A stretch of DNA of 38,526 nt from contig JASEHI010000019.1 of assembly GCA_030018695.1 (NCBI GenBank), positions 1-38,526 on the forward strand, given 5' to 3'. A model generated the notes under the pieces. The model worked only from the letters and a program-made list of their open reading frames with translations, did not search any database and was not told the DNA's origin. A program made the position numbers and the translations under genes. The stretch is from Anaerolineales bacterium. GTDB lineage: Bacteria > Chloroflexota > Anaerolineae > Anaerolineales > Villigracilaceae. Shown in pieces: positions 1 to 38,526 of this stretch; position 1 is the first letter of the stretch; every line of letters begins with the position of its first letter.

Positions 1-1
1 C

Positions 2-238
2 GAAATCGGTTCGGTGATATTTTCCCACCTCGACCCGGATAGCGGCGAAATGGTGTATCCCAAGTTGGAACTGGTGCGCCTGGCCATTCCGCGCCGCGTC
101 TACACCCAGAGCCATCTGGACTACGTCGCCGAGGTGATCGCAAGAATAGCAGAGCGGGCGGATCAGTTACGCGGCTATCGTTTTACTTACGCGCCCGAAT
201 TGTTGCGGCATTTCACGGCCAGGTTTGAGCCTTTATAA
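2..238 (+). CDS. Tryptophanase / tyrosine phenol-lyase, C-terminal fragment
   Basis: Only the last 78 or so codons lie in the window; the frame is open at the left edge, so the gene starts outside. The visible part reads EIGSV, then [20 protein letters not shown] and ends FTARFEPL. This is the typical C-terminus of PLP-dependent beta-eliminating lyases (tryptophanase TnaA, tyrosine phenol-lyase), which split tryptophan or tyrosine into indole or phenol, pyruvate and ammonia. The PLP lysine and substrate-specificity residues are not visible, so the two enzymes cannot be told apart. It is convergent with the DUF1385 gene, with only 8 bases between the stops and no terminator visible. Confidence 0.8.
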
Positions 239-246
239 ACCGCGAC

Positions 247-1128
247 TCAGGCTAGCATTTCCTTCTCCGCTTGGCGCATCGTCTCGAAAGCCGTGATGGC
301 CACCTCCAGCATCTTCAAATCCGGCTCACGGGTGGTCAGCGCTTGCAGCGCCAGGTTGGGTTTGATGATGGCGCGCACGAACGACGAATTCAAATGGCTC
401 GCTGTCCAGCGAATGTACTCGTAGGCAATCCCGGCCAGCACCGGGATGAGCAGGATGCGGCTGGCCATTCGCCAGACCAACGGTAATGGGCCGAGCAAGG
501 AAAAAAGCAGGATCGAGAGTAGAACCAGTGTCAGCAGGAATGCTGTCCCGCAGCGGGTGTGGGTCAAAGGGAAACGCGAAACGGACTCAGGCGTAAGCTC
601 AGCGCCCGCTTCGTAAGCATTGATGGTCTTATGTTCCGCGCCGTGATAGGCAAAGACGCGGCGAATATCGGGCATGAAACCAATCCCCCAGATATATCCG
701 ACCAGCAAAAGCAAGCGGATTATCCCCTCGACCAGGTTGCTCCACCAGGCGTTCCAATGGAGGAAATGTTCGCTCAACCAGCCGACGCCGGCCGGGGCGA
801 GGAAAAAGACGCCCATGCCGATCAAGAGCGCCAGGCCCAGGGTCAGGTACAGCGCTGGTCCTTCGAGTTTCTCGTCCTCGCCGGACTGGACATTGGCTGA
901 AAGGGTCAGGGCGCGCATACCCAGTCCGAGCGCATCCCAGAGCATGACCAAGCCGCGTAAAAAAGGGAGCTTCGCGACGCGGCTGGTGTAAATACCATTC
1001 AAGCCATCAGTATGTGTGACGATCTTGCCATCCGGGGCGCGCATCGCAATTGCCACCGCCGCCCGACCGCGCATCATGACGCCCTCGATGACGGCTTGTC
1101 CGCCATAAGTAATGAGTTTATTTTCCAT
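247..1128 (-). CDS. DUF1385 (YqhQ-like) integral membrane protein
   Basis: A 293-residue protein read from ATG at 1128. An upstream in-frame extension to 1251 is mostly repeat-derived and was rejected. The N-terminus carries the family signature GGQAVIEGVMMRG, and the centre has the YHGAEHKTINAYEAG motif seen in DUF1385 proteins. Four hydrophobic segments are visible (about residues 95-120, 130-155, 190-215 and 225-245). The biochemical role is not established; the family is sometimes annotated as metal-dependent because of the conserved His/Glu. It is the last gene of a minus-strand run behind an M20 dipeptidase, with palindromic repeats in the roughly 100-base gap, so it may have its own expression. 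The ribosome-binding site is weak (GGTGG close to the ATG). Confidence 0.85.
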   Translation of the reverse strand: MENKLITYGGQAVIEGVMMRGRAAVAIAMRAPDGKIVTHTDGLNGIYTSRVAKLPFLRGLVMLWDALGLGMRALTLSANVQSGEDEKLEGPALYLTLGLALLIGMGVFFLAPAGVGWLSEHFLHWNAWWSNLVEGIIRLLLLVGYIWGIGFMPDIRRVFAYHGAEHKTINAYEAGAELTPESVSRFPLTHTRCGTAFLLTLVLLSILLFSLLGPLPLVWRMASRILLIPVLAGIAYEYIRWTASHLNSSFVRAIIKPNLALQALTTREPDLKMLEVAITAFETMRQAEKEMLA

Positions 1129-1143
1129 AGACCACCAGTAGAA

Positions 1144-1169
1144 GTAGGGCCGGTTTCTATGCTGGCCCT
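1144..1169 (+). repeat. GTAG-footed hairpin, plus orientation
   Basis: GTAG at 1144-1147 is followed by an AGGGCC/GGCCCT stem (1146-1151 with 1164-1169) and a 12-base loop. It faces the minus-oriented GTAG element at 1186-1239, giving an inverted pair like the composite arrays of REP elements. Confidence 0.45.
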
Positions 1170-1185
1170 TTAGATTCGCTTGATT

Positions 1186-1239
1186 GGCGGGATGAGAATC
1201 CCGCCCTACCCAGCGAGAGGAGAATCCCGCCCTACCCAG
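1186..1239 (-). repeat. GTAG-footed REP-like element: half-arm plus full palindrome
   Basis: On the minus strand the order is GTAG-GGCGGGATTCTC as a half-copy (plus 1220-1235), 6 bases, then the same arm again closed by ATCCCGCC to form an 8-bp stem (1186-1193 with 1198-1205). The two 20-bp direct repeats (1194-1213 and 1220-1239) are identical. The TAG of the outer GTAG is the stop codon of the M20 dipeptidase (1232-1234). The architecture matches that of the hairpins around the RAYT at 34.8 kb, although the arm sequence is unrelated. Confidence 0.75.
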
Positions 1240-2635
1240 TTTTAGATGCAAGATTCAGGAAGAAATGGATGAACGCCTCGATGCCCCGGTACCAGGTCGG
1301 CAGGTGCAGTTTTTCATTCGGCGCGTGGACGTTGTCGTCGGGAAGGCCGAAACCGGTCACAACCGACTCGAGAGCCAACAAACGCTGCATCTGCCCCACT
1401 ACCGGGATCGAGCCGCCCTCGCGCCGGAAATACGGCTGCACGCCCCAGACGGATTCCAATGCCTTGCCCATCGCCCGCACCCCGGCATTATTCCGGTCTG
1501 ATATCGAAGGCGCGCCGCCGTGCATTTCGATCAATTCCCAGCGGATGTCTTTGGACGCACTTTGCTCCAGATAACGGCGCAATTGTCCCGCCACGTCGGC
1601 TGGATTCTGGTCGGGTACGAGGCGGGTGGAGATCTTGGCCATCGCCCAGGCCGGGATGACAGTCTTGGAACCCTCGCCGGTGAAACCAGCCAGCAGGCCG
1701 TTGACGTCCAGCGTCGGGCGCGCCCCGCTGCGCTCCACCGGGCTGTATCCGGCTTCACCATAAAGCGCCGGCGCGCCGGTTTGCTCCAGGTAATGCTTCT
1801 CGTCCATTGGCAAACGCGCCATCTCAGCCCGCTCCTCCGCGCTCAACGGACGGACTTTATCGTAGAAACCTGGCAGCGTGACGCGACCCTCCGCGTCGTG
1901 CATCCCGGCGATCAACTCAGCCAGGGCGTTGGCCGGGTTATGCACCACACCCCCGTAGATGCCCGAATGCAGGTCGCTGGCCGGACCGTAAACGCGCAAC
2001 TCAAAATAAGCCAGACCGCGCAGAGAATTGGTGATGGTCGGGTAATTCTGGCCGATCATGCCACTATCGGGATTTAGGGCAAAATCACTGGCTAACAACT
2101 CCTTGTGGTCCGCAATGAACGCCTCCAGACTGGGCGAACCGATCTCCTCTTCGCCTTCGATCAGCCACTTGAGGTTGACCGGCAGACCGCCATTCCTGAC
2201 AATCGCCTCGACCGCCTTCAGCGCCGCGACCACCTGCCCCTTCATATCTGATGCGCCGCGGGCATACAGGCTTTCGCCGCGTACGGTCGGCTCGAAGGGG
2301 CCGCTCTGCCACAGGTCGAGCGGGTCGGCCGGCTGGACATCGTAGTGACCGTAGATCAGCACGGTCGGCGCGCTTCTCGCCCCCGCAGTTTGGGGGTGAG
2401 CGCCCAGCCATTCGGCATACACCACCGGGTGCCTGGCGGTCGGATATATTTCCACTTTTTGCATCCCCAGGTCACGCAACTGGCTCGCAACCCAATTGGC
2501 CGCATCCTGCATATCCGGCAGATGAGACGGGTCGGTTGAAACAGACGGGATGCTCAAGAAAGTTTCCAGCAATTTCAAGGATTGCTCTTTGTTCTGGCGA
2601 GCATATTCCAGGGCTGCTTGGCGTTGGTCAGACAT
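1232..2635 (-). CDS. M20-family dipeptidase
   Basis: A 467-residue zinc metallopeptidase read from ATG at 2635, which has AAAAGGAG five bases upstream; a GTG two codons earlier is less well placed. Metal-site motifs are visible in order: VLIYGHYDVQPADP (His ligand), GASDMKGQ (bridging Asp), EGEEEIGSPS (catalytic and ligand Glu) and DNVHAPNE near the C-terminus. Length and motifs fit the M20 dipeptidase/CNDP-like branch, which hydrolyses dipeptides or acyl-amino acids in the cytoplasm. Its start overlaps the preceding gene by 8 bases, implying translational coupling. The stop codon TAG is part of a REP-like GTAG foot, so the extreme C-terminus (KTG) may have been set by repeat insertion. The peptide-binding protein upstream suggests a peptide uptake and degradation operon. 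Confidence 0.9.
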   Translation of the reverse strand: MSDQRQAALEYARQNKEQSLKLLETFLSIPSVSTDPSHLPDMQDAANWVASQLRDLGMQKVEIYPTARHPVVYAEWLGAHPQTAGARSAPTVLIYGHYDVQPADPLDLWQSGPFEPTVRGESLYARGASDMKGQVVAALKAVEAIVRNGGLPVNLKWLIEGEEEIGSPSLEAFIADHKELLASDFALNPDSGMIGQNYPTITNSLRGLAYFELRVYGPASDLHSGIYGGVVHNPANALAELIAGMHDAEGRVTLPGFYDKVRPLSAEERAEMARLPMDEKHYLEQTGAPALYGEAGYSPVERSGARPTLDVNGLLAGFTGEGSKTVIPAWAMAKISTRLVPDQNPADVAGQLRRYLEQSASKDIRWELIEMHGGAPSISDRNNAGVRAMGKALESVWGVQPYFRREGGSIPVVGQMQRLLALESVVTGFGLPDDNVHAPNEKLHLPTWYRGIEAFIHFFLNLASKTG

Positions 2636-3194
2636 TGACACTCCTTTTCAACTTCCCGTACAAGTACCAGTATTCCGGCTGCGGGAAAGCGGTCGTTAAA
2701 TCCGCATCCCAGACAAATTCACCCGGGAGCCATTCGGCTTTCAAAATTGCATCCAGACTGGATAGAGAGTCCAATTTTTTTGTGGGGAAGGCGAATTCAC
2801 CCGACAACAGTCCCAGCATGACCCGCCACTGGACCTCGTGAGGGTAGGCGTGGGCATGATTTTCAGGCGAGTCGCGGTAATCGCTCAGATAATTGCGCCA
2901 TAGCTCGAGGCGGGCATGGACCTCGCGACCGGCTTTTCGCTCCCAAGCAGAGCGCCACTTCGTACGCACGGCGTCCATCTTCCCCTCGAGGGCTGCCATT
3001 TCCACCTGCGCCGCTGAAGAGGGCCTCCGCGCCTGAAGGCGAGCCTGGGCTAAAAGAAGGCCGCCGATCGTCAAACGCGGCACTCCGGCTGCGCCGGGGG
3101 TCAGCGGCCAGTAGAGTTCCCCCGAGAGAAGATAATCCGTCAATTCCTGGATTCCGGCTCGCAAAAAGGCCAGGTCTTGCTCGGGGCTGGGCAT
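2628..3194 (-). CDS. Conserved-looking protein of unknown function
   Basis: A 188-residue soluble protein that I do not recognise. The start at ATG 3194 (MPSPEQD) follows AAAGGA about ten bases upstream; a longer frame would overlap the upstream gene. No signal peptide or membrane segment is visible. The centre (roughly residues 55-105) is rich in Arg/Lys/Glu and Trp (RTKWRSAWERKAGREVHARL) and probably helical. The C-terminus is aromatic (EYWYLYGKLKR). It lies 14 bases after the solute-binding-protein gene and overlaps the M20 dipeptidase start by 8 bases, so it is almost certainly co-transcribed with both. Its role is unknown; the tight overlap favours a function linked to the dipeptidase. 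Confidence 0.75.
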   Translation of the reverse strand: MPSPEQDLAFLRAGIQELTDYLLSGELYWPLTPGAAGVPRLTIGGLLLAQARLQARRPSSAAQVEMAALEGKMDAVRTKWRSAWERKAGREVHARLELWRNYLSDYRDSPENHAHAYPHEVQWRVMLGLLSGEFAFPTKKLDSLSSLDAILKAEWLPGEFVWDADLTTAFPQPEYWYLYGKLKRSVNV

Positions 3195-3208
3195 GGCAGA
3201 TTGTTCCT

Positions 3209-4897
3209 TTAGGGAGCGGTCGTTGGCTCGATGGTCTGGTCGAGCGCGCGCCGCGTGACCAGATACCAATCCGAGACGTTGTTGAAACGGTCGCTGGGTT
3301 CGAAGAGCGGCGGGATCTGCACGCCCCGCATGCGCACGTCCACGCCATAGCTGTAAACCGGATAAAAGAGCGGCAGGGCAGGTAATTCTTTGGCGAATAT
3401 GGATTGAAAGTTGCGGTAAAGCCGGGCGCGGATATCCATGTCAACCAAAACCCGCGCCTGTTCGAGGTATTCGCTGGCGGTGCGATTATCCCACTGTGAA
3501 TAGTTTTGTCCGCCGGTCGCCTCGGATTGGTGCCAGAAGGGATACGGATCGGGATCCGGTGACCGGCTGAGGTCCAGTTCGACCAGGGCAGCCTGGTACT
3601 CGCGGGGAATGAGATGCTCGTTCAGCAATGAATCAAAGGCAACAGCCTGCAGGTTCACCTGGACGCCGATAATCGCCCAGTCCCTTTGAATGGACTGCGC
3701 CAGTTTGGCATGTTGTTCGTCATCCGGATAAAGAAGGGTAAAAGCGAGCTGTTGGCCATTCTTGGCGCGCAGCGCGCCATCCGCAGGTAGAAGATAGCCC
3801 TCTGCCTTGAGCAAGGCAATCGCCGCATCGGGATCGTAATCAATATGCGGCACGCTGGCGTAGTAAGCCCAGGTGCCGGGTAAAATCGGGCTGTCGGCAA
3901 CAATCGCCTGGCTGTGGAGGTAAGTGTCCACCATCCACTGGCGGTTGAGACCCAACATCAAAGCACGCCGCACGTTTTTTTCCTCAAAGAAGGCAACCTC
4001 AGTATTTTTTAGATTGAACAGGATCATGCTCATCTTCGGCAGGCGACTGCTGTAAAGCGCGAGATTCTTTTCGATCAGCGCCGCGGGGAGAATATCGGTC
4101 GTGACCTGGCTGAGGCCGAGCACTTCGCCCTGTTGGTAGGCGTCCATGGCAGCCGGCGCGGTGGGATAATAGCGAAAAACGATCTGCTGGACAAATGGAG
4201 ACTTGCCATGGTAGTTCTCGGAGGCTGCCAGCACTACGCCGGTGACCTGGCTGTTTTCTACCACCAGGTGGTCGAAGCGATACGGCCCACTTCCGACCGG
4301 TTTCAGGTTGAAATCGGCATTCGCAATTTGATCTGCGGGAACGTTCTCGAGCAAGTGTTTGGGCAGGATGCCAAAAGTCAGGTAATCGAGGAAAGGTACG
4401 AAAGGCTCCGCCAGTGTAAATTTGATCGTCTTGTCGCTCAAGAGTGTGACTTCGACCTCATCCCACAAGGCGCGCACATCCGCCGGATAGGCAGAGTACT
4501 GGCTGCGCAAAAGGCTGAGCGTGAAAAGCACGTCCTGCGTGGTGACGGGTTGGCCGTCGTGCCAGACGGCTTCAGCCCGGAGGGTGACGTTATAGATTGT
4601 TCCTTCCGGCGTAACCCCCCAGGATTCGGCCAGGTCCGCTTGAGGGATGCCGCGCGAATCGAATTTAAATAGACCGCTGAAGAGCAGGCGATCTATATCG
4701 CGATCGGCCGGATTGTTTAGATCCAGGATTGGATTCAATCGTCCAAACGAGCCGACCAGCCCTTCAGTATAGATCCCCCCACTTGCCGCCTGGGGTAGGG
4801 TCGGATTCAAGCCTGGCTGCTGTTGGGTCAGGAGCAGGATGCCGACCACGATCAAAGTAAGAATAACAACCAGGATTTGCCAGCGTAATTTTTTCAT
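3209..4897 (-). CDS. ABC transporter solute-binding protein, family 5 (peptide type)
   Basis: A 562-residue extracytoplasmic binding protein of the oligopeptide/dipeptide/nickel family (SBP_bac_5). The N-terminus is basic then hydrophobic (MKKLRWQ followed by about 17 apolar residues), a signal anchor; no lipobox cysteine is visible, so it may stay membrane-anchored by its N-terminal helix. Family features include the early GGIYTEGLVGSFGRLNPI segment and the AVWHDGQPVTTQDVLFTL block near residue 110. No permease or ATPase genes lie beside it, so it would have to work with a transporter encoded elsewhere. A hairpin with a U-rich tail ends only about 15 bases upstream of the ATG, and no good Shine-Dalgarno sequence is visible. 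Expression may rely on read-through from secG. Confidence 0.88.
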   Translation of the reverse strand: MKKLRWQILVVILTLIVVGILLLTQQQPGLNPTLPQAASGGIYTEGLVGSFGRLNPILDLNNPADRDIDRLLFSGLFKFDSRGIPQADLAESWGVTPEGTIYNVTLRAEAVWHDGQPVTTQDVLFTLSLLRSQYSAYPADVRALWDEVEVTLLSDKTIKFTLAEPFVPFLDYLTFGILPKHLLENVPADQIANADFNLKPVGSGPYRFDHLVVENSQVTGVVLAASENYHGKSPFVQQIVFRYYPTAPAAMDAYQQGEVLGLSQVTTDILPAALIEKNLALYSSRLPKMSMILFNLKNTEVAFFEEKNVRRALMLGLNRQWMVDTYLHSQAIVADSPILPGTWAYYASVPHIDYDPDAAIALLKAEGYLLPADGALRAKNGQQLAFTLLYPDDEQHAKLAQSIQRDWAIIGVQVNLQAVAFDSLLNEHLIPREYQAALVELDLSRSPDPDPYPFWHQSEATGGQNYSQWDNRTASEYLEQARVLVDMDIRARLYRNFQSIFAKELPALPLFYPVYSYGVDVRMRGVQIPPLFEPSDRFNNVSDWYLVTRRALDQTIEPTTAP

Positions 4898-4905
4898 AAG
4901 TTGTG

Positions 4906-4960
4906 CAATAAAAGAAAGGCCTCCCCGGCGCGTTGGGTGGAAAGCCGGCGATGGCCTTTC
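4906..4960 (-). terminator. Rho-independent terminator or attenuator after secG
   Basis: Read on the minus strand, an 8-bp stem (GAAAGGCC, plus 4953-4960, with GGCCTTTC, plus 4914-4921) encloses a second 5-bp CCGGC/GCCGG stem. It is followed by TTTTATT. It lies between secG and the solute-binding-protein gene, ending just before the latter's start codon. Confidence 0.65.
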
Positions 4961-4977
4961 TCATCGCAAAGAGGTAT

Positions 4978-5205
4978 TTAGACCCTGTGGATGACCACCG
5001 TGGTGAGAACCAGGGCAAAGAATATGACGCTGAACACGATCGTCACCCAAAAGAGGGTCTTTTCAACCCCTCGCCGGGCGGTAAAAACGCTGCCAGTATC
5101 CGAGCCGGTCAAACCGCCCAGGCCAGCGCCTTTGCTTTGCAGAATAATACTGGCCACCAGGGCGATTGACGTTATAATCAAACTTACATCTAAAATTTGT
5201 TCCAT
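4978..5205 (-). CDS. secG: SecG, protein-export membrane subunit
   Basis: A 75-residue protein with two transmembrane helices (about residues 6-24 and 50-72) joined by the characteristic Gly-rich loop QSKGAGLGGLTGSDTG, diagnostic for SecG of the SecYEG translocon. An RGVEK segment precedes helix 2, as in typical bacterial SecG. AGGAGG lies nine bases before the ATG. A good promoter precedes it and a terminator follows, so it can be a single-gene transcript. Family assignment is firm despite the short length. Confidence 0.93.
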   Translation of the reverse strand: MEQILDVSLIITSIALVASIILQSKGAGLGGLTGSDTGSVFTARRGVEKTLFWVTIVFSVIFFALVLTTVVIHRV

Positions 5206-5234
5206 TCAGTAGCCTCCTAAGCTGTAGACGCCGA

Positions 5235-5264
5235 ATTATACCTTTGAAGCGGGAAAACCGTCAA
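5235..5264 (-). promoter_or_regulatory. Sigma-70-type promoter of secG
   Basis: On the minus strand TTGACG (plus 5259-5264) and a perfect TATAAT (plus 5235-5240) are separated by 18 bases, about 30 bases before the secG start codon. The region is shared with the divergent PHP gene starting at 5276, whose promoter I cannot place. Confidence 0.65.
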
Positions 5265-5275
5265 ATGAGAATCCA

Positions 5276-6334
5276 ATGCACGAATTGATCATCAACCTCC
5301 ACCTGCACACCACCTATTCGGACGGCAGCGGCAGCCACCTTGACCTGGCGCGCGCGGCGCTAAAATCCGGCCTGGATGCCATCCTGGTCAGCGATCACAA
5401 CGTCTGGGTGCAGGGCCTCGAAGGCTACCACCGGGACGGTAAACAGCGCACATTGCTCCTGGTCGGCGAGGAAATCCACGATCAGAGCCGCGATCCGCAA
5501 AAGAACCACCTGCTCGTCTTCGGCGCGGAGCGTGAGCTGGCTGGCTTTGCCGACGACCCTCAGGCGCTGATTGACGCCGTCCGCAAGGCCGGAGGCGTTT
5601 CGTTCATCGCCCATCCCGTAGACCCGCAACTGCCCGCCTTCAACGAGACGGACATCTCCTGGGAAGACTGGCAGGCAAGCGGTTTCACCGGCCTCGAACT
5701 GTGGAACGGTTTTAGCGAACTCAAAATGGTGGTAAAAGGCAAGCTGGATGCCCTCTTTTATGCTTATTACCCCGAATTCATCGCCCGCGGGCCGCACCCC
5801 GAGGCCTTGCGCATCTGGGACAACCTGCTTGCCTCCGGGCGACGGATCGTCGCCGTGGGTGGCTCGGACGCCCATGCCCGCAAGATGAGGATGGGCCCGC
5901 TGCGTAAGACCATCTTCCCATACGCATTCCACTTTTCAACCGTCAATACGCATCTGCTCGTCCCGCAGCCGTTGAGCGGCGAACTGCTTGCCGACCGCAA
6001 GATGATCTATGAGGCGCTGGCAGCCGGGCACACTTTCATCGGCTATGACCTGCCGGCTGCGGCGCGCGGCTTCCGCTTCACCGCCCAGGGCAGGGAAAAA
6101 ACCGCGCGGATGGGCGATGAAATCCCGGCTCATGGCGGCGTGACATTGCAAGTTAAAACGCCCCGGCGCGCCGATATCCACCTGCTCAAGGATGGCAAAA
6201 TCATCAAAGCGAATCATGGCGAGACCATCACCCACATCACCACCGAGCCGGGCGTATATCGCGTGGAGGTTTATCTGCGCTTCCTGGGGCGAAAACGGGG
6301 CTGGATTTTCAGCAACCCGATTTACGTCAAATAA
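5276..6334 (+). CDS. PHP-domain metal-dependent phosphoesterase
   Basis: A 352-residue protein of the polymerase-and-histidinol-phosphatase superfamily. Metal-binding motifs occur in the expected order: HLHTTYSDGSG (about residues 9-19), VSDHNVW (about 38), GEEIHD (about 65), FIAHPVDP (about 112) and GGSDAH (about 198). The C-terminal third (KTPRRADIHLLKDGKII, then PGVYRVEVYLR) resembles a beta-sandwich add-on seen in PHP proteins with a CehA-like arrangement. The substrate is unknown; phosphoesterase activity is inferred from the fold. No signal peptide is visible. It is divergent from secG with 70 bases between, and no strong Shine-Dalgarno is seen before ATG 5276. Confidence 0.85.
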   Translation: MHELIINLHLHTTYSDGSGSHLDLARAALKSGLDAILVSDHNVWVQGLEGYHRDGKQRTLLLVGEEIHDQSRDPQKNHLLVFGAERELAGFADDPQALIDAVRKAGGVSFIAHPVDPQLPAFNETDISWEDWQASGFTGLELWNGFSELKMVVKGKLDALFYAYYPEFIARGPHPEALRIWDNLLASGRRIVAVGGSDAHARKMRMGPLRKTIFPYAFHFSTVNTHLLVPQPLSGELLADRKMIYEALAAGHTFIGYDLPAAARGFRFTAQGREKTARMGDEIPAHGGVTLQVKTPRRADIHLLKDGKIIKANHGETITHITTEPGVYRVEVYLRFLGRKRGWIFSNPIYVK

Positions 6335-6339
6335 TGCCC

Positions 6340-6368
6340 TTCGCAAAACCCCTACTTTATAGTACACT
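6340..6368 (+). promoter_or_regulatory. Candidate promoter of the rpsF operon
   Basis: TTCGCA (6340-6345), 17 bases, TACACT (6363-6368). The -10 box is good and the -35 box poor. It lies just after the PHP gene and about 100 bases before rpsF, leaving room for a structured leader. Confidence 0.35.
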
Positions 6369-6379
6369 ATCGCCCGTTG

Positions 6380-6403
6380 CAGCCACGCCTGGGCGCGTGG
6401 CTG
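6380..6403 (+). promoter_or_regulatory. Leader hairpin upstream of rpsF
   Basis: A perfect 9-bp stem (CAGCCACGC at 6380-6388 with GCGTGGCTG at 6395-6403) with a six-base loop, followed by CCGCACCCGG. Leaders of rpsF operons in many bacteria carry an S6:S18-binding autoregulatory motif with a CCG bulge. This hairpin is in the right place, but I could not match the full consensus. Confidence 0.35.
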
Positions 6404-6468
6404 ACTTTCCGCACCCGGCTCGCCCACGGCAATGACCGGGAGCATATCCCAAGGAAAGGAGGTTTCCT

Positions 6469-6753
6469 ATGCACAAGTATGAGTTGGTTTGCATCATCCA
6501 TCCCGACCTGGACGAGGCCGCTTTTAACGGCGCGATTGACAAGGTGAAGGGTTGGATTGTCGAAGCCGGCGGCAGCATTGACAAAACAGATGTCTGGGGC
6601 CGCAAGCGCCTGGCCTACATCATCCGCAAGCAGCGTGAAGGGCAGTATTTCCTGCTCAATCTCAGCCTGCCCCCTGCGGCTACCGCTGGGCTGGATCAAA
6701 ATTTGCGTTTCCTTGAGCCGGTGATCCGCCACATGATTACGCTGGTTGACTAA
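6469..6753 (+). CDS. rpsF: 30S ribosomal protein bS6
   Basis: A 94-residue protein with typical bS6 blocks: MHKYELVCIIHPDLDEAA at the N-terminus, DVWGRKRLAYIIRKQREGQYFLL in the middle and the terminal helix LDQNLRFLEPVIRHMI. It binds the platform of the small subunit as a dimer with bS18, whose gene lies two positions downstream. A strong AAAGGAGG precedes the ATG. Operon order rpsF-ssb-rpsR is the widespread bacterial arrangement; bL9 (rplI), often next, is absent here. Confidence 0.97.
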   Translation: MHKYELVCIIHPDLDEAAFNGAIDKVKGWIVEAGGSIDKTDVWGRKRLAYIIRKQREGQYFLLNLSLPPAATAGLDQNLRFLEPVIRHMITLVD

Positions 6754-6835
6754 CCTGCCGAGCAGGCCTTCGGCACCAGCGTCGGTTTGGTATTATTCGT
6801 TACGAGCGCCCCAGCGGGGTGCAAAGGAGTGAAAG

Positions 6836-7249
6836 ATGAGCCGAGGTTTGAATAAAGTAATGATCATTGGCAACCTGGGGCGCGATCCTGAAATGCGCTA
6901 TACCCCTTCGGGCCGGCCTGTGACCACTTTTACCCTTGCCACCAGCCGTTCGTGGAACAGCGCGGATGGCGAACGCCACACCGAAACCGAATGGTTCAAC
7001 GTCGTCGCCTGGGGCAACCTGGCCGAGATTTGCAAGCAGCACCTGAACAAAGGCAAGCAAGTCTACATCGAAGGACGCCTGCAAACCCGACGCTGGGAAG
7101 ACAAAGAGGGCGCCAAGCACACTATGACTGAGATCGTCGCGTCCGAGATGCTGATGCTCGGCGAACGCCGCGAAGTCAATCACAGTGAAGCGGCAGTCGC
7201 CGCAGCAGAAATCGAGGGGCAGGCAGAAGAGGACGAGTTTCCCTTCTAA
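6836..7249 (+). CDS. ssb: Single-stranded DNA-binding protein
   Basis: A 137-residue SSB. The OB-fold region covers about residues 1-110, with MIIGNLGRDPEMRYTPSGRPV, the conserved WFNVVAWGNLAE and KGKQVYIEGRLQTRRW. A short acidic linker leads to the C-terminal tip EDEFPF, the peptide that recruits replication and repair partners. AAAGGAG lies six bases before the ATG. A GCGCCCC/GGGGTGC hairpin overlaps the region just upstream of the ribosome-binding site (about 6807-6823). It sits between the two genes of the S6/S18 pair, the usual position. Confidence 0.97.
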   Translation: MSRGLNKVMIIGNLGRDPEMRYTPSGRPVTTFTLATSRSWNSADGERHTETEWFNVVAWGNLAEICKQHLNKGKQVYIEGRLQTRRWEDKEGAKHTMTEIVASEMLMLGERREVNHSEAAVAAAEIEGQAEEDEFPF

Positions 7250-7259
7250 GCCGCCCAAG

Positions 7260-7414
7260 GTAATGCGAAATTAATTTCGCACTACACTTGGTAATGCGAA
7301 ATTAATTTCGCACTACACTTGACGGTACAAGTGAGTTTGTTGGAGCAAATACGTAATGCGAAATTAATTTCGCACTACACTTGACGGTACAAGTAAGTTT
7401 GTTGGAGTAAATAC
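7260..7414. repeat. 62-bp tandem duplication with GTAG-footed palindromes ahead of rpsR
   Basis: A 31-bp unit occurs three times (7260-7290, 7291-7321, 7353-7383). Each copy contains the perfect 18-bp palindrome TGCGAAATTAATTTCGCA followed by CTAC (GTAG on the minus strand). Copies two and three belong to a 62-bp tandem duplication (7291-7352 and 7353-7414) differing at only two positions. The second 62-bp unit carries the TTGGAG ribosome-binding site of rpsR, so the first carries a ghost of it. Copy one abuts the end of ssb. Confidence 0.92.
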
Positions 7415-7416
7415 CT

Positions 7417-7692
7417 ATGGACTACCAAAATGGTTATGGATCGGAGCAATCCTCCGAACGCCGCTACTATGTGCGTCCGAAGTTTTGCCAATTCTGCGCC
7501 GATAAACATTTGACGATGGATTACAAGCAGGCAGACGTTCTGCGCCGCTTCGTCACCGAAGAGGGCAAGATCCGCCCGCGTCGTCAAACAGGCACATGCG
7601 CGAAACATCAACGCTCTCTGGCCGGCGCCATCAAGCGCGCCCGGCATATCGCTCTGCTCCCCTATACCGGCAGAAGTGAAGACGACCGGTAA
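7417..7692 (+). CDS. rpsR: 30S ribosomal protein bS18, zinc-binding type
   Basis: A 91-residue bS18. The N-terminal KFCQFC and the later TCAKHQ segment keep cysteines of a zinc-ribbon (C+ paralogue type). The core [28 protein letters not shown] matches the family block IDYKDVxxLxxFIxExGKIxPRRxTGx. It pairs with bS6 on the small-subunit platform. GGAG lies nine bases before the ATG inside a duplicated leader, which makes its translation signal unusual. Confidence 0.96.
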
Positions 7693-7707
7693 AAAGTAGC
7701 TGTTAAT

Positions 7708-9021
7708 ATGGCAAAAAACAAGACTGCTAAAATTGTCACCAAGAAACACCTCGCCCGTCTGGAGCGCGAACGCCGGCAAGCCAGGCTCATCACCTATTCT
7801 GCGCTGGCGATTGTCGTCGTTGTGATCTCGTTGATCATCTACGGCATCTTAAGCATAACCGTGCTCCAGGCCAGACAACCGATCGTCAAGGTCGGCAAGG
7901 ATGTTGTCACCACGCGCGAGTTCCAGATGCGCGTCCGGCTGGCACGCCAGCAGAATATCACGCAATACGTCCAATACCTGCAGTTCGCCCAGATGTTCGG
8001 CATGGATCCGGTCTCCAACCCAAACATCGCCCAGTATTTGACTCAAATTCAGGATAAATTGAATGATCCGGCTCAACTGGGGGGCGAAGTGATCAACCAA
8101 CTTGTGGACGAACTATTGATCCGGCAATATGCCGGCGCGAACGGGATCCTGGTCACGGCTGACGAAATCGAAAAAGCCATCCAATCCGATTTCGGATTCC
8201 TCGTGAACGATACACTCACCCCAACCCTGACACCGACGGCCATCCTCTATTCGACTTTATCCCCGACCCAGTTGGCCCTGGTGACGCTTACGCCGGTTCC
8301 CAGCCTAGATCCGACCTCGACGCCTCTCCCCACCGCGACCGCTGACCCTTCGGCTGCGCTCAGGGCAGGCCTGTCAGCCACACCCACTACGGTTCCTTCC
8401 ATCACGCCGACAGCCACGCCGTACACAATGGATGCTTTCCAAAGCGAGTTCGCCAAGGTGGTCGAGAACTATGCCAAGATCAAAATGACCGAAGCGGATA
8501 TACGTAAAGTCTTCTTCGAGAACCGGCTCTATCATCAAAAAGTGTACGACATCATCACAAAAGATGTCCCCCATGAGGATGAACAGGTTTGGGCGCGACA
8601 CATCCTGCTCGCTGACGAAACCACCGCCCAGGCGGTGCTCAAGCAGTTGGCGAACGGCGCAGATTGGCAAACCGTGGCGGCTGAGAATTCGAAAGACACC
8701 GGCACAAAAGATAGCGGCGGCAATTTGGGTTGGTTTGGGCGCGGCAAGATGATCGCTGAGTTCGAGAACGCGGCCTTCGCTTTGCCAATCGGGAAAATAA
8801 GCCAACCCGTGCAGAGCGACTTTGGCTGGCACATAATCCAGGTGATCGGACACGAGAACCGCCCGTTGACGGAAGCTGAATATCAGCAATTGCGGGATGC
8901 CAAATTCCAGGAATGGCTGGCGGAAGCCCGCAAAGCCACCTCTGTCAAGATTTACGATTATTATCTCGAGCGCATCCCAACAGACCCGAAGCTCGAAGAC
9001 GAGTTGGCTAAATTCCAATAA
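7708..9021 (+). CDS. Membrane-anchored parvulin-type peptidyl-prolyl isomerase (PrsA/SurA-like foldase)
   Basis: A 437-residue protein. A basic N-terminus (KKHLARLERERRQAR) leads into one transmembrane helix at about residues 29-51, so the rest is outside the membrane. A SurA-like helical chaperone region (about 65-160, VGKDVVTTREFQMRVRLARQQ) follows. A Pro/Thr-rich linker spans about 170-240. The parvulin domain spans about 290-395, with WARHILLADE, SGGNLGWFGRGKM and FGWHIIQVIG. It probably folds secreted proteins. It starts 15 bases after rpsR and ends at a strong terminator, so it is in the ribosomal operon. The linker contains a short GC-rich repeat-like insertion (8344-8373). Confidence 0.9.
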   Translation: MAKNKTAKIVTKKHLARLERERRQARLITYSALAIVVVVISLIIYGILSITVLQARQPIVKVGKDVVTTREFQMRVRLARQQNITQYVQYLQFAQMFGMDPVSNPNIAQYLTQIQDKLNDPAQLGGEVINQLVDELLIRQYAGANGILVTADEIEKAIQSDFGFLVNDTLTPTLTPTAILYSTLSPTQLALVTLTPVPSLDPTSTPLPTATADPSAALRAGLSATPTTVPSITPTATPYTMDAFQSEFAKVVENYAKIKMTEADIRKVFFENRLYHQKVYDIITKDVPHEDEQVWARHILLADETTAQAVLKQLANGADWQTVAAENSKDTGTKDSGGNLGWFGRGKMIAEFENAAFALPIGKISQPVQSDFGWHIIQVIGHENRPLTEAEYQQLRDAKFQEWLAEARKATSVKIYDYYLERIPTDPKLEDELAKFQ

Positions 9022-9047
9022 CAGCGATAAGGGGCCAGTATTCTTTT

Positions 9048-9082
9048 GGCGGTTAGCGCTTCAGCTAACCGCTATTTTTTTT
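9048..9082 (+). terminator. Rho-independent terminator of the rpsF-ssb-rpsR-parvulin operon
   Basis: A perfect 9-bp stem (GCGGTTAGC at 9049-9057 with GCTAACCGC at 9064-9072), a six-base loop, then TATTTTTTTT. There is no U-run on the opposite side, so it serves the plus-strand operon only. Confidence 0.9.
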
Positions 9083-9085
9083 GTC

Positions 9086-12000
9086 CTATCTCCCATCCCC
9101 CCGCAGAAGCTCATCGCTGACCTCATCCAATTTCAGGCTGATCACCTGACTGGTCGAATCGCGCCCCATCGTCACACCGTAGATCACATCTGCAGCCTGG
9201 ACAGTATTGCGATTGTGGGTGATGATGATGAACTGCGTATCCTGGCTGAGTTCCAGCAGCAAGCCTCGAAAGCGACCCACGTTGGCCTCGTCCAGCATGG
9301 CATCCACCTCGTCTAAAACGCAGACCGGCGTCGGGGAAACCTTGAGCAGGGCAAAGACCAGCGCAATAGCCGTCAGGCTGCGCTCACCGCCCGATAACAG
9401 CGCAAGCCCCTGCTCGCGACGTCCGGGAAGGCGCGCCTCGATGTCAATGCCGGTCTCGGACAGGTTGTCAGGATCCGTCAATACAAGTTGCGCCGACCCG
9501 CCGCCGAAGAGCCGGTGAAAGATCGAATGGAACTCCACCGCCACGGCGGAGAAAGTCTTTTGAAAATCGCGCCGGGTCAGTTCATCCAATTCCGCGATGA
9601 CCTGATGCAGATCGCTTTCGGCCTTGCGCAAATCAGCCAGTTGTGCGTTCAGGAACTCGAAGCGTTCCTTGAGCGAATCGTATTCCTTTTGCGCTTCCGG
9701 GTTGACGGCGCCCATCCGCCTGAGTTGCGCCCGCTGCCGGGTCAGGTTTTCCTCCAGGTCGGGCGGCAATTCTGCGACGCGGGGCAGTTGCTCCACCATG
9801 CCATCCAATGGCAACGGCATCGGCCCGGAAACCTCGGCCGCATAGTCGAAAGCGACCAGGCCAAAGTCATCTTCGATCTTCAGGCGTAAATTATCCAGTG
9901 ATTCCTGCTTACGACTCAAGTCAAGTTGGAGCTGTGTGTTGCGGCGCTCTACCAATGTCAGCGCCTGCTGGCTGCTGAATTCCTGTTCCTGAAGCGTCGC
10001 TTCCTGGGCCTCGGCCATTTCCAATTCCTTTTCCGCTGGTTCGATCAGGACGCGCAAATCCTCGAGCTGGATGTTCAAGCCGCCTTCCTGCCCTCGCAAG
10101 GCCTCTTTTTCGTTTTCCAGGGCGGTCAACGAACAGTCAATCTCAGCCAGGCGTTTTACCACGCTGGCCGCTTGTCCCTGCAGCCCGCTTATCGCCAGTT
10201 GACGCTCCGCGAGACGGCTGCGGGCATCCGCCAGGGCGCGCTCAGCCACTGCCGAGCGTGTCTTCCAGTACGTGACCTGCGCCTGATACTCCTCCAGCGT
10301 CAGTGCGGCCAGCGCCGCATTCCGGGCGCGAATATCTTCCTGGACTAAAATGGCCTCTTTTTCGATATTGGATAGGGCGACAGCGGCTTCCTGACTCTCG
10401 GACTCCCCTTGCGCGATCTCAGCCAGGAGCGTATCCTTCTGACTGGCCTGCCAATCCCGCACTCGCCGCGCCGCCTCGCTCTGGACCTGTGCCTGCTGCC
10501 CGGCCGCCAGGGCTGATTCCAGGCTAAGGCGTTTCTCCCGCAGCGCTCCTTCCCAGGCGTTTACCTCGCCCCGGGTGGAATTGATCTCCTTGTCCAGTTC
10601 TTGAATATTTTCATCAAAAACCTTGATCTGGCGCTCAAGACCGGCGAGCGCGTCTTGAAGTTCGCGGCGTTGGCGGGGACGTCCCAATGTTCCGCTGCGC
10701 GCTTGCCGGCCGGCCAGCACCGGTCCGCTGGCGCTGAAAACCTCCCCGCGCAAGGTAACAACCTTCACCGTATTGGGTTGACCGGCCAGGATGCGCCGCG
10801 CGGCCGAGCGATCCCGCACGACCAGGATATGCCCAAGCAACAAATCCAGCGCCGGGCGCAGTTCGGCCGGCGCCTTGACCATGTCGGCTGCCAGGCCGAG
10901 GCAATCGGCGTCGCCCGAGGGGGGGAGCGGTGGAGAGGGCGCCAGCCAATCCAACGGCAGCAGCGCGGCGCGGCCGGATTGGTCCGCATCCAGAATCGCC
11001 AAAGCCCGTTCCGTCCCGCTCCCCGATTCGAGCAGGACGGCATCCGTGTACTCGCCCAGCGCCGCGCCAATCGCCAATTCCAGCTCCACAGGGACATCCA
11101 ACGCTGCGCTCAACGCGCCGCGTGCGCCGGTAAGACGCGCCTGCCGCGCCGCATCCAACAGGATGCGGGCGCCATCCGCATAACCGGCAAAGGATTGCTC
11201 GGCCTGGGTCAAAACTTCCAATTGAGCCTTAAAACGTGCTTTTTCAGCATCCTTGGCCGAACGCTGGCTTTGTTTCTCGCGAAGGGATTCAACCAACCCG
11301 GCCAGCCGCTTCTGCGCGGATAGCAAGTCGCTCTCTGCCTGTTTGTGAACAGCTTCGGCTTGTCCGCGCGCCGCCAGCGCGGATTGGTGCTGCAACTCGA
11401 CCTTGCGGGCTTCTTCATCTGCGCGGATTATCGCTTGTCCGGCGGTCTCCAGTTTTTGCTGTTGGCCTTCGCTGCGGATTTTCAACTCATCCAGGCGAGC
11501 CTGCAATTGGGCGCGACGGGTATTCAGCTTGTTCAAATCCTGACGAACAGCCTGCAAGGCTTGCTCGGCTTCCATCTTTTCAGCCGAACGTATTTCCAAC
11601 GCATCCTGGACCAATTCCATTTGGGTCTGCGCCTCGTCATATTCGCTTTGCAGGCGCGCGGCCTCCGCCTCGGATTCGGCCAGGCGTTCAGCGGCAATGC
11701 GGACTTCCTCTGCCAGACGGGATTGCTCGCTCAAGGCCGATTGGTGATTATCCATCCGGGCGCGGCGGCGTTCGTCCAACACGGCCAGATCGCGGCTGAT
11801 GGCCTGGCGCGTATTGTGAAGGCTCAGTGACTGACGGTGCCACGAACTCAACCGCCCGCGTAATCCTTGCAGCCGGTCGCGGAAGGCGGCATAATTCTGA
11901 CGCACAGCCTGATATTTTTCGCTCTCGTCATGCAATTTCGCTTCATGCCCACGCGCGCTCTCGCGCACCTCGGTCAGCCCTTTTTGGGTATGATGCCAAT

Positions 12001-12703
12001 GATAACCATACCAATCCAGCAAAAGGAGGCGCAAGTCAGCCTGCACCTGGGCAAATTCCTGGGCTTTTTTCGCCTGCCTTTCCAGGCCGCGCAAGCGAGG
12101 TTCCAGTTCGGCCAGGATGTCGAGCGCACGATCCAGATTGCGGTGAGTGGTTTCCAGGCGGCGTAAAGATTCCTCGCGCCGGGCGCGGTAAAGACCGATG
12201 CCGGCCGCCTCCTCGAACAACCGGCGGCGTTCGTCAGCTTTGAGGGCCAGCGAGGCGTCCACCAAACCCTGTCCCAGGATGGTATACGTTCGCTCGGATA
12301 GACCAGATTGCGCCAGTAGTTCGTTGATCTCGCGCAGGCGCACATGCTGGCTGTTCAGGAAGTATTCGTTACGCCCATCGCGATATGCGCGGCGAGCCAG
12401 AGCCACTTCCGAGAAATCAACCGGCAGCCAACCGTTGGAGTTGTCAAAAGTCACTGAGGCTGAGGCCATACCGGCGCGCGGGCGTTGCTCGGAACCGGCG
12501 AAGATCAGGTCCTCGGTCTTCTTGGCGCGCAGCAGGCTATAAGACTGCTCGCCCAATACCCAGCGCAGCGCGTCGGCGATGTTGGACTTGCCTGAGCCGT
12601 TAGGGCCAACGATGGCAGTGATCCCTGCGGCAAATTCGAAGGTGGTCTTGGCTACAAAGGTTTTATAGCCGTGTAATTCAAGGGATTTGAGGCGTAAAGG
12701 CAT
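9086..12703 (-). CDS. smc: Chromosome segregation ATPase SMC
   Basis: A 1205-residue full-length SMC. The Walker A motif GPNGSGKSN is near residue 32. Long coiled coils run from about 165 to 500 and 670 to 1010, with a hinge at roughly 515-660. The C-terminal head has the ABC signature LLSGGERSLTAIAL and Walker B PVCVLDEVDAMLDEANV. With ScpAB it would form the bacterial condensin that organises and separates chromosomes. ATG 12703 is the natural start (MPLRLKSLELHGYKTF). No Shine-Dalgarno is visible because the upstream 40 bases are a heptamer repeat tract shared with the end of rnc; translation may be coupled to rnc. Confidence 0.97.
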   Translation of the reverse strand: MPLRLKSLELHGYKTFVAKTTFEFAAGITAIVGPNGSGKSNIADALRWVLGEQSYSLLRAKKTEDLIFAGSEQRPRAGMASASVTFDNSNGWLPVDFSEVALARRAYRDGRNEYFLNSQHVRLREINELLAQSGLSERTYTILGQGLVDASLALKADERRRLFEEAAGIGLYRARREESLRRLETTHRNLDRALDILAELEPRLRGLERQAKKAQEFAQVQADLRLLLLDWYGYHWHHTQKGLTEVRESARGHEAKLHDESEKYQAVRQNYAAFRDRLQGLRGRLSSWHRQSLSLHNTRQAISRDLAVLDERRRARMDNHQSALSEQSRLAEEVRIAAERLAESEAEAARLQSEYDEAQTQMELVQDALEIRSAEKMEAEQALQAVRQDLNKLNTRRAQLQARLDELKIRSEGQQQKLETAGQAIIRADEEARKVELQHQSALAARGQAEAVHKQAESDLLSAQKRLAGLVESLREKQSQRSAKDAEKARFKAQLEVLTQAEQSFAGYADGARILLDAARQARLTGARGALSAALDVPVELELAIGAALGEYTDAVLLESGSGTERALAILDADQSGRAALLPLDWLAPSPPLPPSGDADCLGLAADMVKAPAELRPALDLLLGHILVVRDRSAARRILAGQPNTVKVVTLRGEVFSASGPVLAGRQARSGTLGRPRQRRELQDALAGLERQIKVFDENIQELDKEINSTRGEVNAWEGALREKRLSLESALAAGQQAQVQSEAARRVRDWQASQKDTLLAEIAQGESESQEAAVALSNIEKEAILVQEDIRARNAALAALTLEEYQAQVTYWKTRSAVAERALADARSRLAERQLAISGLQGQAASVVKRLAEIDCSLTALENEKEALRGQEGGLNIQLEDLRVLIEPAEKELEMAEAQEATLQEQEFSSQQALTLVERRNTQLQLDLSRKQESLDNLRLKIEDDFGLVAFDYAAEVSGPMPLPLDGMVEQLPRVAELPPDLEENLTRQRAQLRRMGAVNPEAQKEYDSLKERFEFLNAQLADLRKAESDLHQVIAELDELTRRDFQKTFSAVAVEFHSIFHRLFGGGSAQLVLTDPDNLSETGIDIEARLPGRREQGLALLSGGERSLTAIALVFALLKVSPTPVCVLDEVDAMLDEANVGRFRGLLLELSQDTQFIIITHNRNTVQAADVIYGVTMGRDSTSQVISLKLDEVSDELLRGDGR

Positions 12704-12707
12704 GAGG

Positions 12708-12763
12708 GATTTACGATTTACGATTTACGATTTACGATTTACGATTTACGATTTACGATTTAC
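12708..12763. repeat. Heptamer tract (GATTTAC) x8 between rnc and smc
   Basis: Eight perfect tandem copies of GATTTAC (12708-12763), followed by two degenerate copies to 12777. On the minus strand the tract encodes the last residues and the TAA stop of rnc (12746), and it forms the whole leader of smc. Because seven is not a multiple of three and the minus-strand unit contains TAA across its register, the tract stops translation in every minus-strand frame. Confidence 0.95.
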
Positions 12764-13501
12764 GATTGATGATTTGCCTTCAATGCGTTCGAGCGCGTCT
12801 TTGGCCGCGGCGCGCGCCGCCACCTGCTTGCTGTGGCCGGAACCTCGGCCAGACAACTGACCGTTGATATACACGTCTACTGCGAATAATTTGTCGTGAT
12901 CCGGACCGCTGGTTTGGACGGTTACGTAACGCGGAATGCCATATTTATGCGCTTGTGACCATTCCTGGAGACGGCTCTTCGCATCATGGATGTCTGATTG
13001 AAGTATTAATTGCCCAGCGGCCTCCTCCAGGAATGGATGGATGAAGCGCCGGATTGTCTCGACATCCGTCTGAAGGTAGAGCGCCCCGACCAGGGCCTCG
13101 AAGGTGGCGCAGAGCAAAGCCGCGCGCTCACGCCCCCCGGCCTGGACTTCGCCCTGCCCAAGGCGCATGAGAGACCCGAGCTCCAGTTGGCGCGCGAACT
13201 CAGCTAATTCCTCGGTGCGCACCAGCGCCGAGCGCATCTGCGTCAACTCGCCTTCGGCCATTTCCGGGAAGTGATTGTAGAGCCAGGCCGCGACGACGAA
13301 ATCCAGCACGGCGTCGCCCAGGAATTCCAGCCGCTCGTTATCTTCCACAGCTTCTGGATGCTCGTTCACGTAGGAACGATGGGTTAAGGAGCGTGTGAGC
13401 ATCAGCGAGTTGGTGAAAGGCAAGCCGAGACGCCTGGCTAACCTTGACGGGGATTCTTCCGGTAGGCCTTCGGCAAATTCCCCTTCCGGGTCGGATGTCA
13501 T
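12746..13501 (-). CDS. rnc: Ribonuclease III
   Basis: A 251-residue dsRNA-specific endonuclease. ATG 13501 is preceded by GGAG ten bases upstream; a longer frame to 13615 would run into the divergent promoter region. The catalytic signature NERLEFLGDAVLDFVVA is at about residue 55, with the second acidic site in ALLCATFEALVGALYL. A double-stranded-RNA-binding domain occupies about 170-240 (DAKSRLQEWSQAHKYGIPRY, then GSGHSKQVAARAAAKDAL). It matures rRNA and other structured RNAs. The last nine residues come from the heptamer tract, so the C-terminus beyond RIEG is probably not under sequence constraint. The rnc-smc order is common in bacteria. Confidence 0.95.
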   Translation of the reverse strand: MTSDPEGEFAEGLPEESPSRLARRLGLPFTNSLMLTRSLTHRSYVNEHPEAVEDNERLEFLGDAVLDFVVAAWLYNHFPEMAEGELTQMRSALVRTEELAEFARQLELGSLMRLGQGEVQAGGRERAALLCATFEALVGALYLQTDVETIRRFIHPFLEEAAGQLILQSDIHDAKSRLQEWSQAHKYGIPRYVTVQTSGPDHDKLFAVDVYINGQLSGRGSGHSKQVAARAAAKDALERIEGKSSIVNRKS

Positions 13502-13631
13502 AACTGGCGCTCCATCAGTTCCAAAATTTTCGTCCAAATTGTAACCTGATTTATGTGGGATGACTACCCTGAACGCCAGCTTATGATAGAATAGCCCGCA
13601 CATGCCACCGAACAACGTTTATAGGAGAATT

Positions 13632-14567
13632 ATGACAGGGCAAATCGCCAAGGAAACACTGTTCTTACACAATGCTGAAATGGGGCTGGGTGCCTGGGCC
13701 TGGGGCGACCGCGTTGTCTGGCACTATGGCCGGGATTACACCGATGACGACCTCCAGGCGGCGTTCCAGACGGCTTTGGAAGCCGGCATCAATCTGGTGG
13801 ATACCGCCGAAGTGTACGGTTCAGGTCGCTCTGAGCGCCTGCTGGGGGAATTTATCAAGACGACCGACAAACCTGTCCTGGTGGCGACAAAATTCATGCC
13901 CTATCCATGGCGGCTCACGCGGGGCGCGATGTCGAGGGCTCTTCAGCGCAGCCTGGAGCGGCTTGAATTGGAACACGTTGATTTATACCAAATCCACTGG
14001 CCTTTTCCACCTTTTCCCGTCGAATACTGGGTGGAGGGCCTGGCCGAGATGGTCAAGGCCAAACTGACGCACGCCGTTGGCGTCTCGAACTATGATAAGA
14101 ATCAAATGCAACGCGCCTACACCATCCTTGCCAAAGACGATATCCCACTCGCCTCCAATCAGGTCGAATATCACCTGCTCGACCGCAGCATCGAAAAAAA
14201 CGGCCTGTTGGATCGTTGTCATGAGCTGGGCGTCCGCTTGATCGCGTATAGTCCACTAGCCAAAGCGCTTTTGACCGGCAAGTACAGCGCGGATAATCCG
14301 CCGCCTGGAATTCGGGGGCGCGCCGCGGCAGGAATTTTGAGCCGCATCGGCCCCTTGCTCCAGTTGATGACTGAAATCGGCCAGGATCATGGCAACAAGA
14401 CGCCCGGCCAGGTTGCCTTGAATTGGATTATCTGCAAGGGGGCATTACCCATCCCGGGCGTGAAAACCGCCTCCCAGGTAGCGCAGAACGCCGCGGCTCT
14501 CGGCTGGCGCCTGACAGCCGAACAGGTTCAGGCGCTGGACCAAGCCAGCGATAAAATCTCAAAATAA
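13632..14567 (+). CDS. Aldo/keto reductase
   Basis: A 311-residue NADPH-dependent oxidoreductase with a TIM-barrel fold. ATG 13632 is preceded by AGGAG; an earlier in-frame ATG at 13602 has no ribosome-binding site. Family motifs: GINLVDTAEVYGSGRSERLLGE (catalytic Asp and Tyr), VATKF (Lys), the DLYQIHWP block (catalytic His) and the cofactor region IPGVKTASQVAQNAAALGW. Substrates are small aldehydes or ketones but cannot be specified. It is divergent from rnc and followed 14 bases later by the PAQR-family gene, probably as an operon. Confidence 0.92.
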   Translation: MTGQIAKETLFLHNAEMGLGAWAWGDRVVWHYGRDYTDDDLQAAFQTALEAGINLVDTAEVYGSGRSERLLGEFIKTTDKPVLVATKFMPYPWRLTRGAMSRALQRSLERLELEHVDLYQIHWPFPPFPVEYWVEGLAEMVKAKLTHAVGVSNYDKNQMQRAYTILAKDDIPLASNQVEYHLLDRSIEKNGLLDRCHELGVRLIAYSPLAKALLTGKYSADNPPPGIRGRAAAGILSRIGPLLQLMTEIGQDHGNKTPGQVALNWIICKGALPIPGVKTASQVAQNAAALGWRLTAEQVQALDQASDKISK

Positions 14568-14581
14568 GAACGAAGGTATTG

Positions 14582-15229
14582 ATGTCATCTAAATTTCGCG
14601 ATCCCGTCAGCGGTCTGACCCATCTCTTCGCCGCCTTCGCCGCCCTTGTCGGATTGATCCCCCTGCTCATCATCGGGTGGGGGAACACCGGCCGGGTGAT
14701 CTCACTGCTGGTCTATGGCCTCAGCCTGATCCTGCTCTTTTCGGCCAGCGCGTCCTATCATTTGCCAAAAGCCGCCAGCGGCATTATCGAGGGCCTGCGC
14801 AAGTTCGACCACATTGCCATCTACCTGTTGATTGCCGGGACGTATACGCCCATCTGCTTCAACCTGTTCAGTGGTTTCTGGAAGTGGGGAATGCTCGGCA
14901 TTATCTGGGCTTTGGCGCTCATCGGCCTGTCGGTCAAATTATTTATTATCAAGGCGCCGCGCTGGGTGACCGCCGGCGTATACCTGATCATGGGCTGGTT
15001 GAGCATCATCGCGGTTAAAGAAATGCTGCTGGTCATGTCTGCCGGAGCGTTAACCTGGCTTTTCATCGGTGGTGTGGCTTACAGCCTCGGCGCGGTGATT
15101 TACATGACCAAAATTCTGAATCTCGCCCCGGGCGTTTTTGGCTTTCACGAAGTCTGGCACATTTTCGTCATCCTGGGCGCGGCGGCGCATTTTGTCGCGA
15201 TACTCATCAGCGCCGCGCCGTTGGGGTAA
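14582..15229 (+). CDS. Hemolysin III / PAQR-family membrane protein
   Basis: A 215-residue protein with seven predicted membrane helices. Conserved PAQR/HlyIII motifs are present: SASASYHL (Ser and first His), KFDHIAIYLLIAGTYTP (Asp-His) and the C-terminal HEVWHIFVILGAAAHF (paired His). These form the zinc site shared with adiponectin receptors; bacterial members are of uncertain function, possibly lipid hydrolase or membrane homeostasis. ATG 14582 has GAAGG at the right distance. The gene converges on the spermidine-synthase-like gene with only six bases between stops. Confidence 0.9.
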   Translation: MSSKFRDPVSGLTHLFAAFAALVGLIPLLIIGWGNTGRVISLLVYGLSLILLFSASASYHLPKAASGIIEGLRKFDHIAIYLLIAGTYTPICFNLFSGFWKWGMLGIIWALALIGLSVKLFIIKAPRWVTAGVYLIMGWLSIIAVKEMLLVMSAGALTWLFIGGVAYSLGAVIYMTKILNLAPGVFGFHEVWHIFVILGAAAHFVAILISAAPLG

Positions 15230-15235
15230 GATACG

Positions 15236-17347
15236 TTATTTCAAAATTTGGAAAAGATTACTGTAATCGTCCGTCCACAAGCGGATGGAGGTTTTGTACC
15301 CGCCCAATGGGGTGGTTTTACGGGCAATCGCCGGTACGTCGAGCAGCGCCGGATCACGCGCCAGCAGCATCCAGGTTGAACGGTAGCCGCGAACGCCATC
15401 GCCTTCTGAATTGACCAGTACCCGGCTCAGGCTGTAGTAATCAGCCAGTTGCCAGACAACAGGCTGAAGGTCCAGGTGGCGATTCGTAATGTGAAGCGCC
15501 AGGATCCCCTCTGGCTGCAGATGCTGCAAGTACAATTCAAAGGCTTCTCTCGTCACCAGGTGGACAGGGATCGCATCGCTGCTGAACGTATCCAGAACGA
15601 GGATATCATAGTTGTGGCGTTCACCCGCCGCCAGCTCGTTTTCAAGCGATAGGCGCGCGTCGCCCAGGACGACGGTCACTTCCGCCTGGCTATCCGCCAG
15701 GAAAGAAAAGTAGCCAGCCTGCCCCTCTGCCAGACGAACGACCGCAGGATTGATCTCATAGAAACGATAAACATCGCCCGGCTGTCCGTAAGTCGCCAAA
15801 GTGCCAACCCCCAATCCGAGGACACCGACCTGCATCCCCTGCCCATATTTGGGATGATTCAAGATCGCCAGCCCCGCGCCGCCTTCTTCTGTGAAGTAGC
15901 TCGTCGGCAGATCGCGTTTATCGGCTGCTTCAAACTGAAAGCCGTGCTGGGTGATGCCATGCACCAGGCTATAGGCGCGTAAATCAGCCTCCTGCAGATT
16001 GATTTCCTTCACCCGGATGACCCCATAGAAATTTCGTTCAGCAAGCAGGACATCCGAAAATATACCTGTGATGCAGTAAATGAAAAAAAGGACAAAGGCG
16101 ACTGTCGCCCCTCCAATCGTGGCTTTGTGAGCAAATTCCAGTTTGGGGGTCAGGCGGCTTGACTTGTCGCCGGGGGCCTCCCGGTAGAACGATAGGATCA
16201 TCATCAGCAACCAACATAGTGCAACCCCGAATAACAACTCCCAGTATCCAGTAAAGATATAAGGAGCAATCAAGTTGACGAAAATCCCGCCAATCGCGCC
16301 GCCCACGGAGACCATTAGATAAAAAGTCGTCAGGTGCTCCGCGGCCGGTTTGAGGTTGACCAGTTCCGCATGGCAGATCATGCAACTCACGAACAATAAA
16401 GAAGCATAAATTGCAATCTGAAATATATAATTGACCAAAGGCTGGAATAAAACCCAGATAAAAGCAATGCTGAAAATTAACAGCAACAGGCTATATAATG
16501 GGCGCAGATACCCGCGCTCGCTGGAAAAAGTGAGAATAAACGAGAGCAGGTAGATCGACAGCGGCAGCACCCACAAGAAAGGGATCACAGCCACTTCCTG
16601 GGAAATTTGGCTGGTCGTAGCCAAAAGCATCACCGCTGCGCAAGCGCTTAACGAGATCCATAGGATGCGAAGACGGAGCGACGGGCGCGCGGTCTTGGGC
16701 TTGTTACCGGGTTCATCAGCCTGGTTCCCGGCTGGATCCTTTGCCCTGAAGACACGCAACGCTCCGTAGCCGGCCAACAACCCGAAGAGCAGGTAGCCAG
16801 CCGACCAGGCCCGTCCTTGCCAGCCCAGGCTCAAGAGCGGCTCGATCAGGATCGGATAGCTGATCAATGCCAGAAGAGAAGCGAGGTTCGAGAGGGCATA
16901 CAGGCGGTATGGCGAACGTCCCGGAAATGTGCGGTTGAACCAGGCCTGCATCAGGGGGCCGTTCGTAGATAAGACAAAGTATGGCAACCCGACCGAAACT
17001 GCCAAAAGCTTGAAAATATTCCAGAGCGGGAAATCAACGCCTTGAGGTTTCCAACTTGCATCCGGCGTGATCGGCGACGGCCAGATCACGCCAAGGGCCA
17101 GGATCATACACAGCGATACACCGACCAACGCCAGGTGTATAATTCCCTGCTGAAAGCTCCGAAAACGAGCCATCAACCAGTAAGCGTAAGCGTACCCACC
17201 CGTGAGCAAGGCCTGGAAGAAAAGCATCAGCGTGGACCAGACCGCCGGCGCGCCGCCAAACCAGGGTAAAATGAATCGCCCGATCATTGGTTGGATTTGA
17301 AAAAGCAAAAATGCGGAGAGGAAGACGCTGGAAGCAAAGTAGAGCAT
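15236..17347 (-). CDS. Multi-pass membrane protein with spermidine-synthase-like methyltransferase domain
   Basis: A 703-residue fusion. The N-terminal 440 or so residues hold about ten to twelve hydrophobic helices, starting LYFASSVFLSAFLLFQIQPMIGR, the typical opening of membrane-fused SpeE-like proteins. The C-terminal domain (about 480-690) has a Rossmann nucleotide site GVLGLGVGTLATYG, the acidic YEINPAVV strand end, VVLGDARL and the LDTFSSDAIPVHL motif of spermidine synthases. Polyamine synthesis has not been shown for this fused type, and the substrate could be different. ATG 17347 is preceded by AAGGA; any extension upstream overlaps the divergent ABC gene. Only 42 bases separate it from that gene. 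Confidence 0.85.
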   Translation of the reverse strand: MLYFASSVFLSAFLLFQIQPMIGRFILPWFGGAPAVWSTLMLFFQALLTGGYAYAYWLMARFRSFQQGIIHLALVGVSLCMILALGVIWPSPITPDASWKPQGVDFPLWNIFKLLAVSVGLPYFVLSTNGPLMQAWFNRTFPGRSPYRLYALSNLASLLALISYPILIEPLLSLGWQGRAWSAGYLLFGLLAGYGALRVFRAKDPAGNQADEPGNKPKTARPSLRLRILWISLSACAAVMLLATTSQISQEVAVIPFLWVLPLSIYLLSFILTFSSERGYLRPLYSLLLLIFSIAFIWVLFQPLVNYIFQIAIYASLLFVSCMICHAELVNLKPAAEHLTTFYLMVSVGGAIGGIFVNLIAPYIFTGYWELLFGVALCWLLMMILSFYREAPGDKSSRLTPKLEFAHKATIGGATVAFVLFFIYCITGIFSDVLLAERNFYGVIRVKEINLQEADLRAYSLVHGITQHGFQFEAADKRDLPTSYFTEEGGAGLAILNHPKYGQGMQVGVLGLGVGTLATYGQPGDVYRFYEINPAVVRLAEGQAGYFSFLADSQAEVTVVLGDARLSLENELAAGERHNYDILVLDTFSSDAIPVHLVTREAFELYLQHLQPEGILALHITNRHLDLQPVVWQLADYYSLSRVLVNSEGDGVRGYRSTWMLLARDPALLDVPAIARKTTPLGGYKTSIRLWTDDYSNLFQILK

Positions 17348-17389
17348 GATGATGTCCTTATAGATGATTCTACACCATGGAGGAATGAC

Positions 17390-18283
17390 ATGACAACCGA
17401 CCTGGCCATCCAAACCCAATCCCTGATCAAGAACTACGGCGCGGTGAAAGCTTTGCGCGGCGTGGACCTGGAGGTGCGCAAGGGCGAAATCTTCGGCTTT
17501 CTCGGCCCGAACGGCGCCGGGAAAACGACCGCTATCCGCTGCATGCTCGACCTGATCCGCCCCAACGGCGGGAGCCTGCGCGTGCTCGGCCTCGACCCGC
17601 AGAAAGAGGCGGTGGCGGTGCGCGCCCGCAGCGGCTACCTGCCCGGCGAACTCAACCTGGAAGGCAACCTGAACGTGGAAGGCGCGCTGCGCCTGTTCGC
17701 CCGGCTGCGCGGGAACAAAACTGATTGGGGCTTCGTCCGCCAACTGGCCGAGCGGCTTGATCTCGACTTGAAACCGCAAATCAAAAATCTCTCCAAGGGC
17801 AACAAGCAAAAAGTCGGCGTCGTGCAGGCGCTGATGCACCGCCCGGAACTATTGCTACTCGATGAACCGACCGCCAGTCTCGACCCGCTGATGCAGCAGA
17901 CCGTCCTGCGCCTGATCCGCGCAGCGCGTGATGAAGGCGCGACCGTCTTCTTCTCCTCACACATTCTCAGCGAAGTGCATGAGATTGCCGAGCGGGTGGG
18001 CTTCATCCGCCAGGGCGTGGTTGTGGAAGTCGCCGAGACTGCCGCGCTGATCAGCCGTTCGCTCCGCCGCGTGCGCGTGCGCTTTCGCCAGTCGGTGGAC
18101 AGCGAGACGCTTACCCGCCTGCCGGGCGTCAGTCTGCTCTCCAAAGACGACGGCGCCGCTCTGACACTGCAAGTGGAAGGCGAGATGGATGCCCTCATCA
18201 AGGCCCTGGCGGCCTTCCCGGTCATTGACCTCTCCACCGAGCAGCACTCGCTCGAAGAAATTTTCCTGACCTACTACCAGTAA
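17390..18283 (+). CDS. ABC-2 transporter ATP-binding subunit
   Basis: A 297-residue ATPase read from ATG 17390 behind GGAGG. Walker A GPNGAGKTT (about residue 41), signature LSKGNKQKV (about 137, a KGN variant of LSGGQ), Walker B LLLLDEPTASLD and the H-loop SSHILSE are all present. A roughly 75-residue C-terminal accessory region is typical of DrrA/NatA-like exporters. It forms a pair with the permease 14 bases downstream; the cargo is unknown. A cysteine-bearing HTH repressor is convergent with the pair rather than upstream of it. Confidence 0.95.
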   Translation: MTTDLAIQTQSLIKNYGAVKALRGVDLEVRKGEIFGFLGPNGAGKTTAIRCMLDLIRPNGGSLRVLGLDPQKEAVAVRARSGYLPGELNLEGNLNVEGALRLFARLRGNKTDWGFVRQLAERLDLDLKPQIKNLSKGNKQKVGVVQALMHRPELLLLDEPTASLDPLMQQTVLRLIRAARDEGATVFFSSHILSEVHEIAERVGFIRQGVVVEVAETAALISRSLRRVRVRFRQSVDSETLTRLPGVSLLSKDDGAALTLQVEGEMDALIKALAAFPVIDLSTEQHSLEEIFLTYYQ

Positions 18284-18297
18284 GGCGGAGGTGCGAC

Positions 18298-19137
18298 ATG
18301 TTTGCTGTTTTTTCTCATGCGTTGAAGCGCTCATTTGGCGCGATCATTGGCTGGGGACTCAGCCTGGGATTGATGGGCGCATTCATGCTTGGTTTCTACG
18401 ATACCATCGCCGCGCAAGGAGAGCAACTCCAGGCGATGATCAAACAGTACCCACCCGAACTGATGGCGGCCTTCGGCGGCATGAATATAGATCTCTTTTC
18501 GCCCGAAGGCTTTCTGCACATGGAGTTTTTCTCTTACATGCCCCTGGTGATCGGCATCTTCGCCGTGTTGGCCGGCAGCAGCCTGCTCGCCGGCGACGAA
18601 GAAAACGGCATCCTCGATCTGCTGCTGGCTTATCCCATCCAGCGGACGTCTTTCTTTCTGGGGCGCTCCCTGGCTTTCGCAGCCACCATGTTTATCATAC
18701 TGGCCTCAGTCTGGCTGGGGTTCGCGCTCGTTCTCCCCAGCACGACAATGGATTTAACCATCCTCGAACTGACGCAGCCCTTCCTCTCGCTGCTGGTCCT
18801 CCTGCTCCTGTTTGGTACGCTGGCTTTGCTGCTGAGTATGCTGCTACCATCCCGCAACATTGCCGCCATGAGCGCCGGATTGCTGCTCACATTTAGTTTC
18901 TTTGTACCGGTTTTTGCAAGCATGGATAAAAAATGGGAGAAAATAGCCAGGTTCTTCCCGATGGATTACTATCAGGGCGGCTTCGCGCTGAGCGGCATAA
19001 ACTGGGAATGGTTCGGCGGCCTGCTGGCATTCGGCGCCCTGTTCGCCCTGCTGGCCTGGCTGCTCTTCCTGCGGCGGGATATTCGCGTCAGCGGTGAGGG
19101 GACGTGGAAATTGCCAAATGCCAGGCCGCAGCGCTAA
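18298..19137 (+). CDS. ABC-2 transporter permease subunit
   Basis: A 279-residue membrane protein with six hydrophobic segments (about residues 15-40, 75-100, 115-140, 150-175, 190-215 and 240-262) and the DEENGILDLLLAYPIQRTSFFLGR block typical of ABC-2 exporters after the second helix. GGAGG lies before the ATG. It partners the ATPase encoded just upstream. Its TAA overlaps the TAG of the convergent regulator gene (shared CTAA at 19134-19137), so transcription of the two genes would collide. Confidence 0.9.
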   Translation: MFAVFSHALKRSFGAIIGWGLSLGLMGAFMLGFYDTIAAQGEQLQAMIKQYPPELMAAFGGMNIDLFSPEGFLHMEFFSYMPLVIGIFAVLAGSSLLAGDEENGILDLLLAYPIQRTSFFLGRSLAFAATMFIILASVWLGFALVLPSTTMDLTILELTQPFLSLLVLLLLFGTLALLLSMLLPSRNIAAMSAGLLLTFSFFVPVFASMDKKWEKIARFFPMDYYQGGFALSGINWEWFGGLLAFGALFALLAWLLFLRRDIRVSGEGTWKLPNARPQR

Positions 19138-19760
19138 ATCAATGCAAACGAACAAAAGGGCAATCCCTGCCTGCCAGGCTCCAATTTGGCTGTCAGGTGC
19201 GCAGACATTCCCAGACATTCTTCCAGAAAGAACGCATCCACCCGGCACAACTCCGCATGGGACTCGACAATCCCGGCATACGGACAATGGCCCAAAATGA
19301 TGCGCGGCCCCGCAGCGCCCGCCTCCCAGCGCGCCTGATATTGTAATACATTCAACCTGTCCACTGTCTGAGCCAAACGGCGGGTAAGCGCGACGGCCTG
19401 ACCGGTTGCGCCGGGCGAACCAGTCCGACCGCCCGTCGCCAAGCTATGGGCAACCCCGCGCAACAGCCTCTCCCGCTTTTCTGGCGACAGCTCCGCCTGC
19501 CATAGATCTAACATTACGCCGGCTAAATGTTCGAGATTATCGCCGCGCGCAGCGCGTGAAAGGCCATATATTGAAACCGGCCGGCCGCGCCCCTCCGCAT
19601 GTCGCTGATAGACCACTTCGATCAGCCCGTTGGCTTCCAGGTGCGCCAGATGATGGCGGGCGTTGGCAGGCGTCATCTGCATGGCAGAGCTGATATCGGC
19701 TGCACAGGCGGCGCCGTGTTTACGGATGTAGGCGAGGATTTGTTGGCGGGAGGTAGGCAT
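19134..19760 (-). CDS. HTH transcriptional regulator with SufR/ArsR-like cysteine-rich C-terminus
   Basis: A 208-residue protein. The N-terminal winged helix (residues 4-70) reads SRQQILAYIRKHGAACAADISSAMQMTPANARHHLAHLEANGLIEVV, a deoR/arsR-like fold. The C-terminal 55 residues contain HCPYAGIVESHAELC (Cys159 and Cys172, spacing CX12C), Cys182 and Cys203 in PFCSF. This matches the pattern of SufR-like repressors that sense iron-sulfur cluster status, whose first two ligands are also spaced CX12C; the later spacing differs from canonical SufR. It is divergent from nuoB, and a 30-bp palindrome lies between them, so control of itself and of the complex I genes is a reasonable inference. A zinc or other metal sensor is the main alternative. 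Confidence 0.8.
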   Translation of the reverse strand: MPTSRQQILAYIRKHGAACAADISSAMQMTPANARHHLAHLEANGLIEVVYQRHAEGRGRPVSIYGLSRAARGDNLEHLAGVMLDLWQAELSPEKRERLLRGVAHSLATGGRTGSPGATGQAVALTRRLAQTVDRLNVLQYQARWEAGAAGPRIILGHCPYAGIVESHAELCRVDAFFLEECLGMSAHLTAKLEPGRQGLPFCSFALI

Positions 19761-19808
19761 TTTTATCTACGCAGGGCGCGAAGTATCAAGAATAATGTCA
19801 TTTGTCAT

Positions 19809-19814
19809 ATTATA
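19809..19814 (-). promoter_or_regulatory. -10 box of the regulator gene
   Basis: A perfect TATAAT on the minus strand about 50 bases before the regulator start codon. No clear -35 is seen; its expected place falls within the 30-bp palindrome, so a protein bound there would block this promoter. Confidence 0.4.
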
Positions 19815-19824
19815 GTCATAAAAC

Positions 19825-19854
19825 CAATTACGCAAATATATATTTGCGTAATTG
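19825..19854. promoter_or_regulatory. 30-bp perfect palindrome, candidate operator
   Basis: Both half-sites read CAATTACGCAAATAT from either end, with no mismatch over 30 bases. It ends two bases before the -35 box of the nuo promoter and covers the expected -35 region of the divergent regulator gene. Such a site suits a dimeric regulator; the adjacent HTH protein is the obvious candidate. Confidence 0.75.
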
Positions 19855-19856
19855 AA

Positions 19857-19885
19857 TTGACATGAACCTGCGCCCCGGCTATAAT
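19857..19885 (+). promoter_or_regulatory. Consensus sigma-70 promoter of the nuoB operon
   Basis: TTGACA (19857-19862), exactly 17 bases, TATAAT (19880-19885): both hexamers match the consensus fully. Transcription would start near 19892, giving a leader of about 60 bases that contains the CTGATCA heptamers. Confidence 0.9.
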
Positions 19886-19914
19886 CCGCCAGTCAAACCA
19901 AGAAACACGAACAA

Positions 19915-19946
19915 CTGATCACTGATCACTGATCACTGATCACTGA
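19915..19946. repeat. Heptamer tract (CTGATCA) x4.5 in the nuoB leader
   Basis: Four full copies of CTGATCA plus CTGA run directly into the GAGGAG ribosome-binding site of nuoB. Each unit contains the palindrome TGATCA. The same heptamer appears inside the molybdenum hydroxylase gene at 36,050-36,077. Confidence 0.95.
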
Positions 19947-19955
19947 GGAGACCAC

Positions 19956-20570
19956 ATGGATATCAAAGAAATCAACACTCCTGGCTATGAAATCCCGCCG
20001 GAAATGCAGGATACAGTAGCCATCACCACGCTTGACAAAATATACAACTGGGGGAGGCGCGCCTCGGTCTGGCCGATGATGTTCGCGCTGGCCTGCTGCG
20101 GCATCGAATATATCTGTGCGCAAGCCAGTCGCTTCGATCTCTCCCGCTTCGGCATGGAGGTCACCCGCCCCAGCCCACGCCAGAGCGACCTGATGCTTGT
20201 CTCCGGCACGGTTACAAAGAAAATGGTTCCCATCATTGTCCGCTTGTACAACCAAATGCCCGAACCCAAGTACGTGGTCGCCATGGGCGCTTGCGCGTCG
20301 GGAGGTGGGCCATTCAAGGAAGGCTATAACGTTGTCTCGGGTATTGATCGTTTCATCCCGGTGGATGTCTATATTCCTGGCTGCCCGCCTACTCCGCAAG
20401 CCTTGATCAACGGCCTGATCAAACTCCAGGAAAAAATCAGCCAGCAATCCATCAAGACGGTCCGCTGGTACCAGAAGGGTGATGACCAGGCCTCCATCCC
20501 TGTGCCGATTCTTGGCCCGGATCTGATTGATCCGCGCAAGATCCCGCTGATCAAAAATCATGAGGCGTAG
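19956..20570 (+). CDS. nuoB: NADH-quinone oxidoreductase subunit B
   Basis: A 204-residue subunit carrying cluster N2 of complex I. The four ligand cysteines are visible: the tandem pair in ALACCGIEY, one in [10 protein letters not shown] and one in [25 protein letters not shown] and [20 protein letters not shown] are family-diagnostic. It transfers electrons to quinone at the junction with subunit D. First gene of the nuoB-nuoCD-nuoI run, behind a consensus promoter and GAGGAG. The C-terminal ~30 residues ([19 protein letters not shown]) are an extension without recognisable motif. Confidence 0.96.
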
Positions 20571-20581
20571 GCGAGGCTGCC

Positions 20582-22321
20582 ATGACTACACCCACCCCCA
20601 CTCAAACCCTTGACCTGGCTGCCCGCTTCCCCGGCTGCGTCACGCCTGACGAGCGTCCCGGCTATTCGGGCTGGATCGTCCCCGCCAACAAACTTATCGA
20701 GTTTGCCGCCGCCTTGCGGGATGAGTTTGGCTACGACCTCCTCTCCTCAGTCACCGGTGTGGATTACTTTCCGGAAGATAGAATGGAGGTTGTCTATCAC
20801 GCCTACAAGACCACTGGCGGCGCGGGATTGGTTTTTAGAACCCAGACGCCGCGGACCAGCGCCGAGGTCCCCTCGCTTGTCTCGCTCTACCCGGGTGTCG
20901 AACTTCAAGAACGCGAGACCTGGGATCTATTAGGCATTAAATTCAACGATCATCCCGACCTGCGCCGCATCCTGATGTGGGAAGGTTTTTCCGGCCATCC
21001 GCTTCGCAAGGACTGGCATGAAGCCTACTTCGAAGAAGAAGGCAAACCCTTCAAGAACCGCTGGCCGGTGGGCAAGATAATCCAGGCAGAAGATGTAAAC
21101 CCCTTCAACGACAACATCGCCTACCCGCCTGGCTTTGACGCGAAGAAATGGATCCCCGAGGGTGACGCCGCTTTGTATGGCGCATTGGCCAAATACGAAA
21201 CCAGCGATGAGACTGGCTTGAATACCGATCACATCGTCGTCAACATGGGCCCACAGCACCCTTCCACCCATGGCGTCTTCCGCGTTGCAGTCATTCTGGA
21301 TGGCGAGAATATCGTCAGCCTCAAGCCGGTCATGGGCTATCTGCACCGCAATCACGAGAAAATCGGCGAACGCAACACCTACCTGCAAAACATGCCCTAC
21401 ACCGACCGCCTGGATTATCTCTCTTCGATGAGCAATAACTTTGGCTACGCGCTGGCGGTCGAAAAGTTGATCAATATTGCAGTACCCGAACGCGCCGACT
21501 ATATCCGCATCATGATGGCGGAACTGACCCGCATTTCCAACCACTGCATGGCTCTTGGGGCGCTATTCAATGACCTGGGTACTTTCTTCACCCCGTTGAT
21601 CTACCTGCTGGAAGAGCGCGAATTGATTTTGGACATTTTCGAAACCGTTTCTGGATCACGCATGATGTGCAACTATTTCCGCTTTGGGGGTGTGGCGCGT
21701 GACCTCCCGGAAGGAACTTTGGAAAAGATCCGCGGTCTTGCATTTGAACGCCTGCCGCGCAAAATTGATGAGGTAGATCGTTTCCTTAGTGAGAACGAAA
21801 TCGTGCGGGCGCGCTGTATTGGCCAGGGAATCTTGACGGCTGAGGATGCAATCAAGTACTCCGCGACTGGGCCACTATTGCGCGCCTCGGGCGTTCCGTA
21901 TGATATTCGCCGCGCCGACCCTTATGGCATATACGACCGTTTCGAATTCGATGTCGTCGTTCGCCAGAATGGCGATATCTACGACCGATACATGCTCCGT
22001 CTCGAGGAAATGCGTCAAAGCGTGCGGATTATCCAGCAAGCGGTCAAGGGAATCCCCGAGGGTCCGATCCAGACCGGAAAACCGCAGTACCAGGTCCGCG
22101 TCCCGGCGGGCGAAGTCTATGGGCGCATCGAAGGCCCGAAAGGCGAACTCGGCTTCTATATCCTCTCGACCGGCAAACCGAACCCGTGGCGCTATCACGT
22201 CCGCGCTCCATCCTTTATCAACCTGACTGCCTTCGGCCCGATGTGCATCGGCCAAAAAATTGCTGACATCGTTGCCATCCTGGGTTCGATTGACATCGTT
22301 CTGGGCGAGACCGACCGGTAG
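20582..22321 (+). CDS. nuoCD: NADH-quinone oxidoreductase fused subunits C and D
   Basis: A 579-residue fusion of NuoC (about residues 1-165) and NuoD (about 205-579), joined by a linker with [21 protein letters not shown]. NuoC motifs include [15 protein letters not shown] and [22 protein letters not shown]. NuoD begins [19 protein letters not shown] and ends [11 protein letters not shown], the complex I form; the nickel-binding cysteine pairs of related hydrogenases are absent. It forms the quinone-site region with NuoB. It begins 11 bases after nuoB. C-D fusion is known in Enterobacteria and some other groups; no frameshift or internal start is evident. Confidence 0.95.
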
Positions 22322-22330
22322 GAGTAAACC

Positions 22331-22927
22331 ATGTACGGAACAGGCATTCTCAAAGGTTTAGGCGTTACTCTAAAACACTTCGTGGATACATACATCGAAG
22401 ACCTCCGCTGGCTGGGGCGCAAACGCTATGGCTCGCCAGAAGGTATTGCCCACCGCGCCAGTAAAGGCAGCCGCGGTATCTTCACCGTCCAATATCCGGA
22501 AGAAAAAGTGCCACTCCCCGAAGAGTTCCGTTTCATCCCCTTCCTGGTATATGATGAAGGACAGGAGGGTGAAAAGATTTTGCGCTGCACATCATGCGGT
22601 ATCTGCGCCAAAGTCTGCCCACCGCAATGTATTTGGATTGTGCGGACAACTGATCCGAGCACCGGGCGACCGATCCCCGATCCGGCCGAATACTACATTG
22701 ATGCAGACATCTGCATGAACTGCGGCCTGTGCGCTGAGTACTGCCCGTTCGACGCGATCAAGATGGATCACAACTACGAACTGGCATCTTACAAACGGAT
22801 GGTCTTTGATAAGGAAACGTTGGCTAAACCGGCCGCGTATTACGAGAGCATCCGTCCCATTAACGCTACTGCGGAAAATGCCGCCCGGGCGGCCAAAGTA
22901 GCAGCACGCGCTGGGAAGATGGAGTAA
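22331..22927 (+). CDS. nuoI: NADH-quinone oxidoreductase subunit I (two 4Fe-4S ferredoxin)
   Basis: A 198-residue subunit with two ferredoxin motifs, CTSCGICAKVCP (about residues 86-97) and CMNCGLCAEYCP (about 129-140), binding clusters N6a and N6b. The segment EKVPLPEEFRFIPFL replaces the usual PRFRGLH region before the clusters. The N-terminal helix (GILKGLGVTLKHFVDTYIEDL) would lie along the membrane. AGGAG precedes the ATG. A small Cys-rich gene starts on the base after its stop codon. The remaining nuo genes are not in this window. Confidence 0.93.
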   Translation: MYGTGILKGLGVTLKHFVDTYIEDLRWLGRKRYGSPEGIAHRASKGSRGIFTVQYPEEKVPLPEEFRFIPFLVYDEGQEGEKILRCTSCGICAKVCPPQCIWIVRTTDPSTGRPIPDPAEYYIDADICMNCGLCAEYCPFDAIKMDHNYELASYKRMVFDKETLAKPAAYYESIRPINATAENAARAAKVAARAGKME

Positions 22928-23245
22928 GTGTACAACCCCGACACCGACCTGCTCTTTCCGGAACGCGTCATCCCATCCTTGCGTGATCTGCGTGGGCCAG
23001 GCTGGAGCGCATTGGTCACGCGGGTCAACGCTGCAGACCCCGCATCCATCGAAAATCTGGCTTTCATCCTGATGATGGTGCGGCTGGATGGTTGCGCCTC
23101 CTGCAACGCCGATTCTTTCCGGGCGATGCACGGCTGTACCGCTTGCGCAAAACAATCCCTCAAACGTTTCCGCGGCAGTGATGATGACCTGCTGGCGCTC
23201 TATACGGCAGCGAAGTCGGAAGTGGAAGCGTTCCTAACAGAATAG
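22928..23245 (+). CDS. Small CxxC-CxxC protein of unknown function, linked to complex I genes
   Basis: A 105-residue protein starting with GTG immediately after the nuoI stop, with GGAG overlapping that stop as its ribosome-binding site. Four cysteines form two pairs, DGCASC (Cys56, Cys59) and HGCTAC (Cys70, Cys73), spaced CX2C-X10-CX2C, a likely zinc or iron-sulfur site. The C-terminal helix reads LLALYTAAKSEVEAFL. No signal peptide or membrane segment is seen. I do not recognise a named family. Its position between nuoI and an Mrp-type Fe-S carrier suggests a role in assembling or adding to complex I, but this is inference from context only. Confidence 0.8.
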   Translation: MYNPDTDLLFPERVIPSLRDLRGPGWSALVTRVNAADPASIENLAFILMMVRLDGCASCNADSFRAMHGCTACAKQSLKRFRGSDDDLLALYTAAKSEVEAFLTE

Positions 23246-23287
23246 AATATAGAGTCCACTGAAATAATCGTTTTACCAAGGAAAAAC

Positions 23288-24337
23288 ATGCCCGAAAAAC
23301 TCTCCTCCGAAATGATCCTGGCCGCTTTGAGCAAAGTCCAGGAACCCGAGTTGCACAAAGACTTGGTCACTCTAAATATGATCCGAGACCTTGATATCCA
23401 AGGCGATATTGTCACCTTCACCATCCTCCTGACCACGCCCGCCTGCCCGCTGAAGGGCAGCATCGAAAAAGCCGCCCGCGAGGCGATGATGTCCGTTAGC
23501 GGGGTAAAGTCGGTCAAGATCAAGATGGACGCCAGTGTCCCCAACGATGGCCGTATGCGCGGACTGCTCAATTTGCCCGTCCGCAACGCAGTCGCGGTCG
23601 CTTCCGGCAAGGGCGGCGTTGGCAAAAGCACTGTCGCTGTCAACCTGGCTGTGGCTCTGGCGCAAAGCGGCGCCCGCGTCGGTTTGATGGACGCGGATAT
23701 CTACGGCCCCAACATCCCGACCATGATGGGAGTCAGGCAAATGCCCGCCAGCAATGGCGAGAAACTCATCCCAGCCGAGAGATACGGCGTGAAGATGATC
23801 TCCATGGGCTTCCTGGTCAAGCCCGGTCAACCGCTCATCTGGCGCGGCCCGATGCTCAACTCAGCCATTCGCCAATTCCTGGCCGACGTGGAATGGGGGG
23901 AATTGGACTATCTCATCATTGATCTGCCGCCCGGCACCGGCGACGCCGCTCTCAGCCTGGCGCAAACCCTGCCCCTCAGCGGCGCGCTGATCGTCACCCT
24001 GCCGCAGGCCATCTCACTGGAAGACGCCAGCCGTGGCCTGGAAATGTTCCGCACGCTCGAAGTGCCGATCCTGGGCGTCATCGAGAATATGCGCGGCGAG
24101 TTTTTCGGCGCCGGAGGCGGGGAGGACCTGGCGCGCATTGCCAAAGTCCCCTTCCTGGGCGCGGTGCCGATGGAATCCTCCGTCCGCGTCGGCGGCGATA
24201 CCGGCGAGCCGGTGCTTTTCTCCAAACCGGATTCGGAGGCAGCCAAGGCGCTGAAAGCCATCGCCGGACAAGTGGCGGCCCGAGTCAGCGTTGAGGCGAT
24301 AGCGCAGAAGGACGCGCCGACGATAAATGTGATCTAA
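23288..24337 (+). CDS. Mrp/ApbC-family iron-sulfur cluster carrier ATPase
   Basis: A 349-residue P-loop ATPase. The N-terminal MIP18 (DUF59) domain is at about 8-85 (LSKVQEPELHKDLVTLNMI, then TTPACPLKG). The deviant Walker A ASGKGGVGKST is at about 105, followed by DADIYGPNIPTMMG and the LIIDLPPGTGDAALSL block. Mrp/ApbC/NBP35 proteins carry Fe-S clusters to target proteins; the eukaryotic relative Ind1 serves complex I. The CxxC pair usually found after the ENM motif is missing: the sequence runs ENMRGEFFGAGGGEDLA. AAGGA precedes the ATG. Context behind nuoBCDI fits a Fe-S delivery role, with cluster binding by the usual cysteines in doubt. Confidence 0.93.
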   Translation: MPEKLSSEMILAALSKVQEPELHKDLVTLNMIRDLDIQGDIVTFTILLTTPACPLKGSIEKAAREAMMSVSGVKSVKIKMDASVPNDGRMRGLLNLPVRNAVAVASGKGGVGKSTVAVNLAVALAQSGARVGLMDADIYGPNIPTMMGVRQMPASNGEKLIPAERYGVKMISMGFLVKPGQPLIWRGPMLNSAIRQFLADVEWGELDYLIIDLPPGTGDAALSLAQTLPLSGALIVTLPQAISLEDASRGLEMFRTLEVPILGVIENMRGEFFGAGGGEDLARIAKVPFLGAVPMESSVRVGGDTGEPVLFSKPDSEAAKALKAIAGQVAARVSVEAIAQKDAPTINVI

Positions 24338-24343
24338 ACGCCA

Positions 24344-24377
24344 AGACTTCCGAAATCTGAGAGACTTCGGAAGTCTC
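24344..24377. repeat. Overlapping alternative hairpins after the Mrp gene
   Basis: AGACTTCCGAA (24344-24354) pairs over 11 bp with TTCGGAAGTCT (24366-24376). Within the right half, GAGACTT (24361-24367) pairs with AAGTCTC (24371-24377) around CGG, so the two hairpins exclude each other. CCCTTTTT follows about 10 bases later, so it may act as a terminator for the nuo/mrp transcript. Confidence 0.55.
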
Positions 24378-24394
24378 GCCTTGCATCCCTTTTT

Positions 24395-24577
24395 CTAATC
24401 AGCCCGTTTTCCTTTTAGCCTGAATTTCACCGCCCCATGCGGGCAAATGAAGGTGATCTCATCCGCGGCCAACACGCTCTGTTCGCCCAGCATTGCAACC
24501 AGCGTGGCCTGGGCTGCTGGCGCAATATTGATCACAACCTCTTCGGTGACAGTATCCTTCCCCTTCCTCCTTTGCAA
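24395..24577 (-). CDS. Possible small protein (60 residues), start uncertain
   Basis: A short frame read from TTG at 24577. The encoded C-terminal part, DEITFICPHGAVKFRLKGKRAD, looks protein-like (hydrophobic strand, CPHG, basic tail), and the preceding VVINIAPAAQATLVAML could form a helix. AAAGGAGG lies inside the frame (24566-24573), but no ATG, GTG or TTG occurs at a suitable distance after it; a GTG later in the frame is the other candidate. A minus-strand TATAAT lies at 24590-24595. Family not recognised. It would be convergent with the Mrp gene and divergent from ricT. Confidence 0.4.
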   Translation of the reverse strand: MQRRKGKDTVTEEVVINIAPAAQATLVAMLGEQSVLAADEITFICPHGAVKFRLKGKRAD

Positions 24578-24589
24578 TCAGTTGCTAAT

Positions 24590-24618
24590 ATTATACGCTC
24601 ATTGTCATACGGTATAAT
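24590..24618. promoter_or_regulatory. Symmetric divergent promoter; leaderless start for ricT
   Basis: TATAAT on the plus strand (24613-24618) ends seven bases before the ricT ATG. TATAAT on the minus strand (24590-24595) is its mirror 17 bases away, so each -10 box occupies the other's -35 position. The plus-strand transcript would begin at or next to the ATG; no Shine-Dalgarno is present. Confidence 0.5.
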
Positions 24619-24625
24619 CAGCCCC

Positions 24626-25507
24626 ATGCAACCGCTTATCGTTGGAATCCGTTTTCAGCAAATTGGAAAAGTGTACCATTTCGACGCCTCAGCCATCGGG
24701 GATATCCAGGCTGGCGACCGGGTCATCGTCGAGACGACGCGCGGGCGTCAGTTGGGTGAAGTCACTCAACTGGTCGAGAAACCCTCCCCACCACCCGAGG
24801 GGAAATGGAAACCGGTCGAGCGACGCGCCACCCCGCGCGACCTTGTGCTGCGCCAGACCTGGCAGCGCAAAGAGGTCGAGGCAATGATCGCCTGCCGCCA
24901 GCGCGCCGCTGAACTGAAATTAACCGGGATCAAGATCATCGCCGCCGAGTTCAGCTTCGATGGCTCCCGCCTGACGCTGATGTTCAGCAGCGAAACTGAA
25001 GATAAAGTGGACCTGAAGTCGCTGCGCAACGATATGAGCAAATTTTACCCTGGCGCGCAGATTGACATGCGCCAAATTGGCCCGCGCGATGTGGCCAAGA
25101 TCTTAGGGGGCTTCGGCGCCTGCGGCCTGGAAACGCGCTGCTGCTCCAAGTTCCTGACCGATTTCAGCCCCATCTCGATAAAAATGGCCAAAGAACAGGG
25201 TATCTCGCTCACCCCAGCCGAGATTACCGGTATTTGTGGACGCTTGCGTTGCTGCCTGGTTTACGAATATGAGCAATACGTCGCCGCGCGCAAGGTATTA
25301 CCCAAGCGGAATAAACGCGTCGTCACGCCCATGGGCGAAGGCCGAGTCGTTGACACGCTGCCGCTGCAGATGACCGTCATCGTCGAATTACCGGAGGTTG
25401 GCCGGCGCGAATTCGAGAGCGACCAGCTTGAACCCTGGGACGAGTTGGAGGCGCTGCGACGCAAGTCGGCCGCGCCGTGTGAGAATTGCGAAAAGAAAGA
25501 GATATGA
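24626..25507 (+). CDS. ricT: PSP1-domain protein RicT (YaaT-like)
   Basis: A 293-residue protein whose C-terminal half is the PSP1 domain. The conserved cysteines GACGLETRCCSKFL and GICGRLRCCLVYEYEQY (about residues 165-215) are those that hold Fe-S clusters in the Bacillus RicA-RicF-RicT complex, which assists RNase Y mRNA processing and development. The N-terminus reads PLIVGIRFQQIGKVYHFD. ATG 24626 is chosen because a promoter -10 box lies immediately before it; the frame could extend upstream, but that region is promoter. Its stop overlaps the next start (ATGA), indicating an operon with the PIG-L gene. Confidence 0.93.
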   Translation: MQPLIVGIRFQQIGKVYHFDASAIGDIQAGDRVIVETTRGRQLGEVTQLVEKPSPPPEGKWKPVERRATPRDLVLRQTWQRKEVEAMIACRQRAAELKLTGIKIIAAEFSFDGSRLTLMFSSETEDKVDLKSLRNDMSKFYPGAQIDMRQIGPRDVAKILGGFGACGLETRCCSKFLTDFSPISIKMAKEQGISLTPAEITGICGRLRCCLVYEYEQYVAARKVLPKRNKRVVTPMGEGRVVDTLPLQMTVIVELPEVGRREFESDQLEPWDELEALRRKSAAPCENCEKKEI

Positions 25508-26220
25508 CCGACAACTGGCAAACCTCTCAAAAGATACTGGTCATCCTGGCTCACCCGGATGACCCGGAGTTTTTTTGCGGCGCGACTCTGGCGCGCTGGG
25601 CACGCGCCGGGCACGAAATCCATTATTTCCTTTTGACTTGCGGAGACAAGGGCGGCAACGGGGATGTTACACCGGCAGAACTATGCCACAGCCGCCATGC
25701 CGAGCAGCAGGCCGCCGCGGCCGTCATCGGCGTCGAGAGTGTGCGCTTACTGGATCTCGAGGACGGCTACCTGCTCCCGACCCTTGACCTGCGCCGCGAA
25801 GTGGTGCGCGCCATCCGCCAGGAGAAGCCGGATATCCTCGTCACCTGCGACCCGACGAATTTATTCCCCAGTACAACCTATGGCATCAATCATCCAGACC
25901 ACCGTTATGCCGGCCAGGTTATCCTGGATGCAGTTTTTCCCGCCGCCGGAAATCCGCTCTTCTTTCCGGAGCTTCTCAGAGACGAGGGGCTGGAAGCGCA
26001 TACCCCGCGCCAGGTTTGGGTCGCGTTGACCGCCCAGCCGAACGTGACGCTGGATGTGACCGAGACGTGGGAAGTCAAGATCCGCGCCCTGAAGGAACAC
26101 AAGAGCCAGATCGGCGACCCGATCGAATTCGAAAAACGTATCCGAGGCTGGCATACAGCCGAAAGTACGGATGAAGACCCGATCTACGAGGAAAAATTCC
26201 GCGTGGTCAGGTTTGACTGA
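25504..26220 (+). CDS. PIG-L / LmbE-family deacetylase
   Basis: A 238-residue zinc-dependent N-deacetylase. The metal motif ILAHPDDPEFFCG (about residues 15-27) and the second His block NHPDHRYAG (about 133) are intact. The family removes acetyl groups from N-acetylglucosamine-type substrates, for example in mycothiol or bacillithiol synthesis and GPI assembly; the substrate here is not known. ATG 25504 overlaps the ricT stop by four bases (ATGA). No signal peptide, so cytoplasmic. No thiol-biosynthesis partner genes are adjacent. Confidence 0.92.
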   Translation: MTDNWQTSQKILVILAHPDDPEFFCGATLARWARAGHEIHYFLLTCGDKGGNGDVTPAELCHSRHAEQQAAAAVIGVESVRLLDLEDGYLLPTLDLRREVVRAIRQEKPDILVTCDPTNLFPSTTYGINHPDHRYAGQVILDAVFPAAGNPLFFPELLRDEGLEAHTPRQVWVALTAQPNVTLDVTETWEVKIRALKEHKSQIGDPIEFEKRIRGWHTAESTDEDPIYEEKFRVVRFD

Positions 26221-26261
26221 TCATCAGACCCTGTTGGAACATTTGCAGTCAGGAGTTACCC

Positions 26262-27434
26262 ATGCCCGATTTTCTCGCTGAAGCCCAAGCTCTTTTTGAA
26301 TACACTCAATCCCTGCGGCGCGACTTTCACATGCACCCCGAAATTGGTTTCAAGGAAGTGCGCACCGCCGAGATCGTGGCGCGTGAATTGACTTCCCTGG
26401 GCCTGGAGGTGCATACCGGAATTGCAAAGACCGGTGTGGTGGCCTTGCTGGAGGGCGTTAAACCTGGCCCGCTCATCGCCCTGCGTTTCGATATGGATGC
26501 CCTGCCTGTACTGGAGGAAACCGGCGCGGAGTATGCCTCGCAAAATACGGGCGTGATGCACGCCTGTGGTCACGACGGTCACACTGCCATCGGCCTGACG
26601 GTTGCGAAAATCCTGCACAGCCATCGCAGCGAACTGGCCGGGAGCCTCAGATTGATCTTCCAACCGGCTGAGGAAGGCCAGGGCGGCGCGGAAGGCATGA
26701 TCGCCGAAGGCGCGCTGGACAATCCGAAACCAGACAAGATCATCGGCTTGCATTTGTGGAACGAAAAGCCGCTCGGCTGGATTGGGATCAGCAACGGACC
26801 GGCCATGGCCGGCGCAGAGATATTCAAGATCAAGGTGCGCGGCAAAGGCGGGCACGGCGCGGCACCACATCTTGCCAACGACCCACTGCTGGCCGCGGCG
26901 CAGATCATCACGACTTTGCAGAGCGTGGTGGCGCGTAACATCGCGCCGCTGCAAGCTGCAGTCGTCAGCGTCTGCACCATCCACGGCGGCGAAGCGTTCA
27001 ACGTCATCCCGCAGGAAGTCCATCTTGCCGGGACGATCCGCACCTTTGAACCTTCAGTTCGGGAAAAAGTACTCGAACGCTTCGAGATCATTGTTTATGG
27101 TCTGGCGGAGACAATGGGCTGCCGCGCTGAAGTCGAGTTACGGCGCCTGACTCCGGCAGTTATCAATGACGCTGCGATCGCGGCCCGCGCCCAGAAAGTC
27201 GCCAGTCAAACCCTGCCTGAAAGTACGCTCGAGACGTCCAATTACATAACGATGGGCTCGGAAGACTTTGCCTTCATGATGGAAAAAGTGCCCGGCTGTT
27301 TCATCTTTCTCGGTTCAGCCAACAAGGAAAAGGGGTTGGATGCCAGTCACCATCACCCGCGCTTCGATTTCGATGAACAAGCCCTGTCGCGCGGCGCGGC
27401 TTTGATGGCGAGCGTGGCGGCAGAGTTTTTGTAG
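26262..27434 (+). CDS. M20D-family amidohydrolase (N-acyl-amino-acid / hippurate hydrolase type)
   Basis: A 390-residue metal-dependent amidohydrolase. Motifs: ALRFDMDALPVLEE (about residue 75), MHACGHDGHTA (about 100, metal ligands), QPAEEGQGGAEGMI (about 138) and the C-terminal HHHPRFDFDE. The dimerisation domain lies at about 185-295 (GKGGHGAAPHLANDP). Such enzymes hydrolyse N-acyl amino acids, hippurate or indole-acetyl conjugates. AGGAG precedes the ATG. It is 41 bases after the PIG-L gene, so it may be co-transcribed. A second M20 enzyme of a different branch lies at 1,232-2,635. Confidence 0.92.
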   Translation: MPDFLAEAQALFEYTQSLRRDFHMHPEIGFKEVRTAEIVARELTSLGLEVHTGIAKTGVVALLEGVKPGPLIALRFDMDALPVLEETGAEYASQNTGVMHACGHDGHTAIGLTVAKILHSHRSELAGSLRLIFQPAEEGQGGAEGMIAEGALDNPKPDKIIGLHLWNEKPLGWIGISNGPAMAGAEIFKIKVRGKGGHGAAPHLANDPLLAAAQIITTLQSVVARNIAPLQAAVVSVCTIHGGEAFNVIPQEVHLAGTIRTFEPSVREKVLERFEIIVYGLAETMGCRAEVELRRLTPAVINDAAIAARAQKVASQTLPESTLETSNYITMGSEDFAFMMEKVPGCFIFLGSANKEKGLDASHHHPRFDFDEQALSRGAALMASVAAEFL

Positions 27435-27443
27435 GGATAAGTG

Positions 27444-27497
27444 GAGATGAACTTCTAACAGCAATTTCTTGCAGAAAGTGAGGCGAATGTTCATCTC
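27444..27497. repeat. Inverted repeat after the M20D gene
   Basis: GAGATGAAC (27444-27452) pairs perfectly with GTTCATCTC (27489-27497). The 36-base loop has no other strong structure. It directly precedes a second hairpin at 27,504-27,557. Confidence 0.45.
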
Positions 27498-27503
27498 TAA
27501 GAA

Positions 27504-27557
27504 CGTCCCGAAGGTTTTGCTGAGAAAATTTGATCGTTTTTGCCAACCTTCGGGACG
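27504..27557 (+). terminator. 13-bp hairpin, likely terminator of the M20D transcript
   Basis: CGTCCCGAAGGTT (27504-27516) pairs perfectly with AACCTTCGGGACG (27545-27557), followed by GTTTTA. The loop is 28 bases, long for a classical terminator, so it may instead be a repeat element used as one. Confidence 0.5.
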
Positions 27558-27569
27558 GTTTTAAATCTA

Positions 27570-27598
27570 TTGACCTTTACCTGGGTTGGTGCTATACT
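27570..27598 (+). promoter_or_regulatory. Sigma-70 promoter of the FCD regulator
   Basis: TTGACC (27570-27575), 17 bases, TATACT (27593-27598), about 38 bases before the regulator start. The palindrome GATTAATC (27614-27621) lies in the leader and could be an autoregulatory half-site pair. Confidence 0.75.
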
Positions 27599-27635
27599 CG
27601 CGTGTAATAATCTGATTAATCGAATTTATCTTGTC

Positions 27636-28334
27636 ATGTCTCGCGAAAACGCTGCCCCAAACGGCATGTCCAGTTTCATTCATTACCTGGCTGCTCACGA
27701 TCAGTCTGAGGAGCAAGGTTTACCCGCGCTCAAAAACCTGAGCGAGGAATTAGGCATTGGCATCGCGACTTTGCGCGAGCAACTCGAGGTTGCGCGCGCC
27801 CTTGGCTTTGTTGAGGTCCGCCCGCGCACCGGCATCCGCCGCAGACCGTTCTCATTCCTCCCCGCCGTCCGTCAGAGTCTGAGCTACGCCCTCGCCCTGG
27901 ATGAAACCCACTTCCAGGCTTTTGCCGATCTGCGCCAGCACATCGAGAAAGCCTACTGGCACGAAGCCGTCCGCCGGCTGACCGAGGAGGACTTCACCGA
28001 GTTGCGCGCGCTCGTCGCCCGCGCTTTCGGGAAATTGAACGGCTCACCGATCCAACTCCCCCACAGCGAACACCGCCAGTTGCACCTGCTTGTTTATCAA
28101 CGCCTGGATAACCCTTTCGTGATCGGTTTGCTGGAAGCATACTGGGAGGCTTACGAAGCCATCGGCCTGAACTATTACACTGATATTAATTACCTCATGG
28201 AAGTTTGGCATTATCACCAAAAAATGGTGGCTGCCATTTGTTCACAAGACTACGAAGCCGGCTACACTGCCCTGCTCGAACACACCGATCTGATCCATCA
28301 GATGCTGGCTTCGACCTCATTACCAGAAAAGTAG
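27636..28334 (+). CDS. FadR-type (FCD-domain) GntR-family transcriptional regulator
   Basis: A 232-residue regulator read from ATG 27636. The winged-helix part (about 10-75) has LPALKNLSEELGIGIATLREQLEVARALGFVEVRPRTGI, the GntR DNA-binding fold. The remaining helices form an FCD ligand domain (LDETHFQAFADLRQHIE, then HSEHRQLHLLVYQRLDNPFV and HYHQKMVAAICSQDYEAGY), whose Asp/His residues usually bind a metal and a carboxylate effector. It lies just upstream of the 2-oxoacid oxidoreductase genes, so control of that operon by a 2-oxo- or related acid is a reasonable guess. No clear Shine-Dalgarno is visible. Confidence 0.88.
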   Translation: MSRENAAPNGMSSFIHYLAAHDQSEEQGLPALKNLSEELGIGIATLREQLEVARALGFVEVRPRTGIRRRPFSFLPAVRQSLSYALALDETHFQAFADLRQHIEKAYWHEAVRRLTEEDFTELRALVARAFGKLNGSPIQLPHSEHRQLHLLVYQRLDNPFVIGLLEAYWEAYEAIGLNYYTDINYLMEVWHYHQKMVAAICSQDYEAGYTALLEHTDLIHQMLASTSLPEK

Positions 28335-28473
28335 GGCGGCTGTAACTGCTCAGCCATCCTCCCGCAGGTTGCTCTCCGGGGTCCCTGAATGTCTTGATGG
28401 TATGCAGTCGACAAAGTGTGGTGTGGGATATAAGATCTTGAGTTTAGAGTTCGTTTTGGAGTTGAGGAATTCC

Positions 28474-30264
28474 ATGTCTGAGAAAATCATCAACGATTTT
28501 TCCATCACCGTCGCCACGGTCAACGGATCGGGAAGCCAGACCGCCAACACGGTACTCCTGCGCGCTCTGTTCAAGATGGGCATCCCGGTTTCGGGCAAGA
28601 ACCTGTTCCCGTCCAACATCCAGGGACAGCCCACCTGGTACACCATCCGCGTCAATAAGGATGGATTCACCGCCCGGCGCGACGAGCATGAAATCGTCGT
28701 CACCATGAATCCGGCCTCGTTCGCGCGGGACCTGGAATCTGTCCAGCCCGGCGGGGTGTTTTTCTATGCTGACGATATCAAAACGCCGATCACCCGGGGC
28801 GACATTTCCATCTACCCGATGCCGGTCAAGCAATTGATCAAAGGCGCAGATGTCTCTCCCAAATTACTGGATTACATCGCCAACATGGTCTACGTCGGCA
28901 TTCTGGCGCACATCCTCGCTATCCCGCTGGATAAGATCCGTGAAGCCCTGATGGTTCATTTCAAAGGCAAAGAGAAGGCGGTGGATTCCAACTTCATCAC
29001 CATCAAATCCAGCGCCGAGTGGGCCGCCCAGAATCTGAAAAAGTCGGATTCGTTCTACGTCGAACCAATGGACAAAACCTCCGGCCTGATCATGGCGGAT
29101 GGCAACACTGCCGCCGCGCTGGGCGCCATCTACGGCGGCGTGCAGTTCGTCGCCTGGTATCCCATCACGCCCGCTTCCTCGCTGGCCGAAACGATGAATG
29201 AATACCTGCCGCAACTGCGCAAAAATGCGGACGGCAAGAATACCTACGCCGTCCTCCAGGCCGAGGACGAGCTTGCCGCAGTCGGCATGACCATCGGCGC
29301 GGGTTGGGCCGGTTTGCGCTCGATGACCTCCACCTCCGGCCCGGGTCTTTCGCTGATGACCGAATATGCCGGGCTGGCCTACTACGCCGAAACGCCGATC
29401 GTCATCTGGGACGTTCAGCGCATCGGGCCGTCCACTGGCATGCCCACTCGCACCTCGCAGGGCGACCTGAACCTGGCTTACTTCATGGGACACGGCGATA
29501 CCAATCAAGTCATTTTGCTGCCCGGCTCGGTCAGCGAGTGCTTCGAGTTTGGCTGGCGCGCCTTTGATATTGCCGAGCGCCTGCAAACTCCGGTCTTCGT
29601 GCTTATTGACCTCGACTACGGCATGAACCAGTGGATGACCGAACCGTTCCAGTATCCCGATGCGCCGATGGACAGAGGCAAGCTGCTCTGGGAAGAAGAG
29701 CTGAATAACCTGGCAGGCAACTGGGGCCGCTATCGCGACGTGGACGGCGACGCAATAACGTACCGCACCCTGCCCGGCAACAAACACCCGGCCGCGGCCT
29801 GGTTCGCACGCGGCACCGGTCACGACGAAAACGCCAAATATTCCGAAGATGCCAGGACCTGGGAAAAGAACATGGCCCGCCTGGCGCGCAAGTACGATAC
29901 CGCGCGGCAGTACGTACCCAAAGCGGTGATTGAAGATGACGGCAACGAGGTCGGCATCCTCGCCTACGGCTCGGTCATCCCGGCGGTGGAAGAGGCGCGG
30001 ATTCTTTTGCAGCAGGCTAAGGGTCCAAAAACCGATTTCCTGCGCCTGCGCGCCCTGCCCTGCACGCCCGAAGTCCAGGAATTTGTCAAAAAACACAAAC
30101 GCATCTATTGTGTCGAAGCCAACCGCGACGGCCAGTTGAAACAAATCCTGACCATCGCCATGCCCACCGAGGCGGCAAAGTTCCGCTATGCCGGCCACTC
30201 CGACGGCCTGCCGCTCACCGCCGCTTGGGTCAAGAACGCCATCCTGTCGCAGGAGGTCGAATAA
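28474..30264 (+). CDS. 2-oxoacid:ferredoxin oxidoreductase, alpha subunit with fused gamma domain
   Basis: A 596-residue subunit. The N-terminal 190 residues form the gamma (CoA-related) domain, opening TVATVNGSGSQTANTVLLRAL. The alpha domain follows with NTAAALGAIYGGVQFVAWYPITPASSLAETM (about 205), EDELAAVGMTIGAGWAGLRSMTSTSGPGLSLM and the C-terminal transketolase-like region. This gamma-alpha fusion is typical of KorA/OorA enzymes, which oxidatively decarboxylate 2-oxoglutarate or branched-chain 2-oxoacids to acyl-CoA with ferredoxin as acceptor. The exact substrate cannot be read off. GAGG precedes ATG 28474. The stop overlaps the next gene's ATG (TAATG). No separate ferredoxin subunit is adjacent. 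Confidence 0.93.
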   Translation: MSEKIINDFSITVATVNGSGSQTANTVLLRALFKMGIPVSGKNLFPSNIQGQPTWYTIRVNKDGFTARRDEHEIVVTMNPASFARDLESVQPGGVFFYADDIKTPITRGDISIYPMPVKQLIKGADVSPKLLDYIANMVYVGILAHILAIPLDKIREALMVHFKGKEKAVDSNFITIKSSAEWAAQNLKKSDSFYVEPMDKTSGLIMADGNTAAALGAIYGGVQFVAWYPITPASSLAETMNEYLPQLRKNADGKNTYAVLQAEDELAAVGMTIGAGWAGLRSMTSTSGPGLSLMTEYAGLAYYAETPIVIWDVQRIGPSTGMPTRTSQGDLNLAYFMGHGDTNQVILLPGSVSECFEFGWRAFDIAERLQTPVFVLIDLDYGMNQWMTEPFQYPDAPMDRGKLLWEEELNNLAGNWGRYRDVDGDAITYRTLPGNKHPAAAWFARGTGHDENAKYSEDARTWEKNMARLARKYDTARQYVPKAVIEDDGNEVGILAYGSVIPAVEEARILLQQAKGPKTDFLRLRALPCTPEVQEFVKKHKRIYCVEANRDGQLKQILTIAMPTEAAKFRYAGHSDGLPLTAAWVKNAILSQEVE

Positions 30265-31328
30265 TGGCTACACCCGCTCCCGCTCCCGCCGCGCCGTTAG
30301 GCCTTCGGCAGACCAACCGCGCCGGTATGACCAAAAACGATTACAAGGGCGCGCCCAGCACGCTCTGCCAGGGCTGCGGCCACAATTCCATTGCCAACCA
30401 GATCATCGCCGCCTGTTACGAAATGGACATTGTGCCGGAAGAAATCATGAAGTTCAGCGGCATCGGCTGCGCCAGCAAAAGTCCGACCTACTTCCTGAAC
30501 CGCTCGTTCGGCTTCAACGGCCTGCACGGACGCATGCCCTCGCTGGCCACCGGCGCGCTGTTTGGCGATACCTCACTGGAGGCGATCGGCGTCTCCGGCG
30601 ACGGCGACACGGCCAGCATCGGCATGGGCCAATTCAAGCACCTCGTCCGCCGCAACGCGCCGATGCTCTACATCGTCGAAAACAACGGCGTCTACGGCCT
30701 GACCAAGGGCCAGTTCTCAGCCACCGCCGAGGTCGGTCTGAGCCTCAAGCATCAAGGCACCAACCCCTACATGCCGGTGGATATCTGCATGGAAGCACTG
30801 GTCTCCAATGCAACTTTCGTGGCGCGTTCGTTTGCGGGCGACCCGAAGCAGGTCAAGGACCTGATCAAGGCCGGCATCGCCCACCACGGCATCGCCGTGC
30901 TGGACATCGTCAGCCCGTGTGTGACCTTCAACAACCAGGTCAACGCCTTTCACTCCTACACCTGGGGCAAAGACCACGAAGCCCCGCTGCACGAAATTTC
31001 GTTCATTCCCGCATTGGATGAAATCATGCTGGCAGATGAATTCGAGCCGGGCACGGTCAGGGAAGTGACCCTGCACGACGGCTCGCAGGTCATCTTGAAG
31101 AAATTGGAAAAAGACTACGACCCGACCGACCGTTGGCAGGCGCTGCACATGCTGGAAGAAGCCCAGCGGGAGAACTGGCTGACGACCGGCCTGATTTACG
31201 TGGACACCAGCCGCCCGGCACTGACCGATTTGTATAACCTACCCGCAACCCCGCTCAACCGCCTGACCGAGGCGGAGCTGCGGCCGGGGCGCGAAAGCCT
31301 GGACAAGATCAACGCCGACATGGCGTAA
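30264..31328 (+). CDS. 2-oxoacid:ferredoxin oxidoreductase, beta subunit
   Basis: A 354-residue thiamine-diphosphate-binding subunit. The TPP motif GVSGDGDTASIGMGQF, with NNGVYGLTKGQ after it, is at about residues 110-150. Cysteines for the proximal 4Fe-4S cluster are all present: LCQGCGH (two), GIGCAS and SPCVTFNN. It pairs with the alpha subunit encoded directly upstream, overlapping by one base (TAATG), with AGGAGG as ribosome-binding site. The N-terminal APAPAAPLGLRQTNRAG stretch is a flexible extension. The C-terminal ~80 residues (WQALHMLEEAQRENWLTTGL) are longer than in minimal KorB. Confidence 0.94.
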   Translation: MATPAPAPAAPLGLRQTNRAGMTKNDYKGAPSTLCQGCGHNSIANQIIAACYEMDIVPEEIMKFSGIGCASKSPTYFLNRSFGFNGLHGRMPSLATGALFGDTSLEAIGVSGDGDTASIGMGQFKHLVRRNAPMLYIVENNGVYGLTKGQFSATAEVGLSLKHQGTNPYMPVDICMEALVSNATFVARSFAGDPKQVKDLIKAGIAHHGIAVLDIVSPCVTFNNQVNAFHSYTWGKDHEAPLHEISFIPALDEIMLADEFEPGTVREVTLHDGSQVILKKLEKDYDPTDRWQALHMLEEAQRENWLTTGLIYVDTSRPALTDLYNLPATPLNRLTEAELRPGRESLDKINADMA

Positions 31329-31329
31329 C

Positions 31330-31374
31330 GCGGAATTCATTCCGCAACCATAGGCGATACAAATATCGCGCTAC
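31330..31374 (-). repeat. Two REP-like hairpins with GTAG and GTTG feet
   Basis: Two palindromes with different arms stand side by side just after the beta-subunit stop: GCGGAAT/ATTCCGC (31330-31345, GTTG foot on the minus strand) and GCGATA/TATCGC (31354-31369, followed by CTAC at 31371-31374, GTAG on the minus strand). Both follow the foot-plus-palindrome design seen elsewhere in the window. Confidence 0.65.
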
Positions 31375-31386
31375 AAAATCTTCGCG

Positions 31387-31420
31387 TCCGTGCCATTCCG
31401 TGTAATCCGTGTTTTCCGTG
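31387..31420. repeat. Nine-base microrepeat (NNNTCCGTG) upstream of the rescue-factor gene
   Basis: TCCGTG recurs at 31387, 31397, 31406 and 31415, spaced 10, 9 and 9 bases, with the other positions variable. It fills the leader of the ArfB-like gene and leaves no Shine-Dalgarno before ATG 31431. Confidence 0.7.
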
Positions 31421-31430
31421 TACTGCTTGA

Positions 31431-33081
<1,651 letters not shown>

Positions 33082-33119
33082 CACTTTTGAAACCAAATGT
33101 CAAGTATGTGAGGACAAAC

Positions 33120-34805
33120 ATGAAAACCTATCGCTGGATCATTCTCGGCATCCTCGGCCTGCCCCTGCTGGCTATCGGCGCCTTCTTCTGGGCGACGAAT
33201 CTGATGGCGGATGCCCAGGCCTACCGCTCCCCGCTGGCCGATACCCCGCCCGCGCCCGGCGAAGCATTGGGCAGTCCGCTCAGCCGCCGCGTCGTCATCG
33301 TTTTGATTGACGCCCTGCGCTACGACACCTCGCTCAAGCCCGAAGTGATGCCCTTCCTGAACGAACTGCGGACGCAGGCTGCCGCCGCCACGATGCACAG
33401 CCGGCCGCCGTCATTCTCCGCCCCCGGCTGGAATACCATCCTCAGCGGCGCCTGGCCGGAGATCAACGACAGCCAGCCCTTCAACCCGCCCGATTTCGAC
33501 CACGTCCGAGCCTTCACGCAGGATGATATCTTCGCCGCCGCCGAGCGCGCCGGCCTGCGCGCCGCCGTCTCCGGTTACGCCTGGTTTGAGGGGATGCTGC
33601 TCAATAGCGGGGTGGATGCCGGATTCTACACTCGCGGTGAAGACGCCGCCGCTGACCGCCTGGTTGTGGACGCCGCCCTGCCCTGGCTGACCGAAAATTA
33701 CCAACTTATCCTCATCCACATTGACCAGGTGGATTATGCCGGACATCACGAGGGCGGCCCGCGCGACCCGCGCTGGGATGCCGCAGCCCGGCGCGCCGAC
33801 GCCCTCCTGGGCGAAATCGTCTCACACCTGGACCTCGAACAGGATACCGTTATCCTACTCTCCGACCACGGGCAGATCGAGCGCGGCGGGCACGGCGGGC
33901 CTGAGCCGGTCACGCTGGTCGAGCCGTTCGTGCTGGCCGGAGCCGGTGCGGTTCCCGGCAATTATGGCGACGTCAACATGGTGGATGTCGCACCGACCGT
34001 CGCCATTCTGTTGGGAACCAGCATCCCCGCCAGCAACCAGGGTCACGCGCTGACGGATATGCTTACTCTTTCGCCGGAGCAGGAGCCGGCCATCCAGGAG
34101 GCTCTGAAAGTGCAGCAAGGTCAATTGTTCGCCGCGTACACAACGGCGATCCATTCGACTGCCAGGATAGAGAGCGGAGAAGTGGTTTCGGCCACGCAGG
34201 CCGCAATGGAACAGGCGCGCGCCGGCCGGCTGGGTCGTGAACGCGTCTGGCGCAACGTGCTGGCTGCTTTCCTGGCCTTCACCCCGGCCTACCTGTTCTA
34301 TCTTCGCAAGGACAGGAAAGTGCTCTGGCTGGCGGCCGGCGCGCTGTTCTATCTGGCGATCTTCAACTTCCGCTACGCAATCCTGGACGGGCGCAGCTAC
34401 TCGCTGGCTTCGGTCGAAGGCGAGACGTGGCTGATCGTCTACACCGCGACGACTGCCGCGGTCGGCGTCATCCTCGGCTGGTTCATCCCGATGATCGGGC
34501 TGCGCGCCTTCCGCCGGAGTCCGCGCGCAGCCGCAGAGATTTCGCTCGGCTATGTCTGGTTCACGCTTTACCTGCTGGCGCTGCCCGTCCTGCTCAGTTT
34601 CGCCCTCAACGGCGTCACCGTCACCTGGACGCTGCCGGAATTCTACACGCTGTATATTGGATTGTTGTCCATCATCCAGAGTCTGATCGTGGCGGCCGTT
34701 GGGTTGCTGTTGGTCGGAGCCAGCGCATCTGTGGGACAAATCTATAGATTTGTCCTACGCAGATTTGTCCTACACAGATTTGTCCCACCAGAAACCAATG
34801 ACTGA
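33120..34805 (+). CDS. Membrane-anchored alkaline-phosphatase-superfamily hydrolase
   Basis: A 561-residue protein with an N-terminal membrane helix (about 6-28). Its catalytic domain (about 55-350) belongs to the phosphodiesterase/nucleotide-pyrophosphatase branch. Metal ligands are visible in VVIVLIDALRYD, HIDQVDYAGHHEGG, LLSDHGQIERGGHGG and the nucleophile region SFSAPGWNT. Four or five more hydrophobic helices follow (about 385-540). The topology resembles GPI-ethanolamine-phosphate transferases; a role on lipid or glycan headgroups is possible but unproven. AGGA precedes ATG 33120. The last 20 residues, with the RFVLR-RFVLH-RFVPP triplication, are encoded by REP-like repeats, and the stop lies 8 bases inside the transposase gene. 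Confidence 0.85.
   Translation: MKTYRWIILGILGLPLLAIGAFFWATNLMADAQAYRSPLADTPPAPGEALGSPLSRRVVIVLIDALRYDTSLKPEVMPFLNELRTQAAAATMHSRPPSFSAPGWNTILSGAWPEINDSQPFNPPDFDHVRAFTQDDIFAAAERAGLRAAVSGYAWFEGMLLNSGVDAGFYTRGEDAAADRLVVDAALPWLTENYQLILIHIDQVDYAGHHEGGPRDPRWDAAARRADALLGEIVSHLDLEQDTVILLSDHGQIERGGHGGPEPVTLVEPFVLAGAGAVPGNYGDVNMVDVAPTVAILLGTSIPASNQGHALTDMLTLSPEQEPAIQEALKVQQGQLFAAYTTAIHSTARIESGEVVSATQAAMEQARAGRLGRERVWRNVLAAFLAFTPAYLFYLRKDRKVLWLAAGALFYLAIFNFRYAILDGRSYSLASVEGETWLIVYTATTAAVGVILGWFIPMIGLRAFRRSPRAAAEISLGYVWFTLYLLALPVLLSFALNGVTVTWTLPEFYTLYIGLLSIIQSLIVAAVGLLLVGASASVGQIYRFVLRRFVLHRFVPPETND
34731..34788 (-). repeat. REP-like cluster left of the transposase gene
   Basis: A perfect 22-bp palindrome (arms GGACAAATCTA, 34734-34755) is flanked by GTGG/GTAG feet and followed by two further half-arms with feet at 34761-34773 and 34776-34788. 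On the minus strand this reads two GTRG half-arms, then the full palindrome. It is translated as the C-terminus of the phosphatase-like protein. Confidence 0.9.
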
Positions 34806-35442
34806 AATTTTCTATCGCAACCTGCCGCACTACCACCCACTCAACGCCACTTACTTCATCACATTTCGGCTGGCGGGAAGTTTACCGCTCGATGCGCTGG
34901 CACGTATGCGGCAGGATTATGAACAGCAGGAACACTTGCTGACAGCGCGTTTGCAAGGACAGGAATTGTATGAGGAGCGCTACAAACTCCAGAAGAAATT
35001 TTTCGCGCAGTATGATAAGATGCTCGATGCAGCTGAACACGGTCCCCGCTGGCTGGCGGAACCGCGCTTTGCTGAAATCGTTGTCGGCACCATCCACGCC
35101 CTGCATCCGGAACACTATTCCTTGCACGCTTACTGCATCATGAGCAATCACGTCCACCTGCTGATTGACCAGCAAGGCATCCCTGAACCGAAGCCTTTGA
35201 AAGACGGACAACACTACACGGCACTCAGCCACGCCATGCGCCGGCTCAAAGGGCGAACCGGGTACGCTTGCGCCAAACTCCTGGGTAAGAAAGGCGCTTT
35301 CTGGCAGCACGAAAGTTACGACCATGTGGTTCGGAATGAAAAGGAGTTCGAGCGCATTCTCGCGTATATCATCAACAATCCAGTCAAAGCCGGGTTGGTC
35401 AACGATTGGCAAGATTGGCCCTACACGTATGTGGCACATTAG
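34798..35442 (+). CDS. REP-associated tyrosine transposase (RAYT, Y1/HUH family)
   Basis: A 214-residue single-strand DNA transposase of the IS200-like Y1 family. The HUH pair is His118-Val-His120 in CIMSNHVHLLI. The catalytic tyrosine is probably Tyr174 in WQHESYDHVVR, followed by the family's C-terminal EKEFERILAYIINNPVKAGLV. The N-terminal YHPLNATYFITFRLAGSLP strand is typical of RAYTs. ATG 34798 lies inside the stop region of the upstream gene (8-base overlap), with no Shine-Dalgarno, so translation may be coupled. The TAG stop shares its G with the first base of the right palindrome. RAYTs spread short REP hairpins by acting at their GTAG-type foot; the adjacent hairpins carry that foot. 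Confidence 0.93.
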   Translation: MTEIFYRNLPHYHPLNATYFITFRLAGSLPLDALARMRQDYEQQEHLLTARLQGQELYEERYKLQKKFFAQYDKMLDAAEHGPRWLAEPRFAEIVVGTIHALHPEHYSLHAYCIMSNHVHLLIDQQGIPEPKPLKDGQHYTALSHAMRRLKGRTGYACAKLLGKKGAFWQHESYDHVVRNEKEFERILAYIINNPVKAGLVNDWQDWPYTYVAH

Positions 35443-35479
35443 GACAAGTCTATAGACTTGTCCCACAGACTTGTTCTAC
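35442..35479 (-). repeat. REP-like cluster right of the transposase gene
   Basis: A perfect 22-bp palindrome (arms GGACAAGTCTA, 35442-35463) is followed by one half-arm with a GTAG foot (35467-35479, one mismatch). The arm differs from the left cluster at one position, changed in both strands of the stem. It ends at the AGGAAAG ribosome-binding site of the next gene. Confidence 0.9.
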
Positions 35480-35494
35480 AGGAAAGCGAAAACC

Positions 35495-38400
35495 ATGGTT
35501 ATTTCCCTCATCATCAACGGCATTTCCCACACTTTCGATTGTCCCCCCTCCGAATCCCTCCTCTCCGCCCTGCGCCGACTCGGCTTCCACGGCGTCAAGT
35601 TTGGCGATGAGCATGGATTAACTGGCGCGGACACCATCCTGCTGGACGGCAAGCCGGTCAACTCTGGACTGATGCTGGCTGCGCAAGCCGAGGGACACGC
35701 CATCGTCACCATCGAAGGACTCGGCGTATTCCCCGACCAGGGCTGGAAGAAGACCGAGGGCTTGCATCCATTACAACAGGCCTTCATCGAGACCGGCGCC
35801 ATCCAGTGCGGCTACTGCACCCCGGCGCAAATCCTGGCGGCGAAAGCGCTGCTGGATAAGACGCCCGATCCCACCGAGGCCGAAGTTCGAGAGGCGATTG
35901 CCGGTGTTTTATGTCGTTGTACTGGCTACGCGAAGCCAGTGCAGGCGGTGTTGCGGGCGGCGGCGGTTCTAAGAGGCGAAGTAATCAGTAATCAGTTTTC
36001 AGTAATCAGTGGTTTTCCGGTTGAGCCCATACCACCGCCCGATAATGAACTGATTACTGATCACGGGCCACTGATCACTACAAAAGTTGCGCCAAAGATC
36101 CTTGTCGCGCCGGAAACGCAGAAATGGCAAACCGTCGGCAAGCCAGAGCCAAAAGTGGACGCGATCAAACTGGCGCAAGGCAAGCCGGCCTTCGCCGCGG
36201 ATATCGAGATGCGCGGGATGCTGCACGCCAAAATCCTGCACTCGCCGCACGCCCATGGCCGCATCAAGAAGATTGACGCCTCGAAAGCCCGCGCCCTGCC
36301 GGGCGTGGCGGCGGTGCTGACCTGGCAGGATATCCCCCGCGTGGTCTATTCCACCGCCGGTCAATCCGACCCCATCCCCGGCCCACTGGATAGTTTTTCG
36401 CTGGATAACAAAGTGCGTTTCGTCGGCGACCGCGTGGCTTTTGTTGCCGCCGAAACGCCCGAAATCGCCGAACAAGCCCTGCGCCTGATTGATGTGGAAT
36501 ACGAAATCCTGCCTGCCGTGCTGGATATGGCAGATGCAATGAAACCCGGCGCGCCCATCCTGCACGACGAACCGGAGTACGTCCCGTTCGCGGTCTGCGA
36601 CCCGGCCAAAAACCTGGCTGCCGAGATCCGCATTGACATCGGCAGCGTGGACAAGGGCTTCGCCGCAGCGGACGAGATCTTCGAGGCCGAGTACGTCGTG
36701 CCAAAAGTACAGCAGGCGCACATCGAGCCGCACGTCGCGCTGACGTATTGGGACGAAGATGACCGCCTGGTCATCCGCAGCAGCACCCAGGTCCCGTTCC
36801 ACGTCCGGCGGATGCTCGCGCCGCTGCTGGGACTGCCGGTCAAGCGCATCCGCGTCATCAAGCCGCGCATCGGCGGGGGGTTCGGGGGCAAGCAGGAGGT
36901 GCTGATCGAAGACGTGGCTGCCCACCTGACCATCGCCACCGGCCGGCCGGTGCTGTTCGAGTACAGCCGCGAGGAAGAGTTCACCGCCTCCCGCTCGCGC
37001 CACCCGATGCGCATCTGGATGAAGACCGGCGTCAAGCGGGATGGCGCCATCACCGCCAACGAGATGCGCGTTTTGTCAGATACCGGCGCGTACGGCTGCC
37101 ACGCCCTGACCGTGACCGGCAACACCGGACACAAATCCATGGCGCTGTACGTGGGTGACGACGAATACCGCAAGTCGCCCAACATCCGTTTTTATGCGGA
37201 TGTGGTTTATACCAATCATGTGCCAGCCGGGGCCTATCGCGGCTACGGCGTGCCGCAGGGTTACTGGGCTGTCGAGCGTCACATGGAAAAGATCGCCCGC
37301 GCCCTCGCTCTCGACCCACTCGAATTCCGCCTGAAGAACGCCATCCGCCCGGGCGAGTACCACCCATTCAGCACCGCCTGGAACGAAGGCCGCGAACCGA
37401 GGCCGGAGATCATCCACACGGTTGGGTTGGAAGAATGTGTCCGGCAGGGGAAAGCCGCGATTGGGTGGGATGAGAAGTTCGGGAATGAGGAATGGCGCGC
37501 CGGACGGTTGACCATAGACCGCGGACCGTCCACCGTCCACCGTCCTCGGGCTGCCCGCAAGGGCATCGGCGTCGCAATGGTCATGCAAGGCACAGCCATC
37601 CCATACCTTGATATGGGTGGGGCTTCGCTAAAAATGAATGACGACGGCTCGTTCAACCTGCTCGTCGGCGCGACGGACCTGGGCACCGGTTCCGACACCG
37701 TCCTGGCGCAGATGGCGGCCGAGGTACTGGGCATTCCGACCGAGGACATCCTGGTCCATTCGTCCGATACTGATTTCACCCCATTCGACAAAGGCGCGTA
37801 TGCCTCGTCTACCACCTATATCTCCGGCGCGGCGGTGGTCAAGGCGGCCCAGCAATGCGCCGAACGCATCAAACTGCGCGCCGCCAAAATGCTCACTGAA
37901 CGTTTCAACGTTCAAACGTTTGAACGTTCGAACGTTAGACTGGCTGACCGCAAAGTCACTGGCCCTGACGGCAGTTTCGTGACACTGGCTGAAGTTGCCC
38001 TGAATGCCCTGCATCACAGCGACCAGGAACAGATCATGGCCGTATCGTCCTATGTCTCACCAGTCTCGCCCCCGCCGTTTGCCGCCCAGTTCGCCGAGGT
38101 GACCGTGGACACCGAGACCGGCGCGGTGACGGTGGACAAACTGGTCATGGCGGTGGATAGCGGCGTCATCGTCAACCCGCAGACCGCCTCCGGCCAGATT
38201 GAAGGCGGCATGACGCAGGCGCTCGGTTACGCCGTCTGCGAGGAAATGGTGTATGATGAAAAAGGTGTCGCCCGCGAGCGCGACTTCGCCAACTATCACA
38301 TCTTCCGCGCCGATGAGATGCCCGAACTGACGACCATCTTCGTCGAGACCTTCGAGCCGAGCCACCCGTTTGGGGTCAAGGCTGTGGCCGAGATCCCGAT

Positions 38401-38512
38401 GGATGGGGTTGCGCCTGCGGTGGGAAATGCGATACTGGATGCAGTTGGAGTGAATATTGACGAAAATCCGGTCACGCCGGAGAAGGTGTGGAAGACGCTA
38501 AAAAAGCGGTAG
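35495..38512 (+). CDS. XdhD-like fused molybdenum hydroxylase ([2Fe-2S] plus Mo-binding subunit)
   Basis: A 1005-residue fusion related to xanthine dehydrogenases. Residues 1-160 form the iron-sulfur part. The second cluster ligands are intact (Cys105, Cys108, Cys140, Cys142 in IQCGYC and LCRCTGY), but the first, plant-type cluster has lost all four: Asp38, Thr43, Asp46 and Gly58. Residues of about 200-1005 form the molybdopterin part, with IGGGFGGKQEV, AGAYRGYGVPQG and the catalytic Glu in GVKAVAEIPMDG. No FAD subunit is fused. E. coli XdhD, from memory, has similar losses. Substrate unknown; a purine or aldehyde is possible. AGGAAAG precedes the ATG. Three in-frame microrepeat insertions lie at residues 162-195, 672-684 and 801-815. 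Confidence 0.9.
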   Translation: MVISLIINGISHTFDCPPSESLLSALRRLGFHGVKFGDEHGLTGADTILLDGKPVNSGLMLAAQAEGHAIVTIEGLGVFPDQGWKKTEGLHPLQQAFIETGAIQCGYCTPAQILAAKALLDKTPDPTEAEVREAIAGVLCRCTGYAKPVQAVLRAAAVLRGEVISNQFSVISGFPVEPIPPPDNELITDHGPLITTKVAPKILVAPETQKWQTVGKPEPKVDAIKLAQGKPAFAADIEMRGMLHAKILHSPHAHGRIKKIDASKARALPGVAAVLTWQDIPRVVYSTAGQSDPIPGPLDSFSLDNKVRFVGDRVAFVAAETPEIAEQALRLIDVEYEILPAVLDMADAMKPGAPILHDEPEYVPFAVCDPAKNLAAEIRIDIGSVDKGFAAADEIFEAEYVVPKVQQAHIEPHVALTYWDEDDRLVIRSSTQVPFHVRRMLAPLLGLPVKRIRVIKPRIGGGFGGKQEVLIEDVAAHLTIATGRPVLFEYSREEEFTASRSRHPMRIWMKTGVKRDGAITANEMRVLSDTGAYGCHALTVTGNTGHKSMALYVGDDEYRKSPNIRFYADVVYTNHVPAGAYRGYGVPQGYWAVERHMEKIARALALDPLEFRLKNAIRPGEYHPFSTAWNEGREPRPEIIHTVGLEECVRQGKAAIGWDEKFGNEEWRAGRLTIDRGPSTVHRPRAARKGIGVAMVMQGTAIPYLDMGGASLKMNDDGSFNLLVGATDLGTGSDTVLAQMAAEVLGIPTEDILVHSSDTDFTPFDKGAYASSTTYISGAAVVKAAQQCAERIKLRAAKMLTERFNVQTFERSNVRLADRKVTGPDGSFVTLAEVALNALHHSDQEQIMAVSSYVSPVSPPPFAAQFAEVTVDTETGAVTVDKLVMAVDSGVIVNPQTASGQIEGGMTQALGYAVCEEMVYDEKGVARERDFANYHIFRADEMPELTTIFVETFEPSHPFGVKAVAEIPMDGVAPAVGNAILDAVGVNIDENPVTPEKVWKTLKKR
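35981..36077. repeat. Inverted pair of heptamer tracts in the linker of the molybdenum hydroxylase gene
   Basis: Four heptamers of GTAATCA type (35981-36008, one degenerate) are followed after 41 bases by four of the opposite orientation, CTGATTA/CTGATCA (36050-36077, one degenerate). They encode the linker between the Fe-S and Mo domains (ISNQFSVIS, then ELITDHGPLIT). Confidence 0.85.
37510..37544. repeat. Heptamer tract (ACCGTC type) inside the molybdenum hydroxylase gene
   Basis: Five in-register heptamers (GACCATA, GACCGCG, GACCGTC, CACCGTC, CACCGTC) encode TIDRGPSTVHR in the Mo domain. Length 35 bases; the reading frame is preserved. Confidence 0.75.
37899..37936. repeat. Octamer tract (AACGTTNN) x5 inside the molybdenum hydroxylase gene
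   Basis: AACGTT recurs exactly every eight bases at 37899, 37907, 37915, 37923 and 37931. It encodes ERFNVQTFERSNVR in the Mo domain. The core hexamer is itself palindromic. Confidence 0.85.
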
Positions 38513-38526
38513 AATAGGTTGAATTG

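Follow-up and report, generated by a model that had tools for sequence, protein, structure and literature searches.

A probable subclass 2.4 REPtron in an Anaerolineales bacterium: a recently exchanged RAYT cassette and a REP carried by an ISKra4-type MITE

REP-associated tyrosine transposases (RAYTs, or TnpAREP) of subclass 2.4 (Bertels group 4) carry the HUH motif NH[IFV]H, a WQ pair and the tyrosine motif YIxNNP; double-foot REPs of the form GT[AG]G...C[TC]AC lie on either side of the gene, and REP insertion inside the gene is typical (Quentin et al. 2018, PMC6006769). The residues of TnpAREP that contact the GTAG foot are W94, Q95 and R104, with E100 and H101 (Quentin et al. 2018, PMC6006769). 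The TnpAREP-REP pairs of groups 2 and 3 in E. coli, S. maltophilia and Marinomonas (PMC8266576) resemble the system described here in their GTAG foot and hairpin, in the perfect palindromes of group 3, in the co-evolution of enzyme and REP and in the retention of the foot-contact residues, but their REPs have a foot on one side, whereas the present ones have a foot on both strands. No group 4/subclass 2.4 enzyme is among the pairs with tested activity in PMC8266576.

The window analyzed here is a stretch of 38,526 nt, contig JASEHI010000019.1 of an Anaerolineales bacterium (genome G000). A RAYT gene lies between two hairpin clusters at positions 34731-35479, exactly where a first-pass annotation of the DNA had placed them. 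By its motifs and REP type, the locus is most like a known kind, the double-foot REPtron of subclass 2.4, and we consider it probable that a domesticated HUH/Y1 transposase, present in single copy, is flanked here by double-foot REP hairpins of its own. It shares with subclass 2.4 REPtrons the motifs, the double-foot REPs on both sides, the few gene copies and a spread over several phyla; it differs in belonging to the Chloroflexota, in its half-arm stem arrays, in the carriage of its REP by an ISKra4-type MITE and in exchange at a shared site upstream of a xanthine-dehydrogenase-like (xdh) gene. The features of the locus are as follows.

33120..34805, plus strand: phosphatase-like membrane protein gene (probable ATG at 33120; the ORF opens at 33087)
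34721..35505, no strand: tract near-identical to a cassette in genome G009 (WOUS01000002.1); boundaries approximate
34731..34758, minus strand: left double-foot REP palindrome (22-bp core 34734-34755; stem version A-T)
34761..34773, minus strand: half-arm GTAGGACAAATCT (direct repeat family D1, 15-nt spacing)
34776..34788, minus strand: half-arm GTGGGACAAATCT (all 13 nt complementary to the outer 3' arm, I2)
34798..35442, plus strand: RAYT/TnpAREP gene, 214 aa (ATG 34798, stop 35442; NCBIfam NF047646)
35439..35466, minus strand: right double-foot REP palindrome (22-bp core 35442-35463; stem version G-C; overlaps the RAYT stop codon)
35467..35479, minus strand: half-arm GTAGAACAAGTCT
35495..38512, plus strand: xdh-like gene with N-terminal 2Fe-2S domain, starting 15 bp past the right half-arm

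Read from the ATG at 34798, the protein matches NCBIfam NF047646 (REP-associated tyrosine transposase) at 80.3 bits against a cut-off of 80, and all 61 relatives match the same family at E <= 1e-3. The subclass 2.4 motifs are present as NHVH (residues 117-120), FWQ (WQ at 169-170) and YIINNP, which contains the predicted catalytic tyrosine Y190. A profile built from the 61 relatives had a single match in the PDB, the E. coli TnpAREP with its REP hairpin (4er8, 1.5e-9). The same structure was the best hit in a fold search (3.6e-8) with an AlphaFold2 model of the protein (pLDDT 89.8), followed by the IS200/IS605 transposases 2xm3 and 2vjv; in the model, a predicted loop occupies residues 125-141, between HUH and Y. 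The foot-contact residues W94, Q95, E100, H101 and R104 of TnpAREP align with W169, Q170, D175, H176 and R179 here, all invariant or more than 90% conserved across the alignment of 61 relatives.

The minus-strand sequence of the left cluster is GTGGGACAAATCT-GT-GTAGGACAAATCT-GC-GTAGGACAAATCTATAGATTTGTCCCAC from 34788 down to 34731, and that of the right cluster GTAGAACAAGTCT-GTGGGACAAGTCTATAGACTTGTCCTAA from 35479 down to 35439. Half-arms footed GTAG or GTGG (two on the left, one on the right) thus accompany a 22-bp palindrome in each cluster and both palindromes are perfect, as the first-pass annotation had described. Its view that the clusters share one orientation holds for the half-arms; compared by their feet, the two palindromes are inverted, with GTGG outermost at both ends. 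The left palindrome has GTAG on the minus and GTGG on the plus strand. Because the right one overlaps the stop codon of the RAYT, its inner foot is TTAG, so that the double foot is intact in the left palindrome and in most copies of the family, with one foot lost on the right. Both GT[AG]G-footed REPs (34731-34758 and 35439-35466) are within 1 kb of the gene. As single-stranded DNA, the two 28-nt palindromes fold with z = -5.4 (left) and -5.2 (right), and none of 200 shuffles was as stable. Since the single 3' arm can form a full 13-bp duplex with the outermost left half-arm, several hairpins compete in the left cluster. Chance hairpins were rejected as a source: a stem of at least 10 bp was reached in 0 of 156 base-shuffled flanks, compared to 69 of 156 real flanks. 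No Rfam RNA family matched within the window.

The draft assembly of the genome (2.86 Mb, 192 contigs) was screened by pattern searches, from which all genome-wide counts derive. It contains 24 palindromes at up to 3 mismatches (none with a reversed-pattern control), an approximate number because copies at contig ends may be collapsed repeats. REP copies elsewhere in the genome are thus present, as in other TnpAREP systems, and a purely local duplication, the outcome that the annotation had named as fatal to its proposal, is ruled out. Two of the 24 are at the RAYT, seven stand alone, 11 are in the MITE (partial and contig-end copies included) and four in a second repeat.

C13, C105, C115 (two), C118:17400, C172 and C182: stand-alone palindromes (7)

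We then searched 150 relative genomes with GGACAANTCTNNAGANTTGTCC, in which the variable pair and the centre were left free. Four or more copies were found in G000 (21), G009 (16), G016 (6), G033 (4) and G054 (4), with no hits for reversed-pattern controls. These are exactly the five genomes of the 150 with a RAYT at least 69% identical to ours (p = 1.7e-9, with genomes treated as independent, all five in one family and the copy threshold picked after the data were seen), a cognate association of RAYT and REP. Clusters of half-arm plus palindrome recur away from RAYT genes in G009 (L157, L167), G016 (L173, with two half-arms) and G033 (L177). In G054, one REP is within a 119-bp tandem duplication (L179:300-460, C9).

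The bias to GTAG at hairpin feet that had been proposed is also borne out: GTRG occupies 93 of the 110 feet in the fetched palindromes. The 55 palindromes include 19 with the foot pair GTAG/GTGG, 18 with GTAG/GTAG and 3 with GTGG/GTGG, and the pairs GTTG/GTTG and GCAG/GCAG have also changed together. At 35 RAYT loci spanning Chloroflexota, Bacteroidota, Planctomycetota, Poribacteria and others, the best hairpins of the two sides agree at 8.1 of 9 arm positions, compared to 4.6 with the loci permuted (0 of 10000 permutations).

The left and right stems differ by a single base pair (A-T versus G-C), matched on both strands, and each palindrome shares its variable base with the half-arms next to it. 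This matched change, in which the first-pass annotation had seen selection on the folded structure, is real and extends to the whole family: the free stem pair is complementary in 54 of the 55 fetched palindromes (G-C 41, A-T 6, T-A 4, C-G 3), where 59% would be expected from independence at the same base frequencies, and the single mismatched case is consistent with the right palindrome of the G009 cassette. Selection on the fold is not established by it, because recopying from another family copy or palindrome-templated replication errors would give the same pattern; covariation alone does not separate fold selection from recopying or from repair templated by the palindrome. Stems with A, G, T and C each form a sub-family found genome-wide, so that one of the two clusters may be a recopied version of another family member, and since the half-arms repeat the base of their palindrome, local copying does occur.

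The strongest rival explanation is accordingly that the palindromes are kept perfect by a mutational process, either template switching inside the hairpin at replication or gene conversion from other copies, and not by selection for RAYT recognition. The half-arms behave as local copying would predict, the stem versions are common genome-wide, and half-arm number shifts fast, from two left and one right in the G000 cassette to none left and two right in the near-identical G009 cassette. However, a purely mutational process predicts neither the retention of GTRG feet nor the conservation of the foot-contact residues, and complementarity holds across phyla with unrelated stem sequences. We therefore regard this rival as doubtful, if worth keeping in view; given the conserved feet and contact residues, selection for a recognizable hairpin is the simplest reading.

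For the REPtron, we propose the following sequence of events. The palindrome would extrude as a hairpin on single-stranded DNA during replication, and the RAYT would recognize the GTAG foot and stem, cut nearby via its tyrosine and rejoin the ends. REPs would thereby be recopied into a small dispersed family, with RAYT as the presumed mobilizing enzyme. The stem would drift, but each copy would remain complementary, and all copies of one genome would keep near the version adjoining their RAYT. The half-arms probably originated as partial duplications, through slippage or through cutting and rejoining at the apex of the hairpin. By a second route, an ISKra4-type MITE with one captured REP would have made about half of the genome's copies. 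With a modest copy number (24) and 15 of these palindromes in other repeats, the direct evidence for RAYT-driven copying in G000 comes from the seven stand-alone palindromes and from the four other genomes.

The MITE is an 80-bp element, GTGTGCACGCAAAGGTTGTCATCTGGAGCGC-[REP]-TGACATGGTTTGCGTGCACAC, which holds 11 of the 24 palindromes at the same junctions and, in complete copies, in one orientation. Complete copies are flanked by 8-bp target duplications, such as TTCAAGAC at C162 and TAAAATGT at C126, and the 21-nt terminal repeat GTGTGCACGCAAAGGTTGTCA recurs without change at each end of an IS in G001 that is 1.49 kb long and encodes a transposase of the ISKra4 family (NF033572, 226.7 against a cut-off of 205). 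The element thus has both the terminal repeats of a complete ISKra4-family IS and the target duplications of a MITE. The same or nearly the same ends enclose other insides in G000 (C186, C151), G005, G018 and G067; the two in G000 (L110, L111) have ISKra4-type ends around different inner inverted repeats and no REP. The simplest account is a single REP capture, followed by multiplication of the MITE. REP-TIR composites and TIRYT of Pseudomonas, where degenerate GTAG repeats fused to unrelated stem-loops have multiplied (Di Nocera et al. 2013, PMC3733652), are a related case; here, the host is an ISKra4-family MITE with 8-bp target duplications and the inner REP is intact.

Three MITE fragments consist of the right half only, beginning precisely at the REP's GTAG foot and preceded on the left by unrelated DNA (C155:700, L059:700-750; L166:340-390; L169:300-350). 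They could be a trace of cutting at the foot, a possibility built on three cases only. One MITE has its REP part doubled in tandem with a 40-nt period (L052:1810-1930, C117).

The second repeat, found on C15, C26, C104 and C109 (L095-L098), consists of CCTTCGCCAAAATTTGGCG, a REP with a T-A stem and CACAAGATACCG. Three of its four copies are at contig ends, which suggests that it is probably part of a longer identical repeat, perhaps another MITE. In total, 15 of the 24 palindromes (about 60%) are inside other repeats, chiefly the ISKra4 MITE, and the RAYT therefore did not place all copies. The first-pass annotation overlooked this: copies in the genome do not all report RAYT activity.

Another reading of these data is that the MITE is the main disperser here, with the RAYT either uninvolved or the source of one first copy. 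The common junctions and orientation of the 11 MITE-borne palindromes, the target duplications of the complete elements and the four further copies in the second repeat would all fit. But G016, G033 and G054 have stand-alone palindromes with no MITE sequence found around them, and copies track the RAYT rather than the IS: G001, G005, G018, G060, G130 and G146 have the terminal repeat and lack palindromes of this family. We consider this reading improbable, more so than maintenance by template switching or gene conversion.

The genome encodes a second RAYT (C137:63010-63651; L045, L064), 45-48% identical to that of the window. A different palindrome, GTAAGTCGAAATTAATTTCGACTTAC, is present at both ends of this gene and overlaps the end of its coding sequence. 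The same palindrome is found in G026, which has a close relative of this RAYT, and near-identical ones in G038. G003, with a 77% relative of the C137 RAYT, has no GTAAGTCGAAATTAATTTCGACTTAC palindrome at up to 2 mismatches, and copies are also present in genomes that have no close relative of this RAYT. The genome-wide link between the C137 RAYT and its putative cognate palindrome is thus weak.

The cassette in the window has a close counterpart in G009, a member of the Anaerolineaceae in another genus, which has the same locus order (phosphatase-like gene, RAYT, xdh). DNA identity to G009 (both genomes appear to be metagenome assemblies) is about 95-100% over the tract ~34721-35505, half-arm number apart, and mostly 50-90% on both sides; the RAYT gene itself is 97% identical to the copy at the same locus. 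At fourfold sites, the two genomes differ at 4 of 83 positions in the RAYT and at 95 of 240 and 186 of 464 positions in the neighbors (~40%), a contrast with p about 1e-10 and 5e-12, respectively. Nine xdh-linked RAYT loci give 35 other pairs, and in these the divergence of RAYT is similar to that of xdh. G044, from the genus of G009, has the two neighbors 16 bp apart, without RAYT or palindrome, and the cassette is also absent from G003, from the genus of the window. These comparisons point to a recent cassette exchange, the cassette being more recent than the DNA around it in the G000 lineage, the G009 lineage or both. An assembly artefact is an unlikely source, as each of the two contigs has diverged flanks of its own and the G009 contig is 451 kb long.

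Near-identity extends beyond the clusters, ~10 bp past the left one and ~20 bp past the right one, so ordinary recombination fits at least as well as precise insertion. RAYT-driven insertion, REP-guided exchange and ordinary homologous recombination cannot be told apart as the route, and no vehicle for the exchanged cassette was found among plasmids, phages and viral contigs. We raise only tentatively the idea that lineages can exchange a RAYT cassette and its REP clusters as one unit where a REP-flanked site is already resident, perhaps by RAYT-catalyzed or REP-guided strand exchange; if true, unit exchange of REPtrons would run against the current view that they do not transpose as a unit.

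The cassette is most improbably an ordinary IS200/IS605-family insertion sequence: it resembles one in its HUH/Y1 fold, hairpins at both ends and recent exchange between genera, but there is one copy per genome (no near-identical second copy exists here and the only other RAYT is 48% identical), the tyrosine motif is YIINNP instead of the Y...Q given for IS200 enzymes, neither neighboring gene is related to tnpB, and the hairpin disperses without the gene.

The cassette has also altered the gene to its left. The left REP cluster now supplies the last ~24 codons of the phosphatase-like gene (window 34721-34805), whose product ends in the REP-encoded QIYRFVLR... in G000 and G009, compared to ...GIGWLVSRWA* in the cassette-free G044. 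On the other side, the closest RAYTs (65-96% identity) are nearly all upstream of an xdh homologue, as judged from the eight best named loci, and in G033 and G054 the palindrome abuts the probable ribosome-binding site of that homologue. In several genera, the right hairpin (window 35439-35495; L193, L195, L197) falls within the xdh homologue's 5' leader, near its ribosome-binding site. An effect of the right hairpin on xdh expression is possible, judging from this position.

Globally, the known kind is confirmed and widened, and the parts worth following are the cassette exchange and the MITE carriage; with the shared position upstream of an xdh-like gene, the exchange and the carriage of 11 of the 24 palindromes are what this locus adds. 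A cassette far younger than its neighbors, at the same site in two genera, offers a concrete test case for REP spread and for the upkeep of a tamed transposase. Because an ISKra4 MITE can carry an intact REP, the context of the copies has to be checked before their number is taken as a measure of RAYT activity. Finally, the stem variants of this one REP family, with their complementarity intact, are ready substrates for the study of recognition in subclass 2.4.
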